DNA from: Armatimonadota bacterium | GTDB taxonomy: Bacteria > Armatimonadota > DTGP01 > JAKQQT01 | Direction: 5' to 3' | Assembly: GCA_036504095.1 (NCBI GenBank) | Contig: DASXVS010000043.1 | Location: 62,001-126,000 of the forward strand | DNA length: 64,000 bases | Part shown: positions 1-64,000 of the stretch, piece after piece | Numbering within the stretch: the first letter of the stretch is position 1 | Layout of the letters: every line of letters begins with the position of its first letter | Translations under genes and position numbers: made by a program | The notes under the pieces: model-generated | Databases searched by the model: none | Seen by the model: the letters and a program-made list of their open reading frames with translations, nothing else | What the model was told of the DNA's origin: nothing

Positions 1-150
1 ACGGCGGTCGATTTGATCGAGGATACGAAGCGCGAAATCGAGCTTGGTGCCCTCTTCAGCCTCTTCGTCGAACCAGGCGGTCATGTCCTCGATGTAGGAC
101 ATTGCGGATTCGCATTCGCGCAGGTCATCCGGGGTCAGGTCCGTATTCAT
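1..150 (-). CDS. Hypothetical protein, N-terminal part (runs off the window)
   Basis: An ATG at 150-148 opens a frame of 50 codons with no stop before the left edge of the window. The visible part begins MNTDLTPDDLRECESAMS and is acidic, with a mixed helical character (later residues include FDEEAEEGTKLDFALR). I recognise no domain. No strong ribosome binding site precedes the ATG. The codons look like those of real genes here, and rpmB lies upstream on the same strand. Function unknown. Confidence 0.55.
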   Translation of the reverse strand, partial: MNTDLTPDDLRECESAMSYIEDMTAWFDEEAEEGTKLDFALRILDQIDRR

Positions 151-261
151 AGCATGCGTGAAGGCCCGCCACTGAACGACCATTTCACATGGAGTTCAGC
201 GCCGGGCCCGATTTCAACTCTGGCTGATGATGACTCAGCAGTCCGATACCAGGAGCCTGGT

Positions 262-352
262 GAATCACCGAGTCATCGAGTGAATGAGTGAACGTGTCAA
301 TATGCTGGCAGCCATCATTGACTCGTTGACTCATCGACCGATTGACGCATCA
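262..352. repeat. Heptamer-periodic imperfect inverted repeat (GAGTCA type)
   Basis: From 262 the sequence divides into 7-nt words: gaatcac, cgagtca, tcgagtg, aatgagt, gaacgtg, then after a centre near 304-312, ttgactc, gttgact, catcgac, cgattga, cgcatca. The right half is roughly the reverse complement of the left half, about 14 of 19 positions in the best stretch. It lies between the rpmB stop and the partial gene at the left edge and could form a long hairpin. I see nothing else in 151-261. Confidence 0.6.
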
Positions 353-580
353 GGCGGCTGTGGGGGTCTGTAGGCCGTGAAGGCTCTTGCCGGCCTTGAG
401 GCACTTGGCGCAGGCCAGAACGCGCTTCTGATTACCACCGCCGGCGGACACGTGCGTCACCTGGAGGTTCGGCTCGAACCAACGGTTCGTTTTTGGGGCA
501 CGCTGGGCCCACGCGGAGTGGCGGTGGCGATGGCTGCGTCCGGCCATCGCGCCCTTCCCGCAGAAATGGCACTCTCTCAT
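350..580 (-). CDS. rpmB: 50S ribosomal protein L28
   Basis: Structural protein of the large ribosomal subunit. The 76-residue product starts MRECHFCGKG and carries the L28 signature GRSHRH, a basic segment with KTNRWFEPNLQ, and a C-terminal CAKCLK. The CxxC pairs at residues 4-7 and near 58-61 make this the zinc-binding (C+) form of L28. Length is normal for the family. The start is supported by an AAGGAG ribosome binding site about 8 nt upstream (588-593 region). It stands alone, not in a visible ribosomal operon, which is usual for rpmB. Confidence 0.95.
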   Translation of the reverse strand: MRECHFCGKGAMAGRSHRHRHSAWAQRAPKTNRWFEPNLQVTHVSAGGGNQKRVLACAKCLKAGKSLHGLQTPTAA

Positions 581-938
581 TAGAATATCGCTCCTTCATC
601 CACGCGGCCTGCGTTACCGTTGCCGGCCGCACCAAATAACTAAATGAACTGCATAACCCCGCGGCGGGCGAAACCCGACGGCGCTCTCACGCGTTAACAT
701 CCGCGGATGAGGTTGTGCAAACCATTCCATAATACCATGTTGAACGCCCCTTCGGCAAACGGAGTTGCAGGGCTGAGGGGATCGGGCCGAGGGCTGAGGA
801 GTGTAGGCGCGATGTCAGGCAAGTGGACGTCCTGGGCGAAGCGGAGGATCTCGTCGTGACGCGAGATGTTTCGCTGCGCTCAACATGGCATTACCTCGGA
901 CCTCACCTCTCAGCCCTCAGCCCTCAGCCCTAGAAACT
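581..938. other. Intergenic region between divergent rpmB and the CBS-DUF1385 gene
   Basis: This 358-base gap holds the rpmB ribosome binding site at its left end and a heptamer inverted repeat (770-933) at its right end. Between them I see no convincing open frame, tRNA or riboswitch. An AT-richer patch around 640-660 and 725-745 could hold promoters for rpmB, but no hexamer pair is convincing. A short inverted repeat atctcg/cgagat lies near 848-870, between the two arms of the larger repeat. Confidence 0.4.
770..930. repeat. Heptamer inverted repeat, GGGCTGA / TCAGCCC arms
   Basis: The left arm contains the word GGGCTGA exactly at 770-776 and 791-797, in phase with the variants ggggatc and gggccga. 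The right arm contains its exact reverse complement TCAGCCC three times in a row at 910-930. The arms are about 105 nt apart, and a smaller hairpin lies inside. The right arm ends 8 nt before the chosen ATG of the CBS-DUF1385 gene. The layout resembles a small MITE-like element without a gene. Confidence 0.6.
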
Positions 939-2039
939 ATGGATACACGACTCCCAATTGGATACATCGCAACGAACGGCGTGTGGCTCGAGCCTTCGGA
1001 CTCTCTGAGCCATGCGGTCGATGTGCTGGGCGATTCGCCGTCCGGCGCCGTGCCGGTGCTTGAGGGCGGATCGCTCTGCGGCCTGGTCTCCGATCGCGAG
1101 GTGGCGCGGGGTGTACTGATGGGACCCGCGGCGACCGTGGGCGATGTTATGACGCGCGCGGTACCCATCGTCCCATCCGAAATGCCGATTCAGGATGGCC
1201 TTGCCCTGTTGGCGGAAACCGATTTTCCGGCGCTCCCCGTCGCCACTCCGGAGGGCCGGTTTCTGGGCACGATCGGCCGCGGCGAACTGCTGCGGTCCAT
1301 CTACCTCCGCCGCCGGCCAAAGCAGATCGGAGGGATGGCGACGCCGCTGGGCGTCTACCTTTCCGACGGGACCTTCAGAGGCGGCGCCAGCGACATCGCC
1401 CTGGTCCTCACGGGGGTCTTCCTCTTCATCGGCACGGTGGTGTCGATGGGTCTTTCGGGGCTGGCGGCCTGGGCATGGGTTCGGCTTGGCCTGCCCCGGG
1501 TGTACACGCAATGGGTGTCGACGGCTGCGTGGACGCTGGCGTTCGCTCTCTGGTTCCGGCTCTCGTGGGTTGCGGGGTATCACGCGGCGGAGCACCAGAC
1601 CGTGCATGCGATCGAGCGGAACGAGGCGCTGACGCTTGAGCGGGTCGCGCAGATGCCGAGGCCGCACCCGCGCTGCGGGACCAACCTGGTTGTGCTGGCA
1701 TCGGTATTCGTCACAATGTACGCGTGGATGGGCGTGGATCCGCTGGTGGCGGGCATCATCAGCCTCATCATCTACCGGTTTCTCGGCCACTGGGTTCAGT
1801 TGCATATCACCACCAAACCGGCGACGCGGCGGCAGCTGGAATCGGGAATTCGCGCCGGCGAACAACTGCTGGAACGATACCAGGGCGGCGCGCCCCCTGC
1901 ACGCTTCGGGGTATTCCACCGAATCTGGAATATGGGCCTGGTGCAGGTGGCTATCGGCAATATCGGCCCTACGCTGCTGCTGCCGCTGCTCGCGCCGTAC
2001 GTGCCCTTTGTCGAACGGCTGTTGAGATACCTACAATAA
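939..2039 (+). CDS. CBS-domain / DUF1385 fusion membrane protein
   Basis: The first ~130 residues form a tandem CBS pair (Bateman module), with segments such as VPVLEGGSLCGLVSDREVA and LPVATPEGRFLGTIGRGELL. The second half has several hydrophobic stretches and the DUF1385 hallmarks YHAAEHQTVHAIE and HPRCGTN, which in that family form a likely metal site (His, Glu, His, Cys). CBS pairs usually bind adenine nucleotides, so the membrane part may respond to energy state; that is inference. The function of DUF1385 is unknown. I chose the ATG at 939 (366 residues) because the 18 extra codons back to 885 are made of the upstream repeat. Confidence 0.8.
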   Translation: MDTRLPIGYIATNGVWLEPSDSLSHAVDVLGDSPSGAVPVLEGGSLCGLVSDREVARGVLMGPAATVGDVMTRAVPIVPSEMPIQDGLALLAETDFPALPVATPEGRFLGTIGRGELLRSIYLRRRPKQIGGMATPLGVYLSDGTFRGGASDIALVLTGVFLFIGTVVSMGLSGLAAWAWVRLGLPRVYTQWVSTAAWTLAFALWFRLSWVAGYHAAEHQTVHAIERNEALTLERVAQMPRPHPRCGTNLVVLASVFVTMYAWMGVDPLVAGIISLIIYRFLGHWVQLHITTKPATRRQLESGIRAGEQLLERYQGGAPPARFGVFHRIWNMGLVQVAIGNIGPTLLLPLLAPYVPFVERLLRYLQ

Positions 2040-2199
2040 CGAACCGAAGCGTCACCGCTGGGATTCCCGTTCCGTCCTACGGGCGTCCCGACCCGGTGCA
2101 GACAGGCACGCGGCGTCGCTGTTTCTGTCGTGGCCGGAGCGTACCGCGCCCGCACCCGTGACAGCCCACCGGAAGACACTTTTGAGGAGAACACCTTTC

Positions 2200-3291
2200 A
2201 TGAAATGGACACGCTTGGCGACGGCCGCCCTGCTCGTTGCCGCTGTCCCCGCGCTGGCTCAGAACGTTCCCGTTCGTATCAGCAAGCCGGCGCCGGAACA
2301 GACTGTGCGCGGGAATGTCCCAATCGTCATCAACGCCGCCGCCGTGCCCGACACCGGGTACATGATCGTCGAGATCAACGACAAATTCGTGGCGGCCGTT
2401 GCGCCGGAAGCCGGGCAGAGCACAGTGAAGTTCTACTGGGATACCAAGGCTCCTCTGGCCGATTCCGAGGAAGCGCCGCGCGATGGTCAGTACACGATCC
2501 GCGTGAGGACCTTCACCCCGGATTTCCGCTTCGCCCGCAGCAATGAACTGAACGTTTACCTCCGAAACCACATCAGCATCCCGGCGAGCAAAGGCGTGAA
2601 CCTCCGTTACATCTATCGCCCGGATGACATCATCACGCTGGACGAGAAGGTCTCCGCGAAGTCGGCGGGTATGGATGTCTACGCGGCCGACGTCCCCGTG
2701 ACCCTTGAGGTCGGAGACGTAGCCAACGGCGTCGCCGAAGCGCGCGAGAAGATTGCCCGGAACGCCACGGAGTCGGTGACCGGAGCCCAGCAGGTATTCG
2801 CCGCCGCCGGACGCTCCTATCTCGTGAACCTGCACTCGAACGGTGTGGTGACGCCGGGCCCGAGGATGAAGAAGGCCGGTGTGGAGCCGGTTTCCTCGCT
2901 CCTCACGTTCCCGTCTACCCCGGTTCGCGTGGGGGACACCTGGAGCAATTTCCTCACGATCACACCTTTCTACAACGGCGTAACCAGCGCCCAGGTGTCC
3001 GCGAACCACAAACTCACCGGCCTCGAATACTACGGCGGCCGCCCCGCGGCGAAGATCGAATCCAGCATGGACGGCGACGCCAGCGTGACGCTGCAGGGAG
3101 TCTCCTCGAAGATACACTTCAAGGGCACCAGGATAACTTACTTCGATTACGTGAAGGGCCGGCTTCTGCACTCCGTGGATACGCTTTCCGCCGATTTCGG
3201 GAGCGGCGCGGGTAACAACCCCGTGGCCGGCGCCGGTAGCGGGGCGTCCGGCGGCGCGCTGAATATGACCATCGTCACGGCCGCCAAATAA
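2200..3291 (+). CDS. Secreted protein with N-terminal Ig-like domain, unknown function
   Basis: The 363-residue product begins MKWTRLATAALLVAAVPALAQ, a clear signal peptide cut after AQ. Residues ~20-130 look like a bacterial Ig/cadherin-type beta-sandwich (PVRISKPAPEQTVRGNVPIV, then GYMIVEINDKFVAAV and DGQYTIRVRTF). The remainder is beta-rich with Gly/Ala-rich ends and no motif I can assign. The start at 2200 is supported by a GAGGAG ribosome binding site 10 nt upstream; an in-frame start at 2158 lacks one and would bury the signal peptide. Probably an exported envelope or extracellular protein. Confidence 0.75.
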   Translation: MKWTRLATAALLVAAVPALAQNVPVRISKPAPEQTVRGNVPIVINAAAVPDTGYMIVEINDKFVAAVAPEAGQSTVKFYWDTKAPLADSEEAPRDGQYTIRVRTFTPDFRFARSNELNVYLRNHISIPASKGVNLRYIYRPDDIITLDEKVSAKSAGMDVYAADVPVTLEVGDVANGVAEAREKIARNATESVTGAQQVFAAAGRSYLVNLHSNGVVTPGPRMKKAGVEPVSSLLTFPSTPVRVGDTWSNFLTITPFYNGVTSAQVSANHKLTGLEYYGGRPAAKIESSMDGDASVTLQGVSSKIHFKGTRITYFDYVKGRLLHSVDTLSADFGSGAGNNPVAGAGSGASGGALNMTIVTAAK

Positions 3292-3303
3292 GCATCGGAT
3301 CGT

Positions 3304-3410
3304 CACAGGGACACAAAGGCGCAAAGGGCTTCACCTTTGCGGAGCCGGCCCGTTCGGAGCCGGTCAAGCCGGGCGAAGCGCCCGGTCTCCAGAGCCTTTG
3401 TGTCCTTGTG
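3304..3410. repeat. 107-nt inverted-repeat element, CACAAAGG type, with internal hairpins
   Basis: Terminal arms at 3304-3320 and 3394-3410 are complementary at 16 of 17 positions (core GGACACAAAGGC / GCCTTTGTGTCC). Inside are a hairpin with CGCAAAGG / CCTTTGCG arms (3320-3341) and another with CCGGGC / GCCCGG arms (3369-3385). There is no open frame. It fills almost the whole gap before tatC and could fold into a cruciform or multi-stem RNA. The arms are related to the one-sided CACAGAGG run at 45849. Confidence 0.75.
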
Positions 3411-3422
3411 TATTGAGGCACC

Positions 3423-4178
3423 ATGGCCAGTTCGCCAGAAAAGATCAGGAAGCAGCGGGTCCCGCGTCACGAACGCGAGATGGAAGTGATGGAGCACCTG
3501 TCCGAACTGCGTGCCCGCCTGCTCCGTTCCGTGGGCGTCATCGTCGCGGCTTGCTTCATCGTCTGGTACTATTACAACCCCATCTACCATTTCTTCACGC
3601 AGCCGTTCGTCCACGAGCTGTCCAAGCACGGCGGAAGGATCATCTTCAGCAACTGGCTGGAAGGCTTCTTCGTGCGGATGAAGGTCTCGGTGTACGGCGG
3701 GATTGTGGTGTCCGCGCCGTTCTGGATCATCGAGCTCTGGGGGTTTGTGGCGCCGGCGCTGACACCGGAAGAACGAAAACCCATCCGTTTTCTGGCGCCG
3801 CTGACGGTAGTGCTATTCGCCTGCGGAGTCACTCTGGCGCACCTGGTGCTCCCTCTGGCGTTTCGATGGGCCATGGCCTACATCCCACCGGATGTGCAAT
3901 TGCTTCAGCACGTGAACGACTACATCGAACTGCTCGCCAAGATGTATCTTGCGTTCGGGCTTTGCTTCGAGCTGCCGGTTTTACTGATTTTCCTGGCGAA
4001 GGTGGGGATCATAGACGGCGCCCTGATGCGTCAGTACTGGCGGCAGGCGGTGATGGTTATCATGATCGTCGCGGCCGTTGTGACCCCGAGCAACGATCCG
4101 GTTACGATGCTGATGTGCGCTGTGCCGATGGCCTTCCTTTACCTGATCAGCATTGTGCTCGTTGAGAGGATGACTTGA
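3423..4178 (+). CDS. tatC: Sec-independent protein translocase subunit TatC
   Basis: TatC is the membrane receptor for twin-arginine signal peptides. The 251-residue product has six hydrophobic segments, the N-terminal EHLSELR motif (residues 24-30), and the segments FWIIELWGFVAPALTPEERK and PSNDPVTMLM, all typical of TatC. Length is normal. The start has a GAGG ribosome binding site just upstream. No tatA/tatB gene is adjacent, so the partner subunits must be elsewhere. The following Smr gene lies 67 bp downstream on the same strand. Confidence 0.95.
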   Translation: MASSPEKIRKQRVPRHEREMEVMEHLSELRARLLRSVGVIVAACFIVWYYYNPIYHFFTQPFVHELSKHGGRIIFSNWLEGFFVRMKVSVYGGIVVSAPFWIIELWGFVAPALTPEERKPIRFLAPLTVVLFACGVTLAHLVLPLAFRWAMAYIPPDVQLLQHVNDYIELLAKMYLAFGLCFELPVLLIFLAKVGIIDGALMRQYWRQAVMVIMIVAAVVTPSNDPVTMLMCAVPMAFLYLISIVLVERMT

Positions 4179-4245
4179 CGCTTCCCGCCCGCTTCCCGCC
4201 CATGGTACCCGGCGCGATGGATTCCGCCGAAAGAAACCACGTCCA

Positions 4246-4692
4246 ATGAAGCAGATCGACCTTCACGGGATGACCTGGGCTGAAGCGCGCGAGGTTGTGG
4301 TTGAGGCGTACAACGAATCCGTCCAGGATGGCTCGTTCGACACGCTGGATATCGTTCATGGATACGGCGCGAGCGGGCAGGGCGGCAAGATGCGTCTCGC
4401 ACTGCGCACATTCCTCACAACCCACGGTGTTTTCTTCCATAGTGGCGAGACGCTCGACCGCAATCCGGGGCACACTCTGGTCGTTCCCGAAGTGCCCCTG
4501 CCGGGCGTTCCCGACCGCCTCCAAATGGATGTCCTCCGATATTGCGAAACCCCGAAGACGAGGGAGCAGATTGCCGGCAAGTACCGGCGCAGCGGCGCCC
4601 CCGCCGTCGATGCCGCGATCAAGGCTCTCGTCGGTTCGAAGATGCTGCGCGTAATCAACGAGGGCAAGGTCAGGAAGTACGCGGCCGGGTAG
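4246..4692 (+). CDS. Smr-domain protein with C-terminal winged helix
   Basis: Residues 1-~90 form an Smr (small MutS-related) domain. The two catalytic-type motifs of endonucleolytic Smr domains are both present: DLHG (residues 5-8) and HGYG (residues 38-41). Residues ~95-148 (TREQIAGKYRRSG...RKYAAG) look like a winged-helix DNA-binding domain of the kind used to monitor small repeated elements. The 148-residue protein is far too short to be MutS2. Its stop is 42 bp before the MrfA-like helicase on the same strand, so a joint role in nucleic-acid repair or quality control is plausible inference. Confidence 0.75.
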   Translation: MKQIDLHGMTWAEAREVVVEAYNESVQDGSFDTLDIVHGYGASGQGGKMRLALRTFLTTHGVFFHSGETLDRNPGHTLVVPEVPLPGVPDRLQMDVLRYCETPKTREQIAGKYRRSGAPAVDAAIKALVGSKMLRVINEGKVRKYAAG

Positions 4693-4734
4693 AACGCTTG
4701 CGCTTGTGCCGCGTCCCGCGTCCACAATGAAGCC

Positions 4735-7107
4735 GTGGACGTTACCCATTTCCTGAACACCCTTCGCGGCTCGCGGGACTACGCGGGCCAGATCGCGCAT
4801 ATCGAGGAGATCCCTCCGCGCGGCGCCGCGTTCGCAGACCTCGACGCGCCTCTTGATGAGCGACTGCGCGACGCGATCCGGCGCGCGGGCGTCCACCGCT
4901 TCTACTCGCACCAGGCGGCCTCCATCAACGCGGCGCGCTCCGGCGAAAACGTCGTCACCGTCACGTCTACCGCCAGCGGAAAGACGATGTGCTATAGCGT
5001 CCCGGTGCTGGACGATCTGCTGCGGCACCCGAACCACCGCGCCCTGTTCATCTTTCCAACCAAGGCGCTGGCGCAGGACCAGTTGGCCAAACTGAACGGC
5101 CTGCATCTGCCCGGCCTCGTGGCGGCGACGTTCGATGGCGATACCCCCCGCGAAGACCGCGCCACGATCAAGCGCTCGACCGCGATCCTGCTGACGAATC
5201 CGGATATGCTCAGCGTGGGCATCCTTCCCTACCACGCGTCCTGGGCGGCATTCCTCCGCAACCTGCGCTATATCGTCATCGACGAAGTCCACGCGTACCG
5301 AGGCGTTTTCGGGTCTCACGTGGCCAATGTGATGCGCCGTCTGCGGCGCGTCTGCGCGCGCTACGGCGCCAAACCGCAGTTCCTGTGCAGCAGCGCGACC
5401 ATCGCCAATCCGGAGGAACTGGTTCGCCACCTCACCGGCTCAAACGCAACGCTGGTCGATACCGACGGCAGCCCCTCCGGCGCGAAGCGCTTCGTGTTCT
5501 GGAACCCTCCCCAGATCGGCTCCGGGGAGGCCGGCCGGAAGAGTACCAACATCGAAACGACCAACCTCTTCGCGACGCTGGTTGAGGAAGGTATCCGGAC
5601 GATCGCTTTTGCGCGCGCCCGGCAGACCGCGGAGATGATCCTTCGGTACACGCGTAACGCCCTGCAGGTGTCCGGCAGCGATCTGGGTGACCGGATCACG
5701 TCCTACCGCGCGGGGTACCGGCCGGAAGAGCGTCGCGAGATCGAACGGCGGCTGTTCAACGGGGACCTTCTGGGTGTTGTCAGCACCAGCGCCCTCGAAT
5801 TGGGGGTCGATATCGGCGGATTGGATGCCTGCATCCTCAACGGCTTTCCCGGCACGGTTGCCAGCACTTGGCAGCAGGCAGGCCGCGCGGGCCGCGGCGC
5901 TCACGAGAGCCTCGCGATCCTTGTGGCGCACGACAATCCGCTCGACCAGTTCCTGATGAGCCGGCCGGATTACTTCTTCGGGCGCTCGCACGAGCATGCC
6001 ATCGTGGACCCGGACAACCTCCATATCCTGCGCCCGCACGTTCGGGCCGCCGCGTACGAACTCCCACTGGCCGATTCCGACGCAAAGTACTTCGGCCTGG
6101 GGATGGCGCTGGTCGTGAAGGAGTTGGAGGAAGAAGGCCAGGTTCGTGGGGTGGGCGCGAGCCTTGAACCCCAGTCTCTTTCCCCGGGCGAGAGGGGTTC
6201 CGTGGATGTGCGCGCGGGCTCGCCCGTTCGCCCGGTGGCGCCCTCACCCGCTCGCGGCGGTCCGTGGGTGTACTGCGGTGGCACCTATCCGGCCGGGGAT
6301 ATCAATATTCGGTCGGCTTCCGGCGACCAGTTCAACATCGTGGAGAGCCCCTCGCGCCGCGTGCTCGGGACAGTGGAAATCGAGAACGTGTTCTTCACGA
6401 TTCACCCCGGCGCCGTGTACCTTCACCAGGGCGAAGCCTATCTCGTGGAAGTGCTTGATATCGACAACAAGTGCGCGTGGGCGGCGCGGTCGGATGTGAA
6501 TTACTACACTCAGCCGCGGGAAAGCAACGCTGTCGATATCGTGAGCGAGCAGAGCCACCGTCGCGCCGGCCGCACGCAGTCGTCATTCGGGACCGTGACC
6601 GTGACGAGCCACGTGACCGGCTACCGCCGGAAGCAGCTCTTCACGGACAGCGTGCTGGAAGTGGAGGACCTGGACCTGCCTCCGCTCACATTCGATACGG
6701 AGGCGCTCTGGTTCGTCATACCGTCCTGGGCCCTGAAGGAACTGGAGGCGGATGGGGTGGACATCGCGGGCGGCCTGCACGCCATCGAGCACGCAACGAT
6801 CGGGCTGATGCCGCTGTACGCCATGTGCGATCGCAACGACATCGGCGGCGTGTCCTACCCCCAGCACCCGGAACTTGGCGTTCCAGCCTGTTTCATCTAC
6901 GACGCTCACCCAGGCGGCGTCGGCATCGCGGAACGCAGCTATGACATGCTGGAAAGCCTCCTCAAGGCCACGCGTGACTGTATCGCCTCGTGCACCTGCG
7001 CGGAGGGGTGCCCTTCGTGCATCCAGTCGCCGAAATGCGGCAACAACAACGAACCGCTCTCCAAGAGCGGCGCCCTGCGGATACTGAACGTGGTATTGGG
7101 CGAGTGA
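4735..7107 (+). CDS. MrfA/YprA-like DEAD/DEAH-box helicase with DUF1998 zinc-cysteine domain
   Basis: A superfamily 2 helicase of 790 residues starting with GTG. Seen motifs: Walker A TSTASGKT (residues 77-84), DEVH (183-186), SSATIANPEE, and helicase-C motifs including LELGVDIGGLDA and QQAGRAGRG. The C-terminal third is the DUF1998 region ending in a four-cysteine cluster (CTCAEGCPSC...KC, ~750-770). Family members such as Bacillus MrfA act in repair of mitomycin-type DNA damage; here the neighbour is an Smr protein rather than an MrfB exonuclease. An odd low-complexity segment (~473-511) interrupts the C-terminal region; see the separate entry. Confidence 0.88.
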   Translation: MDVTHFLNTLRGSRDYAGQIAHIEEIPPRGAAFADLDAPLDERLRDAIRRAGVHRFYSHQAASINAARSGENVVTVTSTASGKTMCYSVPVLDDLLRHPNHRALFIFPTKALAQDQLAKLNGLHLPGLVAATFDGDTPREDRATIKRSTAILLTNPDMLSVGILPYHASWAAFLRNLRYIVIDEVHAYRGVFGSHVANVMRRLRRVCARYGAKPQFLCSSATIANPEELVRHLTGSNATLVDTDGSPSGAKRFVFWNPPQIGSGEAGRKSTNIETTNLFATLVEEGIRTIAFARARQTAEMILRYTRNALQVSGSDLGDRITSYRAGYRPEERREIERRLFNGDLLGVVSTSALELGVDIGGLDACILNGFPGTVASTWQQAGRAGRGAHESLAILVAHDNPLDQFLMSRPDYFFGRSHEHAIVDPDNLHILRPHVRAAAYELPLADSDAKYFGLGMALVVKELEEEGQVRGVGASLEPQSLSPGERGSVDVRAGSPVRPVAPSPARGGPWVYCGGTYPAGDINIRSASGDQFNIVESPSRRVLGTVEIENVFFTIHPGAVYLHQGEAYLVEVLDIDNKCAWAARSDVNYYTQPRESNAVDIVSEQSHRRAGRTQSSFGTVTVTSHVTGYRRKQLFTDSVLEVEDLDLPPLTFDTEALWFVIPSWALKELEADGVDIAGGLHAIEHATIGLMPLYAMCDRNDIGGVSYPQHPELGVPACFIYDAHPGGVGIAERSYDMLESLLKATRDCIASCTCAEGCPSCIQSPKCGNNNEPLSKSGALRILNVVLGE
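6150..6270. repeat. Repeat-like in-frame insertion inside the helicase gene
   Basis: This stretch encodes a Pro/Gly/Ser-rich segment (including LSPGERG and PVAPSPARGG) between otherwise conserved helicase sequence. At DNA level it has an imperfect palindrome around ctctttccccgggcgagag and near-direct repeats ttccgtggatg and gtccgtgggtg (about 6197-6207 and 6260-6270). The composition resembles an intergenic palindromic element rather than a domain. The frame is kept open across it, so the gene is not broken. Confidence 0.5.
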
Positions 7108-7113
7108 GGTGAT

Positions 7114-7176
7114 GAGGAAATGCGGAAATGAGGAAACGAACCGGGTGGGATCGTTTCCTCATTCCCTCATTGACTC
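7114..7176. repeat. Heptamer inverted repeat, GAGGAAATG type
   Basis: Two 26-nt arms, 7114-7139 and 7151-7176, are complementary at 22 of 26 positions around an 11-nt loop. Each arm is a run of variants of gaggaaa / atgagga / aacga words with a 7-nt step. It lies exactly between the stops of two convergent genes (7107 and 7186), so it could act as a bidirectional terminator, although no long T-run follows. Confidence 0.75.
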
Positions 7177-7185
7177 GTTTCCTTG

Positions 7186-7911
7186 TCAGGGTCGTTTCGG
7201 ATTCGGCGGGGTCATCGGCTGGCCGCCGGGGGAGCCAGGGGCTGCCGGAGGAGTGCCGCCCGGCATCATCGCGGGGCCTCCGGGCATCATGCCGGGGCCT
7301 CCGGGCATTATCCCGGGCCGGCCGGGCATCATCCCGGGCCCGCCAGGCATCATCGGCTCGAACTTGGGGGCAAGCGTCTTCAGTTGTTCGCGCTGCGCGG
7401 CCGTGAGGGTTGTGCGATAGAGGGCGGTGAGCCTGAAGTCCGCCATCATGTCGTCGCCTTCCGCTTTCTTGAGATCGCGAACCCTGGCTTCAATCTTGGC
7501 GATGTCCGGCGTATCGGTATCGGCGAGGGTTTGGAGGTCCCGCCGGGTGTTCATCGTCTGCATGCTGCGGTCCATCCGGGTCTTCTGGTCGGCATCCCGG
7601 GCGTCCTGAATGGTCTTCCACTGGGCGTCGCTGACCTTCAGTTCTGCCTTGTTCGTGCGAATCGTCTCGAACAGATACCAGGCTTGATTTCCCATCGGAG
7701 CCATGTAGTGGCCGGGTTGCATCGGCTGCTGGAAGCCGGGCATGGCGACGGGTGTCGGCGGCATTGGCGGCATCGGAGGCACCGGCGGAACAGGCGGGGG
7801 CGGCTGGACCGCCCGGGGCGGTGTTGGCGCCGCGGGCCGCATTGTCTGCGCGCCGGCGACGGTTGCCGAGAGCGCGCCCAGAAGTATCAGACTCCAATGT
7901 AGCGGTTTCAT
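7186..7911 (-). CDS. Periplasmic Spy/CpxP-like protein with collagen-like tail
   Basis: A 241-residue exported protein. The signal peptide is MKPLHWSLILLGALSATVAGAQ. A Pro-rich linker follows (PPPPVPPVPPMPPMPP region, ~25-60), then a helical core (~75-185) containing the LTxxQ motif in TTLTAAQREQLKTL, typical of Spy/CpxP envelope-stress chaperones and CnrX-type metal sensors. The last ~50 residues repeat MPGGPGMMPGRPG-like units, a collagen-like or flexible tail not typical of the family. It is transcribed towards the helicase. The Spy-like call rests on the LTxxQ helix pattern only. Confidence 0.7.
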   Translation of the reverse strand: MKPLHWSLILLGALSATVAGAQTMRPAAPTPPRAVQPPPPVPPVPPMPPMPPTPVAMPGFQQPMQPGHYMAPMGNQAWYLFETIRTNKAELKVSDAQWKTIQDARDADQKTRMDRSMQTMNTRRDLQTLADTDTPDIAKIEARVRDLKKAEGDDMMADFRLTALYRTTLTAAQREQLKTLAPKFEPMMPGGPGMMPGRPGIMPGGPGMMPGGPAMMPGGTPPAAPGSPGGQPMTPPNPKRP

Positions 7912-8056
7912 ATTACCTCCTTGAGAGTGGTCACACCACTGAAGACGCGGGTGAACCGTCAGGGTTCCGTCGCGCTGAAAGCAGCGTTTCGACTCGCCGG
8001 TGAAATCGCCTCAAACGCACGTGGAACCCGGGCGGGCCGGAATCCGTAAATCATTG

Positions 8057-8062
8057 TATAAT
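8057..8062 (+). promoter_or_regulatory. Candidate -10 element (TATAAT) for the TPM operon
   Basis: A perfect TATAAT lies 39 nt before the chosen start of the TPM gene, in an AT-rich patch within an otherwise GC-rich gap. No good -35 hexamer is visible at 16-18 nt upstream, so the call rests on the -10 and its position. Confidence 0.5.
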
Positions 8063-8101
8063 GTAGCCGTACACTTGGGCGACCGAACGCTCAGAAGCCA
8101 T

Positions 8102-9016
8102 ATGCCAACCATTTCTAACATCATCAGGGCGCTTCGCAAACCCTTCTGGATTTTCCTGGCGATGACGCTCGCCTCGCGAGCCTCCGCGCAGGACGCGCCT
8201 TTTCCCAAGACACGGGATTTCGTGAACGATTGGGCGCACGCACTGAATGCCGATGAAATACAGCGCCTGGGGGACCTGTGCCGCAATTTCCAGACGGCGC
8301 ATGGCTACCAGATGCTGATCGTCACGCTGCCGACGCTCAACGGCGAGGATATCAACCACGCGGCCACGCGCTTCGGCAACGAACAAGGCGCCGGCCGCAA
8401 GGGAGCGGATACCGGCGTGGTCATCATGCTGGCCATGCAGGAGCACCAGGCGTATATCGCAACAGGCTCCGGAACCGAGGCTGCCCTGACCGACGCGCGC
8501 GCCGCGAGCATCTGCCGCAATACGATGCGCCCGCTCCTGCGGGAAGGCCGAACCGGAGATGCCCTCTATACCGGCGCTCAACAGGTGGTTGATGTCATCG
8601 AGGGCCGCGGCGAGAGTGTACCGATGCCGCTTGACGAACCCGGCGGGGGCCGGCACGAGGGCATCCCGTTCGGGTTTCTGCTTTTCGGGATCGGCGGCTT
8701 TGGTGGCATCGCCTGGCTCGCGGCGAGAGCCACGTATAAATGCCCGCGTTGCGGCCATTGGATGTCCGTCACGAGTGAGGTCATCCAATCGCCGGGGCTC
8801 CTGTCGAACGGGTACGGGATGCGCACCCGAAAATGCCCGTCGTGTGGATTCACAGACCAGTCCCGCTACACGATCTACCGGAGCAGCGGTTTCGGAGGGG
8901 GCGGCTGGACCAGCGGCGGTTCGAGTGGCAGTTCCGGCGGCGGATGGTCGGGCGGCAGCGGGTTTTCGGGCGGCGGCGGCGGCTTTGGAGGCGGGGGCGG
9001 CGGCTCAAGCTGGTGA
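8102..9016 (+). CDS. TPM-domain membrane protein with zinc ribbon and Gly-rich tail
   Basis: The 304-residue product begins with a signal-like segment (MPTISNIIRALRKPFWIFLA...RASAQ). A TPM (YgcG-type) domain follows (~25-170), with FVNDWAHALNADEIQRL and the GADTGVVIMLAMQEHQAYIATGSG pattern typical of that fold. A hydrophobic segment at ~190-210 is followed by two CxxC pairs (CPRCGH, CPSCGF), a zinc ribbon probably on the cytoplasmic side, and a GGSS/GGGG tail. The TPM function is uncertain in bacteria; members often sit next to lemA, as here. The ATG at 8102 was chosen because translation back to 8000 would run through the promoter region. Confidence 0.8.
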   Translation: MPTISNIIRALRKPFWIFLAMTLASRASAQDAPFPKTRDFVNDWAHALNADEIQRLGDLCRNFQTAHGYQMLIVTLPTLNGEDINHAATRFGNEQGAGRKGADTGVVIMLAMQEHQAYIATGSGTEAALTDARAASICRNTMRPLLREGRTGDALYTGAQQVVDVIEGRGESVPMPLDEPGGGRHEGIPFGFLLFGIGGFGGIAWLAARATYKCPRCGHWMSVTSEVIQSPGLLSNGYGMRTRKCPSCGFTDQSRYTIYRSSGFGGGGWTSGGSSGSSGGGWSGGSGFSGGGGGFGGGGGGSSW

Positions 9017-9025
9017 GGAGATGAG

Positions 9026-9802
9026 ATGACGGAAGGTGTTTTGCCGGAGGAACTGAGAGGGCCGCTATCGGCCTTTGCCGAAGACCTGAAAGAACGTTTG
9101 CCAGATGTGCGCAGCGTCCTCGTATACGGGAGCGCGGCGCGGGGCGACTATGTTCACGGCGTCTCGGATGTAAACGTCCTGGTGATCGCGGGATCATTGC
9201 CACCGAAGGCATTAAGGGCGGCGGCCCACAGCGTGCGGCACTGGCGCGAGCGCATACCACTCTCGCCCATCTTCGCCACGAAGGATTACCTGCATATGTC
9301 GGCAGATGTCTTTCCTCTCGAATTCCTAGATATGCGCGACGCCCACATAGCGCTTCTCGGCGCTGACCCGCTGGAGAGCCTGCAAATCGATCCGGCCAAC
9401 CTGCGCCATCAGGTGGAAGCGGAACTGAAGGGCAAGCTGATGCGGCTTCGCGCCGCTTACGTGCGCGCGTGCGGCAACCCGCAGGCGGTGGCCGATCTGA
9501 TGCGGGATTCGCTGGCCTCCTTCCGGATCGCGTTTCAGGGCCTGCTGAGGCTCCACGGTGAGAAGCCTCCCACCAGCCGCACGGAAATCATGAAGGCCGT
9601 GGGAAGCGATTTCGATCTGGATTCCGGGGCGCTTCTGTCCGTGGTCGCGCTCCATAAGGGTGAGTCTCTGCAGAACGGCGACGCGGATGCGCTCTTCGAG
9701 AGGTATCTGGCCTCCGTCGAACGGCTCGTCGACGTCATAGACACCTGGTCAACCAGAGGCGAATCCCCGACCGGAAAGGAAGACTCCGATCATGAACAGT
9801 AA
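9026..9802 (+). CDS. Nucleotidyltransferase-fold protein with altered active site
   Basis: The 258-residue product has a minimal nucleotidyltransferase signature GSAARG (residues 35-40) followed by SDVN (47-50). Active members carry SDxD, where both Asp bind metal; here the second position is Asn50. A helical C-terminal half (~120-240) resembles substrate-binding or HEPN-like helices of such proteins. It starts 9 bp after the TPM gene and overlaps lemA by 11 bp, so the three are co-translated. It could be an inactive regulator or an enzyme with unusual metal binding; I cannot name a substrate. Confidence 0.7.
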   Translation: MTEGVLPEELRGPLSAFAEDLKERLPDVRSVLVYGSAARGDYVHGVSDVNVLVIAGSLPPKALRAAAHSVRHWRERIPLSPIFATKDYLHMSADVFPLEFLDMRDAHIALLGADPLESLQIDPANLRHQVEAELKGKLMRLRAAYVRACGNPQAVADLMRDSLASFRIAFQGLLRLHGEKPPTSRTEIMKAVGSDFDLDSGALLSVVALHKGESLQNGDADALFERYLASVERLVDVIDTWSTRGESPTGKEDSDHEQ

Positions 9803-10421
9803 CTCGTATGATGGCGGCGGCGGCAAGGGGCGAAAGACGGCCCTGCTGGGTTGCGGCTGCGTTGTCCTGGTGCTGTTGTTCCTCTGCCTGAGCCTGTACG
9901 GCGCGTTCAAGTCATCGTACAACCGGCTGAACGCTCAGAACCAGCAGGTCAAGGCCGCCTGGGCGGAAGTTGAGAACAACCTTCAGCGCAGGAGCGACCT
10001 CATTCCGAACCTTGTGGCAACAGTGAAAGGCGTCGCGGGGCAGGAGCAGAAGGTGTTCGGCGACATCGCGAACGCCCGCGCGCGTATCGGCGGCGCCGGC
10101 GCGGGGCCCAGCGACGCCAAGATAAAGGCGAGCAACGACATGAGCAGCGCAATCAGCCGCCTGCTTGTGATCGTGGAGAACTACCCGAACCTCAAGAGCA
10201 ACGAGAACTTCCTGAATCTCCAGGACGAGGTGACCGGGACCGAAAACCGGCTGGCGCATTCGCGGGAGCAGTACAACACGGCGGTGCAGGGTTACAATGA
10301 AACCGCGAAGTCGTTCCCGATGGTATTGTTCGTCACCAAGATGGGCTTCAAGGCGGAGCAGCCATTCTTCGAGGCGCCGGCGGAGGCCAAAGCCCGCCCC
10401 AACATCGACTTCGGCAAGTAG
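9792..10421 (+). CDS. lemA: LemA family protein
   Basis: LemA proteins are anchored by one N-terminal helix with a helical bundle outside the membrane; their role is unclear. Here a Gly/Lys start is followed by a hydrophobic helix at ~17-37 (with GCGCVV), and then by family motifs: VKAAWAEVENNLQRRSDLIPNLV, an ENYPNLKSNENFLNLQDEV-like segment and a terminal FFEAP motif. The 209-residue length is normal. An AAGGAAG ribosome binding site lies inside the end of the nucleotidyltransferase gene. The operon with TPM and nucleotidyltransferase genes suggests a joint envelope function. Confidence 0.92.
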   Translation: MNSNSYDGGGGKGRKTALLGCGCVVLVLLFLCLSLYGAFKSSYNRLNAQNQQVKAAWAEVENNLQRRSDLIPNLVATVKGVAGQEQKVFGDIANARARIGGAGAGPSDAKIKASNDMSSAISRLLVIVENYPNLKSNENFLNLQDEVTGTENRLAHSREQYNTAVQGYNETAKSFPMVLFVTKMGFKAEQPFFEAPAEAKARPNIDFGK

Positions 10422-10497
10422 CCAACGGGGCGATGGAGCGGCGCCGTTCGCATCGCTCCAACCTTGAGACCCGACCGGTAAAGGTTAGGAACCAGAT

Positions 10498-11340
10498 ATG
10501 CAGCAAAGGCCATATGGAAGCGCGGGCGAAACACTTTCGATCGTAGGCATGGGCGCGATCGTCGTGATGAATGCGACCGTCGCGGAAGCCGCCGAGCGCG
10601 TAGGGTGGGCGGTCGATCAGGGCGTCACCTACTTCGACGTTGCGCCGACGTACGGCAATGCCCAGGAAATGCTTGGCCCGGCGCTTGAGCCGTATCGTGA
10701 GAAAGTCTTCCTGGCCTGCAAGTCGGAGAAGCGGGATGCCGCGGGCGTGTCAGAGGCGCTGGAGAACTCCCTGCGCGCGCTTCGTACGGACCGGTTTGAT
10801 CTGTATCAACTGCACGCTCTGAGCACGATGGATGACGTGGAGCAGGTTTTCGGCCCCGGCGGCGCGATGGAGGCGTTTGTGCGGGCGCGCGAGGCCGGCA
10901 AGGTGCGCCACCTTGGTTTCTCGGCCCACTCGCAGGAGGCGGCGGTGGCCGCGATGGAGCGGTTCCCGTTCGATTCAGTGCTGTTTCCGGTCAACTATGC
11001 GGCCTGGAATATCAGCGACTTCGGCCCGGCGATTATGGCGGAGGCGGAACGCCGAGGCGTAGCGCGACTGGCGTTGAAGGCGATGGCGCACGGGAAATGG
11101 CCGGAGAGGGGCCCGCGCCGCTGGCCCAAGCCTTGGTATGAGCCGCTTGACGCCGCGCGCCCCGTGGAACTGGCACTACGATGGACCCTCAGCAGGTCCG
11201 TGACGGCCGCGCTGCCGCCCGGAGAGTGGGACCTGTTCCGCATGGCGGTCGGTTTGGCGCAGGATTACCGGCCGGTATCGCCCGATGAGACCGCGGAATT
11301 GATGGCCTACGCGCCCGACGAGCCGACCATCTTCCCCTGA
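10498..11340 (+). CDS. Aldo/keto reductase family protein
   Basis: An NAD(P)H-dependent oxidoreductase of TIM-barrel fold, 280 residues. The catalytic tetrad is visible as Asp47, Tyr52, Lys75 and His106 (FDVAPTYGN, ACKSEKR, YQLHAL). The segment GKVRHLGFSAHS is typical of the family, especially of predicted oxidoreductases with short C-termini. Substrate unknown. The start has a weak AAGG ribosome binding site. Its 3' end overlaps the oppositely oriented MFS gene by 34 bp. Confidence 0.88.
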   Translation: MQQRPYGSAGETLSIVGMGAIVVMNATVAEAAERVGWAVDQGVTYFDVAPTYGNAQEMLGPALEPYREKVFLACKSEKRDAAGVSEALENSLRALRTDRFDLYQLHALSTMDDVEQVFGPGGAMEAFVRAREAGKVRHLGFSAHSQEAAVAAMERFPFDSVLFPVNYAAWNISDFGPAIMAEAERRGVARLALKAMAHGKWPERGPRRWPKPWYEPLDAARPVELALRWTLSRSVTAALPPGEWDLFRMAVGLAQDYRPVSPDETAELMAYAPDEPTIFP

Positions 11341-12668
11341 CGGCGGTGAAACAGCTCGGCTCCCAGGCCGAGCCCGGTGAGCACGATACCGAGGATTACC
11401 CCCGCGCGAATGGCGAACGGGGTGTTGAACGTGTGCGCCAACGAACCGGCCATCAGGCTTCCGATCGGTGACAGCCCCGTCATCAGCAGCACATAGATGC
11501 TCATCACGCGTCCTCTCAGGTGGTTTGGCACTTCCAACTGCACCAGCGTCTGAGAAGACGCGAAGCAGAGCACGAAAAAGAACGATACGAACGCGATGGA
11601 GATGTAGGCCGGCAACAGACTGCGCTGCATCGAGAACACGATGAGGCCGATAGTGCTCCCGATCGCGCCGAAAACGATCAGCTTGGCCTGCATCCGACGC
11701 TTTGCCAGCGTGGCGGCCGTGAGCGCCGCAGCGAGGGCGCCAATCCCGCGGACGGATTCCAGCATTCCGTACTTGCTGCCCTGCAGGCCGAAATCGTTTG
11801 CCAGATTGCGGGCAAGATAGAAGCGGACGAATGCCGGCAGGAGGACGTTAAACGAAAATGCAAACGTCCCGAACGCGGCCACGAAGATCAGAACACGTCG
11901 CACTGCAGGTGTGTGACGCACGTACCCGAGCCCCTCGCGTATCGTCTGAATCACGTGTTGATCCGAAACGGTGACGCGGTGGGTCGGCACCTCCATCATC
12001 ATCAGGCTGGCGATGACGGCGAGGAAACTCAAGCCGTTCGCCAGGAAACAGACAGCGAGGCTGGCATGGGCGGCGAGCAATGCGCCGGTGATGGCCGGGC
12101 CGATCATCCGGGCGCTGTTGAAGAGGCCGGAGTTGAGCGCCACGGCGCCGCCGAGGTCCTCCTTTCCAACCATGTCCACTATGAAGGCCTGGCGGGCCGG
12201 CAGATCGAATGCCGTCGCGCATCCGAGCACCACCGCCATCACCAATACGTGCCAGATGCGGACTACATCGGTGGCCGTCAGCAGCGAAAGGACGAGGGCG
12301 GTGATCATCATCACGGCCTGGGTGCCGATGATGAGGCGCCGTTTGTCCACCCGGTCCGCCACCACGCCGCCAAGCAGCGCCCCGAATAATACCGGAAGGT
12401 TGCCGCACGCGCTGATGAGGCCGAGGTACCAGGCCGTTGCGGCTTCAGGGTTGGCGCCGGAGGATGCGGCCAACTTGGCGATCAGCCAGCCCTGGGCGAC
12501 CGTCTGCATCCAAGACCCGGAGACCGAGATGAGCTGCCCGAACCAGAACAGGCGATAGTTGCGGTGCCGAAGGGCCGAGAACGGGCCATAGTTGTGTCCT
12601 GCAACGGTGTCGGCCGCTTGGCTTTCTTCTGCAAGCGCGGGCTGGCGGGGGTCGGACTCTCCCGTCAT
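11307..12668 (-). CDS. MFS transporter (DHA3/EntS-like)
   Basis: A 453-residue integral membrane protein with about 12 hydrophobic helices. The segment FSALRHRNYRLFWFGQLISVSG followed by MQTVAQGWL is typical of the MFS_3 (EntS/drug exporter) branch, as is ADRVDKRRLIIGTQ in the loop after helix 2. It is likely a proton-driven exporter; substrate unknown. It is the last gene of the minus-strand operon starting at nadK; its ATG overlaps the stop of the small upstream gene (ATGA). It ends inside the 3' end of the facing aldo/keto reductase gene. Confidence 0.9.
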   Translation of the reverse strand: MTGESDPRQPALAEESQAADTVAGHNYGPFSALRHRNYRLFWFGQLISVSGSWMQTVAQGWLIAKLAASSGANPEAATAWYLGLISACGNLPVLFGALLGGVVADRVDKRRLIIGTQAVMMITALVLSLLTATDVVRIWHVLVMAVVLGCATAFDLPARQAFIVDMVGKEDLGGAVALNSGLFNSARMIGPAITGALLAAHASLAVCFLANGLSFLAVIASLMMMEVPTHRVTVSDQHVIQTIREGLGYVRHTPAVRRVLIFVAAFGTFAFSFNVLLPAFVRFYLARNLANDFGLQGSKYGMLESVRGIGALAAALTAATLAKRRMQAKLIVFGAIGSTIGLIVFSMQRSLLPAYISIAFVSFFFVLCFASSQTLVQLEVPNHLRGRVMSIYVLLMTGLSPIGSLMAGSLAHTFNTPFAIRAGVILGIVLTGLGLGAELFHRRQGKMVGSSGA

Positions 12669-12904
12669 GGCATCGCCTCAATCGTGGCGTCCCGCGCGAG
12701 GATCGCCATCGCCCGGTAGAATCCGGACAGGAAGGAGACGGTGTAGTCGAAGGCTTCGGCGTTGGTGGAGAGGTTCTGCTCCTGCTTGACGGCCACCGCG
12801 GCGGTGAGGAGGTGCGCCATCATCGCATCGACGTCCGCCCTGAATTCGGCCAGCGGTCCGCAAGACCCCGCTCCCGCGGCTCCCGTTGTGTCTCCTGTGC
12901 CCAA
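12665..12904 (-). CDS. Small hypothetical protein, 79 residues
   Basis: A short frame between steB and the MFS gene. It starts with TTG, supported by a GGAAG ribosome binding site 6 nt upstream. A Gly/Ala-rich start is followed by two predicted helices (AEFRADVDAMMAHLLTAAVAV and the AFDYTVSFLSGFYRAMAILA region). It is 10 nt from the steB stop and its stop overlaps the MFS start by 4 nt, which supports it being a translated member of the operon. No family recognised. Confidence 0.65.
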   Translation of the reverse strand: MGTGDTTGAAGAGSCGPLAEFRADVDAMMAHLLTAAVAVKQEQNLSTNAEAFDYTVSFLSGFYRAMAILARDATIEAMP

Positions 12905-12914
12905 TGCTGTCTTC

Positions 12915-13805
12915 CTACTCTGAAATGGCCGGGATGGCGCGCTCTGCCGAGCGTTTGATGCCGAACCTTCCGTCGCGGCCGGCCAACGCGTAGACGGCGG
13001 AGAGCTGCCCCGACGCCATATCTATATTATCAACCGTGGCGGAGACGGAGCGGGAAACGTACGGAATTGTGGACAACGTTTCGTCCCCATCGGGTTCGGC
13101 GGCGATGATGCGAGCCGGGGTATCGCTCAACCCGGTCGATAACGCGTACTCCGGGGTCAGGTGTACTCTGGCGGCGTCGTGACGGCTCGGTGTTCGCGTT
13201 CCGCTGATGAGGAGCACGCAATCCACGCTACGCGAGTAATCGCCGTCGAGACGGAGGCTCGTGGCGAGTTCCGAGGCCAGCCGCAGCGGCGCTTCGCGCC
13301 CGAGGCCGATCGCATGTCCGACCGCCGATGTCATCGACGCGTCCGTGGCCTGATTCTGCGCCACGCCCATCGCGCGTGCAACTCCGGCGCGCGCAACTTC
13401 CTCAACCGGCAGCCAGTCGTCACCGATGCGTGTGGTGCTGGCTACCTTGCCGCCGGCCATCTCGATGGTGTCCCCGACCTGGCCGACGAAAGCCGTGTCG
13501 TCGAGCTCGCCGAACAGCACGATCGCGATGCGCCGGCCCACAAGGCGCCGGCCCACGAAGGACGGAATCAAATCGCGCATGGCCTGGTCTTCCCGGTGCA
13601 GGCGGCCCTTCACGTTCTCGGATTCCGTCCGGAGGTCCGTGTATTTCTGGCTGAACTCGGCGAAATTCTGCTGGAGGGTCCGCAGATCCCGCTGCTGACG
13701 TTCCGACGAGGGCGAACCCACAAGCGCGCTGCCTACGAGCATGCCGAGCCCGAGGGCGAGGAAGACGGCGACGAGGCCGGTGAGGTATGTTCTGTATTCA
13801 ATCAT
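12915..13805 (-). CDS. SteB/MctB-type membrane-anchored protein ('copper transporter' family)
   Basis: The 296-residue product starts MIEYRTYLTGLVAVFLALGLGMLVGS, the characteristic single helix of the family annotated as copper transporter MctB. A coiled coil follows (~33-75, RQQRDLRTLQQNFAEF), then an extracytoplasmic alpha/beta domain. In Corynebacterium the steA neighbour of this type, SteB, partners SteA at the division site; copper transport is doubtful for the family as a whole. The start at 13805 was chosen because the frame further upstream runs through heptamer repeats. It lies in the nadK-recN-steA-steB order. Confidence 0.82.
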   Translation of the reverse strand: MIEYRTYLTGLVAVFLALGLGMLVGSALVGSPSSERQQRDLRTLQQNFAEFSQKYTDLRTESENVKGRLHREDQAMRDLIPSFVGRRLVGRRIAIVLFGELDDTAFVGQVGDTIEMAGGKVASTTRIGDDWLPVEEVARAGVARAMGVAQNQATDASMTSAVGHAIGLGREAPLRLASELATSLRLDGDYSRSVDCVLLISGTRTPSRHDAARVHLTPEYALSTGLSDTPARIIAAEPDGDETLSTIPYVSRSVSATVDNIDMASGQLSAVYALAGRDGRFGIKRSAERAIPAISE

Positions 13806-13814
13806 CTTATGGGA

Positions 13815-13863
13815 GTTGCGGGTTTCTGGTTTCGAGTTCCGAGTTCCGGATTCCTGGTTTCGA
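13815..13863. repeat. Seven tandem imperfect heptamers (GTTYCGA type)
   Basis: Seven consecutive 7-nt words: gttgcgg, gtttctg, gtttcga, gttccga, gttccgg, attcctg, gtttcga. The run fills the gap between the steA stop (13874) and the steB start (13805) and has no inverted partner. Words of the same type recur between two tRNA genes at 63902-63971. Confidence 0.75.
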
Positions 13864-13873
13864 GGCGCCATCA

Positions 13874-15016
13874 TCAGTGCCGGAGTTTCCAGAGCCAGAA
13901 CTGCAGCTTCATTGCCAGGATAGCCACACTGGAGCGCAACGGTGACGAGAGAATGAGCACAACGGCGATGGGCAGAAACGCGGCGCACAGCAGGGCGAAC
14001 AGGTATCGGCGCCGGACGCCTCCGCGGTATAATCGCGAAACGCCCTTGGCATCCACCAACCGTTTGCCAACGCGGAGTCGCACGAGAAAGGTGCTGGCCA
14101 TCCCGGCGCGCCCTTTGTCCAGGAACTCCTCCAGTGAAAAATGCGTGCCCACGGCGACGATCAGCGATGCGCCTCGCTCGAACGCCAGCAACATGGCGGC
14201 ATCCTCGCTGGTGCCGGGCACCGCAAACAGGAACGGCTCCCGCCCGAGTTTCTTGACGCGGTCATGGCCCGGCGCGCGGCCATCCACGTACGAATGGACG
14301 ACGATCTCCCCTGAGTGCCGGATCACGTCATCGGATGCGGAGTCCATGTCTCCGATCACGATGTGCGGGGTGAATCCGGCTTCCCGAAGCGCATCCGCGC
14401 CTCCGTCGACCCCGATGAGGACCGGGTGCTGCTCTTTGATGTACGGGCGAATCATGTCCAGGTCTTCGCGGTAGTCCTCGCCGCGAACGACGATGAGCGC
14501 CGGCCGGCCGTCCATCTGGGTGACGATGTCGGGGACAGTGGACGGGTTGATGAGCAGGGCCTTGTCGTCCGCCAGATATTCCAGCGTGTTACGCGCGAAG
14601 GCGGTGATCTCCGTCTCGAGGTTGCCCCGGGCGGCCTCGTTTTGCGCGCGAAGGGCATCCTCCGTTACAGGTTTGAGGCGGCAGAGCATCACGTCGTTGT
14701 GAAACAGCGCGTCGGGAGAGAGCTGAAGCGCGGTTCCGTCACGTACATCGGCGGCCCAGCCCTCTTCGGTGACGTCATAGAGCGGGATGCCGGCTTCCAG
14801 CAGGACCCTGGGGCCGCCGTTCACGTAGCGCCCCGACGTGGATGATTCGACGTTCACCACGGCCGACGGGTGGCACGCAGCCAGTTGGCGCGCCGCCATG
14901 GAGTCTATGTCCTTGTGAAAGATGACGGCGACGTCGCCGGGGCGGAGGCGGTGCACGAGTTCCTTGGTGCGCCGCCCGACGCGGGCCGGTCCAGAGATAA
15001 CGGGGAGCGTGGGCAT
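13874..15016 (-). CDS. steA: SteA-like cytokinetic protein (thiamin-pyrophosphokinase-like fold)
   Basis: The 380-residue product has an N-terminal domain (VGRRTKELVHRLRPGDVAV) and a thiamin-pyrophosphokinase-like middle with GVDGGADALREAGFTPHIV and GDMDS. A Pro/charged region leads to a C-terminal hydrophobic helix (~345-365, LFALLCAAFLPIAVVLIL). Actinobacterial SteA has the same plan and localises to the septum with SteB. The N-terminal IDSMAARQL segment is also family-typical. It is followed by steB and preceded by recN on the same strand. Enzymatic activity is not expected with confidence. Confidence 0.88.
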   Translation of the reverse strand: MPTLPVISGPARVGRRTKELVHRLRPGDVAVIFHKDIDSMAARQLAACHPSAVVNVESSTSGRYVNGGPRVLLEAGIPLYDVTEEGWAADVRDGTALQLSPDALFHNDVMLCRLKPVTEDALRAQNEAARGNLETEITAFARNTLEYLADDKALLINPSTVPDIVTQMDGRPALIVVRGEDYREDLDMIRPYIKEQHPVLIGVDGGADALREAGFTPHIVIGDMDSASDDVIRHSGEIVVHSYVDGRAPGHDRVKKLGREPFLFAVPGTSEDAAMLLAFERGASLIVAVGTHFSLEEFLDKGRAGMASTFLVRLRVGKRLVDAKGVSRLYRGGVRRRYLFALLCAAFLPIAVVLILSSPLRSSVAILAMKLQFWLWKLRH

Positions 15017-15109
15017 GGGTCTTAAGTGATTGTAACACCCCCAGCCACGAAACGCGGGCGAATGCGTAGACGGTTGCCGTGCACGAGCGCCAACACGAAA
15101 GGTGTCGCT

Positions 15110-16780
15110 CTACCCCCGCGTGGATTCTGCGATGAGGTCCCGGGCGTTCGCGCGGGCGGAGGGGGTGGGGGCGTCGCCCGCCAGCATCCTGGCGATTTCC
15201 TCGATGCGGAATTCGGGTTCCAGGACTTCGACCTGGGTCACGGTCCGCCCGTTCTCCTCGCCCTTGCGGATGAGGTAGTGGTGGTCCGCCGCGGCGGCGA
15301 TCTGCGGGAGGTGCGTGACGCACAGCACCTGGCTTTCGCGGGCCAGCGCGCGCATCTTTCGGGCGATGACGGCGGCCTGACGGCCCGAGACGCCGGTGTC
15401 GATCTCATCGAAGATGAGCACCGGTACCGGGTCGGCCTTCGCCACCACGGATTTCAATGCGAGCATCAGGCGGCTCAGTTCTCCGCCTGAAGCGATCCTC
15501 GCGAGCGGTTTCAACGGTTCGCCGGGGTTGGGCGAGATGAGGAACTCGACCCTGTCCGCGCCATTAGCCGATAGCTCGGCCGGCTCAACGGATACGGCGA
15601 CCTGCGTCTTCTCCATGGCGAGTTCCGTCAGTTCCTGCTCCATCGCGCGGTGCAGCGACTCGCCGGCCTCGCGCCGGAGCGTCCGCAATTCGGAGTTGAG
15701 CGCGTCCAGCTCCGTCCGCCGCGCGTAGATCTCACCCTCCAGTTCCTCGGTTCGCGCCTCAACACCCTCAATCGCGGCCAATTCCCGAGCTGTGCTGTCC
15801 CGGTGGGCCAGGACGTCCGCGATCGTGTCCCCGTACTTCTTCTTCAAGCGGCGCAGCAGGTCGATTCGTTCCTCCACCTCGGCCAAACGAGTGGGATTGA
15901 ATTCGATGCTGTCTACGTAGCCGGCCACGTCGCGCCCCGCCTCCTGGATGGAATAGTACGCGCCTTCGACGGCTTCCAGGAGCGGTTGGATCGATGGATC
16001 AATGCGGACGGCATCACGCAAACGTGAAACGGCGGCGCCGAGCGACTCTACGGCCGCGTTTGCGTCGCCCGTCAGGAGGCCGCTCGCCTCGCCGACAGAG
16101 GCCGCCAGTTTTTCGGCCCCGGCGAAGCGCGTCCGCTCCGCGAGAAGACCTTCCTCCTCGTCCTCCCGCGGCCTGGCGGCGTCGATTTCCGCGATCTGGA
16201 AGCGGTAAAGATCGATGCGGCGCTCCCGTTCGCGCGCATCCATCTGCAGCGCGGAAAGCTCGGCCTGGCAGTTCTTCCAGCGGTGGAAAATGTCCTCGAC
16301 GCGTCCCCGAACCTCCGCAAGCCGCGGCCCGGCCCAGGCGTCCAGGATATCTACGTGGCGATCGGTGTTCAGGAGGCTCTGGTGGTCGTGCTGGCCGTGG
16401 AGGTCGACCAGTCCTTCGCCGATGACGCGAAGGACGCCTATCGTGGTCCGGCGGCCGTTGACGCGGGCGGCGCCCTGGGATGTCCGCGACAACTCGCGCC
16501 CGAGGATGATATCGTCGCCGTCGTCAAGCCCTTCGCCGGCTAGGATTTCGGTTACCGCTGCGGCGCCATCCGGCGTAAAGGCGCCCTCCACGGACGCCCG
16601 GTCCGTCCCGGAACGGATGACTTCAGTGCCTGTCCTCTCCCCCAGAAGCGCGTTGATGGCGTCGATGAGGATCGACTTGCCGGCTCCCGTCTCACCGGTC
16701 AGGATATTCAGGCCGGGGCGGAAGTCCAGGTCAAGCCGCTCAATGAGCGCGAAATTGCGAATGTGCAGTTCGGAGAGCAT
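15110..16780 (-). CDS. recN: DNA repair protein RecN
   Basis: RecN is an SMC-like ATPase in double-strand break repair. The 556-residue product starts MLSELHIRNFALIERLDLDF, has Walker A TGETGAGKS (residues 28-36), long coiled-coil arms, the signature IASGGELSRLML and Walker B VLIFDEIDTGVSG. Length matches the family. Gene order nadK-recN-steA-steB on one strand is the arrangement known from Actinobacteria. The 93-bp gap to steA shows nothing notable. Confidence 0.96.
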   Translation of the reverse strand: MLSELHIRNFALIERLDLDFRPGLNILTGETGAGKSILIDAINALLGERTGTEVIRSGTDRASVEGAFTPDGAAAVTEILAGEGLDDGDDIILGRELSRTSQGAARVNGRRTTIGVLRVIGEGLVDLHGQHDHQSLLNTDRHVDILDAWAGPRLAEVRGRVEDIFHRWKNCQAELSALQMDARERERRIDLYRFQIAEIDAARPREDEEEGLLAERTRFAGAEKLAASVGEASGLLTGDANAAVESLGAAVSRLRDAVRIDPSIQPLLEAVEGAYYSIQEAGRDVAGYVDSIEFNPTRLAEVEERIDLLRRLKKKYGDTIADVLAHRDSTARELAAIEGVEARTEELEGEIYARRTELDALNSELRTLRREAGESLHRAMEQELTELAMEKTQVAVSVEPAELSANGADRVEFLISPNPGEPLKPLARIASGGELSRLMLALKSVVAKADPVPVLIFDEIDTGVSGRQAAVIARKMRALARESQVLCVTHLPQIAAAADHHYLIRKGEENGRTVTQVEVLEPEFRIEEIARMLAGDAPTPSARANARDLIAESTRG

Positions 16781-16821
16781 CAGTTTCGGGATTCGAGGTC
16801 GGGCTGGTAATCGCCCGCCCG

Positions 16822-17691
16822 CTAGAGGAGCCGCTCGCCCCAGCGGAGGCGTGTGCGCACTTTCTGGTAGAACGACGATTCGCCCAGCGTCACGAAATGA
16901 GCGTGGCAGGCCGCCTGGCAGACGGTGATGACGTCGCCTAGCTCAAGATCGAAAGTCACCTGGCCGTCCACGCTCACCTGGGCCGGCGCGCCGCCACCCG
17001 GGATCCGCATGGTCAGCGCCGACTCCGGTGGAATAAGCAGCGGGCGGAAGTGGAGCGCGTGGGGGCAGATGGGCGTGACGAGCAGAGCGTCAAGGGTCGG
17101 ATGCACGATCGGGCCGCCCGCAGCGAGGCTGTACGCCGTGGACCCGGTGGCGGTGCTCACCACAACGCCGTCGCCGCTGTAGATGGCCAGCGGTTCCCCA
17201 TTTACCTCGGCCTCCAGTTTGACGAGCCTCGGCGATTGCCCCCGGACGAGGGCGACGTCGTTTAGTCCCACCACGTCGTGGGTTGTTTCGCCCCCCCTCT
17301 GGCGAATGGCGCGCAGCATGGGGCGCTTTTCGATAACATAGTCGCCGGCCAGAACGCGCTCAAGCGCGGGCTCGATGGAATCCGGTTCGACCTCCGCGAG
17401 GAAGCCGAACGATCCGAACCGGACCGTGAGCATTGCGCGTTCACGCCCGCACAACGAGCGCGCGGCGGCGAGGGCCGTACCATCGCCACCCAGCACGACG
17501 ATCAGATCCGCATCGAGCACCTCGTCGTCTGTGCCGCCTGCGCCGTCCTGCACGCAGTCGGCCACGGCCTCCGTGAATACCGGCGTGACTCCGCGGGACC
17601 GCAGGAATCGAATCAGGGTTCCGGCCATTGCGACGGGCTCGGGCTTGTGGCAGTTTACGAACAATCCCACGCTGGAAATCGGGGTTAGCAT
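16822..17691 (-). CDS. nadK: NAD kinase
   Basis: Phosphorylates NAD to NADP. The 289-residue product has the GGDG motif (residues 68-71, LGGDGTALAAAR) and the NE/D plus SGDGVVVSTATGSTAYSLAAGG glycine-rich segment that forms the active site. Length is typical. It heads the minus-strand operon. The ATG at 17691 is only about 9 nt downstream of a TACAAT -10 element, and there is no ribosome binding site, so its mRNA is probably leaderless or nearly so. Confidence 0.96.
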   Translation of the reverse strand: MLTPISSVGLFVNCHKPEPVAMAGTLIRFLRSRGVTPVFTEAVADCVQDGAGGTDDEVLDADLIVVLGGDGTALAAARSLCGRERAMLTVRFGSFGFLAEVEPDSIEPALERVLAGDYVIEKRPMLRAIRQRGGETTHDVVGLNDVALVRGQSPRLVKLEAEVNGEPLAIYSGDGVVVSTATGSTAYSLAAGGPIVHPTLDALLVTPICPHALHFRPLLIPPESALTMRIPGGGAPAQVSVDGQVTFDLELGDVITVCQAACHAHFVTLGESSFYQKVRTRLRWGERLL

Positions 17692-17700
17692 CTCACGGGC

Positions 17701-17709
17701 ATTGTAGCA
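17701..17709 (-). promoter_or_regulatory. Extended -10 promoter for nadK
   Basis: On the minus strand the sequence reads TGC-TACAAT, an extended -10 box. Its 3' end is 9 nt from the nadK ATG, placing the expected transcription start within about 3 nt of the codon. It faces away from the folC promoter in the same 110-bp gap. Confidence 0.6.
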
Positions 17710-17789
17710 GGATGCGCGATTTCGCGCGCTGACTTCCGACGGACCGCAGCGAGGATACGGATGGCCGTCCAGGTTTCGACCACAGGCAC

Positions 17790-17795
17790 TATAAT
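17790..17795 (+). promoter_or_regulatory. -10 element (TATAAT) giving a leaderless folC mRNA
   Basis: A perfect TATAAT ends 6 nt before the GTG start of folC. The expected transcription start therefore coincides with the start codon. No ribosome binding site fits in the gap, which fits leaderless translation. Confidence 0.65.
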
Positions 17796-17801
17796 GCGTT
17801 A

Positions 17802-19118
17802 GTGACTTTCCCCGAGGCAGTTGAATACTTTTCGTCGCTTCACGCTTTCGGCTGGCGCCTAGACCTCAGCCGAATGCAAGCCCTGTGCGAGCGGCTCGAC
17901 CATCCGGAACGGTCGTTCAAATCGGTCCATGTAGCCGGCACGAATGGCAAGGGCAGCACCACGGCGATGATCGCGGCCATCCTCGCCCACTCCGGGTATC
18001 GCGTCGGCTCGTACTTCTCCCCGTACGTCTTCAACGTTCGCGAGCGCGTGATGCTGGCTGACCCGAATCAATTGCCCCGGATGATCTCCGAGGAAGCGTT
18101 TTCGCGCATCCTCACCGATCTCAAACCCCACGTGGACGCCGTTGCCGCGGACGAGACGCTGGGCCAGCCGACCGAGTTCGAAGTGAAGACGATGCTGGCC
18201 TTCCTCTACTTCCGCGAGATGGCGGTCGATTGGGCGGTGCTGGAGGTGGGCCTCGGCGGACGGCTCGACGCGACCAACGTCGTGCAGCCTGAGGTCTGCG
18301 TGATCACAAACATCGGCCTCGACCATACGGAGCGCCTCGGTAATACCCTGGAGGCCATCGCGGGTGAGAAGGCCGGCATCATCAAGCGCGGCGCGGCGGT
18401 GGTGACGGCCGCGGTCGAACCTGCCCTCGGAGTGATCCGCCAGGCATACGAGGACAAGGGCGGCGCCGAGTGGGGGCGGATTATTCCCGGCGATGATGCG
18501 AACGACGGATGGCCGACCTACTATCACTGCATTCTCGAAAGCAATGGTAAGGCGCAAGGTGTAGACGCGCTGTTTACCCCTGCTCTTCCGGGGCCCGCGC
18601 AGCAGGCGAATGCCACGCTGGCCGCGCTGGCGACCCTTGCGCTGCAGATGCGCGGCGAGGCGATTCCGGACGACGCCATCGATGCCGGCCTGCAGTCGGC
18701 TTGTTTACCGGGCCGCTTCCAGATCATCCGCGAAAACCCGACGGTCATCCTCGACGGTGCGCACAACAGTGAGGCGGCGGCGGCGCTGATGTCCGCTCTG
18801 CTGGACCGCTATCCGGGCCGGGATTTGGCGCTGGTGATCGGCATGATGGGCCGGCACGCCGTCGACGGCGTGATGCACGAACTGGCGCCATACGCCGCGA
18901 AGATCATCGCCACGCAGCCAACGAACGACCGCCACCTTCCCGCGGAAGCCGTGGTCGCCGAAGCCGCCCGCTACGGACTTGATGCGCCCATCGTCATTCC
19001 CCCAATGGACGCGCTTCGCACCGCCCTCACCGACGCGAAAGAGCAGGACATAATCGTCGTCACCGGCTCGTTCTATCTGGTAGGAGACATCGACGTGGAG
19101 ATTCCGGCCAAAGGCTAG
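17802..19118 (+). CDS. folC: Folylpolyglutamate synthase / dihydrofolate synthase
   Basis: Adds glutamate to (dihydro)folate. The 438-residue product starts with GTG and has the P-loop AGTNGKGSTT (~45-54), the EVGLGGRLDATN motif, NIGLDHTERLG and ILDGAHNSEAA, all hallmarks of FolC in the Mur-ligase superfamily. The usual SPHL motif after the P-loop is SPYV here, a small departure. Length is normal. The start sits immediately downstream of its own -10 box and diverges from nadK. Confidence 0.94.
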   Translation: MTFPEAVEYFSSLHAFGWRLDLSRMQALCERLDHPERSFKSVHVAGTNGKGSTTAMIAAILAHSGYRVGSYFSPYVFNVRERVMLADPNQLPRMISEEAFSRILTDLKPHVDAVAADETLGQPTEFEVKTMLAFLYFREMAVDWAVLEVGLGGRLDATNVVQPEVCVITNIGLDHTERLGNTLEAIAGEKAGIIKRGAAVVTAAVEPALGVIRQAYEDKGGAEWGRIIPGDDANDGWPTYYHCILESNGKAQGVDALFTPALPGPAQQANATLAALATLALQMRGEAIPDDAIDAGLQSACLPGRFQIIRENPTVILDGAHNSEAAAALMSALLDRYPGRDLALVIGMMGRHAVDGVMHELAPYAAKIIATQPTNDRHLPAEAVVAEAARYGLDAPIVIPPMDALRTALTDAKEQDIIVVTGSFYLVGDIDVEIPAKG

Positions 19119-19202
19119 ATGATTCTGCGGGCGTTTGGGCATAATGATCGTGTCGCGCCGGTGGGCCATAGGAACGCTTTCTGAACGATAAGGGGGGCTG
19201 CC

Positions 19203-19763
19203 ATGATTTCGGGAGACGGAGACTGGTTTATTGCCATGTGTTGCCTGATTATGGGCCTCGCCTGGGCTCGCGAAGCCTGGGTATGCAGACCCAGCAAGCA
19301 GCATCGGCGGGCGGTCACGGCTCATTTCGGCGCCAACCTGGCACTCTGTGTCTTGGCGATTCTATGCGCTTGGGGGAAGGTCAGCCCGGCAAGCGTGCGC
19401 CACAATCTGGGGGTCTGGCTCTTCCTCGCGGTTCCCGCCGTACTTCTGTCTCTATCGATGTCCGCTATGGACCACAGAGACCGACTGCGATCCGAATGGG
19501 CCTATCGAGAAGACGATCCAGACCCTGCAGCCTATCCCACGGTTGGGTGGTGGCGGACGGCCGCTTTGTCCATCGTGTTGGCTCCAGTTCTCTGGGCAAT
19601 CTCAACTCGGACAGGAGCGGGCTACCTTGGCATTCTGGCGATATGCTGTTTCGTCGTGGCGATATTCGCATTGCCACACTGCTTGGCTGCTCGTTGGGAT
19701 TACTACTTGATTCACCGTTGGCGGAGCGCGGCTTCGACGACGAGCAATAGGCGAATGGTATAA
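19203..19763 (+). CDS. Predicted multi-pass membrane protein, unknown function
   Basis: A 186-residue protein with about five hydrophobic helices (around residues 8-22, 42-58, 70-87, 118-135 and 140-158). Charged loops include HRDRLRSEWAYREDDPDP. The start has a strong AAGGGGGG ribosome binding site at 19190-19197 and a CATAAT-like -10 upstream near 19140. I recognise no family. It is followed at once by the antitoxin-like gene, whose -10 box overlaps its last codons. Composition looks slightly less GC-rich than neighbours, which may hint at accessory DNA. Confidence 0.7.
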   Translation: MISGDGDWFIAMCCLIMGLAWAREAWVCRPSKQHRRAVTAHFGANLALCVLAILCAWGKVSPASVRHNLGVWLFLAVPAVLLSLSMSAMDHRDRLRSEWAYREDDPDPAAYPTVGWWRTAALSIVLAPVLWAISTRTGAGYLGILAICCFVVAIFALPHCLAARWDYYLIHRWRSAASTTSNRRMV

Positions 19764-19764
19764 T
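19756..19764 (+). promoter_or_regulatory. Extended -10 promoter (TGG-TATAAT) for the antitoxin-like gene
   Basis: TGGTATAAT fits the extended -10 consensus and ends 17 nt before the ATG at 19782. It overlaps the last codons of the upstream membrane-protein gene, so the small gene has its own short-leader promoter. Confidence 0.6.
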
Positions 19765-19781
19765 CCCGGTAGAAGTGCACC

Positions 19782-20012
19782 ATGGCGGTAATCGAACTGG
19801 AAGTGGATGACGCAACGGCCCGCCAGATTGCGGCGGCAACGGTGGAAGAACGCACAGCGTACGGAGATATGCTGGCGGACCTCCTTCGTGAGCGTTCTGA
19901 TCGCGACAAGGCGGGCCAGCGCCTTCGACAAGCGATGGGCGAACTAGGTAGCGAAGCCGAGGCGAAGGGGTTGACCCCGGAGGTTCTTGACGATATCCTG
20001 CGTGACGGCTAA
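19782..20012 (+). CDS. Small antitoxin-like protein
   Basis: A 76-residue acidic, helical protein (MAVIELEVDDATARQIAAAT, then AYGDMLADLLRERSD and LTPEVLDDILRDG). The short beta start followed by helices and the -DDIL- end resemble antitoxins paired with PIN toxins. Its 3' end overlaps by 11 nt a frame that starts like a PIN domain but stops after 28 codons, so this is probably an orphaned antitoxin. The family assignment rests on size, shape and context. Confidence 0.55.
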   Translation: MAVIELEVDDATARQIAAATVEERTAYGDMLADLLRERSDRDKAGQRLRQAMGELGSEAEAKGLTPEVLDDILRDG

Positions 20013-20088
20013 GCGCGTGGTATTCGATGCCGCCGTACTGGTTGGCGCGGCACTTGCTCAGTACCTACCCCTCGAAGGGCTGAGCTGA
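20002..20088 (+). pseudogene. Truncated PIN-domain toxin remnant
   Basis: A GTG at 20002 opens a frame of 28 codons that reads VTAKRVVFDAAVLVGAALA and stops at 20088. The start matches the first strand and helix of PIN toxins (consensus like VVLDTNVLVSAL), with the first catalytic Asp kept in VFDAA and the following Asn lost. The overlap with the antitoxin-like gene is the normal arrangement of such pairs. Nothing after the stop continues a PIN fold before tgt begins at 20147, so the rest has been deleted. Confidence 0.5.
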
Positions 20089-20112
20089 AGAGGCAACCTG
20101 TCCTCCTGATGG

Positions 20113-20147
20113 TTGCCGAAGGCCCGGTCGTGTCACACAATGTGACA
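20113..20147 (+). promoter_or_regulatory. tgt promoter with overlapping 7-bp palindrome
   Basis: TTGCCG (20113-20118) and CACAAT (20136-20141) are 17 bp apart, and the -10 ends 5 nt before the tgt ATG. A perfect inverted repeat TGTCACA-N3-TGTGACA (20131-20147) covers the -10 and touches the start codon. A bound regulator would block both polymerase and start, so the palindrome looks like a repressor operator. There is no ribosome binding site, so the mRNA is probably leaderless. Confidence 0.5.
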
Positions 20148-21277
20148 TGCCATTCTCCTTTTCCATCACCAAACAGGATACCAAGTGCCGGGCGCGGACC
20201 GGGGTTCTGGACATCGGTCGCGGGCCGATGCCCACGCCGCTGTTCATGCCGGTCGGCACGCGTGGGACCGTGAAGGCGATGACTCAGGGCGACCTGGAGG
20301 CCATCGGCTTTCCGATCATCCTGGGCAACACCTACCACCTGGCTACACGGCCCGGCCCCGATTACATCGAGAGCGCCGGCGGTCTGCACAGGTTCATTTC
20401 ATGGAACGGCGGCATTCTCACGGACAGCGGCGGGTATCAGGTCTTTTCCCTCGCGCACCTGCGCAAGATTTCGGACGCAGGCGTGGATTTCCGCAGCACG
20501 GTGGACGGCGCGAAGATGCACTTCGACCCCGAGACGGTGATGGATATCCAGCGCAAAATCGGCGCGGATATCATCATGGCGTTCGATGAATGCCCGCCTC
20601 ACCCCGCAACGAATGAGGAAACGCGCATCGCCACGGAACGGACGCATCGCTGGGCGGTCCGTTGTGTGGACCATTGGCGCAACGAAGGGCGGCCGGACGT
20701 GCAGAACCTGTTCCCGATCGTCCAGGGCGGCGTTTACGAGGACCTGCGGCGGGAGTCGGCGGAGTTCATCGGCGCGCTGGACACGCCGGGCGTAGCCGTT
20801 GGCGGCGTCAGCGTCGGAGAACCAAGCGAGGAGATGCTGCTCGCCGAGGAGCGCACCGTTCCCTATCTCCCGCCGCACAAACCGCGATACCTCATGGGGC
20901 TGGGGCAGCCTGAGGACATCCTGGAGGCCGTGGAACGCGGATTCGATATGTTCGACTGCGTGCTGCCGACCCGTTGCGGGCGAAATGGAACGGCCTACAC
21001 GTCGGTTGGGAGGCTGAACCTGAAGGGCTCCAAATACGCCGAGGACTACACGCCGCTCGACGAGAAGTGCTCGTGCCCGGTCTGCGCGCGATATTCCATG
21101 GCCTACATTCGGCACCTGGTACGCAGCAATGAGATGCTCGGTTCGCAACTTCTGACGTACCACAACCTGCATTTCTACCACAACCTGATGGCCGAGATCC
21201 GCGCCGCGATTGCCGAGAGCCGGTTCGCCGAGTATAAGCGGAACGCGCTGGCCAATCTCCTCCTCCGTGCGAAGTGA
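20147..21277 (+). CDS. tgt: tRNA-guanine transglycosylase
   Basis: Exchanges guanine-34 for preQ1 in queuosine tRNAs. The 376-residue product has DSGGYQVFSL, the nucleophile-region motif FDCVLPTR (Asp270), and the zinc site CSCPVC (Cys308, 310, 313) with a downstream His in YHNLHFYH. Length is normal. No queA or preQ1 genes are in the window. It lies directly upstream of the SecD-like lipoprotein and secDF; in many bacteria tgt is followed by yajC and secD, so the order is conserved apart from yajC. Confidence 0.96.
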   Translation: MPFSFSITKQDTKCRARTGVLDIGRGPMPTPLFMPVGTRGTVKAMTQGDLEAIGFPIILGNTYHLATRPGPDYIESAGGLHRFISWNGGILTDSGGYQVFSLAHLRKISDAGVDFRSTVDGAKMHFDPETVMDIQRKIGADIIMAFDECPPHPATNEETRIATERTHRWAVRCVDHWRNEGRPDVQNLFPIVQGGVYEDLRRESAEFIGALDTPGVAVGGVSVGEPSEEMLLAEERTVPYLPPHKPRYLMGLGQPEDILEAVERGFDMFDCVLPTRCGRNGTAYTSVGRLNLKGSKYAEDYTPLDEKCSCPVCARYSMAYIRHLVRSNEMLGSQLLTYHNLHFYHNLMAEIRAAIAESRFAEYKRNALANLLLRAK

Positions 21278-21350
21278 CCTTCGCCCCGGCGCGTACTCGC
21301 CGTTCGCCATTCGGGCATGCCCGTTACTACCATGCCGGCAGGGGATAGTG

Positions 21351-23108
21351 ATGCGTCATGCGGGTCTAATATTGTTGCCGGCGCTGCTTCTGATGGGCTG
21401 CGGGCGGAACAAGGTCGGCGCGAACGCCAACAGTGGCGGCGTCGAAGGCCAGCTACTGCTCTCCGCCCCTTACCGACTCCCCCTCCCGGAAAGCGTACGG
21501 CTTTCCGCGGCGCAGAAACTCCAGCGGACGCTCATCGAAAAAGGGTGGCCGGACGTTGAACTGGAAGCGTCGGCCACATCGCAGATCGCGCTGCGCATTC
21601 CGGTGGCGCCAGGTCCACGAGCGGATAAGGCGGTCAGTGACCTTCAATCGCTCCAAACGGTTCCCCCGATCCAGATGATACCGCTCACCAATGTCTGCTT
21701 TCGTTCGCCGGATGGCGTTGTGGGGCCGCTCTTCGCCCCGATTGAGTACATCGGAGGGCTGCGGTTTCGCGAGATGTCTACAGGCCGCCCGATTGACGTC
21801 GGCGAGGCAGTCGGTAGTACGTCGGGGTTCAACGCGTTCGCATCCTTCCAGATCACCGGGGCGGACATTCTCCCTGGAAGCGTAACCGGGCCTTCTCCCG
21901 AGCATGATGGATCCCGCGTCGTCACGTTCCACACCCGCACGGGCCACGTTCAGGACTGGCTGGTCGCATCGAGGACATTGCAGGCGCTGCTGATCGACGG
22001 GAAGATCGCGGCCGTTTTGAGCCCTCGCGGTGCAGAAGCGCAGGGCGCCGGCCGGCTGACGGGGTCCATGGCGGTGCAACCTGGCGGCGATGACTCGGCG
22101 GTTGCGGTGCTGAATCTGCCCCGGGCCGGAAGGGCGCCGAAAGCTGAAGACATCTCCCTGGGTCTCAGCCGGGGGGCCGTGCCGCCGCCGCCTGTGAACG
22201 TCAGGGTCTTGTACGCAGGTCCGAGGCCGTCCGGCGGGACGGGGCCTTCCCAGGGACGCTGGGGCCAGCGCCGCGGCCGCTGGGCGCAAATTGATTACAC
22301 TTTGCCCGATCGCTTTGATGGGAAGCCCGTGACGCCGGAGCTGTGCGCTCAGACGTTGAGCGCTCTTCAGGAGAGGGCGCGGGCAGCGGGCGTAGAGTCC
22401 CGCTTCGAGGCGACTGGAACGAAACGGATCACCGGGTGGGTTCGGATATTCCGCGGGCCTCGACGCACGCCGGGGACGACTTCGTACTCGCGGCTGATTC
22501 AGCGCGCCGAATGGGCCGTATTGCGCATGCGGCCCCGCGGCGAAGAGGATGGGGTCTGGACGCCGGCGTTCGAGGAAGGTTGGGTTGTCTGGCGCCGTCC
22601 GGGATCGGCCGAAACGAAGCGGACCTGTCGTGTGGAAAACCTGGCCCGGTATCTCCGCGCCGATCCTGACAATGTCCTCATCACGGCGGAGGATGCAGGG
22701 CCGGCAAGCGCCGCTTCGGACACCGGCGGTGGACGTGAAGGCAATTTGGCGAGAGTGACCGTCGCGTTGAAGCCCGCCGCCGCCGGACGCTGGAAATCAC
22801 TCTTTGCGAGGAGCCCAAGCGCAATCGCCGCCCTTTTTGTCGATGGCGTACTGATTTCGCGGTTCAGGTTGGGGGACCGGCCGCTGGCCGGCGACACAGT
22901 CTCGGTTCTGGAGAGCCGTCTGCTGCCTCTGTACGGCGGCGCCGCTCCTTCGGGGATCGAGATCTCGGAAGTGGACGCGCAGGCGCTGGCAGGCCTTCTG
23001 AACCTGCCGCCGATCAGGCTCAACTTTACGGACACTACCTATCGGATGGTGGACCGGGACGTTCAATCGTCCTCCGCCGGCTTCGCCGGACCCGCCGGAC
23101 CGAGATAA
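21351..23108 (+). CDS. Lipoprotein with two SecD-like periplasmic domains (candidate new export factor)
   Basis: The 585-residue product starts with a lipoprotein signal peptide ending LLLMGC (lipid Cys17). The N-terminal half has a segment FQITGADILPGSV followed by VTFHTRTGHVQDWL and LLIDGKIAAVLSP. These match in order the SecD head-domain blocks IIVTGSDLKP, MEFNDKGAKKFADY and VVLNGQIQQAPRI of the neighbouring SecDF. The C-terminal half repeats the pattern more weakly (NVLITAEDAGP, TVALKPAAAGRWKSLF, ALFVDGVLISRF). There are no membrane helices after the signal. I infer a duplicated, channel-free SecD P1-like lipoprotein. The ATG at 21351 gives a proper signal peptide; the longer in-frame start does not. 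Confidence 0.65.
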   Translation: MRHAGLILLPALLLMGCGRNKVGANANSGGVEGQLLLSAPYRLPLPESVRLSAAQKLQRTLIEKGWPDVELEASATSQIALRIPVAPGPRADKAVSDLQSLQTVPPIQMIPLTNVCFRSPDGVVGPLFAPIEYIGGLRFREMSTGRPIDVGEAVGSTSGFNAFASFQITGADILPGSVTGPSPEHDGSRVVTFHTRTGHVQDWLVASRTLQALLIDGKIAAVLSPRGAEAQGAGRLTGSMAVQPGGDDSAVAVLNLPRAGRAPKAEDISLGLSRGAVPPPPVNVRVLYAGPRPSGGTGPSQGRWGQRRGRWAQIDYTLPDRFDGKPVTPELCAQTLSALQERARAAGVESRFEATGTKRITGWVRIFRGPRRTPGTTSYSRLIQRAEWAVLRMRPRGEEDGVWTPAFEEGWVVWRRPGSAETKRTCRVENLARYLRADPDNVLITAEDAGPASAASDTGGGREGNLARVTVALKPAAAGRWKSLFARSPSAIAALFVDGVLISRFRLGDRPLAGDTVSVLESRLLPLYGGAAPSGIEISEVDAQALAGLLNLPPIRLNFTDTTYRMVDRDVQSSSAGFAGPAGPR

Positions 23109-23227
23109 ACACGGCGGAGCGTATGGCCAATGCAACTCGCGCGGCGTAATCGCCCGGCAGCGGTGATCGCCGCCACATTATTATCAGGCGCGCATGACAC
23201 GGCGGATTTGATTTGGCCCCGCCCGCG

Positions 23228-23236
23228 TGGTAAAAT
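23228..23236 (+). promoter_or_regulatory. Extended -10 promoter (TGG-TAAAAT) upstream of secDF
   Basis: TGGTAAAAT fits the extended -10 form, so transcription would start near 23243. That is immediately before a GC-rich hairpin with a T-run, and about 140 nt upstream of the secDF start. Confidence 0.5.
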
Positions 23237-23246
23237 GCAACCGTAC

Positions 23247-23281
23247 CCCGCCCCATAGCGCGACGCTACGGGCGGGTTTTT
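23247..23281 (+). terminator. Terminator-like hairpin in the secDF leader
   Basis: CCCGCCC (23247-23253) pairs with GGGCGGG (23270-23276), with an inner TAGC/GCTA stem and a 5-nt loop, followed by TTTTT. It can end transcription from the lipoprotein gene. It also lies at the extreme 5' end of the transcript from the adjacent -10 box, so it may act as an attenuator or a 5'-protective stem for secDF. Confidence 0.6.
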
Positions 23282-23381
23282 ATTGACGGGCAGAGCATTC
23301 GGCCGCCTGTCTTCGGCCGTCCATGATTTGGATGGTTACACTTCGTTACCCAACCCAATCGGTTGGAGGGGGTTTCCTTCC

Positions 23382-25979
23382 TTGAAATCAGTTTACCGCA
23401 ACACGCTTCTCCTTGTGCTGGCCTTGCTCGTTGGCTGTGCCGCCGTCAATTACTTGCCGGTGACGGATCCAAACGGCGTGCAGCGCAAAATGTTCCCGGT
23501 TAAGCAAGGCCTGGACCTCGCGGGAGGAACCCGCGCTGTGCTGCAGTTGCAGACGTCGCCCGAGGTTCCCGTCATCACGCCCGAGGTGCAGGCGCAGGTG
23601 CTGGGGATCATGCACAACCGCATCAACGCCATCGGCATCTCGGAGCCCCTGGTGCAGGCGAAGGGCAATGATCAGATCGTCATTGAAATGCCCCTCACGC
23701 CGGGAGCGAGTATCGAGCAGCAGCAGAAGGACCTCCAGGACCTGATCCAGGCGGCCAAACTGGAATTCATCTGGCTCAAGGACTGCCACGGCGTTGGCGA
23801 AGGCGCCGGCGGCAACCCCAGCGGCAGGTACATTTACGAAGGCGGAAACCGCATCGTTGACGCGGACACCGGCAAGCCGCTCACGGACGAAGAGGTACAG
23901 AAGAAAATCCTCTACGCCGATCCTGCCAACATCATCGTGACCGGCAGCGACCTCAAGCCGAATGGCGCGAAAGTGGACATCGAGTCCGGCGCCAACGGCC
24001 GCGGCGTCGTTACGCACATGGAGTTCAATGACAAGGGCGCGAAGAAGTTCGCGGATTACACGAGCGCAAACGTGGGCTCCCTCCTTGCCGTCGTCCTTAA
24101 CGGACAGATCCAGCAGGCCCCGCGCATCCAGAGTAAAATCACGGACGGTACGGCGATCATCGAAGGCGGATCCTCAACCACCGTCAAAGAGGCCCAGAAA
24201 CTGGCGGACCTGTTCAATGCAGGCGCATTGCCCGTTCCGCTCAAATCGCTCGCGTCATCCAGCGTTGAGGCCACCCTCGGCCAGGGCGCGGTGCAGCATG
24301 CCATCGTCGGCGGAATCATCGGCATCGCGCTGGTACTGGTGTTCATGCTGGCCTACTACTTCCTGCCGGGCGCCATCGCCGCCATCGCCCTCATCATCTA
24401 CGCGATCATCACATTCAGCCTGTTCCGCCTGCTTGGCGTCGTACTGACGCTGCCAGGCATCGCCGGCTTTATCCTCAGCGTGGGTATGGCCGTTGACGCT
24501 AACATCCTCATCTTCGAGCGAATGAAGGAAGAGATGCGCGCCGGCCGGACCCTGCACGCCGCCGTCGATGCGGGATTCGATCGAGCCTGGACTTCCATTC
24601 GCGACAGCAACATCTCAACACTCATCACGTGTCTGATCCTCTACATATTCGGCACCGGTCCGATCAGAGGCTTTGCCTTCGTGCTTTCCCTCGGTGTGAT
24701 CGTGTCGCTGTTCACCGCCATCACCGTCAGCCGCGCTCTTCTGCACGTCCTGGTCAATCAGGAATGGAGCCACGACCCGAAATACTTCCGCGTGGGCGAA
24801 AAGCAGTTCGGTTGGGGCCAGAAGGCGGAGCGCCAGCACTGGGATGTGATGGGCAAGATGAACCTGTGGTTCACCATCAGCGCCATCCTCATCCTCGTCG
24901 GCTGGGGATTCAACGCCGCCCACTATTTCAAGGACGGCTCACTCGTACGCAAGGGTATCGACTTCACCGGCGGCACGATGCTGACCTACTCGCTGCCGAA
25001 CGGGGTTACGGCTTCCGATGAAGACGTCAAGGCGGTCTTCGCGCAAAACGGCCTGAAGGAAAGCTCCGTTCAGCGAACGGTTGAACAGACCGGAGCGACC
25101 GCGGGGAAGAGCGTGGTCACCGTTCGCACGATCCAGTTGGACCCGCAGAAGGTCGCGTCGTTGTTCCAGGCGATGCAGACCAGGTTCGGCAATGAGAAGA
25201 CGAAGCAGTTGGTGCGGCAGGAGGCGGTCGATACCGTCGGACCGGTCATCAGCGCAGAACTCACGCGGCAGGCATTCATGGCGATCATCTTCGCGTGTTT
25301 GCTCATCGCGCTCTATCTGGGCGTCATGTTCGGCCAGTTCGGATTCCTCGACGGCCTGAAATACGGCTCGGCTGCGGTTATCGCCCTCTTCCACGACGTT
25401 CTCGTCATCTTTGGTTTCATGGGCCTGGCCGGCTATCTGTGGAACTGGGAAATGAGCTCGCTGTTTGTGACCGCCGCCCTGACCGTCATCGGCTTCAGCG
25501 TTCACGACACCATCGTCGTGTTTGACCGAATTCGCGAGAACATGAAGATCCACGGCAAGGAGATGTCGTTCAAGGATATCTCCAATGCCAGTATCGTCCA
25601 GACGCTTGGCCGGTCCATCAACACATCGGCGACCGTTGTGATCACCCTGGCCGCGCTCCTCATCTTCGGCACCCAGGGCAGCCTGGAGCTGAAGGTGTTC
25701 ACCGCGGTGCTCCTTGTGGGTATCATCTCGGGAACGTACTCCAGTATCTTCAACGCCACTCCGATCGTGGTCCTGATGGAGAAACGCCGCGACGCCGCCC
25801 GGCTTGCCGCGGCCGCGCAAACGCGACGCCCGAGCGCCGCCGACACGAAGTCGTTTGCGACACCCAAGGCCGCCGTGGCGACGCCCAGCACGCCGAAACC
25901 TGCCGCCGCCGATCCGGTCGGCGATGCGGAGAAGGCGAAAGCGGCCGGTGCAGCGAAGAAGACGAAACGCCGCTTCTAG
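23382..25979 (+). CDS. secDF: Fused protein translocase subunit SecDF
   Basis: Uses the proton gradient to pull proteins out of SecYEG. SecD and SecF are fused in one 865-residue chain. The SecD half has helix 1 (~6-24), GLDLAGGT, the periplasmic head with VTGSDLKP and VVLNGQIQQAPRI, and five helices (~325-490) with GMAVDANILIFERMKEE. The SecF half has KGIDFTGGTML and GFSVHDTIVVFDRIREN. The tail is Ala/Lys-rich. I chose the TTG at 23382: GGAGG lies about 9 nt upstream, and the protein then begins at the helix. The 33 extra codons back to 23283 look non-coding. Confidence 0.94.
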   Translation: MKSVYRNTLLLVLALLVGCAAVNYLPVTDPNGVQRKMFPVKQGLDLAGGTRAVLQLQTSPEVPVITPEVQAQVLGIMHNRINAIGISEPLVQAKGNDQIVIEMPLTPGASIEQQQKDLQDLIQAAKLEFIWLKDCHGVGEGAGGNPSGRYIYEGGNRIVDADTGKPLTDEEVQKKILYADPANIIVTGSDLKPNGAKVDIESGANGRGVVTHMEFNDKGAKKFADYTSANVGSLLAVVLNGQIQQAPRIQSKITDGTAIIEGGSSTTVKEAQKLADLFNAGALPVPLKSLASSSVEATLGQGAVQHAIVGGIIGIALVLVFMLAYYFLPGAIAAIALIIYAIITFSLFRLLGVVLTLPGIAGFILSVGMAVDANILIFERMKEEMRAGRTLHAAVDAGFDRAWTSIRDSNISTLITCLILYIFGTGPIRGFAFVLSLGVIVSLFTAITVSRALLHVLVNQEWSHDPKYFRVGEKQFGWGQKAERQHWDVMGKMNLWFTISAILILVGWGFNAAHYFKDGSLVRKGIDFTGGTMLTYSLPNGVTASDEDVKAVFAQNGLKESSVQRTVEQTGATAGKSVVTVRTIQLDPQKVASLFQAMQTRFGNEKTKQLVRQEAVDTVGPVISAELTRQAFMAIIFACLLIALYLGVMFGQFGFLDGLKYGSAAVIALFHDVLVIFGFMGLAGYLWNWEMSSLFVTAALTVIGFSVHDTIVVFDRIRENMKIHGKEMSFKDISNASIVQTLGRSINTSATVVITLAALLIFGTQGSLELKVFTAVLLVGIISGTYSSIFNATPIVVLMEKRRDAARLAAAAQTRRPSAADTKSFATPKAAVATPSTPKPAAADPVGDAEKAKAAGAAKKTKRRF

Positions 25980-25999
25980 GCGCCGGCACAGTCAAGTGC

Positions 26000-26038
26000 A
26001 GCCGAAGGCACGAAGGCCTGGCCTTCGTGCCTTCGGCT
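26000..26038. repeat. Perfect 19-bp palindrome after secDF
   Basis: Arms 26000-26018 and 26020-26038 are exact reverse complements around a single nucleotide (core CCGAAGGCACGAAGG). The sequence also reads as 7-nt words (gccgaag, gcacgaa, ggcctgg, ccttcgt, gccttcg). No T-run follows, so a classical intrinsic terminator is not certain, but such a stem could stabilise or end the secDF transcript. Confidence 0.8.
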
Positions 26039-26084
26039 CATTTCGGCATTGTTGCGCCGTTGCCCAACGTCGGATGGATTTGGC

Positions 26085-26093
26085 TGGTATAAT
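26085..26093 (+). promoter_or_regulatory. Extended -10 promoter (TGG-TATAAT) for recJ
   Basis: TGGTATAAT lies about 75 nt before the chosen recJ start. No convincing -35 hexamer is present, as expected for extended -10 promoters. Confidence 0.6.
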
Positions 26094-26168
26094 GAAAGCT
26101 AACGGGGGGGCGCGTCTGGCGCGCCCGGTTGCGTGGCAGAGGGGATACATCGCGATTTGAAGAGCGGT

Positions 26169-27947
26169 ATGAGATGGAAGCTGGCGGCGGAATGCCGAGC
26201 CGACGGCAATGCACTGGCGGCGGCACTGGGTGTGGCGCCGCCAATCGGCCGCCTGCTTGCCCAGCGCGGCGTCCTGGAAGAGGATGCCGCCCTCCGTTTT
26301 CTAAACCCGGACGTCACAGACCTGCACGACCCATTCCTGTTGTGCGATATGGACAAGGCCGTCAGCCGCCTTTCCAGCGCTATGGACGCGGGCGAAGTGA
26401 TCGCCGTCTTCGGCGATTACGACGTGGATGGGATTACCAGCGCCGCCCTTCTGGGGCGCGTTCTGGGCAAGCTGGCCAGGAAACCCGGGACGATCAAGAC
26501 CTACGTGCCGCATCGCCACCGCGACGGGTACGGACTGAGCCCGGAAACGATTGACCACCTTCACGCGGAAGGCGCCGTTGTGGTGGTATCCGCGGACTGC
26601 GGGATCTCCGGGCACGCGGCCGCCGAGCGGGCGACAGCGCTCGGCATCGATCTGATCGTGACCGACCACCATGAACCGCAGGCGACGCTGCCAGATGCGT
26701 ACGCCATCGTCAATCCCAAGCGCGAAGGCTCGCGATACCCGTTCCGGGATCTGGCCGGCGTGGGGGTCGCGTTCAAATTGGCGCAGGCGTTGGCGTCCCG
26801 GCGGGGGGTCACACTGGAGAAGTTCTGGCCGCGGTTCCTGGACCTCGTGGCTCTGGGAACGGTGGCGGACAACGCTCCTCTGCTCGATGAGAACCGTGCC
26901 ATCGTCCAATTGGGGCTGCTCCGCCTGTCCGATACCCGAAAGGCCGGCCTCCGGGCGCTACTGGCCGCTGTGGGCGCGCTTCAGCGTCCCATCCGTGCGG
27001 CAACCATCAGTTTTCAGGTGGCGCCGCGTCTGAACGCCGTTGGGCGGGTTGACGACGCAGCGCTTGGCCTCGAATTGATGATGACGCAGGACGTTACGCG
27101 GGCGCAGGAACTGGTGGCGATGCTGGAACGGTTGAACGACCAGCGAAGGGAGGAACAGGAGCGCATCTGGCAGGAGGCATCGGACGCGATTCGCGCCCAG
27201 GGGTTGGCGCAGGACAAAGTCATCGTCGTTCACGGCGCCAACTGGCACAAAGGCGTTGTGGGGATTGTTGCGGGCCGCCTCGCCGACGTGTACCACCGCC
27301 CCGCGCTCGTGGTGGCGACCGATGGGGACGTCGCCCGTGGCTCCGCGCGCAGCGCGTCCAGTTTCCCCATGATCGATGCCCTGGGCGCCTGCCGCGATTT
27401 TCTCACCGATTACGGCGGCCACAGCCAGGCGGCGGGCTTCGATATGCTGGTCGCCAATCTCCCGGGCCTGAGAGCGGGACTTAACCGCTTCGCGGATGGG
27501 TACCTCGAAGAAGACGACATCATCCCGTCGCTGGACGTGGACCTGGAGATCGAGCCGTACGAGATAACCCTCGCGGCATTTCGCGATCTGGCGCGGCTTG
27601 AACCGTTCGGCGCCGGAAATCGTGAACCGCTGTGGATGGCTCGAGGTTTCAAGGTGCTGAGCGCGACGTGCTTTGGCCGGGCGGACGACCGCGCGCACCT
27701 CAGCCTGCGAGTCTGCGGGGAAGGGATGGGACCTACCGACTGCGTGTGGTGGCGAAAAGCGGCGCGCATCGACCAGTTTACCCCAAACTCCCGTTGCGAC
27801 ATGGTGTTCAGAATGGAACAGAATCATTTCGGTAACGGAGGCTTGCGCCTGGTGATACAGGACGCGGTCCCCGGAGGAACGGGCGGGGATTCGGAATTCG
27901 CCGGTCCCGCAGCGGAGACGTTTTCGGCCGACGGGACCACGGCCTGA
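26169..27947 (+). CDS. recJ: Single-stranded-DNA-specific exonuclease RecJ
   Basis: A 5'-3' exonuclease of the DHH superfamily, here 592 residues. Seen motifs are GDYDVDGITSAALL, VVSADCGISGH, VTDHHEP (the DHH motif) and NPKREGS, followed by the DHHA1 region with GGHSQAAGF, and an OB-like C-terminal part. Start at the ATG 26169 (MRWKLAAE), a common RecJ beginning, with GAAGAG just upstream; a GTG at 26133 is possible. It lies between secDF and the (p)ppGpp synthetase gene, a frequent neighbourhood. Confidence 0.93.
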   Translation: MRWKLAAECRADGNALAAALGVAPPIGRLLAQRGVLEEDAALRFLNPDVTDLHDPFLLCDMDKAVSRLSSAMDAGEVIAVFGDYDVDGITSAALLGRVLGKLARKPGTIKTYVPHRHRDGYGLSPETIDHLHAEGAVVVVSADCGISGHAAAERATALGIDLIVTDHHEPQATLPDAYAIVNPKREGSRYPFRDLAGVGVAFKLAQALASRRGVTLEKFWPRFLDLVALGTVADNAPLLDENRAIVQLGLLRLSDTRKAGLRALLAAVGALQRPIRAATISFQVAPRLNAVGRVDDAALGLELMMTQDVTRAQELVAMLERLNDQRREEQERIWQEASDAIRAQGLAQDKVIVVHGANWHKGVVGIVAGRLADVYHRPALVVATDGDVARGSARSASSFPMIDALGACRDFLTDYGGHSQAAGFDMLVANLPGLRAGLNRFADGYLEEDDIIPSLDVDLEIEPYEITLAAFRDLARLEPFGAGNREPLWMARGFKVLSATCFGRADDRAHLSLRVCGEGMGPTDCVWWRKAARIDQFTPNSRCDMVFRMEQNHFGNGGLRLVIQDAVPGGTGGDSEFAGPAAETFSADGTTA

Positions 27948-27967
27948 AAAACACCCATAGCACGAAT

Positions 27968-30349
27968 ATGGCGGCAACCGCATCACAACTTGCGCCCATT
28001 GCGTCCGCGCCGATTGATCAGGGCATGGACGTTTACCCCGAGGAGATCAGAATCTCGCTCGAGGAGGGATACACGCGGCTCGTCAACGCCATCCTTTCAT
28101 ACAGCCCGATGGAGGATGTTGAGACGCTGAGGGCGGCATTCGAGTTCGCGTCCGTCGCCCACTCGAAGCAGATCCGCGAAACCGGCGACCCCTACATCGT
28201 CCACCCCCTTGAGGTCGCCGAGATCCTCGCCAGCCTGGAGCTGGATATGGCGACGATCATCGCCGGGCTCCTTCACGACACCGTGGAAGACACCGGCGTC
28301 ACCCTGGAAGACGTGAGGAAGCGCTTCGGCGACGAGATCGCGCAGCTCGTGGACGGCGTCACCAAGTTGAAACGCGCGGATTTCGAGCACCTCCAGCGCG
28401 ACAGCGGCGCCGCACCACAGCCGGACGAGCCGAAGGCGGAGGGCGAAGACGGCAAGGCGGAAGGTAAGCGGCGCGGCCTCACCGATGCCCAGCGCCAGGC
28501 GGAGAACCTGCGCAAGATCCTCCTTGCCGTGGCGCGTGATTTCCGCGTGATGATCATCAAGCTCGCCGATCGCCTTCACAATATGAAGACGCTGAGCGTG
28601 AAATCGCCGGAGAAACAGCGCCGGATCGCCACGGAAACCCTCCAGATTTACGCCCCCCTGGCCCATCGCCTGGGCGTCGGCCGCATCAAATGGCAGCTTG
28701 AAGACCTCGCATTCAAATACCTCTACCCGGAGGAGTTTGCGCAAGTCGCGGATATGGTTGCCCGCACGCGCAAGGAGCGCGAAGGCGAACTCGCCGACGT
28801 GATGGACCAGTTGAAGGGTCGTCTCGCCGAGGAGGGTATCCACGCCCAGATACAGGGGCGGCCGAAGCACTTGTTCAGCATCTGGAACAAGATGCGCAAG
28901 CAGGAGCTGAGTTTCGAGCAGTTGTACGACCTCGTGGCGATCCGCGTCATCGTGGAAACTGTCGCGGAGTGCTACCAGGCGCTGGGCATCGTGCATGAAC
29001 TCTGGATTCCCCTGCCCGGCCTGTTTTCCGATTACATCGCGCGTCCCAAATCGAACATGTACCAGAGCCTTCATACGAAGGTCCTCGGGCCCATCGGGGC
29101 GCCGCTGGAAGTGCAGATTCGAACTTTCGAGATGCACCGCACGGCGGATTACGGCGTTGCCGCACACTGGCAGTACAAGGAAGGCGGCGGGAAAGCGCGG
29201 GACGATTTCGAGCGCAAGATGGCCTTCATGTCCCGCCAGTTATTTGAGTGGGACAAGGACAACCAGAGCGAATTTGAGTTCCTTCGGAGCGTGGTCGATG
29301 ACCTGTTCTTTGACCAGGTGTTCGTCTTCACCCCGAAGGGCGACGTGATCGACTTGCCTGCCGGCGCGACCATCGTCGATTTTGCGTTTCGCGTTCACAC
29401 CCGTTTGGGTGAGCACTGCGCGGGCGGCCGTATCAACGGCAAGATCGCCCCTCTGAGCACGCAGCTCAAGAACGGCGACATAGTGGACGTTACGCAGAGG
29501 GCCAGCGTGCAGCCGAGCCTGGACTGGCTGTCTTTCGTCAAGACGTCGCATGCCAAGGCGAAGATACGCTCTTTCTTCCGCAAGGCGCACTACACCGAGA
29601 ATGCCCAGAAAGGCCGCGAATCGCTGGAGCGCGAGGTGCAGCGCCTGGGCCTGGAACCGCATACCGTCCTGAAACCCGAGATGCTGGAGAAAGTGGCGAA
29701 AGCCATGAACTACGTCTCGGTGGAAGACCTGTACGCGGCGATCGGGGGCGGTCAGGCCGCAGCGCAGACCGTCGTGAATCGCCTCCGCGACCAGATTCCC
29801 GTCAACGAAGACAAGATATTCATCGGCAAGGCATCCGAAGCCCGTCTGGACATCACGGCCGGCGGCGTGGACGAAGTGCTCATTTCAAGGGCGAGGTGCT
29901 GTTCTCCGCTTCCCGGCGAAGACGTCGTGGGCTACGTGACGCAGGGCCGCGGCGTGATGCTCCACATCCGAACGTGCAAGAACCTCATCTCACTCACGGA
30001 GAAGAGCCCTGAGCGCGTAACCGAGATCTCGTGGCGCGGGAGCGCCGGGGAGCGGTATCCCGTACCGGTACGAATCGACGCCTTTGACCGCGTGGGCCTC
30101 CTTCAGGACATCAGCAGCATCTTCAGCGCCAACAACACCAATATCCGGGAGGCCAGCATCAAATCGCGCGCCAATCACCGGGCAGTCCTGGAATTGCAGC
30201 CGGACGTGGAAAGTGCGCAGCAACTGGAGTCTCTGCTGGCCAACGTGCGCAAACTGGGAGACGTTCTGGATGTGTACCGGATAACGAGCGCCGCCGACGC
30301 GCCGCCGGATACCGCCCAGCTTCCCCTGTCGTCCCAGCGCCCCGCATGA
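27968..30349 (+). CDS. relA: Bifunctional (p)ppGpp synthetase/hydrolase (RelA/SpoT)
   Basis: Controls the stringent response. Domains in order over 793 residues: HD hydrolase (HDTVEDT at 103-109), synthetase ([23 protein letters not shown]), TGS ([21 protein letters not shown]), a conserved Cys segment ([16 protein letters not shown]) and a C-terminal ACT domain. Both catalytic halves look intact, so it should both make and degrade (p)ppGpp. A ~30-residue acidic insertion (~143-172, with [13 protein letters not shown]) interrupts the hydrolase domain. The start could be the ATG at 27968 or at 28025. The stop overlaps dtd by 4 nt. Confidence 0.95.
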
Positions 30350-30795
30350 GAGCCTTGGTACAGCGTGTGAGTGAAGCCCATGTCATCGTCGATGGCGAGA
30401 CCGTCGGCGAGATATCCCACGGCCTGCTCATTCTTCTGGGCATCGGCGAGGGCGATACCGCGGAACTGGCGGCGAAGATGGCGGCGAAGTGCGCCAACCT
30501 GAGGATCCTTGAGGACGAGCAGGGGAAGATGAACCGCAGCCTCCTTGATTCCGGGGGCAGGGCGCTGGTGGTGAGCCAGTTCACCCTGTATGCCGACTGC
30601 CGCAAGGGGCGCCGCCCCAGTTTCACCGGCAGCGCGGGCCCGGAGGAGGGGGAGCGTCTGTACGACAGCTTCTGCGGCGCACTCCGCGAGCTCGGCATCG
30701 GCGTTGAGACGGGCGTCTTCCGCGCGCACATGGACGTCCAGCTTCATAACGACGGCCCGGTGACGATCTGGCTGGATAGCGATGAGATATGCTAG
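30346..30795 (+). CDS. dtd: D-aminoacyl-tRNA deacylase
   Basis: Removes D-amino acids wrongly attached to tRNA. The 149-residue product starts [13 protein letters not shown] and has the two active-site motifs SQFTLYAD and NDGPVT (the Gly-cis-Pro motif). Length is normal. The ATG overlaps the relA stop (ATGA), a common pairing of these two genes. Confidence 0.96.
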
Positions 30796-30870
30796 CGGGC
30801 GGCGCGGCCCATTCCGCGCCTGCCCCGATTCCGCCCCTAAGCGGCTGAACCCACAGAGGAGATCATTACG

Positions 30871-33800
30871 GTGACGAAACCACTGGCGCTGTGTGCAGGA
30901 CTGCTGGCGACCCTGGCGCTCTTTCCCTACCGCGAGGCCCGGGCGGTTCAATGGAACAGCCTGAAAGCCGGCAACCCGGTGCTTCCGGGGTATTTTGCCG
31001 ACCCGTGCTGCCGCAAGTTCGGCGACACCTATTACCTCTATGTCACGCCGGACGGCTGGGATGTCGGGAAGGGTCCGTTCTGCATCTGGACAAGCAAGGA
31101 TTTCGTCAACTGGACCTCGCATAAGTCACTCGGAGTGAATCCGGGCACCTTCTGGCCGGCGACGGATTTCAAGTGGGCGCCGTCCGTGGTGAAACACAAC
31201 GGCAAGTACTACATGTACACCCAGACCCCCTGCATGGTGTGGGGGGCCGTCGGGGACACTCCACTCGGCCCGTGGAAGAGCCTGTCTCCCGAAGGCAAGC
31301 CGATGATCCCGGACCAGACCCCCAAGGGATCGATCGTTCTGGACGGTGAAGCCTTCATCGACGACGACGGTCAGGTGTACATCTGGTACAGTACCTGGTG
31401 GACCCCCACCGTCGCGAAGCTCAAGAGCGATATGTGCACCATCGACGGCACACCCATCCAGTACTTCAGGAACCCCAACAACCCGAACCCGTACGGCACC
31501 ATCCAGGGCTGTATGGAAGCGCCGTATATGTTCAAGCGCAACGGCACGTACTACCTGATGTATTCGAACAATTACTGCCAGAACTCCACCTACCGCGTGG
31601 AATACAGCACGTCCACTTCGCCTCTTGGCCCGTTCGCCTATGGCAGGAACAACCCCATACTTGAGACGAATGAGGACGATACAGTCGACGGCCCGGGGCA
31701 CCACACCATTCTGGAAGATGGCGGCAAGATATACATCATCTATCACCGGCACGACAACCCGCACGATCCCGACGGATCGCACCGGCAGACGGCCGCGGAT
31801 GAACTGCATTTCAATGCGGATGGGTCCATCGCGAAGGTGGTCCCATCCCACGCGGGCATCGGCTACCTTGCCCCTTCCACCAAGCGAGATACCGACATTT
31901 CGCTAGGAAAGCCCGCCACGGCGTCCTCATCCGCCGGCGCCGAATTCGCGCCCAGGTATGTGACAGACGAGAACAACGGCACCCTTTGGAAGGCGAGCGA
32001 GTACAAGTTCCCGCAATGGGTGCGGGTGGACCTTGGTTCGCCGCGCAAGTTCGCGCGCGTGGAGACCGAGTTCCAGTATGCGCAGATAGGCTACCAGTAC
32101 ATCCTCGAGTCGTCCATCGACGGCAAGGTGTGGAAGCGGTTCGCGGACCGGAGTAAAAATACGTCCTGGGGCCCGATGATCGACAGAGCAGGCGTCACCG
32201 GGAGGTACATCCGGATCACCATACTCGGGGACAATAACACGCCCCGGCCCGACCCGCGCATCGGCATCTGGAACCTGAAGGTCTATGACGGCATCGAGAA
32301 GCCCAACCAGCCCCCCGTGGTGGAAGCGGGACCAGGCAAATCCGGTACCTCAGCCTTTCCCACGCTCGCGCTCGAGGGCATCGTGTACGACGATGGACTG
32401 CCCGCCGGGCCCGTGACGACCGTTTGGACCAAGGTAAGCGGGCCCGGAACCGTCACGTTCCGCAATGCGGACAGGCGCGAAACGTACGCCACGTTTTCGT
32501 CACCGGGGAAGTACACGCTGAAACTGACGGCGAGTGACGGGAAGCTCGCCTCCTCGGACACGGTCACATACACCATCAATCCTCCGGGGCAAGAGCTAGT
32601 GAGGTATCGGTTGGACGAGCCGGGCGGGAACGTGGCGGTCGATGTTTCGGGCAATGCGCAGGACGGCTACCTGCAGAACAAGGCGACGCGTCGCAGCGGA
32701 GTGACCGGGATGGCCCTTACACTCGACGGCATCGGCGACTACATGACGATTCCACCGCTTGGCCGGCCGGGCAATCTCACGATAGCCGCGTGGGTGAAGC
32801 CGGATTCGCTGTCCAGCCTCAGCGCCATCGTGAGCGCGAACTCGGAGGGCAGAACGGCACGGAACGGTTCGCCCCGTCTCATGCTCAACGGAAACGGCCA
32901 GTTTCAGTTTTCCGTCAGTGGCTGCATCCCCGTGGACCAGACATCGCAATTTGCGTTCACGGACAAGACCCTCGGAAGGTGGACGCATATAGCCGTTGTG
33001 TATGCACGCTCCGCGAAAACGGTGACGTTCTACGTAGACGGAAAACCCGATTCCACTCACACGTACAGCGATACGCAGCCCATTGACCTTTCGGTGGGAT
33101 TGCGCGCGGGCGCGGCGAGCAACGGGTTGTATTTCGACGGCAAGATAGACGATCTGGCCATTTTCAGCACGCCCATCAGCCCGCGGGCGGTGCGCGATAT
33201 CATCGGCGGCGGGCGATGGACGACAATCGCTGACGCGCTCCGTGCTGCCGATGGGCGGAAGGTTACGCTCAAGGCAAAAGCCGTGACCTACGCGCCGAGG
33301 GACGCGTCCGGTCATCGTACCACGGGGTTTTTCCAGATCGCGGAGCCGGACAGCACCGCTACGCTGCGCGTAGTGGACGGATCGGCCGGACAGGATCGGG
33401 CGGACACGGAGAGCGGCGTGACCGTATCCGGGACGATGCGCACCGACGCAGAAACGGGCGAGCGCTATCTGGCGCTCAGCAAGCCCCCCGAGATTGAGTC
33501 GTGTTCCCATGTCTCCACGCTGGATGTGCGATCCTCGTCAATCGAGGGCAACCGCGCGCTGGCCGGCAGGATGGTCGCTTTCGAGGCGAAGGTGATATCC
33601 GTCGCCTCGGACGCCGGCTCCCTGGTCACCGCGGACGGCACGAATGTTGTGTCGGAAATTGGTCCGATTGATCTCGTGAGTAGAGGCAACACGGTGCACA
33701 TCGTCGGCGTTGTGGGCAGGGCCGGCACAAAGGCGGCCGGCGCCGGGACAGTGGTCCTGCTGCGCGACATCAGCGTCATCGATCCGCCGGTTCCGCCTGT

Positions 33801-34437
33801 GACCAATGGGCTCGTGGCACGCTACAAGTTCGATGAAAGCGCCGGGGCAGCCGTGTCCGATGCGTCGGGCAAAGGCAATGCCGCCACGTTGGGCGGCGGC
33901 GCTACGTGGGCGTCGGGCAAGATGGGGAATGGCGTGAATCTGGACGGGCGGGGCGGCCACATCACCCTTCCCGTGGGCATTATGAAGGACGTCAGCGACT
34001 TCACTATCTGCGCATGGGTCAAGCAGGACGCCAGGCCGATGTTCTCCCGAATCTTCGATTTCGGATCCGGCACCGACAAATACATGTTCCTGTGCAATCT
34101 GGGCGAAGGCGGCATACGGTACGCCATAACGTCTAACGGCAACGCGGGTGGTGGCGAGAAGGTATGCGAGACCGACCAACCTCTCCCCCTCGGAGCCTGG
34201 AAGTATGTGGCGGTCACGCAGGCCGGCGATACCGTGAGCCTCTACATCGACGGGAAACAGGTGGCCAGGACCGCGGGCATCACGCTGAAGCCGTCGGACC
34301 TGGGCGCCACCGACCGGAACTGGATCGGCCGGTCGCAATACAACGACCCCACGCTGGACGGCAAGGTGGATGATTTCCGCATCTACAACAGGGCTCTCAC
34401 AGACAGCGAGATAAGTCAGATATCCAAGGGTTACTGA
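30871..34437 (+). CDS. Secreted GH43-like glycosidase with CBM32, Ig/PKD, LamG and OB-type domains
   Basis: A 1188-residue exported protein starting with GTG behind a GAGGAG site. After a signal peptide, residues ~30-340 form a five-bladed GH43-type propeller with likely catalytic Asp44 (YFADPCC), Asp158 (LDGEAFIDDDG) and Glu216 (GCMEAPYMF). Then come an F5/8-type carbohydrate-binding domain (~350-470), a PKD/Ig-like domain (~480-565), a LamG domain (~580-770), an OB-like region (~775-980) and a second LamG domain (~1010-1188). It probably degrades arabinan/xylan-type polysaccharide outside the cell; the exact substrate is unknown. Confidence 0.85.
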   Translation: MTKPLALCAGLLATLALFPYREARAVQWNSLKAGNPVLPGYFADPCCRKFGDTYYLYVTPDGWDVGKGPFCIWTSKDFVNWTSHKSLGVNPGTFWPATDFKWAPSVVKHNGKYYMYTQTPCMVWGAVGDTPLGPWKSLSPEGKPMIPDQTPKGSIVLDGEAFIDDDGQVYIWYSTWWTPTVAKLKSDMCTIDGTPIQYFRNPNNPNPYGTIQGCMEAPYMFKRNGTYYLMYSNNYCQNSTYRVEYSTSTSPLGPFAYGRNNPILETNEDDTVDGPGHHTILEDGGKIYIIYHRHDNPHDPDGSHRQTAADELHFNADGSIAKVVPSHAGIGYLAPSTKRDTDISLGKPATASSSAGAEFAPRYVTDENNGTLWKASEYKFPQWVRVDLGSPRKFARVETEFQYAQIGYQYILESSIDGKVWKRFADRSKNTSWGPMIDRAGVTGRYIRITILGDNNTPRPDPRIGIWNLKVYDGIEKPNQPPVVEAGPGKSGTSAFPTLALEGIVYDDGLPAGPVTTVWTKVSGPGTVTFRNADRRETYATFSSPGKYTLKLTASDGKLASSDTVTYTINPPGQELVRYRLDEPGGNVAVDVSGNAQDGYLQNKATRRSGVTGMALTLDGIGDYMTIPPLGRPGNLTIAAWVKPDSLSSLSAIVSANSEGRTARNGSPRLMLNGNGQFQFSVSGCIPVDQTSQFAFTDKTLGRWTHIAVVYARSAKTVTFYVDGKPDSTHTYSDTQPIDLSVGLRAGAASNGLYFDGKIDDLAIFSTPISPRAVRDIIGGGRWTTIADALRAADGRKVTLKAKAVTYAPRDASGHRTTGFFQIAEPDSTATLRVVDGSAGQDRADTESGVTVSGTMRTDAETGERYLALSKPPEIESCSHVSTLDVRSSSIEGNRALAGRMVAFEAKVISVASDAGSLVTADGTNVVSEIGPIDLVSRGNTVHIVGVVGRAGTKAAGAGTVVLLRDISVIDPPVPPVTNGLVARYKFDESAGAAVSDASGKGNAATLGGGATWASGKMGNGVNLDGRGGHITLPVGIMKDVSDFTICAWVKQDARPMFSRIFDFGSGTDKYMFLCNLGEGGIRYAITSNGNAGGGEKVCETDQPLPLGAWKYVAVTQAGDTVSLYIDGKQVARTAGITLKPSDLGATDRNWIGRSQYNDPTLDGKVDDFRIYNRALTDSEISQISKGY

Positions 34438-34440
34438 GCG

Positions 34441-34508
34441 TTCGGCATTCAGGATTCATCATCCAGACGCGGAAACTCCGCCCTGGATGCTGAATGCCCG
34501 ATGCCTGA
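34441..34508. repeat. Heptamer inverted repeat, GGATGCTGAATGC type
   Basis: Arms 34441-34466 and 34483-34508 are complementary at about 19 of 26 positions, enclosing a small GCGGA/TCCGC hairpin (34470-34482). The arms consist of 7-nt words such as ttcagga, ttcatca, ctggatg, ctgaatg. It lies exactly between the stops of two convergent genes (34437 and 34516). The words match those of the array at 54871-54961. Confidence 0.75.
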
Positions 34509-34515
34509 CCGTCGT

Positions 34516-35247
34516 TTAGTGCACGTCCGGTCCGAAGAAGTCGTCAATCCCGACGCCCTCCGTGTAATCAGCCGGACGCTGGAAACGGAAATTCGACGCC
34601 GGAAACCGGCGCGCTTGACGTGCATAATTGGCAGTTATACGGGTTGTGTTGCCGTCGGCGTCACGCACGGCGGCCTTCCGTACGAGCGCATCAGAACGTC
34701 CGAAGGCGAATGCCACGAAGGCAGCGCTGCCTTCGGGTGTAGTGCCGGTCTGGCCGTACAAACGGTACGAGGGTGTGCCATTGATCTTCGTGGTAGTCAG
34801 CGGCACGCGCGTCAAGATGCGCGCGACATCAGGATTCTGCACGATTGTTGTGAGCTCGCTGGTCACCGCATTCGGCAGTAGTAGCCGTAATCGTTCTCGA
34901 ACGACCTGCAGTTCCGGGTCGTTGGGATCCAAACGAAGCCATAGTTTCCTCGGTTTGTTCACGAAGACTTGGTCGGACCCGTTGACGTAAATGGATCCGC
35001 TTCCCTTGCTGGTCCGTAGCTGTTCCACGTAATGGGTTGAATCGTTCCAGCGGACCGTTCCCGTGAGAACCGTTTTCACTCCGGTTGCTTCCTGTCGCAC
35101 AAAAGTAGCCTTGATCACGCAGGGGCCAAGTGTTTGATGGGCGTGGATGGACTTCCAGATCATCGATTTGGCATTGGGAGTTGCGGCTCCGAACGAAGCC
35201 GAACCAAGACCGGCGATCACCAGTGTGAGCAGACAAGTTTTTTTCAT
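34516..35247 (-). CDS. Exported LolA-like / outer-membrane lipoprotein-carrier-type protein
   Basis: A 243-residue protein with signal peptide MKKTCLLTLVIAGLGSASFGA and an AAGGAG ribosome binding site 7 nt upstream. The mature part looks like a LolA/LolB-type half-barrel: ATFVRQEATGVKTVLTGTVRW, GSIYVNGSDQVFVNKPRKLWLRLD and a C-terminal RFPASNFRFQRPADY. In such folds the concave sheet carries lipids or lipidated signals. The fold call is by pattern only. The gene stands alone, facing the GH43 gene. Confidence 0.65.
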   Translation of the reverse strand: MKKTCLLTLVIAGLGSASFGAATPNAKSMIWKSIHAHQTLGPCVIKATFVRQEATGVKTVLTGTVRWNDSTHYVEQLRTSKGSGSIYVNGSDQVFVNKPRKLWLRLDPNDPELQVVRERLRLLLPNAVTSELTTIVQNPDVARILTRVPLTTTKINGTPSYRLYGQTGTTPEGSAAFVAFAFGRSDALVRKAAVRDADGNTTRITANYARQARRFPASNFRFQRPADYTEGVGIDDFFGPDVH

Positions 35248-35461
35248 GGCGCGTCTCCTTGTAGTCCGATAGAACGGATCGGCGAGTCAGATGATGGGAA
35301 ACCAACCTGTATGTGCGAGTCGCATCCACTATAGGAAGCGGGCATGGAACGCTGCAAGGTGAGCTCTAAGGCCTGCGACGTGTACAGCGGCGCAGACTAG
35401 TCCCAGGCGGGCGCCAATTGCCGGCTTGCCCTGCTTCGCCGCCGCGCCGCACAATGAACCG

Positions 35462-36403
35462 ATGACTGTAGAGCGCACAAGCAACCCGATGGCTGTCCGC
35501 ATCGGGCCCCTGGAACTCGCCAACCCCGTGATGACGGCGTCCGGCACGTTCGGATTCGGCCTCGAGTACGCTGATTTTGTGGATCTGAACCGGCTCGGCG
35601 CCATGGTGACCAAGGCGACGACACTTCAACCGAGGCTTGGGAACTCCCCACCGCGCACGGTTGAGACGCCCGCGGGGATGCTGAACGCGATCGGCCTCCA
35701 GAACGACGGTGTTGAATCGTTCCTGAACGAGAAACTGCCCAAACTGGCCGCGTATTCCGTTCCCGTCATCGTGAACATCGCCGGTACCAGCATCGAGGAT
35801 TATGCCACGCTGGCGGGTATGCTGGATGTGGATGGCGTTGCCGGGATTGAGATGAATATCTCGTGCCCCAATGTGGGGCATTCGGGCGTGGAGTTCTGCA
35901 TGGAGCCCGGGGCCACCGAGCGGGTGGTCGCTGCCGTGCGGGCGCGTACGGCAAAATGCGTCATCTGTAAGTTGAGCCCCGCGGTAACCGACATCACCGT
36001 CATCGCCCGGGCGGCGGAGCAGGGCGGCGCGGACGCGGTGAGCGTCATCAACACGCTGGCGGGAATGGTGATCGATGTGGAGAAACGCCGCCCGGTTCTG
36101 GCAAACGGCACCGGCGGCCTGAGCGGACCGGCGATTCGGCCGGTGGCCGTGCGCATGTGCTGGCAGGTCGCCAAATCGGTTTCGATCCCGGTGATCGGCA
36201 TCGGCGGCATCCAGACATCGGAGGACGCGCTACAGTTCCTGATCGCCGGGGCGAGCGCCGTCCAGGTCGGCACCGCGAGTTTTGTGAACCCCGGGTCGAG
36301 CATCGATGTCCTGACGGGCATCGATGCGTATCGCGTCCGGCATGGGTTCGAGAGTATCGGCGAGATTGTGGGCTCGCTCACGATGAGGGAGAATCGAAGA
36401 TGA
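35462..36403 (+). CDS. pyrD: Dihydroorotate dehydrogenase, class 1B catalytic subunit
   Basis: Oxidises dihydroorotate to orotate in pyrimidine synthesis. The 313-residue product has IGPLELANPVMTASGTFGFG, the catalytic Cys135 in NISCPNV (Cys marks class 1 enzymes), the CKLSPAV lysine segment, and the FMN phosphate site GIGGIQTSEDALQFLIAGASAVQVGT. Class 1B enzymes normally pair with PyrK, which is not in the window. The start is uncertain: ATG 35462 or 35489. The stop overlaps the next gene (ATGA). Confidence 0.92.
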   Translation: MTVERTSNPMAVRIGPLELANPVMTASGTFGFGLEYADFVDLNRLGAMVTKATTLQPRLGNSPPRTVETPAGMLNAIGLQNDGVESFLNEKLPKLAAYSVPVIVNIAGTSIEDYATLAGMLDVDGVAGIEMNISCPNVGHSGVEFCMEPGATERVVAAVRARTAKCVICKLSPAVTDITVIARAAEQGGADAVSVINTLAGMVIDVEKRRPVLANGTGGLSGPAIRPVAVRMCWQVAKSVSIPVIGIGGIQTSEDALQFLIAGASAVQVGTASFVNPGSSIDVLTGIDAYRVRHGFESIGEIVGSLTMRENRR

Positions 36404-38043
36404 AATTCGCACGCATGCTGGGGCTCGTGATGGTGGTCGCGTGCGGCCTCGCGCGCGCGCAGACGTTTCCCTTCGAAGATGATTTCTCTTCGTACTCGCC
36501 CGGCAGCACCGGCGCTCCCGTGTGGAGTGTGCTTGCCGGTGGGATGTTCAACGCATCGGAGGGCGGGCTCAAGGGCAGTGTACTTGTCCGGTACAACATC
36601 CGCCCGCCTCGCAGTTACGTCGCGGAGATGACCGTGGCGCTGCCGGCCGGCGCTCCGCCCGAAGGGACCCTCGCTGCATTCCGGTTCAACGGGCAGGACG
36701 AGAAATCGATGCAATCGGCCGACGTAGCGGCGCTTCAGACTACGGGGGGAGCGGATTCCGCGACCGTGGTGACGTCGGCAGATCGACGGGTCACTTCAAC
36801 GGCTTCACTCGCGATCCCGAAGGATGGGGTTGTGAGTTTGCGGCTCGCGGTGGATGGAGACACCGGACGATACGCTATCTGGTCTGGCGATACGCTTCTG
36901 TCGAAGGGCGCTTCCGAGTATTCAGCCGGCCTTCTGGCCCTGGAACTCGGCGAGAATTCGACGCTCAGGCATTTCGCATTGAGGGTGGTCACCGAGGAGG
37001 AGAAGAAAGCCCTTCAGGTCACCACGTTGTTTAACGATCCGAGGGACATCGCAGATGGCGGAGACGGGCTTATCCTGGTTCTGCATCGCGGCTCTCCGGC
37101 CATGTTCGCGGTGACGCCCGACGGAGAGGTGATTCGTTCTTTCGGCAGGCGGATAGCAACCGCGCTGGTCGATCCGGTGGCAATGGCAATCGGCATCTCA
37201 AAGGAGGTGCTTGTGCTGAACCGGTATCCCGGAGAAGTGATCGCCTACGATCGCAACGGAGGGCTCCGCCGCCGGTTCGGCAGGGGAAACCTGTCCCGCC
37301 CGGTCGATATGACCGTGCTGGCCTCGGGCAATGTGTACGTCGCAGACGCGGGGGCCCACGCTATCGCCGTCTTCGGCGCGGACGGCAAGTATCTCGGCGC
37401 CTGCAAATTGGGAACGGACGAACCGTCCGCGATCGCTTCCGATGCCGCCGGCAATCTGCTGGTTTCCGTGCTGCCGGCCCGCACGATCGCGTTTCGTCCC
37501 GCCACCCAGCCGTCCAACCTGGTGATTGTCCGCGAGGCGCCAGGCGGCTTCGAGGCTCAGATCGCCGTGGGCCATTCAACCTGGGCTTTCAGCGGCGGGG
37601 CCATTACGGAGACAGGCGGGGCCGGCCGGTTCACCGCGGCGGCCGTCGGCGCGTTGGGAACGCATGGGCGCATGGCGAGCGTTAACGGGACCGTTTATGT
37701 ACTGGACCGCGACCACAGTCGGTTCGTCGCCGTTCCTCCGGCGCTGAACGATGCCGCACCCGAAGTGACGCTGCAGAACGCCGCCGGCAGTTCGGCGCTG
37801 GTTCGCTGGGACGCGATGACGCCGGTTAAAACGGCGCGCGTCCATCTGCTCCGCGGTTCGACATGGGACACCCTGCGGCAGGATACGGCCAAGCCGGCAG
37901 CCCACCTTCAGGTACTGCTGGAGCGGCTTAAGCCAGGGATGAAATACAAGTACTGCGTCAGCCCAACGCTCAGCACGGTGCCGCCATCGGATTGGTCCGG
38001 CGAGTATACATTTACGACACCGGCTTCGGAGGCGAAGCCTTGA
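36400..38043 (+). CDS. Secreted NHL-type beta-propeller protein with C-terminal fibronectin-like domain
   Basis: A 547-residue exported protein. The signal peptide is MKFARMLGLVMVVACGLARA. Residues ~22-195 resemble a LamG/concanavalin-like domain (FEDDFSSYSPGS...). Residues ~200-440 contain NHL/SMP-30-type propeller repeats, e.g. PVDMTVLASGNVYVADAGAH and VFGADGKYLG. The last ~90 residues look like a fibronectin type III domain. Function unknown, probably binding. Its ATG overlaps the pyrD stop and its stop overlaps the next gene, so it is translationally coupled to both. Confidence 0.75.
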   Translation: MKFARMLGLVMVVACGLARAQTFPFEDDFSSYSPGSTGAPVWSVLAGGMFNASEGGLKGSVLVRYNIRPPRSYVAEMTVALPAGAPPEGTLAAFRFNGQDEKSMQSADVAALQTTGGADSATVVTSADRRVTSTASLAIPKDGVVSLRLAVDGDTGRYAIWSGDTLLSKGASEYSAGLLALELGENSTLRHFALRVVTEEEKKALQVTTLFNDPRDIADGGDGLILVLHRGSPAMFAVTPDGEVIRSFGRRIATALVDPVAMAIGISKEVLVLNRYPGEVIAYDRNGGLRRRFGRGNLSRPVDMTVLASGNVYVADAGAHAIAVFGADGKYLGACKLGTDEPSAIASDAAGNLLVSVLPARTIAFRPATQPSNLVIVREAPGGFEAQIAVGHSTWAFSGGAITETGGAGRFTAAAVGALGTHGRMASVNGTVYVLDRDHSRFVAVPPALNDAAPEVTLQNAAGSSALVRWDAMTPVKTARVHLLRGSTWDTLRQDTAKPAAHLQVLLERLKPGMKYKYCVSPTLSTVPPSDWSGEYTFTTPASEAKP

Positions 38044-38609
38044 GCCCGGAAAGTCCGGAAAAACCGGTCTTCGGGGCGCCCCGCAATCGGGACCTGCATC
38101 TGAGCCAGCGCTATACGCGGTGGGCTATCTGGGGGTGCATGACATTCGTTCTGCTGGGCGCGCTGGCGATCGGCGGGTATTTCGTGGTTCTGTTCCGCAA
38201 CCCGGCGGTGTGGCGCGCGGCGGAGAATCTGGCACGCTGCCAGGCGCGCATGCAGGTGCTCTCGGGGGCGCTGGGTCGGTACAACGAAGACAAGGGCCAC
38301 CTGCCGGCGAGGCTCGACGACCTCTATCCCACCTATCTCGCCGATAAAGTGAACCTGCGCTGCCCGGCCGACCCCGACACCGGGAAGGCGAGCAGTTTCG
38401 TGCTCCGGCCCGGCGTGCTCTGGACCGGCGGGGACGCTGTGGTGGTTTACTGTCCTCACCACCCGGCCCGGAACCTGATGCCCGGGAAAACGGCTGCCGA
38501 TGCCGGGAACGTCGTTCCGGTCATCTACCAGGGCGGACGGGTGGACCGGGAGATCGCCTCGCTGGATCGTTTCCCGGCGCCCGCCGCCGGGGTTGCCCCC
38601 AAGCGTTGA
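38040..38609 (+). CDS. Membrane-anchored pseudopilin-like protein
   Basis: A 189-residue protein starting at a TTG that overlaps the upstream stop (TTGA). One hydrophobic helix (~30-55, WAIWGCMTFVLLGALAIGGYF) is followed by ARCQARMQVLSGALGRYNEDKGHLPARLDDLYPTYL and NLRCPADPD. This matches the alpha-1 plus LP-x-LDDL pattern of type II secretion pseudopilins (GspG-like), although the N-terminal helix is not a canonical prepilin leader. Probably exposed outside the membrane. Its stop codon overlaps the -35 box of the tRNA-Gln promoter. Confidence 0.65.
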   Translation: MSPESPEKPVFGAPRNRDLHLSQRYTRWAIWGCMTFVLLGALAIGGYFVVLFRNPAVWRAAENLARCQARMQVLSGALGRYNEDKGHLPARLDDLYPTYLADKVNLRCPADPDTGKASSFVLRPGVLWTGGDAVVVYCPHHPARNLMPGKTAADAGNVVPVIYQGGRVDREIASLDRFPAPAAGVAPKR

Positions 38610-38635
38610 CAGGGCGGCGGCGCACGGCGTATCAT
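38606..38635 (+). promoter_or_regulatory. tRNA-Gln promoter (TTGACA-N18-TATCAT)
   Basis: A perfect -35 TTGACA (38606-38611) and TATCAT (38630-38635) are 18 bp apart, about 30 nt before the tRNA. The -35 shares bases with the stop codon of the preceding gene. A 7-bp hairpin AGGCGCC/GGCGCCT (38641-38661) lies between promoter and tRNA. Confidence 0.75.
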
Positions 38636-38665
38636 GGGATAGGCGCCTCGTCTGGGCGCCTGAAT

Positions 38666-38739
38666 TGCCGGGTCGTCCAATGGCAGGACAACGGTTTTTG
38701 GAGCCGTCTATCAAGGTTCGAATCCTTGCCTGGCAACCA
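38666..38739 (+). tRNA. tRNA-Gln (anticodon TTG), CCA encoded
   Basis: A complete cloverleaf: acceptor TGCCGGG pairs with CCTGGCA (one G-T pair), the anticodon loop is TTTTGGA with anticodon TTG, and the T-loop is TTCGAAT. The CCA end is encoded (38737-38739). A T6 run follows, which may help termination. Confidence 0.95.
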
Positions 38740-38835
38740 TTTTTTCTCCCCCGGCCCGGATCGAGCCTCTCCGAGCCTGTTACCGACTCGCGGCCGGCGA
38801 TCCTCGGGCTCGCGGCACGATCAGATTGACCCCTT

Positions 38836-41283
38836 ATGCGCGTCACCGACCAGGTAAATCCGGTTTACAGCAGGCTGAACGAACTGCTGGACGGCGTTCC
38901 CGGGTTTGTCTGGGAATACAAGGGCTGCCCGGGCGCTCCGGGCGGGCATCTGGCTTACGTCAGTCCCGGCGTCAGGGACATCTTCGGCGATACCCGGTTT
39001 ACCCCCGCCTCGGCCCTTTCCAGGATCATCGCCAGCGTACACCCGGCGGACGTGCTGCTGGTGCGGAGCAAGATCATTGAGGTGTTCCACTCCGGGCAAA
39101 AGGGCGGCGTTCGGATACGCTGCCTTCGCGGCGACGGCGCAATCGTCTGGCTTGACGTCCGGATGGCGGCCGTCGTGGACGTTACACGAAGATCCGTCGG
39201 GCTCCACGGGATGGCGGTGGACGTCACCGAACAGCGGCGCATCGAAGATGCTCTCCGCCAGCGTGAGAACGAATTCCGGAACCTCGCAGAAAATGCGCCG
39301 GACGAGATCGTCCGATTTGACCGGGACGCGCGGCACATTTATGCCAATCCCGCTGTGTGTGAAGGCGCCCGCATGACGCGCGAGGCGATCATAGGCAAGA
39401 CACACACGGAATTGGGGCTCCCGTCCGGGCACGCGGAGGAATGGGAGTCCTGGGTGCGGCAGGTACTCGCGAGCGGCCTTGAGCGTGTCGAGACCTTCGA
39501 ACCATTAGCAGGGCGGGGCCGCAAATGCCTGCACGCGAGGATCATCCCGGAGCGGAACGAATCGGGTGAGATTGAATCCGTGCTCGCAATCGTCCGAGAT
39601 ATCTCGGACCAACACCGCGCGAAGGAGATCGAGGCGTTCCTTGCCCGGGCAGGGGAACGGTTATCGGCCACTCTGGACTACGAGGGAACGCTGGAGACCG
39701 TGACCGACCTAGCGGTCCCCTTGATTGCCGACATATGCGCCGTAGACCTGATCGACGCGGATGGCATTGTCCGGCGCGTCGCGGAGCATGGCATCGATCC
39801 GGAGGCCGCTGCCCGCGCGAGGGAGCTGGCGGGCGAGGCCCCGTTCGATGCCGAGGCGGAAATCAACGTCCCGCTGACCGTTCGCACCGGGGAGACCCTT
39901 CTCGTTTCAGACGTGAACGACGAGTGGCTCGAATCCGTCAGCGCCGGGCGCCGCCTGACGCTTGTGCTGAAGACCCTCGGGATTCGATCGCTGCTGACCA
40001 CCCCCCTATCGGCGCGAGGAAAGCTCATCGGGTCCATGACGTTCGCGATGACAACATCCGGGCGTCGTTTGAGCCAGGTCGACGTGGTGCTGGCCGAGGT
40101 ATTCTCAAATCGTTGCGGGCAGGCCATCGACAACGCCAGTCTGTTCCGGCAGGTGGAGCAATTGAACCGTCACAAAGATGAGTTCATCGCGATGCTGGGC
40201 CATGAACTACGGAATCCTCTGGCCGCCATATCGAATGCGGTCTCGGCGGTTCAGAGCCGCTACACGTTGGCCGACGGCCCATTTCGCGACACCCAGGCCG
40301 AGATCATGCGCCAGATCGGCCTGATGGCCCGCCTCGTGGATGATCTTCTCGATGCGACGCGCATCACTCACGGACAGATTCACTTGCGAAGGGAGCGCAT
40401 GGACGCCGGGGAAGCCGTTCTCCTCGCTGTGTCATCGCTGGAAGGCCAGGCCGCCGCGAAGGGGCAGCGCGTGGACCTGGATATCCCTGAATCGGGACTC
40501 CCGATCTCGGCGGACCCTGTTCGAATTCAGCAGATATGCACCAACCTCCTGCAGAATGCGATCCGGTACACCCCTCCGGGAGGCCGCATCAGGGTTGTCG
40601 CCGATCGGACCGGGAACAGCATCACTTTGCGGTTCGCCGATGATGGACAGGGCATGGACGCGGATCTCGTTCCGCACGTCTTCGACCTTCTCGTTCAGGG
40701 CACGCCCAACCTTGACCGGAAAGAGGCCGGACTGGGGATCGGGCTGACGCTGGTCAAAAGGCTGGTGGAGATGCACGGGGGGAGCGTTGAGGCGCATAGC
40801 GACGGGCCGGGGAAGGGGAGCGTCTTCGTCGTCAGCCTTCCGGTGGACGCTGAGGTCGGCGCGTCTTACCCCGGGATGCCGCTTGCGAAGACGTCTGCGT
40901 CGCGGCGCCTCTCGTCCATTCTCGTCGTCGATGACAACGCCTTTGCCGCCCGGATGATGGCGGAAGTCCTGCGGTCTCTTGGTCATCAGGTCCAGGTTGC
41001 CGGAGACGGCGAGGCGGCGATCGAGCTTGCGGTTCAATCTACCCCGGACGTGGCATTGATGGACATCGGGTTGCCGGGGATGGATGGGTACGAGGTGGCG
41101 AGACGCCTGCGGGCTGAACCGTCGTGCCGGGACATGCGCCTGATCGCCCTGACGGGGTACGGCGGGCAGGACGACCGGCAGCGGTCGATGGCGGCCGGCT
41201 TCGACGAACACCTGGTGAAACCGCTCGACTTCGATGTGCTCGATTCGCTGCTTGCTTCAATTCCGGAAGGACGTGGACGATGA
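38836..41283 (+). CDS. Hybrid sensor histidine kinase, PAS-PAS-GAF-HisKA-HATPase-REC
   Basis: An 815-residue, apparently cytoplasmic sensor. Two PAS domains (~15-130 and ~140-255) are followed by a GAF domain (~265-430). The HisKA box is LGHELRNPLA (phospho-His456), followed by the ATPase with NLLQNAIRYTPPGG, DDGQGMD and GLGIGLTLVKRLVE. A C-terminal receiver (SILVVDDN, phospho-Asp743 in LMDIGLPGMDGYE, LVKPLD) completes the hybrid. There is no DNA-binding output, so it must pass phosphate onwards or use the receiver internally. Its stop overlaps the start of the Asp-box protein (ATGA). Confidence 0.93.
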   Translation: MRVTDQVNPVYSRLNELLDGVPGFVWEYKGCPGAPGGHLAYVSPGVRDIFGDTRFTPASALSRIIASVHPADVLLVRSKIIEVFHSGQKGGVRIRCLRGDGAIVWLDVRMAAVVDVTRRSVGLHGMAVDVTEQRRIEDALRQRENEFRNLAENAPDEIVRFDRDARHIYANPAVCEGARMTREAIIGKTHTELGLPSGHAEEWESWVRQVLASGLERVETFEPLAGRGRKCLHARIIPERNESGEIESVLAIVRDISDQHRAKEIEAFLARAGERLSATLDYEGTLETVTDLAVPLIADICAVDLIDADGIVRRVAEHGIDPEAAARARELAGEAPFDAEAEINVPLTVRTGETLLVSDVNDEWLESVSAGRRLTLVLKTLGIRSLLTTPLSARGKLIGSMTFAMTTSGRRLSQVDVVLAEVFSNRCGQAIDNASLFRQVEQLNRHKDEFIAMLGHELRNPLAAISNAVSAVQSRYTLADGPFRDTQAEIMRQIGLMARLVDDLLDATRITHGQIHLRRERMDAGEAVLLAVSSLEGQAAAKGQRVDLDIPESGLPISADPVRIQQICTNLLQNAIRYTPPGGRIRVVADRTGNSITLRFADDGQGMDADLVPHVFDLLVQGTPNLDRKEAGLGIGLTLVKRLVEMHGGSVEAHSDGPGKGSVFVVSLPVDAEVGASYPGMPLAKTSASRRLSSILVVDDNAFAARMMAEVLRSLGHQVQVAGDGEAAIELAVQSTPDVALMDIGLPGMDGYEVARRLRAEPSCRDMRLIALTGYGGQDDRQRSMAAGFDEHLVKPLDFDVLDSLLASIPEGRGR

Positions 41284-43175
41284 CCCGCTCCGCATTGATC
41301 CGGGGCTGGGCGCTGGGCCTCTGCGCGTGGAGCGCCTTAAGCGCCTGTGCCGGGGCCGTACACGGAACGGAGGCTAACGCGTCGGCGAACCTCACGTCCG
41401 TATACTCCGAAACTGCTGTCGCCATAAACCCGGCAGACCCGCGCTCGATCGTCATCGGCGCCAATCACATCGCGGGCGACGGTGCGATGCCGGTGTTCAC
41501 GAGCGCCGACCGCGGCGCCACGTTCATCCGCACAACGCTTCCGAGTACAATCGGCGGAACGGTCTATCACTCCGCGGCGGACCCTTCCGTTGCGTTCGAC
41601 TCCCTCGGCAACGCCTACTATTGCTTCATAGTAGCGAAGGGGACGCTCTACGACCCGTACCACCCCGTTGTGGCAACGCTGAAAGCCGGCCAAACCCAGT
41701 GGACCGGCCCGCTGCCGGTCGCGGGAACCGTCGCGGATGACGACAAGCCGTACATCGCGGTTGACGCATCGCCGGGCAGCCCGTACTCGGGCAGGGTCTA
41801 CGTCGTGTGGGATCGAAATGCCAGCGATGGTTCGCAGAGCATTATGATTGCAAGATCGGCGGACGGAACGGTGTGGCAACCCCCCGTGCGCGTTGACGAT
41901 GCCGCGACGTCGTCCGGTTCGGTTATCTACGCCATGCCGGCGACGGGGCCGTACGGCGAGGTTTACGTCGTCTGGAACGATTACGGAGGCGGCGCGGGCG
42001 GAACCCTCCTGCTCGATAAATCTCTGGACGGCGGAGCCTCGTTTGGCGTGGACGTCAAAATCTGTGACCTGCAGCTGAATCTGCAGCCCGATCCCGCCGA
42101 TCCGTACTCCCTGTACACCATTCCGGCCCAGCCCACCCGCGGCATCGCGGCGTGCCCCAGCATCGGGGTGGACACAACCAGAGGACCGCGACGCGGGTGG
42201 GTCTACGTTTGCTACGGTGACCGGGGCCTCAACCGGCCCAGCGATGACGTCGACGTCTTCGTACGCCACTCCGTCGATGGCGGCGCGACGTGGTCCGACG
42301 CCGTGAGAGTCAACGACGACACGGGCGCCACGAGCCAGTTCTTCCCATGGATGAGCGTAGACCCAGTGGATGGTTCGCTCAATATTTCGTTTTATGACTG
42401 CCGGAACGATACGGCAAACCGCAAGGCGCACGTTTACTACGCGCGGTCTCGTGACGGTGGCGTCACCTTTGAGCCCAATGATTGCGTCACAACCACTCCG
42501 TCCGACGAGTCTACAGGGACCGCGGACCCGACGGGCAACGATTACGGGGACTACGCCGGAATCGCGGCATACGGCGGGCAAATCGTGCCGGCGTGGACGG
42601 ATTCGCGCGGAGGGTACAACCAGACGTACACTGAAATGCTGGTTCAGCCGGCTCTGGAACCGGCAGCGTTGTCCCAGACGGCGCTGGGGTTGAACCTTCC
42701 GCCCGACGCTACCTTGAGCAGCCGGTCGATCACACTGAACGCCATCCTCGGAGGGCCATCTGCGGCGATGCAAGCCGAGTGGGAGGTCAAACCGGCCGCC
42801 ATCCCGTTTGACGGCACCGGGACCACGACCACCGATGCGCCGGTGTTTGTCGGCGCTCCGATGGCGGCGTCTCTGTCGCTTACGGCTCTCCCAAACGGGG
42901 AATATCACTGGAGGGTGCGGGCGCTTCGAACGGACGGCCTCGCGCCGCCCAGCCAGTGGGTGGCGTTTTCGTCCGGTGTGGCGTTCCGCATCGGTGGCGC
43001 GGCGTGGAATATGAGTGATGCCGCCCGGGCGCTCGCCATAGCGGCGGGCCTGGCGCGATCGACGGTGCTCGACGCTGCGAGGCTTGATGTCGCGCCTCCC
43101 TCGTCCGGAATCGTTACGCTTGTCGATGCGGTACATATCGCGAGGGCGGTTGCGGGCCTGGAAACGATTCCATAG
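41280..43175 (+). CDS. Secreted Asp-box (sialidase-type) propeller protein with dockerin-like tail
   Basis: A 631-residue exported protein with signal peptide MTRSALIRGWALGLCAWSALSACAG; the Cys could be lipidated. Five Asp-box-like motifs are visible: SADRGATF, SADGTVW, SLDGGASF, SVDGGATW, SRDGGVTF, typical of sialidase/BNR propellers. A beta-sandwich segment follows (~475-575). The last ~60 residues (AARALAIAAGLA..., then GIVTLVDAVHIARAVAGLE) resemble dockerin type I repeats, but the calcium-binding Asp/Asn residues are largely missing. Sialidase activity is not shown; the arginine triad cannot be confirmed by eye. Translation is coupled to the histidine kinase. Confidence 0.75.
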   Translation: MTRSALIRGWALGLCAWSALSACAGAVHGTEANASANLTSVYSETAVAINPADPRSIVIGANHIAGDGAMPVFTSADRGATFIRTTLPSTIGGTVYHSAADPSVAFDSLGNAYYCFIVAKGTLYDPYHPVVATLKAGQTQWTGPLPVAGTVADDDKPYIAVDASPGSPYSGRVYVVWDRNASDGSQSIMIARSADGTVWQPPVRVDDAATSSGSVIYAMPATGPYGEVYVVWNDYGGGAGGTLLLDKSLDGGASFGVDVKICDLQLNLQPDPADPYSLYTIPAQPTRGIAACPSIGVDTTRGPRRGWVYVCYGDRGLNRPSDDVDVFVRHSVDGGATWSDAVRVNDDTGATSQFFPWMSVDPVDGSLNISFYDCRNDTANRKAHVYYARSRDGGVTFEPNDCVTTTPSDESTGTADPTGNDYGDYAGIAAYGGQIVPAWTDSRGGYNQTYTEMLVQPALEPAALSQTALGLNLPPDATLSSRSITLNAILGGPSAAMQAEWEVKPAAIPFDGTGTTTTDAPVFVGAPMAASLSLTALPNGEYHWRVRALRTDGLAPPSQWVAFSSGVAFRIGGAAWNMSDAARALAIAAGLARSTVLDAARLDVAPPSSGIVTLVDAVHIARAVAGLETIP

Positions 43176-43284
43176 GGCGCGGCCTGTTCCCCCTTTCCGC
43201 CACTATTTCGGTTGGTGACCTGGTCGGTGGGAATGCTAGCATGGCTTCGGCAGCGGGTTTCGCTGAGCCGATACGAACACATTT

Positions 43285-44688
43285 ATGGGAAATCCCAAAC
43301 CTCCAGTAGCCGTTATCATGGCCGCGGGCAAAAGCACGCGGATGAAATCCCGTACGCCGAAAGTCCTCCACCGCGTTGCCGGGCGCGCCGTCGTGGACTA
43401 TATCGTTGAAGCGGCGCGCGAGGGCTGCGGCGTCGAAGATGCCATTGCCATCATCGGCCACGAAGCGGAACGCGTGCGCGAACACCTTACCGGGCGCTGG
43501 GGAAGCCGGGTGCGATTCGCCGTTCAGGAGCCGCAGCACGGCACCGGCCACGCAGTGATGCAGGCCGAACCGCTGTTGTCCGGGTTCGACGGTGACGTTC
43601 TCACCCTCGCGGGCGACACCCCGCTGGTGAGCGCCGACGTGCTCGCCGCATTGCTGGCGCACCACCGCGCCACTTGCGCAACGGCCACCGTGCTGACTGC
43701 TGTGATGGACGCTCCCGGCCATTACGGGCGTGTGATCCGCGATGACAAGGGCACAGTCGCTTACATCGTAGAGGCCCGGGATGCTTCCGAGCAGGAGCGC
43801 ACGGTCCGCGAGATCAATACAAGCATTTACTGCTTCCGGGCGCCGGCCCTCTTTCGCGCTCTGACCCAGATTCGACCCCAGAACGCGCAGGGTGAGTATT
43901 ACCTCACCGATGTCATCGCGCTGCTGGCGCGGGAGGGCGAGCGGGTGGAAGCCGTCGTGTCCCCGGACGCCGCCGTCGTGATGGGCGTGAACACGCGCGT
44001 TGAACTGGCGGAAGCTTCGGCCATCGTGCGGCGCCGGAAACTCGATCAACTGATGCTGTCGGGGGTCACGGTAATCGATCCGGCGGCTACCTATGTTGAC
44101 ACTGAAGTGGCCGTCGGCGCCGATACCGTGCTGTACCCGGGGACCGTGTTGGAAGGCGCCACCACCATCGGCAGGGACTGCGTGGTGGGGCCGTTCTCCC
44201 ACCTTGTGGACACGCGACTTGGCGACGGCGTGACGTTTGCGCAGAGCAAAGCGAATCTGGCGGAAGTGGCAGACGGAGTGAACGTGGGACCGTTCGCTCA
44301 TCTGCGGCCGGGAACGGTTGTGGACCGCGATGCGCGCGTGGGCTCGTTTGTGGAAATCAAGAAGTCGCACCTGGGCGAAGGGGCGCACGTGGCGCACCTG
44401 AGTTACGTGGGCGACGCCGAGGTGGGGCCGCGCGCCAACATTGGCGGCGGGACCATCACGTGCAATTACGACGGGCGGAAGAAACACCCAACCAACATCG
44501 GAGCCGATGCCTTCATCGGGAGCAACAATACCCTGGTGGCGCCCGTGACCGTGGGGAAGGGCGCATACACCGCGGCGGGCAGCACCATAACGGACGACGT
44601 GCCAGCCGACGCCCTCGGCCTGGGGCGCGCGCGCCAGGTGAACAAGGACGGGTGGGCCGCCAGGCGAAACCAGGAAACTGAAGAATGA
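43285..44688 (+). CDS. glmU: Bifunctional GlmU (UDP-GlcNAc pyrophosphorylase / GlcN-1-P acetyltransferase)
   Basis: Makes UDP-GlcNAc for peptidoglycan. The N-terminal nucleotidyltransferase has VIMAAGKSTRMKSRTPKVLH and PQHGTGHAVMQAEP. The C-terminal left-handed beta-helix has hexapeptide repeats, the active-site region AHLSYVGDAEVG, and the conserved NYDGRKKHPTNIG segment. The 467-residue length is normal. A possible -10 (TGC-TAGCAT, 43234-43242) lies upstream. A strong terminator hairpin follows at 44694. With glmS and murQ downstream in the window, amino-sugar metabolism is well represented. Confidence 0.96.
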   Translation: MGNPKPPVAVIMAAGKSTRMKSRTPKVLHRVAGRAVVDYIVEAAREGCGVEDAIAIIGHEAERVREHLTGRWGSRVRFAVQEPQHGTGHAVMQAEPLLSGFDGDVLTLAGDTPLVSADVLAALLAHHRATCATATVLTAVMDAPGHYGRVIRDDKGTVAYIVEARDASEQERTVREINTSIYCFRAPALFRALTQIRPQNAQGEYYLTDVIALLAREGERVEAVVSPDAAVVMGVNTRVELAEASAIVRRRKLDQLMLSGVTVIDPAATYVDTEVAVGADTVLYPGTVLEGATTIGRDCVVGPFSHLVDTRLGDGVTFAQSKANLAEVADGVNVGPFAHLRPGTVVDRDARVGSFVEIKKSHLGEGAHVAHLSYVGDAEVGPRANIGGGTITCNYDGRKKHPTNIGADAFIGSNNTLVAPVTVGKGAYTAAGSTITDDVPADALGLGRARQVNKDGWAARRNQETEE

Positions 44689-44693
44689 TCTCT

Positions 44694-44739
44694 ACGAAAC
44701 GATGAATACCGCGGGAACCGGGATTCATCGTTTCGTTTT
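44694..44739 (+). terminator. Intrinsic terminator after glmU
   Basis: A perfect 14-bp stem (44694-44707 with 44723-44736, core GAAACGATGAAT / ATTCATCGTTTC) and a 15-nt GC-rich loop, ending in TTT. It lies 6 nt after the glmU stop. The short T-run makes it weaker than a classical terminator. Confidence 0.65.
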
Positions 44740-44781
44740 CGGGCCAATGTGATCGGGTATGGAAGCGAAAGGACAGCAACA

Positions 44782-45828
44782 ATGGCGGAATCACTGTTAG
44801 CACGGGCGGGATTTGCCGAATCGGCGAAATTGCCCAAACCTGCCCGCCTGACGCGGAAAGCGATAGATGCCAATATGCCAACCCCCTCCAATCTGAGACT
44901 CCTTTGCGGTACCGCCAACCGGCCGCTGGCGGAGGAGATATCGCATATCCTTTCGACGCCCCTCACCGAACTCACGTGCAAACGCTTCAGCGATGGCGAG
45001 ATCTTCGTGAAGATCCTGGAGAGCAGCCGGGGCGCGGACGCGTTTGTTATCCAGCCGACCTGCGCGCCGGTGAACGACACGCTGATGGAGACGCTGATCC
45101 TCGTGGATGCCCTCCGCCGCTCGTCGGCCCAACGCATCACGCTTGTGCTTCCTTATTACGGCTACGCGCGTCAAGACAAGAAACTAGGGCCTCGCGAGCC
45201 GGTAACCGCGAAACTCGTGGCAAACCTGATGACCACCGCGGGGATCGACCGCCTGCTGACCATCGATCTGCATGCGGAGCAGATTGGCGCCTTCTTCGAC
45301 GTACCGGTGGACCACCTCCCGGCCGCGCCGATCATCGCGGAATACCTCATCGACCAGGACCTTTGCGGGCCGGGCGTCGTGGTGGTGTCTCCCGATGTTG
45401 GCGGCACCGCTCGTGCCCGACGCCTGGCAGAACGCCTTGGGAGCCCCCTGGCGATCATCTCGAAGCGGCGCCCCGAGCCAAACAAGACCGAGGTGATGGA
45501 GGTCATTGGCACCGTAAAAGGCAAAACGGCCGTGATGATCGACGACATGATCGACACGGCCGGCAGCGTCGCCACAGGGGCGGTCGCACTCAAGGAACGC
45601 GGGGCGAAGCGGGTTTTCGCCTGCTGTACCCACGCTGTCCTCAGCGGCGGAGCGATCGAGCGTATTGAGGAGTCGCCGATCGAGGAACTGGTGATCACAA
45701 ACACGATCCCGACGCACCACCTCGGCAGCGACAAGGTCGTCTGCCTCAGCGTCGCGCCGCTGCTGGCCCGAGCGATCCAACGCATCCACGAAGGCCGCAG
45801 CGTGTCGGAGCTGTTCACGGCGTACTGA
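44782..45828 (+). CDS. prs: Ribose-phosphate pyrophosphokinase (PRPP synthetase)
   Basis: Makes PRPP for nucleotide, His and Trp synthesis. The 348-residue product has FSDGEIFVKILES, YYGYARQDKK, DLHAEQIGAFF, VVSPDVGGTARAR and the PRPP loop VMIDDMIDTAGS. The core starts near NLRLLCGTANRPLAEE, so about 30-35 residues precede it compared with usual ~315-residue enzymes. The ATG at 44782 has AAAGGA about 9 nt upstream; an ATG at 44875 would give the normal length but has no ribosome binding site. glmU followed by prs is a common gene pair. Confidence 0.94.
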   Translation: MAESLLARAGFAESAKLPKPARLTRKAIDANMPTPSNLRLLCGTANRPLAEEISHILSTPLTELTCKRFSDGEIFVKILESSRGADAFVIQPTCAPVNDTLMETLILVDALRRSSAQRITLVLPYYGYARQDKKLGPREPVTAKLVANLMTTAGIDRLLTIDLHAEQIGAFFDVPVDHLPAAPIIAEYLIDQDLCGPGVVVVSPDVGGTARARRLAERLGSPLAIISKRRPEPNKTEVMEVIGTVKGKTAVMIDDMIDTAGSVATGAVALKERGAKRVFACCTHAVLSGGAIERIEESPIEELVITNTIPTHHLGSDKVVCLSVAPLLARAIQRIHEGRSVSELFTAY

Positions 45829-45848
45829 TCTGCCGAACCCGAATTCCA

Positions 45849-45878
45849 CCACAGAGGCACAGAGGGCACGGAGGAATC
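45849..45878. repeat. Short heptamer run, CACAGAGG type
   Basis: The words accacag, aggcaca, gagggca, cggagga step by 7 nt. They lie between prs and the following membrane-protein gene, and end 6 nt before that start codon, so the final GGAGG-like bases may double as its ribosome binding site. No inverted partner is seen nearby; the related two-armed element is at 3304-3410. Confidence 0.55.
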
Positions 45879-45883
45879 GAAGC

Positions 45884-46882
45884 ATGGAGTTCCTTTGGAT
45901 AGTCGCCTGGGTCATCGCTGCGTTGTTCGTGATCAGCACGGTGTTGAACATTGTCGGGCGTCGGCACGACCGTCAGTTAGCGCTGGCTCGATCCGGCATC
46001 GACCCGGACGAGTTCATTGGCTACTTCACACGGCAAGGCATACCAAGGCCTATCGCCGAGATCACACGCGCGTATTTCCGGGAGTGGATGGGAATCGCCG
46101 ACTTCCCGGTGCTCCCTGCTGATAACATCGCCGACGTCTACGGCATGGTTGACGAAGACCTGGAGGCGACCTTCTTCGAAGTGCTGGATCTGTGTGGCCG
46201 TCGTGATAAGCCGGACGAGGGTGAGATGGGTTGCCCGACGATCAATACCGTCGAGGACCTCGTCAAGCTCATAGCCCTGTTGACCACGCCCGAAAAGTGC
46301 GATATCGTAACCGTCGATGACCCGGTCGATTATCAGAGCCGCGCCAGACTTGCATTGCTGCTACGACGTTTCGCGATTGGACGCATCACCTACCTGGAGT
46401 TCGAGCAGGGGGTCAACGCGTTGTCGTGGAACCGAAAGGACGGCGCGATTCCCGGCGTGGTGAGCGAAGTGCGCGGACTGCTACACGCCGATACAGAGAT
46501 GCGGTTGTCGGCCTCGGATGATTACCGGCTTCAGGAGCGCATTCCCCTTGATCGCGAGCTAAAGCGTGCCCTGGCGCGAAGCGTGATGTTCCTCTATTCG
46601 GACCAGCCATACCTGCGGCGCTGGCAGAAGCACCTGACAGTCGGGGAAACCGTGTTCGTCGTTTGCTCATTGGCCGCGAGTGCCGCGCTGTTCCGGTCCG
46701 GATATGCCTGGGCGGCCACGGCGTTACTGGCGTTCATCGCTTGGCTGGTGTATGAGCTTGCCTGGGCGCCCCCCAGTCGGGGGGAAGCCATGTCATCGGG
46801 AGCCTATCCATTCGCGGACAACGTCCATTTCTTTGCGGCTCGCTGGCGGCCGAGGTTGCTGGCCGGCCGGCCACCGATCTGA
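45884..46882 (+). CDS. Predicted membrane protein, unknown function
   Basis: A 332-residue protein with one N-terminal helix (~4-24), a long soluble, acidic middle (~30-240) and two closely spaced helices near the C-terminus (~247-290). The middle has no motif I recognise; segments such as FIGYFTRQGIPRPIAEITRAYF suggest helical repeats. The ATG at 45884 follows a GGAGGAA ribosome binding site. Both neighbours are separated by repeat or hairpin sequence, so it is probably a single-gene unit. Confidence 0.7.
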   Translation: MEFLWIVAWVIAALFVISTVLNIVGRRHDRQLALARSGIDPDEFIGYFTRQGIPRPIAEITRAYFREWMGIADFPVLPADNIADVYGMVDEDLEATFFEVLDLCGRRDKPDEGEMGCPTINTVEDLVKLIALLTTPEKCDIVTVDDPVDYQSRARLALLLRRFAIGRITYLEFEQGVNALSWNRKDGAIPGVVSEVRGLLHADTEMRLSASDDYRLQERIPLDRELKRALARSVMFLYSDQPYLRRWQKHLTVGETVFVVCSLAASAALFRSGYAWAATALLAFIAWLVYELAWAPPSRGEAMSSGAYPFADNVHFFAARWRPRLLAGRPPI

Positions 46883-47041
46883 TCTCGCGTACCGGGGACA
46901 AAAATCCCCGTCTCAGGGGCCCTCGGCCAGCCGTCCTTCGGACGAGCAAGTAGTTGTGCACAACTCGCGTCCGGCGGACGCTTGGCGGCGCAGCCGCCCT
47001 CCAGACAGGGACGTCTGTCCCTGTGCCGTGGCCGTCTCACC
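46883..47041. other. Hairpin-rich convergent intergenic region
   Basis: Several short stems lie between two convergent genes: GGGGA/TCCCC near 46890-46906, CGTCC/GGACG near 46930-46943, GGCGGC/GCCGCC near 46984-46997, and a perfect 8-bp ACAGGGAC/GTCCCTGT at 47005-47024. The last overlaps an alternative CAGAC/GTCTG stem (47002-47017), so two foldings are mutually exclusive. It probably terminates both transcripts. No gene is seen. Confidence 0.5.
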
Positions 47042-47296
47042 TTACTTCCCGACCTCGCCCAGCAGTTCCGCCAGTACGCGGAGCGCGGCCTTGCGGCAGG
47101 TATTCGGCACGAGCACGTCGCCCCAGGAGCCGCCGCCGGGGTTGAGCGCGCTCCCGTAAGGCGCCACGACGTTGGACCGGATGAGGGCGGGGATGCCTTC
47201 ATCAACCAGGCTGTCCTTCACGATCTGCGCACGCCACTCATCCGGCGCCGCGAAGACGATGGACCAACCGTGCTGCTTCGGCTCGGGCGGGCTCAT
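47042..47296 (-). CDS. DUF2007-type small protein (putative signal-transducing protein)
   Basis: An 84-residue protein with the DUF2007 pattern: WSIVFAAPDEWRAQIVKDSLVDEGIPALIRSN, then GDVLVPNTCRKAALRVLAELL. The fold is a ferredoxin-like, GlnB-type domain; the function is unknown, though members are often fused or adjacent to regulatory genes. It is the last of four tightly coupled genes; its ATG overlaps the thioesterase stop (ATGA). Confidence 0.75.
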   Translation of the reverse strand: MSPPEPKQHGWSIVFAAPDEWRAQIVKDSLVDEGIPALIRSNVVAPYGSALNPGGGSWGDVLVPNTCRKAALRVLAELLGEVGK

Positions 47297-47721
47297 ACGC
47301 CGGAATCCCCGGCGCGGTACGGCAGGAACTTGCCGGTCGCTTCCGCAATCAACTGCCCCGAAACGTCACGGGCTTCAGCGCGGCAGGTGAGGAGGCGTTT
47401 CCCCTCAGGCCGCGAAGACGTCACGCGCAGCGGTTCGCCAATAGGGGCCGGCCGGCGGAACCGGACGGTGGCCTCGGCGGTGGGCGTCAGGTAGCCGGTG
47501 CGGTAGACGGCGTGCGCCATCGTCTCGTCCAGCACCAGCGTGATCATGCCGCCGTGCGCGAATCCTTCCCAGCCCTGGTGCTCGGGCGCCGGCGTCCATT
47601 CCGTGACGATCACGTCGCCCTCCCAGTGGAACTGGAGATGCAGTCCGATCGGGTTCTTCGCGCCGCAGCCGATGCAGACGCCGTCGTCGCGCCACTGGCT
47701 CTCGTCGGGGCCGGGGCTCAT
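47293..47721 (-). CDS. Hot-dog fold thioesterase (PaaI/YdiI-like)
   Basis: A 142-residue acyl-CoA thioesterase-type protein. An N-terminal CIGCGAKNPIGLHLQF segment is typical of a common PaaI subgroup. The core has WEGFAHGGMITLVLDETMAHAV (HGG motif, with Asp nearby as the likely catalytic residue) and AEATVRFRRPAPIGEPLRV. Substrate unknown. The ATG at 47721 overlaps the nth stop (ATGA); the longer in-frame extension upstream runs through nth and is not needed. Confidence 0.85.
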   Translation of the reverse strand: MSPGPDESQWRDDGVCIGCGAKNPIGLHLQFHWEGDVIVTEWTPAPEHQGWEGFAHGGMITLVLDETMAHAVYRTGYLTPTAEATVRFRRPAPIGEPLRVTSSRPEGKRLLTCRAEARDVSGQLIAEATGKFLPYRAGDSGV

Positions 47722-48398
47722 TTCACTGCCTTCTTTCTGCCCTTCACGTAGAGGCACTCTGCGATCACAGGGCACTCCGCGCATTTGGGATTGGTAGGCC
47801 GGCACAGCGCGCGGCCGTGGCGGATCATTTCGATGTGCAGGGGATAGACGAGTTCCGGCGGCGTGATGCTGTCCATCGTTTGATGGGCGACCTCGAACGA
47901 CGCGCCCTTCGGGATGAATCCCAGCCGGGTAGCGATGCGATGGACGTGGGTGTCCACCGGCATCACGGGGCGCCCCATCGCGAACATCAGCACGCACGCG
48001 GCGGTCTTGGGGCCGACTCCGGGGTATGCGATCAGGAAATCGCGCACTTGAGGCTCAGTCCACTCCTCCAGGTCGTCCAGCGAGAGGCGGCCGAATCGGC
48101 GCTCGATGTCGCGCAGGATGGCGAGGATGCGCGGCGCCTTCTGGTTGGAGAGCCCGGCCGGCGCGATGGCTGCCGCCAGTTCTGCCTCATCGCAGTCCGA
48201 GACGGCCTCCCAGGTTGGGTAGCGGTCTTTCAAGAGACGCCACGCCTTGTCGCGGTTCGTGTCCGAGGTGTTCTGGCTCAGGATCGTGAGCACCAGTTCG
48301 TCCAGCGGGTCGCCGGGGCCGCCCCATACCGGTCGGCCGTAACGATCGGCCAGCAGCGCTTCAACGCGCCGCACCTTTTCAGTAAGGCGCTTGCTCAC
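47718..48398 (-). CDS. nth: Endonuclease III
   Basis: Bifunctional DNA glycosylase/AP lyase for oxidised pyrimidines. The 226-residue product has the helix-hairpin-helix YPGVGPKTAACVL with the catalytic Lys, PVDTHVHR with the catalytic Asp, and the 4Fe-4S site C-x6-C-x2-C-x5-C (CRPTNPKCAECPVIAEC). The early LTILSQNTSD segment is also typical. It starts with GTG overlapping the upstream stop (GTGA) and overlaps the thioesterase by 4 nt. Confidence 0.95.
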   Translation of the reverse strand: MSKRLTEKVRRVEALLADRYGRPVWGGPGDPLDELVLTILSQNTSDTNRDKAWRLLKDRYPTWEAVSDCDEAELAAAIAPAGLSNQKAPRILAILRDIERRFGRLSLDDLEEWTEPQVRDFLIAYPGVGPKTAACVLMFAMGRPVMPVDTHVHRIATRLGFIPKGASFEVAHQTMDSITPPELVYPLHIEMIRHGRALCRPTNPKCAECPVIAECLYVKGRKKAVK

Positions 48399-49057
48399 GA
48401 GTTCAGGTCTTCCTGGTAGATCCGCCGCGTGATCTCTTCCTGAATGCGCGGGAGCCCCTTCAGCAGGCCGTCCTCACCCGTCAGCGCGGGCAGGGCCTCA
48501 ATGCGGAATTCCTCGGCTAGTTGAGTCAGGAGAACCAGTCTCCGGGCATGTGAAACATTGGGTACAATCACGTGAATGGCCAGCATGTCCGTATTCATCA
48601 GCCCGTTCAGTAACGCGTCCAGCCGTTCCCGCAACCACATGGTATGCGGGATCGGCCAATCCACTGCGGTCTGTTGCACTCGGGACTCGTCCGGCCGGCC
48701 GCTGAAGTTGTCGGTTGGTGTGCGCAGTTCAACTGGCGGATCCCATACCGCGACCAATTCGCTAACCGCTGTCTCGAAGGATTTCCACCGGAGGGCCAGT
48801 TCACGGCACCGAAGGAGGAAGCCACTGGTTGCCATCCCCATCTTCTTGAGAGTGCGCAGTTCGGCAAGATCGAGCATGCATCCGCCTTCATAGGCACGGC
48901 GGCAGGATGCGAGAAAACCGTCGATCTGTGCGGGAAGATCCGTCGCCAAATCGGGGACAACTACTTCGAGGGATGCCGCCACGAGACCGCGAGCCACCTC
49001 GGGCAGGTGAGCGACGGCGTATTGTGAATTAGCCGATTGCTTTGGCGACAAATCCAT
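48395..49057 (-). CDS. Hypothetical protein between murQ and nth
   Basis: About 220 residues if the ATG at 49057 is used; this start lies inside the 3' end of murQ (29-bp overlap), and a later start is possible. The protein is mostly helical (CRRAYEGGCMLDLAELRTLKKMG, LRERLDALLNGLMNTDMLAIHVIVP, RIQEEITRRIYQEDLNS). No domain recognised. The stop overlaps nth by 4 nt, so it is translated together with nth, the thioesterase and the DUF2007 protein. Confidence 0.65.
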   Translation of the reverse strand: MDLSPKQSANSQYAVAHLPEVARGLVAASLEVVVPDLATDLPAQIDGFLASCRRAYEGGCMLDLAELRTLKKMGMATSGFLLRCRELALRWKSFETAVSELVAVWDPPVELRTPTDNFSGRPDESRVQQTAVDWPIPHTMWLRERLDALLNGLMNTDMLAIHVIVPNVSHARRLVLLTQLAEEFRIEALPALTGEDGLLKGLPRIQEEITRRIYQEDLNS

Positions 49058-49940
49058 CGGCCTTTTCGAGACGTTCGGCGGCGGTTTTCGCGTCCACACC
49101 GGCCATGAGCATGATTGTGGCGACCTTCACGTGGTTGCCGCTGCGCTGGAGCGCCGAAGCGGCTTCTTCGGGTGCGCAGCCGGTGACGGTGACGAGGATG
49201 CGGCGCGCCCGGTCGCGAAGCTTGGCGTTGGTGGGTTTCACGTCAATCATCAGATTGCCGTACGTCTTGCCGGTCCTGACCATGGCCAGCGTGGAGAGCA
49301 TATTGAGGATGAGTTTCTGTGCGGTCCCCGCCTTGAGGCGCGTGGAGCCGGCGATGACCTCCGGGCCGGTTTCCACGATGATCGGGATGTCGCAGTGATC
49401 CTCGATGTTGGATGGGTAGCAATTTGAAATGCCGACGGTTGCGGCTCCGATCTCCCTGGCGCGATCGAGGGCGCCGACCACGAACGGCGTTCGCCCGCTG
49501 GCCGTGATCCCTACTACCACGTCCTTTTCCGTAACCCCGTTCGCGCCGATCTCATAGGCTCCGACACCGGGCGAGTCTTCCGCGCCTTCCACAGCGTCGG
49601 TGAGGGCGGGCCGGCCGCCCGCGATGAGGCCGACAACCATCTCCGGGGGGGCGCTGAACGTGGGCGGGCATTCGCTGGCATCGAGCACACCGAGGCGGCC
49701 GCTCGTGCCGCTGCCCACGTAGAACAACCGGCCTCCGTTGCGAAAAGCCTCGGCGATTCGGTCTACGGCCTCGGCAATCTGGGGAAGGGCCGCCTGAACG
49801 GCGGCTGCAACCATCTGATCCTCGGCGTTCATCAGGGCGCACGCTTGCAGGGTCGAAACGGTATCAATGCCGATGGTGCGCGGGTTCCGAGCCTCGGTCT
49901 GAAGTTGGCCGAAAGTGTCGACTGCGGTTTTGCTTCCCAT
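49029..49940 (-). CDS. murQ: N-acetylmuramic acid 6-phosphate etherase
   Basis: Cleaves the lactyl ether of MurNAc-6-P to GlcNAc-6-P in wall recycling. The 303-residue product has the SIS-domain motif YVGSGTSGRLGVLDASECPP with catalytic Glu90, and VEGAEDS with Glu121. Length is typical when starting at the ATG 49940, which has GAGG about 9 nt upstream; an ATG at 49964 has none. No MurP transporter or AnmK kinase is nearby, so the substrate source is not shown here. Confidence 0.94.
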   Translation of the reverse strand: MGSKTAVDTFGQLQTEARNPRTIGIDTVSTLQACALMNAEDQMVAAAVQAALPQIAEAVDRIAEAFRNGGRLFYVGSGTSGRLGVLDASECPPTFSAPPEMVVGLIAGGRPALTDAVEGAEDSPGVGAYEIGANGVTEKDVVVGITASGRTPFVVGALDRAREIGAATVGISNCYPSNIEDHCDIPIIVETGPEVIAGSTRLKAGTAQKLILNMLSTLAMVRTGKTYGNLMIDVKPTNAKLRDRARRILVTVTGCAPEEAASALQRSGNHVKVATIMLMAGVDAKTAAERLEKADGFVAKAIG

Positions 49941-50039
49941 GGTCTTTACCCTCGTTGAACTCATCCCGCGATTGGCGGCCGGGGTGAGGTTACACACATT
50001 CTAGCCAATTCACCACGAATACGTCGGGCCGGCATGCGA

Positions 50040-50077
50040 AAGCGGCAGGTCCGGCGCGAGCCGATGTCCTGCCGCTT
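50040..50077 (-). terminator. Terminator-like hairpin after pckA
   Basis: AAGCGGCAGG (50040-50049) pairs perfectly with CCTGCCGCTT (50068-50077), with an inner CGGC/GCCG stem. It lies 27 nt beyond the pckA stop and upstream of murQ. On the minus strand only a short T-run follows, so it may be a weak terminator or an mRNA-stabilising stem. Confidence 0.5.
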
Positions 50078-50103
50078 GCATTGAGCTGCCCGCTTGCGCG
50101 TTG

Positions 50104-51672
50104 TTACACCGGAGCGGTTTCCGGCTTTGGCTCTGCGAGGACGCCTCGGATAGCGTTGTGATTGCGCTCGAAACGCTGGGCCAGCGCCCTGGCCTGCACG
50201 TCGTACTCGTTCTTGTCGGTCCAGGTGTCCCGGGGATTCAGCACGCCGTTCGGAACGCCGGCCACCTCACACGGGATCCTGAGGCCGAAGACCGGATCGA
50301 CGAACGTATCGGCGTCCTTCAACGAGCCGTTGAGCGCGGCGCGGACCATGGCACGGGTGTATCGGATGTCCATTCGCTCGCCGACCCCGTACGGTCCACC
50401 GCTCCACCCGGTGTTCACGAGGTAGACCGGCACGCCGGTCTTTTCGAGCTTCTGCGCCAGCATATTGGCGTACACTTCCGGCGCAAGCGGCAGGAAGGGC
50501 TGTCCGAAGCAGGAGCTGAACGTCGCTTCCGGTTCCTTGCCTAGGCCCTTTTCCGTTCCGGCCAGCTTTGCCGTGTAGCCGTTCAGGAAGTGGTACATCG
50601 CCTGCTCGGGCGTCAGCATGCTGATCGGAGGAAGCACGCCGAAAGCGTCGGCTGTGAGGAAGATCACCGCTGAGGGAGCGGCCCCGCGTCCACCCGGCAC
50701 GGCGTTCGCGATGTAGTCCAGCGGGTAGGCGACGCGTGTGTTCTCCGTCTTTGAGCCGTCGTTGTAGTCTGGATAGCGCTTCGCGTCCAGGACAAGGTTT
50801 TCCAGCACGCTTCCGAATTTGATGGCGTGGTAGATGTCAGGCTCTTTTTCCTCGCTCAGCTTGATGCACTTGGCGTAGCAGCCACCTTCGACATTGAACG
50901 TCGCGTCGTCGGTCCAAACGTGCTCGTCATCGCCGATGAGGCCGCGTTCCGGGTCCGCCGAGAGGCTGGTCTTGCCGGTGCCGGAAAGCCCGAAGAAGAG
51001 GGCAACGTCACCGTCCTGGCCAACGTTGGCGCTGCAGTGCATCGGGAGAACGCCGCGGAGCGGCATTTCATAATTCATCACGGTGAAGATCGACTTCTTG
51101 ATCTCGCCGGCATATTCCGTGCCGCAGATGAGAACGAGGCGCTTTTCGAAATCCAGTACGACAGCCGTGGAGGATTTCAGGCCGAGTTCCTCGGCCGGCG
51201 CGTGGAACTTCGGGGCGACCAGAACGGTGAATCGTTCTTCATCCTTGCCGGTCGTCTGTTCGCGGCGGAAGAGGTTGCGGGCGAAGAGGCCCTGCCATGC
51301 ATATGGCGTGATGACTCGAACTGGCAGCGCATAGTCGGGGTCCGCGCCGGCGGTGGCGTCCACCACGAAGAGGTCCTGGCCCCGCAGATGCTCCGCCATC
51401 AGCGCCAGCAGACGGTCGGCGACGTCCGGCGTAACACCTGCGTTGACCTTGCCCCACCAGATGTTGCCTTCCGTGGCAGGACGACGGACGACGTATTTGT
51501 CGCGAGGGCTGCGTCCGGTGTGCTCGCCTGTGTCAACGGAGATGGCTCCGTTGGCGGCCAGTATGCCTTGTCCACGCTTGACCGCCTCCTCCACGAGTTC
51601 CGCGGGAGACAGATTGGCGTAGACCTTATTCGGTTGTTCGATTCCGAGATCCAGCAGGTATTGCGGTGCCAT
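50104..51672 (-). CDS. pckA: Phosphoenolpyruvate carboxykinase (ATP)
   Basis: Converts oxaloacetate and ATP to PEP in gluconeogenesis. The 522-residue product has the substrate-loop GEHTGRSPRDKYVV, the kinase P-loop GLSGTGKTSLSADP (~230-243), GDDEHVWTDD, and FNVEGGCYAKCI, all of the ATP-dependent class. Length is normal. A promoter and a palindromic AT-rich stretch lie upstream (51745-51807). It is monocistronic, with a hairpin at 50040-50077 downstream. Confidence 0.97.
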   Translation of the reverse strand: MAPQYLLDLGIEQPNKVYANLSPAELVEEAVKRGQGILAANGAISVDTGEHTGRSPRDKYVVRRPATEGNIWWGKVNAGVTPDVADRLLALMAEHLRGQDLFVVDATAGADPDYALPVRVITPYAWQGLFARNLFRREQTTGKDEERFTVLVAPKFHAPAEELGLKSSTAVVLDFEKRLVLICGTEYAGEIKKSIFTVMNYEMPLRGVLPMHCSANVGQDGDVALFFGLSGTGKTSLSADPERGLIGDDEHVWTDDATFNVEGGCYAKCIKLSEEKEPDIYHAIKFGSVLENLVLDAKRYPDYNDGSKTENTRVAYPLDYIANAVPGGRGAAPSAVIFLTADAFGVLPPISMLTPEQAMYHFLNGYTAKLAGTEKGLGKEPEATFSSCFGQPFLPLAPEVYANMLAQKLEKTGVPVYLVNTGWSGGPYGVGERMDIRYTRAMVRAALNGSLKDADTFVDPVFGLRIPCEVAGVPNGVLNPRDTWTDKNEYDVQARALAQRFERNHNAIRGVLAEPKPETAPV

Positions 51673-51744
51673 AGTCGTTTGCCTCTTCCCTTCTATTCTA
51701 GCCGCCGGTGCATGAACCGGTGGGCTTTACACTGCACACCGCAT

Positions 51745-51773
51745 TGTATAGAGGGGGATGTGGATCAAGGCAA
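51745..51773 (-). promoter_or_regulatory. pckA promoter (TTGCCT-N17-TATACA)
   Basis: On the minus strand TTGCCT (51773-51768) and TATACA (51750-51745) are 17 bp apart, giving a leader of about 65 nt to the pckA ATG. Just upstream (51785-51807) are three alternating GTCA/TGAC half-sites, including TGACG-N5-CGTCA, a likely regulator site. Confidence 0.55.
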
Positions 51774-51884
51774 TGATTAACCACGTCAAAAATGACGAAA
51801 TGCGTCAAATTGTGAAAACTATTTTGCCGTTCGATTTGTGGCGTTGCGAATCACGGGTGATTGGACGCGTCATGCGCTCCGGTG
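51774..51884. promoter_or_regulatory. AT-rich upstream region of pckA with GTCA/TGAC half-sites
   Basis: The stretch 51776-51830 is markedly AT-rich for this genome. It contains GTCA (785-788), TGAC (793-796) and GTCA (804-807) in 51-kb numbering, so GTCA-N4-TGAC and TGACG-N5-CGTCA palindromes overlap. A small AATCA/TGATT hairpin follows near 51850-51862. No open frame is convincing in 51673-51972. Confidence 0.4.
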
Positions 51885-51922
51885 AAAGGGGCCGGTTCCG
51901 CTGGAGCAGCGGGACCGGCCCC
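51885..51922 (-). terminator. Intrinsic terminator for the lmo0937-type gene
   Basis: A 15-bp stem (51888-51902 with 51908-51922, one G-T pair) with a 5-nt loop is followed, reading the minus strand, by TTT. It lies about 50 nt downstream of the small membrane-protein gene and before the pckA regulatory region. Confidence 0.65.
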
Positions 51923-51972
51923 ACAGAGCGCGTGCTCTCAATCCTCGAAGCCTGTCGGGATCACTCGACCGT

Positions 51973-52122
51973 CTAGAGCGATGATCTTCGGCCGGTCAGC
52001 ATGTTCACGATGAACACAATGACGGCGATGACGAGCAAGAGATGGATCAGCGGCCCGATGTGGCCAATGGTGAATCCCAGGAGCCAGAGCACGACCAGAA
52101 TCGCAATAATCGTGTAGAGCAT
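51973..52122 (-). CDS. Small lmo0937-family (DUF5670-type) membrane protein
   Basis: A 49-residue protein starting MLYTIIAILVVLWLLGFTIG, with two hydrophobic helices and a basic end (TGRRSSL). This is the typical size and pattern of the lmo0937 family of tiny, often stress-induced membrane proteins. A strong GAGGAGG ribosome binding site lies 7-8 nt upstream. It has its own terminator (51885-51922). Function unknown. Confidence 0.85.
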   Translation of the reverse strand: MLYTIIAILVVLWLLGFTIGHIGPLIHLLLVIAVIVFIVNMLTGRRSSL

Positions 52123-52209
52123 AGATTGTTCCTCCTCGTTACAAGGCCCCATTGGCCTTACGAAGAGTGTACCCTTCCCTGGGGATCGGCAAACGCGGGC
52201 GGAACGCGC

Positions 52210-54039
<1,830 letters not shown>

Positions 54040-54132
54040 TCGCTGCCACCTCCACGCCGCATATCACAGCGGCTGTTCCGAACAGAAATAGTACATATAT
54101 GAATCGGACTCGAGAACGATTCGATGAAGCCA

Positions 54133-54750
54133 TTATGTGAAGGATTCCGCATCGGCCTCATCGCCATCCGGCGCGGGCGGCGGCGAGGCGCGAACGTTGT
54201 ATCGGTTCATCGCCGCACCGACGCCGTCACGAAGCGCCATCAGCGTCGCCTCGACCGCGAGGACGAGCGCCTCGTCCACTTCCGGCCATTCCTCCTTGCG
54301 GAACGTGCCGAGTACGTGGCCGATGGCGTCCGCGGTTGGAGCGCCCACGCCGATCCGCACCCGCGGAAACTCGTTTGTGTTGAGATGCGCGATGATGGAT
54401 TTCAGCCCGTTGTGCCCGCCGGCGGAGCCACGCGCGCGAACGCGGACGAAGCCCAGCGGGAGCGCGTAGTCATCGGTGATGACCAGGATGTCCGCGGGCT
54501 CGATCTTGTAGAAGGCCGCCGCCGCCTGCACGCTCTCGCCGCTGAGATTCATGAAGGTGAGTGGCTTCAGCAGGAGGACACGACCCACGCCCGGAAGGTC
54601 GAGCTCGGCGGCATCCCCGCGGAAGCGCCGTTCGGTCCTGAATCGGGCGCCGTGGTCGTGCGCCAGACGGTCCAAAGCCATCCAGCCCGCGTTGTGCCGC
54701 GTGGTTTCATACTGGGACCCGGGATTTCCCAGTCCGACGATAAGTTTCAT
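54133..54750 (-). CDS. pth: Peptidyl-tRNA hydrolase
   Basis: Recycles tRNA from dropped-off peptidyl-tRNA. The 205-residue product begins MKLIVGLGNPGSQYETTRHNAGW (catalytic His in RHNAG) and has LLKPLTFMNLSGESV and SAGGHNGLKSI. A short acidic tail (APDGDEADAESFT) extends beyond the usual length. Upstream lies a region with two heptamer arrays. Confidence 0.96.
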   Translation of the reverse strand: MKLIVGLGNPGSQYETTRHNAGWMALDRLAHDHGARFRTERRFRGDAAELDLPGVGRVLLLKPLTFMNLSGESVQAAAAFYKIEPADILVITDDYALPLGFVRVRARGSAGGHNGLKSIIAHLNTNEFPRVRIGVGAPTADAIGHVLGTFRKEEWPEVDEALVLAVEATLMALRDGVGAAMNRYNVRASPPPAPDGDEADAESFT

Positions 54751-54776
54751 ACCAGCAGGATAGCAGGGGGAGCGGT

Positions 54777-54811
54777 GAACGATGAACGATGAACGATGAA
54801 CGATGAACGAT
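54777..54811. repeat. Five perfect tandem GAACGAT heptamers
   Basis: The 7-nt unit gaacgat is repeated five times without change, followed by the variant gacgctt. It lies just upstream of pth, in the gap before lon. Perfect identity suggests recent expansion by slippage. Confidence 0.9.
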
Positions 54812-54870
54812 GACGCTTACCGAGCCGGGACACTGCCACGGAACGCTGGCGCGGAGGCCGGCGCCTCACT

Positions 54871-54961
54871 GGATGCCGGATGCCGGATGCCGGATGCCGG
54901 ATGCTGGATGCGGAATGCTGAATGCTGGATGCTGAATCCTGAATCCTGGCCCCTGAATCCT
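54871..54961. repeat. Thirteen tandem heptamers drifting from GGATGCC to GAATCCT
   Basis: Thirteen consecutive 7-nt units in perfect phase: ggatgcc four times, ggatgct, ggatgcg, gaatgct twice, ggatgct, gaatcct twice, ggcccct, gaatcct. The run ends 10 nt before the lon stop. The same words form the arms of the inverted repeat at 34441-34508. The rest of the 54751-54970 gap shows only a GC-rich hairpin-like GGCGCGGAGGCCGGCGCC patch near 54849-54866. Confidence 0.9.
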
Positions 54962-54970
54962 TCCGGGCTC

Positions 54971-57370
54971 CTACACCGCTATCTCGCCCTCCGGCTCCGG
55001 CTTCGGGTGCAGCGCCAGGCGGAGCACTTCGTCCACGCGCGACACCAGGTGGAATTTCAGTTCCGCGCGGGCCTTCTCGGGGATGTCCACCAAGTCCTTC
55101 TCATTGTCCGCCGGGAGAATGACCTCGGTGATGCCTGCGCGGTGCGCGGCCAGGACCTTGTCCTTTATGCCTCCGACGGGCAGCACGCGGCCGCGAAGCG
55201 TCACCTCGCCGGTCATCGCGACCTCCCGGCGAACCGGGCGCTGGGTGAGCGCGCTGGCGAGGGCGGTGGTCATCGTTACGCCCGCGGAAGGGCCGTCCTT
55301 GGGGATGCCGCCCTCGGGCACGTGAATGTGTGCCTCGGTGCGGCCGTAGAACGTTTCGTCGATCCCCAGGGCTTTGGCGTGACTGCGGAGGTAGGACATC
55401 GCCGCCTGGGCGGATTCCTTCATCACATCGCCCAACTGGCCGGTCAGCAGGAGTTTGCCGTCGCCGGCCATCAGGGTGACCTCGATGGAGAGTACATCCC
55501 CGCCGAACGACGAAACGCTGAGGCCCGTGGCCACTCCGATCTCGTCCTTTTCCTCGGCGAGGCCGTAGTGATACCGGCGCGGCCCGAGGTACGTGGCGAT
55601 GGATTTCTCGGAAACGTTTGTGCGGGTCTTGGTGCCTTCGGCAACGCCGCGCGCAACCTTGCGGCACACCGTGGCGATCTCGCGCTCCAGGTTGCGAACG
55701 CCGGCCTCACGGGTGTAGTGGCGGATGATGTCCGTGACCGCCGCCGGCGCGATCTTCACCGTTTTGTCCGTCAGGCCGTGGTCCTTGATCTGCTTCGGGA
55801 GCAGGAACCCCTTCGCAATCTCCAGTTTCTCCTCTTCCGTGTAGCCGGGGAAGGCGATAACCTCCATGCGGTCCCGCAAGGCGGGCGGCACGGGATCAAG
55901 CAGGTTGGCTGTTGTGATGAACATAACCTTGGAGAGGTCGAAAGGAGCTTCAAGGTAGTGGTCGGAAAACGCGCTGTTCTGCTCGGGGTCGAGTGCCTCG
56001 AGCAGCGCGGCGGAGGGATCGCCCCGGAAATCGGCGCCGATCTTATCGATTTCGTCGAGCATGAAGACGGGGTTGTTGCTGCCGGCGGTCTTGATGCCCT
56101 GAATAATGCGGCCGGGCATGGCGCCGACATACGTTCGGCGATGGCCGCGAATTTCCGCTTCGTCGCGAACGCCGCCGAGGCTCACGCGGATGAACTTGCG
56201 GCCCAGGCTTCGCGCGATGCTCTTGCCGATGCTTGTCTTTCCCACGCCTGGAGGGCCGCTGAAGCAGAGAATGGGCCCCTTGGGCGTTCCCGCAAGCTGC
56301 CGCACCGCCAGAAACTCCAGTATGCGCTCCTTCACCTTTTGCAGGCCGTAGTGGTCTTCATTGAGGATCGCCTCCGCGGCGCGAATGTCCAGCGCTTCGG
56401 GCGTGGCGACGGACCACGGCAAATCGGTGAGCCAATCGAGGTAATTCCGCACGACCACGCCTTCCGGCGCGGCGTACGGCATGTGGTTCAGGCGTTCGAG
56501 TTCCTTGAACGCGCGTTCCTGCACGTCTTCCGGCATATCGGCGGCTTCGATCTTGACACGGTAATCGTCGGTTTCCAGGCCTCTCTCGTCGCGTTCGCCC
56601 AGTTCCTGCTGGATAGCCTTCAGTTGTTCGCGAAGGATGAACTCACGCTGCGTGTCGCCCATCTCCTTCTCAACCTTGTTGCGGATGTTCTTCTGGATCT
56701 CGAGTATCTCGATTTCCTTGTTCAGCAGCACGTTGAGGCGTTCAAGGCGCCGATTGGGAGAGAGCGTCTCGAGCAGCGACTGCTTGATATCGACCTTCAG
56801 CGGCAGGGCCGGCGTGATCATATCCGTGAGGCGGGCGGCATCGTCCACGTTCATCACGTTGACCAGGACCTCCGGGGGGATGGTTCGGCCCAGTTCGCAG
56901 ACGGCCTGAAACTGGCTCGCGACGGAGCGCATCAGCGCCTCGGTTTCCACGCTGAGCTCGACAGATTCCTCGAGGGCCTCCACTCGCACCCGGTAGTAGG
57001 GCTCCATCTGGATGTAGCGGCGGATGCGCACGCGCTTGACGCCTTCCAGCATTACGCGGACCGTGCCGTCCGGGATGTTGAGGATGTGCATGATGTCCGC
57101 GGCGATGCCGATGTCGTACAGATCCTCGGGACCGGGGTCTTCCACGCCGGCCTCGCGCTGGGAGACCAGAAGGATCATCCGAGATTCGGTCCGTGCTTCC
57201 TCAAGGGCGCGCACAGACTTGTCGCGGCCCACGATGAGGGGGAAGATGTGATGCGGGAAATAGACGTTGTCCCGGATGGGAAGCAACGGGAGCACGTCCG
57301 GCACGTACAACGGTTCCTCAAGGAGGGTTTCGGGCTCAACTGGTTCGCGGCGGGCTTTGGCTCTGGGCAT
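54971..57370 (-). CDS. lon: ATP-dependent protease Lon
   Basis: Degrades damaged and regulatory proteins. The 799-residue product has the LON substrate domain ([14 protein letters not shown]), the AAA+ module with [15 protein letters not shown] and MLDEIDKIG, and the serine protease domain with [11 protein letters not shown] (catalytic Ser) and [14 protein letters not shown] (catalytic Lys). Length is normal for bacterial LonA. It follows clpX downstream on the same strand, 66 bp away. Confidence 0.97.
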
Positions 57371-57436
57371 TAGGTTTCCTGTGCGGCTGTGCGCCGCGCC
57401 GTTGATGGCGTGGTTCGCTGAAAGCGCAAGGCGGCT

Positions 57437-58741
57437 CTAAGAGGCCTTGCGGATATCATCCCACGTGATGATGACCGGATCCTTGCGTTCGCGCACGGTT
57501 TCGGCCGTAACGATGCAGCGCTGGACGTCGGTGCGGCTCGGGACTTCATACATGATGTTCAGCATCAAATCCTCCAACACGGTTCGCAGTGCTCTTGCTC
57601 CCGTTCCCCGAAGGATGGCCTCTTCGGCCACCGCTTCGAGAGCGTCGTCGGCGAAAACCAGGTCTACCCCGTCGAGGGAGAAGATGCGCTCGTACTGCTT
57701 CGTGAGGGAATTTCGGGGTTCCCGTAATATGCGGACCAGTTCGGTCTGCCCGAGCGGCGATAGCGCGGTCATCACCGGCAGGCGGCCGATGAATTCCGGG
57801 ATGAAGCCGTAATGGACCAGGTCCTCGGGCCGGACGTCCGAGAGGCACTGCCGGCTCGTCTGCGCCTTCGTCCGAACGTCTGCGCGGAATCCGAGGTTGG
57901 CGTCGGTCCGCCGACGCTCTATAATCTGCGCCAGCCCCTCGAAGGTTCCGCCGCAGATGAAAAGGATATTGGACGTGTCTATCTGCACGTATTCCTGCTG
58001 GGGGTGTTTGCGGCCGCCCTGCGGAGGCACGTTCGCCATCGTGCCCTCCAGCAGCTTCAGCAGGCTCTGCTGGACGCCCTCACCGCTAACGTCGCGCGTG
58101 ATGGACGGGTTCTCCGATTTGCGGGCGATCTTGTCGATCTCGTCGATGTAAACGATGCCTCGCTGCGCTTCGCTCACAACTTCCTGAAGGGTGCCGCCGG
58201 ACGCGTTCTGCATGAGGCGCAGGAGGATATTCTCCACGTCTTCGCCGACGTATCCGGCTTCTGTGAGCGCGGTGGCGTCGGCAATGGCGAACGGCACGTT
58301 GAGGATTCGCGCCAGAGACTGGGCGAGGAGTGTTTTCCCGGATCCTGTCGGGCCGATGAGCAGAACGTTGCTCTTGCCCAGCTCAACTTCCCCTTCTGCC
58401 GCGTTGTTCAGGCGTTTGAAGTGATTGTACACCGCCACGGACAACGTTCGCTTGGCGCGCTCATGGCCGACGACGTACTCGCTGAGGAGGCGGTGAATTT
58501 CCCGGGGCTTGGGGAGGTCGCAAAGGGCGCCTTCGGCCTCAGAATGGCGCTCTTTGCGGATCAACTCCGTGCACTGGCCCACGCACTCCACGCAGATCCC
58601 GCCGTGCATGCCAAGTATCAGCTTGCTGACCTGCTCCCGGGACTTGCCGCAGAGCAGGCATCGCATCGCATCACTGTCGGTAATAAGGCGCGCCAATTCG
58701 TTGATATCCTGCAGTGGAATGCCAAATTCGGCAGGCCCCAC
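57437..58741 (-). CDS. clpX: ClpX ATPase subunit of the Clp protease
   Basis: Unfolds substrates and feeds them to ClpP. The 434-residue product has an N-terminal zinc finger (CLLCGKS and CVECVGQC), Walker A GPTGSGKT, pore loop [15 protein letters not shown], the GGRKHP loop, and an LGF tripeptide (in [10 protein letters not shown]) at the expected ClpP-docking loop. About 25 residues precede the zinc finger, more than usual, so a later start (for example at MRCLLCGKS) is possible. It lies 57 bp downstream of clpP. Confidence 0.96.
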
Positions 58742-58798
58742 GCTCGCTCCGTGCGCCTTTTCGGGCGAGATGGAGCGCCGAACCTGCCGAATCCGGGA

Positions 58799-59398
58799 CT
58801 AGGTCTTGTTCTCGCGGTAGAGGATCTCGTCCACCAGGCCGTACGCCTTCGCCTCTTCCGCGGTCATGTAGTAATCGCGTTCGGTGTCTCTCTGGATGGT
58901 CTCCAGAGTCTGTCCAGTATGCTTGGCGAGGAGCATGTTCATCCGGTCCTTGGTCCGGATCAGATGCTTGGCGTGGATCTCGATGTCCGTCGCCTGCCCT
59001 TCCAGTCCTCCGCCGCCGATCAGAGGCTGGTGAATCAGCACCTCGGAGTAGGGGAGGACGTATCTCTTGCCCTTGGTTCCGGCGGTGAGCAGGAGGCTTC
59101 CCATGCTCGCGGCCATGCCGAGGCAGATGGTGGCGACGTCAGGTTTGATGTAGGTCATCGTATCATAGATGGCCATGCCTGCGGTTATGCTGCCGCCGGG
59201 GCTGTTGATGTAGAACTCGATGTCCTTATCCGGGTCTTCTTTCTCGAGGAACAGCAACTGGGCGATGATGAGGTTGGCCACTTCGTCGTAGACCGGGCCG
59301 CCCAGAAAGATGATGCGGTCCTTAAGCAGACGCGAAAAGATATCGTACGACCGCTCGCCGCGGGCGCTCTGTTCAACGACAATGGGAACCAGTGCCAT
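58799..59398 (-). CDS. clpP: ATP-dependent Clp protease proteolytic subunit ClpP
   Basis: The 199-residue serine protease has the catalytic triad Ser98 (GMAASMG), His123 (LIHQP) and Asp171 (RDTERD), and [18 protein letters not shown]. It starts 5 nt after the tig stop on the same strand, in the conserved order tig-clpP-clpX-lon. Confidence 0.97.
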
Positions 59399-59403
59399 AA
59401 TGC

Positions 59404-60711
59404 TTACTCGCTTTCCGGTTCGGCGGTAGATGGATACCCATCGATCTCCGCGCGGGATTTCAGGAAATCAAACAGCCGCTCCTGAAGCATGCGGTCCTCG
59501 AGGTTGTCAAGCGCGCCTTCGTCCTTGAGACGGCGCTTGAGATCCTTCGGCTTCATCCCTCGGCTCGAGGCCATGGCGGCGATTTCCGCGTCTACATCGG
59601 CGGGCGTGAGCGTGAGGTTTTCCACCTGGGCGAGTTTGCCCATCGCAAGCCCGTTCTTGATCCGGCGGGTGGCGCCGACGGCCATCTGGTCCTGCAGTTG
59701 CTGAATGGACAGGTTGGACCGCTGGAGGTAATCGTCCAGGTTGGTTCCCTTTGACTCGAGGTCGGCGGACAGTTTGCGAAGGTCCTCCGCCACTTCGCGG
59801 TCCACGAGGCGCGACGGGTAATTGATGGTGGAGCGCAGGACGATCTCACCCAGGAGTTGGCCGCGAACATCTTCTTCCGCGTCACGATGCGAGATCGCCT
59901 CCAATTGAAGCTGGATACCATTCCGGAGCGCTTCGACGGAATCGACGTCGGAGTTTTCCTTCACCCACTCGTCCGTCAGCTCCGGGGCGCGCCGCCGCAG
60001 GATGTGGTTGGCCAATAGGGTGAAGTGGACGGTCTTGCCGGCGAGTTTGTCGTCGGCATAGTCATCGGGGTAGGCGACGTCGCATTCGCGCGTGTCGCCG
60101 CTGACGGCGCCGCGGAGGGCGGCATCGATTTCCGGCATATTCTGTCCCACCTGGAAGGTGGCGGAGCGGGTGCCGCCGATCGGCTCGCCGTCGACCGTGG
60201 TGCTCAGGTCGGCAAACACCACGTCGCCGTCAATGGCCGGTTCGTCGATAGGCTCAACCTTCGCCCTGGAGTTCAGCATGCCGTCGATTTCGCGCTGCAC
60301 ATCCGCAGGGGTGACCTGAACGGGATTCCATCGGGCGAGCAGGTTCGCAGTATCCCCCAGTTCAACGGTGGGGCGCAGGGGCACGTTAGCCTTGAATGTG
60401 AACGGCTGATCCTCATCCGTGTCCACATCCTCAACGCTGCCCTGGTCGTACGGCTCGATGCCTTCCTTCTCGATGGCGGCCTTATAGGCAATCTGCACCA
60501 CCAGCTCACGGGCGTGCTTTTCAATAGCTTCCGCGCCGGCGGCTTGCTCCACCAGATGGCGGGGGGCCTTTCCCGGCCGGAACCCCGGCACGGTGATATA
60601 GCGGGCGAATTCCTTGCAGGCGCGCTCGCGAGCCTGTTCCATCTGCTGGTCATCCACCACGATGGTGAGAATAGCCTCGCAAGGCTGGGGGCTTTCCACT
60701 GAAACTTCCAT
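59404..60711 (-). CDS. tig: Trigger factor
   Basis: Ribosome-bound chaperone and prolyl isomerase. The 435-residue product starts [17 protein letters not shown], has the ribosome-binding signature GFRPGKAP, an FKBP-type domain (~160-245) and a helical C-terminal arm ending in an acidic tail. Starting at the ATG 60711 gives the standard length; the 22 extra codons upstream are not needed. It heads the tig-clpP-clpX cluster, separated from tRNA-Gly by a terminator. Confidence 0.95.
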
Positions 60712-60840
60712 GGGGATTTGGGCTCCTTCGACGCGGCGGAAGCGTATTAATGGGCGCTCCCACGCCGCTCGTTTCATGTTACTTCGGACCTGAAGATACG
60801 GTCAAGACGGCCGGGCTCCGGTGAAACCGTTCCGGCACAC

Positions 60841-60869
60841 AAAAAGACCGCCGCCCTGGAGGGCGGCGG
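60841..60869 (-). terminator. Intrinsic terminator after tRNA-Gly
   Basis: A perfect 10-bp GC stem (60848-60857 with 60860-60869, CCGCCGCCCT/AGGGCGGCGG) with a 2-nt gap is followed, on the minus strand, by TTTTT (60845-60841). It lies 4 nt beyond the tRNA CCA end. Confidence 0.85.
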
Positions 60870-60873
60870 CATC

Positions 60874-60948
60874 TGGAGCGGGAGATGGGGCTCGAACCCA
60901 CGACCTCCTCCTTGGCAAGGAGGCGTTCTACCACTGAACTACTCCCGC
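60874..60948 (-). tRNA. tRNA-Gly (anticodon GCC), CCA encoded
   Basis: A complete cloverleaf: acceptor GCGGGAG pairs with CTCCCGC, the anticodon loop is TTGCCAA, and the T-loop is TTCGAGC. The CCA is encoded at 60876-60874. It is preceded by a near-consensus promoter and followed by an intrinsic terminator, so it is a single-gene unit. Confidence 0.96.
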
Positions 60949-60966
60949 GTCGTGGCCATCAACACC

Positions 60967-60995
60967 AGTATATCGGCCTCCAAACGCGTTGTCAA
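60967..60995 (-). promoter_or_regulatory. tRNA-Gly promoter (TTGACA-N17-TATACT)
   Basis: On the minus strand a perfect TTGACA (60995-60990) and TATACT (60972-60967) are exactly 17 bp apart, about 20 nt before the tRNA 5' end. This is the best sigma-70-type promoter in the window. Confidence 0.88.
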
Positions 60996-61050
60996 GGGAG
61001 AAGGCGCGCATTCGCCCATTCCGGCGCCAATCGGGATCGTCCTTCGCGCA

Positions 61051-63717
61051 TTACCCCACGATCTTGATGGCAAGCATCGCGATGTCATCGTGCAGGTTTC
61101 CGGACGTGTATTCGCGGACCTCGTCGTAGATATGCTCTACGATCTCCTTCGGCGGCATATGGTTGTGGCGCAGCAGTATCCCGGCGACGCCGGCGGTCTC
61201 CAGGAAAATGCCGTTGCGGCGCGCTTCGGTGAGGCCGTCCGTGTACATCAGCAGCACGTCGCCTGGTTTGAGAGCGGTGTCGGATTGCGTATACGCCGCC
61301 TCGGGCATCAGGCCGAGGGCCCGGCCGGACGAATCGAGTTGAACGACCGTGGAATCGGGGCTGCACAGAAGCGGCGAATCGTGTCCGGCGTTGGCCCACG
61401 TCAGGACTTTGGTTCGGATGTCCAGAGTGGCGTAGAACAGGGTGATGAAGACGTCGGCGGGCAGCATGCGGCAGATGGCGTCGTTCGTGCGCTTCAGAAC
61501 GTCTGCCGGCGGCCCGCCGCCGCTGTCCAGGGCGTAGGCGCGCAGGGTGTGCTTGGCGGCCTGGGTTTGAAGCGCCGCGTCCAGGCCTTTACCGCTCACG
61601 TCGCCGATGACGATTCCGAGCAGGCCCTCAACCACGGGAAAGAAATCGTAAAAGTCGCCGCCGACGTTGGCCTCCATGAGTGCAGCGTGATAGTCCGTGG
61701 CGATCTCCACGCCTTCAATGCCTGTCTCCATGTGTTCGCCGAACTCGGTTGTGAGAATCCATTGCTGAACACGTTCCGCGATGGCGAGTTCGCGCTTGTA
61801 CGAAAGGGCGTTGGTGAGGGCGACTCCCGCGAGACCTCCCAGGGTCGCCAGCAATTGGCTCTTGCCCTCGAGGCTCTCGTCACTCGCGCGTGTAAACACC
61901 ATCAGAACGCGCTCTCGCGCGGCCTCAACGCCGATGGCCACGGAAAGCATTGAGACGAACCGAAGGCGCCCCGCCGTCTCGGCCATCGCGTCATTACCGC
62001 AGTCTGTCAGACTCTTCACAAAGAACGGCTCAACAGATCCCAGCATGTCCTGCGACCAGGGTTCGAACGCCGCCGTGGCGATCTCGAGGGCCGAACCTCC
62101 GTGCATGCCCAACTCATGTTCGATGACGGGCGCCCCTTGCCCCGGTCTATAGGAGGCGACGCAACAAGCGGGGACGCCCACAAGTTCGGCGGCGCCGGCC
62201 AGCAAAGACTCAATCACCCGGGATTCCTCAAGGGTACTCGAGATGTCATTCGTCAGGGTGAATAGGGCCTGAAGCTCTTCACGCTTACGCTCGGCTTCGC
62301 GCAGGAGGATGGCGTTTTCGATCGCGACCGCCGCGCGTTCCGCGAATTCGACGGCCAGCGCCTCCTGCTCGGCGTCGAAAATGGCGTCGGACTCCGTAAT
62401 GGAGCACGACATGACGCCCAGCAGATCGCCGTGAACGCGGATTGGGACGGCGATGGATGATGCGAAGCCCAACGTCTCCAGGTACCGTCTGTTGGGGTAT
62501 GCGGCGAGGATTGCCTCGGGCGACGCGATCACCGGCTGAAGGGTCAGGGCAGCCTGTCCGACGTTCCCCTCGCCGATGATGACCGGCCTTTCCCGGAGGC
62601 GGCGTTCCAGTAACTGCTGCTTTTCGGGAACGGTATGGTAGCACTCCAGCACTTCCAGCACGCTGGAGTCGGGGGAGGCCAGGAAAATGGTACAGCCATC
62701 GCCGAGGCGTTCGGTCGCCAGCCTTGTGAGACGGCTTGCGACCTCTTGCACATCCTCAATCTGGCTGTTGAGTTCCTGGCTAACGCGCGCCAGGTATTCG
62801 GCGCGCTGTTTGGACGCATCTTCCCGCTCATAAAGCTTCGCGTTCGCCGTTGCCAGGCTGAGGCGCTGCGAGATGACGCCCATCAGGTTTCGGTCCTGCA
62901 CGGTGAACGCGCGCGGCGTACGCCAGGTAATGACCAGGGCGCCCAGCAGTCCTTTCGGTGAAACGATAGGCGCCGCGATGGCGGACACGACGCCGGCGTG
63001 GTGCAGGTAAGAGGGAAGGCCGAGGTTGGCGGCCGCGATGTCCTCCACGTCCATTACACGGCGTTCGGCGGCCACCTTGCCGGCAATGCCTTCCCCGAGC
63101 CCTACCACGTAATTGGAAATGGGTTCGTCGGAGAGTTTGTACTGCACCTCGCCCTTGAGGGTCTTCGGCGCTTCATCGTAGAGCAGAATTGCCCCCGCGT
63201 CCGCGAGTGTGCCATCGACGGCACGGCGGAGTACGTTGTTCAGCATCCGCTCGAGATCCAGGTCCATCGCGGCTTCGCCGATGCTGCGGATGATATCGAG
63301 ATCGCGCAGCTGTCGGCGTTCTTCCGCGGATTGGCGGTACTTGGCGACAACTTCCACAATTGTCCGCTTCATCGCGTCGATGTCGATGGGCTTCTGGATG
63401 TATGCGGAGGCTCCCTCGTTCAGCGCGTTGATGGCATCTTCCGCCTCGGAAGATGCGGTGACCATGATGCAGCGGGTGGAGTCGCTGGACTCTCGAATCT
63501 CGCGCAACAGGTCCGTCCCGCGGGCATCGGGCAGGCGAATGTCCAGAAGGGCGACGTCGAACTGCTGGGAATGGAAGGCGATGCGGGCTTCGGCCGCGGA
63601 AGCGGCTGTCGTGACGCGGCTGTGCTGGTCCTCGAAGATATCGGCGAGTGCCTCGAGGGCGCCGGATTCGTCATCCACGACGAGGATATGCAGATTGCTG
63701 AGGTCAACCGCGTCCAT
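61051..63717 (-). CDS. Response regulator with GAF domains and SpoIIE (PP2C) phosphatase output
   Basis: An 888-residue signalling protein. An N-terminal receiver (LHILVVDDE, phospho-Asp in ALLDIRLPDARG, YIQKPIDIDA) is followed by about three GAF domains (~130-300, ~320-500, ~510-650). The C-terminal SpoIIE/PP2C phosphatase has GGDFYDFF, GDVSGKGLDAALQ and LLMYTDGLTEARR. Such RsbU-like proteins normally dephosphorylate an anti-sigma-factor antagonist; no such partner gene is in the window. I chose the ATG at 63717, which starts the receiver; upstream codons overlap the tRNA terminator. Confidence 0.92.
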   Translation of the reverse strand: MDAVDLSNLHILVVDDESGALEALADIFEDQHSRVTTAASAAEARIAFHSQQFDVALLDIRLPDARGTDLLREIRESSDSTRCIMVTASSEAEDAINALNEGASAYIQKPIDIDAMKRTIVEVVAKYRQSAEERRQLRDLDIIRSIGEAAMDLDLERMLNNVLRRAVDGTLADAGAILLYDEAPKTLKGEVQYKLSDEPISNYVVGLGEGIAGKVAAERRVMDVEDIAAANLGLPSYLHHAGVVSAIAAPIVSPKGLLGALVITWRTPRAFTVQDRNLMGVISQRLSLATANAKLYEREDASKQRAEYLARVSQELNSQIEDVQEVASRLTRLATERLGDGCTIFLASPDSSVLEVLECYHTVPEKQQLLERRLRERPVIIGEGNVGQAALTLQPVIASPEAILAAYPNRRYLETLGFASSIAVPIRVHGDLLGVMSCSITESDAIFDAEQEALAVEFAERAAVAIENAILLREAERKREELQALFTLTNDISSTLEESRVIESLLAGAAELVGVPACCVASYRPGQGAPVIEHELGMHGGSALEIATAAFEPWSQDMLGSVEPFFVKSLTDCGNDAMAETAGRLRFVSMLSVAIGVEAARERVLMVFTRASDESLEGKSQLLATLGGLAGVALTNALSYKRELAIAERVQQWILTTEFGEHMETGIEGVEIATDYHAALMEANVGGDFYDFFPVVEGLLGIVIGDVSGKGLDAALQTQAAKHTLRAYALDSGGGPPADVLKRTNDAICRMLPADVFITLFYATLDIRTKVLTWANAGHDSPLLCSPDSTVVQLDSSGRALGLMPEAAYTQSDTALKPGDVLLMYTDGLTEARRNGIFLETAGVAGILLRHNHMPPKEIVEHIYDEVREYTSGNLHDDIAMLAIKIVG

Positions 63718-63764
63718 AGACGAGCACCACCTGCGCAATGTGGGCGTTGGCGGGGCGGAGGATG

Positions 63765-63794
63765 CAAAAAGGGCACGCTGAAACTGCGCGCCCT
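63765..63794 (-). terminator. Intrinsic terminator after the tRNA-Thr cluster
   Basis: A 9-bp stem with one G-T pair (63770-63778 with 63786-63794) is followed, on the minus strand, by TTTTT. It lies about 25 nt downstream of tRNA-Thr and upstream of the phosphatase gene. Confidence 0.75.
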
Positions 63795-63819
63795 TGAGAC
63801 AGGCGACCACCCTGGAAAC

Positions 63820-63895
63820 TGGAGCCGACGATCGGACTCGAACCGATGACCTGCGGTTTACGAAACCGCTGCTCTACCAACTGAGCTACGTCGGC
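63820..63895 (-). tRNA. tRNA-Thr (anticodon CGT), CCA encoded
   Basis: A complete cloverleaf: acceptor GCCGACG pairs with CGTCGGC, D-arm GCTCAGTTGGTAGAGC, anticodon loop TTCGTAA giving CGT, and T-loop TTCGAGT. The CCA is encoded at 63822-63820. Another tRNA lies just upstream on the same strand. Confidence 0.96.
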
Positions 63896-63901
63896 AGCGC
63901 A

Positions 63902-63971
63902 GTTCCGAGTTTGAAATTCCCGGCGCCGAGTTGAACCCGGAACCAGGAACTCGAAACCCGAAACTCCGTGA
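63902..63971. repeat. Heptamer palindromic run between two tRNA genes (GTTCCGA / CGAAAC type)
   Basis: Ten 7-nt words in phase: gttccga, gtttgaa, attcccg, gcgccga, gttgaac, ccggaac, caggaac, tcgaaac, ccgaaac, tccgtga. The second half is roughly complementary to the first. The words match the one-sided run between steA and steB (13815-13863). It fills the whole spacer between tRNA-Thr and the next tRNA, so it would be part of their precursor RNA. Confidence 0.75.
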
Positions 63972-64000
63972 TGGTGCCGCGGGACGGAGTTGAACCGCCG
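63972..64000 (-). tRNA. 3' end of a tRNA (identity not determinable)
   Basis: Reading the minus strand from the right edge: a T-arm GGCGG-TTCAACT-CCGTC, the acceptor 3' strand CCGCGGC, discriminator A and encoded CCA (63974-63972). The 5' half with the anticodon is outside the window. The matching 5' acceptor strand should be GCCGCGG. Confidence 0.8.

Follow-up and report, generated by a model that had tools for sequence, protein, structure and literature searches.

The P1 domain of SecD is usually treated as a moving component of a motor, and the closest described system to the protein reported here is P1 of SecD/SecDF (PF21760, SecD_1st, and PF22599, SecDF_P1_head; Thermus SecDF structures 3aqp, 5xan and 5yhf, and isolated P1, 3aqo). 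PpiD (YfgM-PpiD), a periplasmic chaperone associated with the translocon that offers an analogy, is built of SurA/parvulin-type domains and a transmembrane helix. The P1 head is the substrate-binding site of SecD, and PpiD, a membrane-anchored chaperone close to P1, has been cross-linked near the head and may hand over chains (PMC7793623). PpiD is membrane-tethered and energy-independent and binds emerging chains beside SecD P1 (PMC7793623, PMC9643414). The secretion monitors VemP, ApdA and ApdP are lineage-specific exported products encoded just upstream of secDF, and monitors of this kind have a distribution that is both wide and patchy (PMC10987492, PMC7897499). In many bacteria, the position between tgt and secD is held by yajC (PF02699).

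Here, we analysed a window of 64,000 nt, the whole stretch examined, from the Armatimonadota contig DASXVS010000043.1, in which an open reading frame for a predicted lipoprotein (P0001) lies between tgt and secDF. The features of the locus are as follows.

20147 to 21277, + strand: tgt (queuine tRNA-ribosyltransferase, Pfam PF01702), the upstream neighbour
21340 to 21344, + strand: Shine-Dalgarno AGGGG of the lipoprotein gene, 6 nt 5′ of the ATG, read from the sequence
21351 to 23108, + strand: lipoprotein gene (P0001), 585 aa, almost certainly a tandem SecD P1 protein; ATG at 21351, stop at 23108
21351 to 21401, + strand: predicted signal peptide and lipobox LLMG/C, with Cys17 at 21399 to 21401, read from the sequence
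21435 to 22220, + strand: P1 copy 1 (about residues 29 to 290), with base, head and base return; boundaries approximate
22284 to 23060, + strand: P1 copy 2 (about residues 312 to 570), from BLASTP, hhalign and AF2/Foldseek
23208 to 23236, + strand: TTGATT-17-TAAAAT, a sigma-70-like promoter in the gap that separates the lipoprotein gene from secDF
23247 to 23281, + strand: G+C-rich hairpin with a T5 run after it, resembling a terminator or attenuator, 5′ of secDF
23382 to 25979, + strand: secDF, probable TTG start, the next gene downstream, to which both P1 copies are most closely related

Downstream of the lipoprotein gene lie secDF, recJ and a gene which we take, from reading its sequence, to be of the relA/spoT type; these and tgt upstream are all on the + strand. 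The predicted lipoprotein signal (MRHAGLILLPALLLMG followed by the cysteine) fits the lipobox consensus, as judged by eye. A stop-free run of 585 codons has a chance probability of about 1e-7 at the local G+C, and none of the approximately 16 stops expected had the codons been randomised is present. No segment resembling a transmembrane helix was found past the signal peptide; the best 19-residue hydropathy window scored 1.58 and falls within a P1 head, compared with 116 windows above 1.6 in SecDF. The SecD_SecF_C membrane domain and the SecD transmembrane helices are absent by Pfam and hydropathy, in agreement with the preliminary description of this DNA, which had called the protein channel-free. 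The GLDLxGG motif (Sec_GG) is missing from both halves, of which half 1 keeps just GG.

The preliminary description had also proposed that a lipobox is followed by two regions whose ordered blocks resemble the SecD head. The lipobox and the blocks (TGADILP, VTFHTRTG and LLIDGKIAAV in the first region; LITAEDAGP, VALKPAAAGRW and LFVDGVLISRF in the second) are present in that order, and the likeness proved to be beyond chance and larger than described, since it includes the P1 base. BLASTP against the adjacent SecDF aligned residues 71-280 of the lipoprotein with P1 residues 124-319 (E 5e-7) and residues 327-499 with P1 residues 98-274 (E 2e-6), so that each half gave one co-linear match. As negative controls, the best of 150 other ORFs of the window reached an E of 0.003 and the best of 500 shuffled lipoprotein sequences 0.017. 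With hhalign, half 1 scored 46.6 and half 2 41.8 against a SecD P1 profile, compared with 19.4 for the best shuffle and 25.0 for the best other ORF; with a broader P1 profile, the halves scored 50.2 and 58.2, and unrelated (non-P1) ORFs upstream of secD genes scored at most 24.0. In half 1, GGVEGQLLLSA...LQRTLIEKG...ATSQIALRIPV aligns with GGTRAVLQLQT...MHNRINAIG...GNDQIVIEMPL of SecDF, and close to its end GAVPPPPV aligns with GALPVPLK; in half 2, VTPELCAQTLSALQERARAAGV aligns with ITPEVQAQVLGIMHNRINAIGI of SecDF. Since the BLASTP, hhalign and broader-profile matches extend across both elements, each half, as judged from its sequence, spans a P1 base and head.

The evidence for P1 homology comes from BLAST, hhalign and structure and not from PF22599, whose gathering cut-off neither the whole protein nor its halves reach. 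No Pfam or NCBIfam family matched the lipoprotein, a local P1 HMM gave HMMER scores near zero, and a sequence search of the PDB returned no match; the protein is thus far in sequence from the Pfam P1 family. BLAST and profile-profile comparisons with controls were chosen because the HMMER scores with the local P1 HMM were near zero. The lipoprotein has diverged from SecD P1 down to about 25% identity, and similarity between its two halves was not detectable.

Each half was modelled with AlphaFold2; the alignment included 44 further sequences, the majority of them SecD P1. Half 1 was modelled with a mean pLDDT of 68 and a pTM of 0.56, and half 2 with 70 and 0.59, the last ~57 residues being of low confidence. 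When the models were compared with the PDB by Foldseek, all nine matches at E<0.001 were SecDF entries for each half (5xan, 3aqo, 3aqp and 5yhf among them), with best E values of 1.9e-6 for half 1 and 5.6e-10 for half 2. The TM-scores are low (0.27-0.43), in part because the P1 head and base move relative to each other. The outcome agrees with the SecD-like fold foreseen in the preliminary description, as compatibility with that fold and no independent proof of it, because SecD sequences sat in the alignment. Taken together, these results show that the protein consists, almost certainly, of two tandem SecD P1-like domains without the SecD membrane part. Like SecD/SecDF, it has the base and head elements in the same order, co-linear sequence similarity, a structure match and a place in the same neighbourhood; unlike SecD/SecDF, it is a lipoprotein that lacks TM1-TM6, the SecF part and GLDLxGG, carries a lipid anchor, has P1 twice and lies below Pfam detection.

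Among 105 SecD P1 sequences, the best match of both halves was the window's own SecDF (7e-7 and 1e-6), and the next-best matches of half 2 came from the related genomes G251 and G001. This ranking was used instead of a tree because the tree placement of the halves, two very long branches that meet, is unreliable. An origin of the lipoprotein from the lineage's own SecD is very probable.

The lipoprotein is not conserved. A search in 60 relatives matched SecD only, and no relative turned up when 84,980 species genomes were scanned; with no intact orthologue among the genomes searched, a conserved surface cannot be read from the protein. Genome G001, of the same family, has tgt next to secDF, 135 bp apart with nothing between them. 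The closest known relative, contig JANYBJ010000209.1 of genome G251 (L208), encodes a Tgt 92% and a SecDF 87.5% identical to those of the window; there, a second contig scan with SecD P1 as query located a remnant of 57 codons between tgt and secDF, corresponding to residues 509-565 of the lipoprotein at about 60% identity. No other part or copy of the gene was found in that genome. Because the remnant persists, the gene predates the split of the two species and was lost in one of them. Between the lipoprotein gene and the remnant, dN is 0.28 and dS about 2.0 (dN/dS ~0.14), which suggests that the gene was under constraint until its recent loss, in a small sample of 55 codons with dS near saturation. 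Since all but the remnant is deleted in L208 and the gene is absent from G001, any role of the lipoprotein is dispensable. The gene is an optional, short-lived addition and not a core Sec component, and on its own it is of modest importance, being dispensable and lineage-specific. A palindromic element of ~140 bp with an outer inverted repeat (ACTGTTCAGTT/AACTGAACAG) lies beside the remnant (L208:873-1011) and has a weak match at G000:C40:137721; it is single-copy in its own genome and was not called a mobile element at the deletion.

The preliminary description had placed the gene in the slot often held by yajC. It does lie between tgt and secDF, and this part of the comparison stands; the idea of a functional stand-in fails, since YajC (PF02699) was undetected in the window's genome and in its relatives and the slot is empty in G001. 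The lipoprotein has no PF02699 match and no similarity to YajC, from which it differs in size and topology, and a role as YajC substitute was rejected.

The stop codon of the lipoprotein gene lies 273 bp upstream of secDF. The true secDF start is probably TTG 23382 and not 23283, because a Shine-Dalgarno sequence (GGAGGGGG, 23365-23372) precedes it by 9 nt and L208 has an identical start region. The promoter TTGATT-17-TAAAAT and the secDF leader are kept in L208, in which the lipoprotein gene itself is lost, and the hairpin is also present there with a weaker T run. Two promoter-like sites were found in the scanned region compared with 1.4 expected by chance. It is likely that secDF has its own promoter, because the site is conserved in L208, although one match is expected by chance. 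Co-expression of the lipoprotein gene with secDF is doubtful, since the promoter and hairpin intervene. The whole secDF leader gave a fold z of -2.66, and an Rfam search of the intergenic leader returned just two sub-threshold matches, both outside the leader. Three further hairpins follow the terminator-like one in the leader (23208-23381); the Shine-Dalgarno sequence is possibly masked, and the leader may regulate secDF.

To place the lipoprotein among other P1 proteins, at least two P1-head matches (PF22599) were counted in 104 of 251 Armatimonadota genomes, compared with 3 of 61 in a Chloroflexota sample. In the 52 multi-P1 genomes examined in detail, the majority of extra matches belong to 200-480 aa ORFs that lack the SecD membrane part. 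These encode lipoproteins, secreted proteins or proteins with a single anchor and carry one P1, or one P1 head, apiece; second or contig-split SecDs (G067, G161) account for a few of the extra copies. Most well-preserved P1-only proteins have their closest SecD in their own genome or in near relatives. A quick tree calls for nine or more changes from one type to the other, SecD or P1-only; the P1-only protein of G083 may stem from outside its clade, and two P1-only births lie near secDF. These comparisons indicate that P1-only proteins arose repeatedly, in nine or more events, from the SecD of the lineage concerned. In four pairs of related P1-only genes, dN and dS were 0.19/0.75, 0.21/0.41, 0.26/1.49 and 0.25/0.71; these genes evolve faster than their SecDs, yet dN stays below dS, and as a class the proteins are therefore probably functional. 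A search of plasmid records with the G124 lipoprotein gave no annotated P1-only relative among the matches listed, the annotated ones being SecD.

The clearest case, a 283-aa lipoprotein of G124 (L085:2002-2850), has a single P1, lies 236 bp 5′ of secDF and shares 62% identity with the SecD P1 of its genome. Of the 98 genomes whose sequence upstream of secD could be read, a P1-like gene was found there in the window, G124 and G021 only, and most free P1 genes of the phylum are located away from secDF. Like the window's protein, the single-P1 proteins compared (that of G124, L037:3403-4236, L093, L095, L096 and L036) consist of a P1 freed from the membrane part, have a lipobox or N-terminal anchor and were apparently born from their own SecD; unlike it, they have one P1 each, are recognised by PF22599 and mostly lie away from secDF. 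No second tandem P1 protein was present among the extra P1 proteins of the phylum examined. We found no paper describing the single-P1 proteins, which are visible as domain matches only, and the literature search gave no described lipoprotein of tandem design, as the preliminary description had supposed. The lipoprotein thus adds a tandem form, so far undescribed, to the free-standing SecD P1 proteins.

P1 regions also occur in fusions. L101 and L102 (G061:C1, at ~6.709 Mb and 1.969 Mb) are BlaR1/M56-type metalloprotease sensors of 1022 and 1072 aa whose extracytoplasmic part is a SecD P1-like region (profile positions ~85-236). In L103 (G020:C37:48071-48343, in a 452-aa ORF), an ECF-type sigma factor is followed by a transmembrane segment and a SecD P1 head, an arrangement that would be possible for an export-stress sensor. 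A P1 head also lies within what we take, from reading the sequences, to be an M56, LytR-CpsA-Psr and M23-type protein (L113, G155:C148) and a prenyltransferase-like repeat protein (L110, G010:C117).

The explanation that we tentatively prefer, somewhat short of an even chance, is that the tandem-P1 lipoprotein is a partial secDF duplicate that passively binds exported chains. A partial duplication of the neighbouring secDF would have given rise to the gene, followed by very fast divergence. The lipid anchor would most likely place the protein on the outer face of the membrane, where the two P1 units would engage unfolded segments of proteins just exported and keep them from sliding back or aggregating. 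No proton or sodium gradient would be coupled to this, and the protein would act near the translocon, similar to PpiD beside SecD. PpiD has no homology to the lipoprotein, and this is an analogy only. Passive binding is favoured because two lipid-tethered P1 units without a motor could presumably only bind and hold, and precedent is provided by the single-P1 lipoprotein upstream of secDF in G124 and the at least nine P1-only births. Client binding, drawn from the literature on the P1 head as the substrate-binding site and on PpiD near it, and cooperation with SecDF are both weakly suggested, and the chance of client binding falls somewhat below even. The accessory subunit tied to SecDF that the preliminary description envisaged is not supported: in the genomes searched the lipoprotein has no intact orthologue, it is reduced to a remnant in L208 and is absent from G001, and other free P1 proteins mostly lie away from secDF. 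Together these findings go most of the way to one of the refutations named in that description.

Several other roles were weighed against passive client binding. The P1 fold may have been retired from Sec, so that the lipoprotein binds another envelope partner or senses the envelope state. The fusions of P1 heads to BlaR1/M56 sensors, to an ECF sigma factor and within L113 and L110 show use of P1 outside SecD and make such repurposing plausible, and the drift of the lipoprotein to ~25% identity and the position of most free P1 genes fit it; however, the gene still adjoins secDF and has kept the base and head design twice, and we regard this reading as unlikely, if the nearest competitor. That the gene is decaying, a remainder of an earlier secD duplication without present function, is less probable again. 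Its fast evolution, the mere remnant in L208 and a third-position G+C of 0.73, compared with 0.77-0.82 in the neighbours, would agree with decay, but the ORF is intact with its ribosome-binding site, signal peptide and lipobox, the ~16 stops expected on randomisation are absent, and the low dN/dS in the 55-codon comparison with the remnant (dS near saturation) argues for past constraint. About as improbable, or slightly more so, is a regulatory decoy, in which the free P1 competes with SecD P1 for clients or SecYEG and damps SecDF. A motor part without its motor, encoded near secDF, would act in this way if its partners were identical, yet the lipoprotein differs from SecD P1 far more than a competitor would be expected to, and the gene is not maintained in relatives.

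Since the gene lies upstream of secDF, a secretion monitor was also considered, in which C-terminal translation arrest controls secDF as with VemP, ApdA and ApdP. The product is predicted to be exported, is encoded directly upstream of secDF, is lineage-specific and fast evolving, and precedes a structured secDF leader, and its C-terminus (GFAGPAGPR*) weakly recalls the R-A-G-P/RAPP type of arrest motif. However, it has no R/Q/H-A/G-P-P motif and no RAPP/RGPP-type motif (PMC10987492), and no clear match to arrest motifs of the known types; 273 nt with a conserved, likely separate promoter lie between the stop codon and secDF; the leader hairpins are too distant from the stop codon for direct opening by a stalled ribosome; and the leader is retained in L208, where the gene is lost. 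Two folded P1 domains, in place of a short arrest peptide, would also go unexplained, and we consider this the least probable reading by far. With passive client binding still preferred for the window's protein, a wider reading, which we hold to be doubtful, is that the phylum repeatedly redeploys SecD P1 as free or doubled lipoproteins and sensor domains that would act as unpowered helpers sensing or holding exported chains, the window's protein being the most extreme. The repeated birth of P1-only proteins from their own secD shows that P1 has a use apart from the motor, or can at any rate be tolerated there. These proteins are ready reagents for asking what P1 binds and whether a passive ratchet is possible, and the fusions to BlaR1-type sensors and to a sigma factor would allow tests of whether export load is linked to gene regulation.

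Further P1 proteins were observed in the phylum. Single-anchor proteins of ~260-380 aa that carry a diverged P1 head appear to be family-wide in f8 (L087, L108, L109, L111, L119, L120), f13 (L106, L116, L122), f44 (L115, L124) and f24 (L100, L112, L117, L118); they are undescribed and possibly old. In G033, no SecDF was detected, and in G020, of the same genus, only P1-only or fused P1 matches were found, at a completeness of 98-99%; SecDF is present in the sister genomes G153, G161 and G177, and the case is either a real loss or an assembly gap. Between G046 and G135 (L036 and L091 vs L051 and L290), SecD P1 is 99.6% identical with zero synonymous changes, whereas the P1-only proteins are just 70% identical, which points to a recent transfer, a shared contig or a binning error.

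Follow-up and report, generated by a model that had tools for sequence, protein, structure and literature searches.

Two intergenic heptamer arrays belong to a genome-wide population of seven-nucleotide tandem repeats in an Armatimonadota bacterium

Tandem arrays with a 7-nt step are dispersed through the intergenic DNA of this Armatimonadota genome, and the two arrays that lie between genes we take, following an initial annotation, to be lon and pth (peptidyl-tRNA hydrolase) are ordinary members of that population rather than a special locus. The preference of bacteria for 7-nt tandem units is an old and unexplained observation. A survey of heptamer simple sequence repeats (SSRs) from 2007 is reportedly the work of Mrazek and colleagues. 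As cited in PMC4692102, that survey found a general excess of heptamer SSRs in prokaryotes, heptamers of Calothrix are also on record, and the length of DNA in contact with the polymerase has been proposed to favor slippage at seven; as cited there, the survey and the Calothrix record are at survey level, without the unit families, inverted pairing or drift described here. The heptamer excess in bacteria, dispersed intergenic heptamers, inverted pairs and the avoidance of divergent gaps were known already. Three features appear to be new. First, many unit families coexist in one genome. Second, there are units without the G-tracts invoked for Xanthomonas. Third, in most large families variation is confined to one to three of the seven unit positions. 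We favor, with a probability of about 0.55, a reading in which slippage by 7-nt steps, drift and dispersal between loci produce arrays that are tolerated in non-promoter gaps.

Both arrays were first noticed in the window, by which we mean the whole stretch of 64,000 nucleotides that was analyzed (Table 1).

Table 1. Coordinates of genes and heptamer arrays in the window
Feature	Position	Strand	Remarks
pth gene	54133..54750	-	205 aa; downstream in transcription order; ORF list
lon-pth intergenic gap	54751..54970	.	exactly 220 bp; flanking genes both on - strand; ORF list
Perfect heptamer array, GAACGAT x5	54777..54811	+	TGAACGA family
Spacer	54812..54870	.	59 nt; no array, no inverted partner
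In-phase heptamer array, 13 units, GGATGCC to GAATCCT	54871..54961	+	TGGATGC/TGAATCC family
lon gene	54971..57370	-	799 aa; upstream in transcription order; ORF list
Heptamer array CCTCAGC	901..931	-	TGAGGGC family; same window
Heptamer array GGTTTCT..AGTTCCG	13821..13848 (C43:75821-75848)	.	CGAGTTC family; same window

The layout given by the initial annotation, with both arrays and their spacer inside a single gap, is exact on the sequence. TRF calls the perfect array at 54776-54813 (5.4 copies of TGAACGA, 100% match); the array stops 26 nt short of the pth start codon, on its upstream side. The longer array reads GGATGCC (four times), GGATGCT, GGATGCG, GAATGCT (twice), GGATGCT, GAATCCT (twice), GGCCCCT and GAATCCT, with no indel across its 13 units; its drift, which had been called stepwise, is not strictly so, since it is non-monotonic, with GGATGCT reappearing at unit 9 and a divergent unit 12. 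To call the two arrays unrelated was also too strong, as both fall in genome-wide sets, run in the same orientation, and have units (TGAACGA and TGAATGC) that are identical at five of seven letters. No GGG tract is present in GAACGAT, GGATGCC or GAATCCT. Judged from the letters alone, it is plausible that the perfect array would be young and the drifting one old. An antisense open reading frame of 856 aa (54803-57373 of the window, + strand) lies opposite all of lon and starts within the heptamer gap; it is probably a shadow ORF of GC-rich DNA.

The wider population emerged from approximately 1.92 Mb of unmasked sequence (41% of the 4.68-Mb genome), which holds 152 period-7 arrays with 45 distinct consensus units, a density biased upward by match-guided sampling. 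Period and orientation comparisons are less affected by this bias: the same sequence holds 15 arrays of period 8 and 0-4 each of periods 3-6, 9-13 and 15, the 75 arrays of period 14 being a harmonic of 7. Simulating the first 0.75 Mb or so with an order-3 Markov model yielded no period-7 runs of at least 12 self-matching positions, as against 64 observed. Used as a query, the lon/pth gap matched 73 other places in its own genome at E 0.01 or better (22 to the GAACGAT part and 51 to the 13-unit part, counted from the listing of matches), and the pattern GGATGCYGGATGCY, with one mismatch allowed, matched 237 times, compared with two matches for the reversed pattern. Contigs C2, C24 and C43 were sampled as large or as the window's own, and C46 and C25 for their many pattern matches; further stretches were picked by matches, and C40, C48, C71 and C79 were taken in bulk though each had matches. 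The sample excludes 72,000 masked bases, and genes were called with our own rough caller, whose ORFs cover 86% of the sampled bases.

Two contig ends (C46:1-186 and the last 228 bases of C25, C25:91021-91248) lie inside long TGAGGGC-type arrays. Long heptamer arrays thus probably break the assembly, which suggests that they disrupt short-read assemblies, and longer arrays may be missing from this one. If arrays prove length-variable, they could be used as strain markers.

A few families dominate: 61 of the 152 arrays belong to TGGATGC/TGAATCC, 26 to CGAGTTC, 18 to TGAGGGC and 10 to TGAACGA. A GGG tract is present only in some families other than those of the lon/pth gap, such as TGAGGGC. Differences between adjacent units are concentrated at a few positions in most large families, namely positions 1 and 3 in the TGGATGC group (112 of 157 differences), positions 1, 3 and 5 in TGAGGGC (87 of 102), two positions in CGAGTTC (17 of 20; 30 of 48 for arrays fitted by the reverse complement) and one position in TGAACGA (11 of 20), while variation in the TGAATCC group is spread; families were assigned by best fit to hand-typed reference units, and these counts include weakly fitting arrays. 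Since the same unit variants are common to many loci, either units or arrays are copied between loci or their sequence is constrained. A 19-letter irregular string of the lon/pth array has one further occurrence in the sampled DNA, at C46. We do not propose a universal unit grammar YGRNNNC: it fits 103 of the 152 arrays (shuffled-letter mean 34.1) and 13 of 14 arrays in loci of the same-family genome G001, for which such a pattern had guided the choice of 15 of the 16 contigs. Among the named loci of other phyla, it fits only 4 of 10 arrays (mean 2.1).

Drift of units within arrays has a clear order. Among 36 variable arrays of at least six units, unit identity declines over lags 1 to 5 (0.879, 0.849, 0.806, 0.783 and 0.744), and adjacent units exceed the mean identity of all pairs in 33 of the 36. 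Unit differences comprise 447 transitions and 201 transversions. Expansion at the level of dimers is also seen, as an alternation of TGGATGC and TGAATGC, and phase is kept even in a mosaic array (C53:4776-4837) where AGGAGGC gives way to AGCATTC and then to AGGATTC, as well as in another (C56:5184-5275) whose units likewise wander between families. When the arrays are removed from intergenic DNA, self-match at lag 7 is still the highest of lags 1-36 (0.2766; baseline 0.2637, sd 0.0037), which is what one expects of decayed arrays. The initial annotation had argued that phase kept through drift calls for selection on the 7-nt step or for a mechanism imposing it. The genome-wide population supports an imposing mechanism; selection is not needed, because duplication of whole units followed by point mutation keeps phase automatically.

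Placement relative to genes is far from even: 21 arrays overlap called ORFs for most of their length, 124 fall in classified gaps, and 7 are found where a sampled stretch ends. The classified gaps are co-directional for 90 arrays, convergent for 21 and divergent for 13, the last against 29.1 expected by gap length (binomial p 0.0004). Counted by gaps of at least 60 bp, arrays occur in 10 of 183 divergent, 66 of 667 co-directional and 16 of 139 convergent gaps, a weaker contrast than by length. Within co-directional gaps the median distance is 56 to the upstream stop and 63 to the downstream start, and arrays are nearer the stop in 48 of 90 cases and nearer the start in 42.

These patterns are consistent with our favored sequence of events, in which replication slippage, the most likely mechanism, would add and remove units in whole 7-nt steps; point mutations, mostly transitions, would then produce the observed drift with phase kept automatically; and purifying selection would exclude arrays from genes and largely from divergent promoter gaps, where their avoidance is evident. 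To account for the handful of units found at dozens of loci, copying of units or of short arrays from locus to locus would have to be added, for instance by template switching or recombination among arrays. Mismatch repair, according to a tandem-repeat survey (PMC4060949), acts well on loops of 1-3 bp and poorly on longer ones, which fits tolerance of 7-nt slips. Slippage alone leaves the dominance of the two largest families and the position-restricted variation unexplained.

A close parallel is provided by the GGGNATC heptamers of Xanthomonas and Nostoc, described by Rehm et al. (2015, PMC4692102) as hundreds of dispersed arrays, 89-93% of them intergenic in Xanthomonas, under-represented between divergent ORFs and forming 70 inverted pairs in Xcc and 75 in Xac. 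As in that description, the arrays reported here are dispersed and mostly intergenic, show a divergent-gap deficit and vary at certain unit positions. Inverted pairs occur in the present genome and are absent at lon/pth. That account concerns a single G-rich unit, preferred in four copies, able to form G-quadruplexes and interpreted through them, whereas the present genome has many families, and the lon/pth units have no GGG tract. The GGGNATC arrays are also said to lie nearer the 5' neighboring ORF (PMC4692102), a preference not seen here. That many families, most of them without G-tracts, have the same intergenic bias, divergent-gap avoidance and inverted pairing suggests that no G-quadruplex need be invoked for any of these, and makes the 7-nt step itself what calls for explanation. 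We offer as a tentative conjecture, with a small though real chance of being right, that a polymerase property at the level of the lineage, or a protein reading 7-nt steps on both strands, imposes both the heptad period and inverted pairing on intergenic DNA, nearly whatever the unit sequence; the G-quadruplex reading for Xanthomonas would in that case be a side issue, with the 7-nt step, and the few variable positions in most large families, as the general entity.

Inverted pairing is a further feature that simple slippage does not predict. An inverted partner lies within 120 bp of 45 of 126 arrays, against 7 of 126 in a control that ran the same queries on the flanks of a different array; for direct partners the counts are 35 and 14. 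Such pairs recall Geobacter metallireducens, for which tandem heptamers on opposite strands have been described with the consensus MTYCTGA (16 aligned sequences), together with a set of 49 elements with four GGACCGG heptamers and sets of octamers (PMC2700814). With few sites per class, the paired heptamers were proposed there as putative binding sites of a global regulator, and a nucleoid protein or global regulator that recognizes sites in 7-nt steps might similarly use the arrays described here, often in opposite-strand pairs, as candidate platforms for binding. Besides the excess of inverted partners, the small number of variable unit positions in most large families speaks for this idea, as does the Geobacter class-3 consensus, a cyclic form of TGAMTYC, which covers TGAATCC and TGACTCC of this genome; the TGAATCC units of the 13-unit array fit it, and its TGGATGC units and GAACGAT do not. 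We nevertheless consider it unlikely. One protein would not explain 45 distinct consensus units with one period, other arrays of a family often resemble an arm more closely than its inverted partner does, and the avoidance of divergent gaps is the opposite of what promoter regulation predicts. The Geobacter sites are paired on opposite strands, while the lon/pth arrays run in the same direction with no inverted partner, and the Geobacter account, as available in PMC2700814, presents no analysis of drift such as the one above.

A further explanation of the inverted arms, that they form intergenic RNA or DNA hairpins acting as terminators, RNA-stability elements or cruciforms, is in our view quite unlikely. 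The genome has 40 distinct heptad stems, with arms of 14-48 nt and a median loop of 15 nt, and stems scoring at least 20 occur near 18 of the 152 arrays as against 1 of 152 control positions; weaker stems (score 14), however, are common at control intergenic positions as well (24 of 152, against 52 of 152 arrays). Selection at the RNA level was rejected for want of a G-U bias among sense-strand mismatches (30 G-U and 26 A-C, p 0.69), and no T-rich tail follows the stems (T 24%). An apparent mirrored order of units in the two arms (22 of 27 stems above permutation) proved to be an artefact of choosing arm ends by pairing, and vanished when the arms were those of the array caller, since among 11 inverted pairs 4 were above the permuted order, 5 below and 2 tied at two decimals. 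A 48-nt inverted repeat at C71:70794-70913 has ACCACAAAGGCACGAAGAC-like arms and heptad-like TTCTGAA units, and a degenerate AGTTCCG/GGAACT heptad region with inverted arms (63870-63966 of the window) adjoins a tRNA gene (63823-63895, - strand).

Searches of the lon/pth gap itself gave nothing that favors hairpins or indicates a function there. Neither the partner search nor the 40 listed stems yielded an inverted partner or heptad stem for its arrays, the predicted RNA fold of the gap is unremarkable (z +0.87; DNA fold z -1.04), no intrinsic terminator (GC stem followed by a T run) occurs in 54600-55100, no promoter- or terminator-like site was found in the gap, and an Rfam search returned no match within it. 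Terminator, promoter, Rfam RNA and stable RNA fold were accordingly set aside for this gap, as was a REP/REPIN element, given the stem list and the RNA fold.

Elsewhere in the genome, arrays alternate with GC-rich palindromes, REPIN-like in appearance, in tandem units of 86-93 bp at C25:88939-89576 (L084 8939-9576; 7.0 copies) and at C8 near 2.97-3.28 kb (L040 1495-1835; 3.7 copies). These two loci, together with seven Y1_Tnp matches in the genome, would suit a mobile-element origin, in which the arrays are carried along or hit by, for example, REP-like palindromes that Y1 transposases move; we hold this to be improbable, as most arrays inspected with their flanks, including lon/pth, have no adjoining palindrome (judged by eye, uncounted) and, where the gap matches other loci best, the similarity breaks off at the array's end. 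It is very improbable that the arrays are a contingency (phase-variation) device in which unit number alters expression of pth or lon, for although a perfect five-unit run so close to the pth start is of the kind that slips, pth and lon both have housekeeping roles, the proximity of arrays to stops and to starts in co-directional gaps is about equal, and phase variation was dismissed by Rehm et al. as an account of similar repeats (PMC4692102).

Unit families are largely lineage-specific. In a phylum sample of 151 genomes, YGRATNC in three copies matched in seven: 186 times in the genome studied, 51 in the same-family G001, 8 in G131 and once in each of four others, one of which also has one match to the control; a genome of the same class had none. 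In one more genome, G118, the reversed control matches 14 times and YGRATNC never, which perhaps points to another heptamer family. Among 61 genomes, a CGAGTTC-type pattern matched 39 times in the genome studied, not at all in G001, four times in G030, once in G006 and in none of the other 57, with 3, 1 and 1 matches of its reversed control in three genomes. Homologues of the pth protein occur in 56 of 61 genomes. The initial annotation had pointed to distant relatives as the place where the same array would speak against its reading, and none of 29 other genomes of the phylum has a period-7 array at pth. In the single same-family genome compared, the lon/pth gap is not orthologous and pth has a different neighbor, which, from its translation, we take to be a ribose-phosphate pyrophosphokinase gene. 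Across 80 pth-neighborhood loci from named genomes of many phyla (879 kb), 10 arrays have period 7, 6 period 12 and 5 period 9, and the locus of a Verrucomicrobia MAG has an array with exactly the TGGATGC unit. Recurrence in distant phyla has also been described for the TAACTGA direct repeats of Beggiatoaceae, with 169 sets in one draft genome (MacGregor 2015, PMC4679880); these are heptamer arrays like ours, but that account describes one unit, whose related heptamers seldom or never form repeats. In the titles and abstracts of the open literature we found no report, beyond Xanthomonas/Nostoc, Geobacter and Beggiatoaceae, of several heptamer families behaving in this way in one genome, which weakly suggests that a multi-family heptamer genome is new.

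Two minor observations concern sequences other than heptamers. Many of the 15 octamer arrays in the sample are GGAAATGR-like (for example C46:78626-78685, C46:78734-78764 and C17:47806-47862), and one octamer inverted pair is found at C46. An A-run followed by CTTCAGACAAAA and GCGGGCTAGTAAGT recurs as a similar stretch beside arrays at L040 (C8), at C42 near 7.6 kb and at C64 near 15.3 kb, and is perhaps a repeated leader of a gene family.
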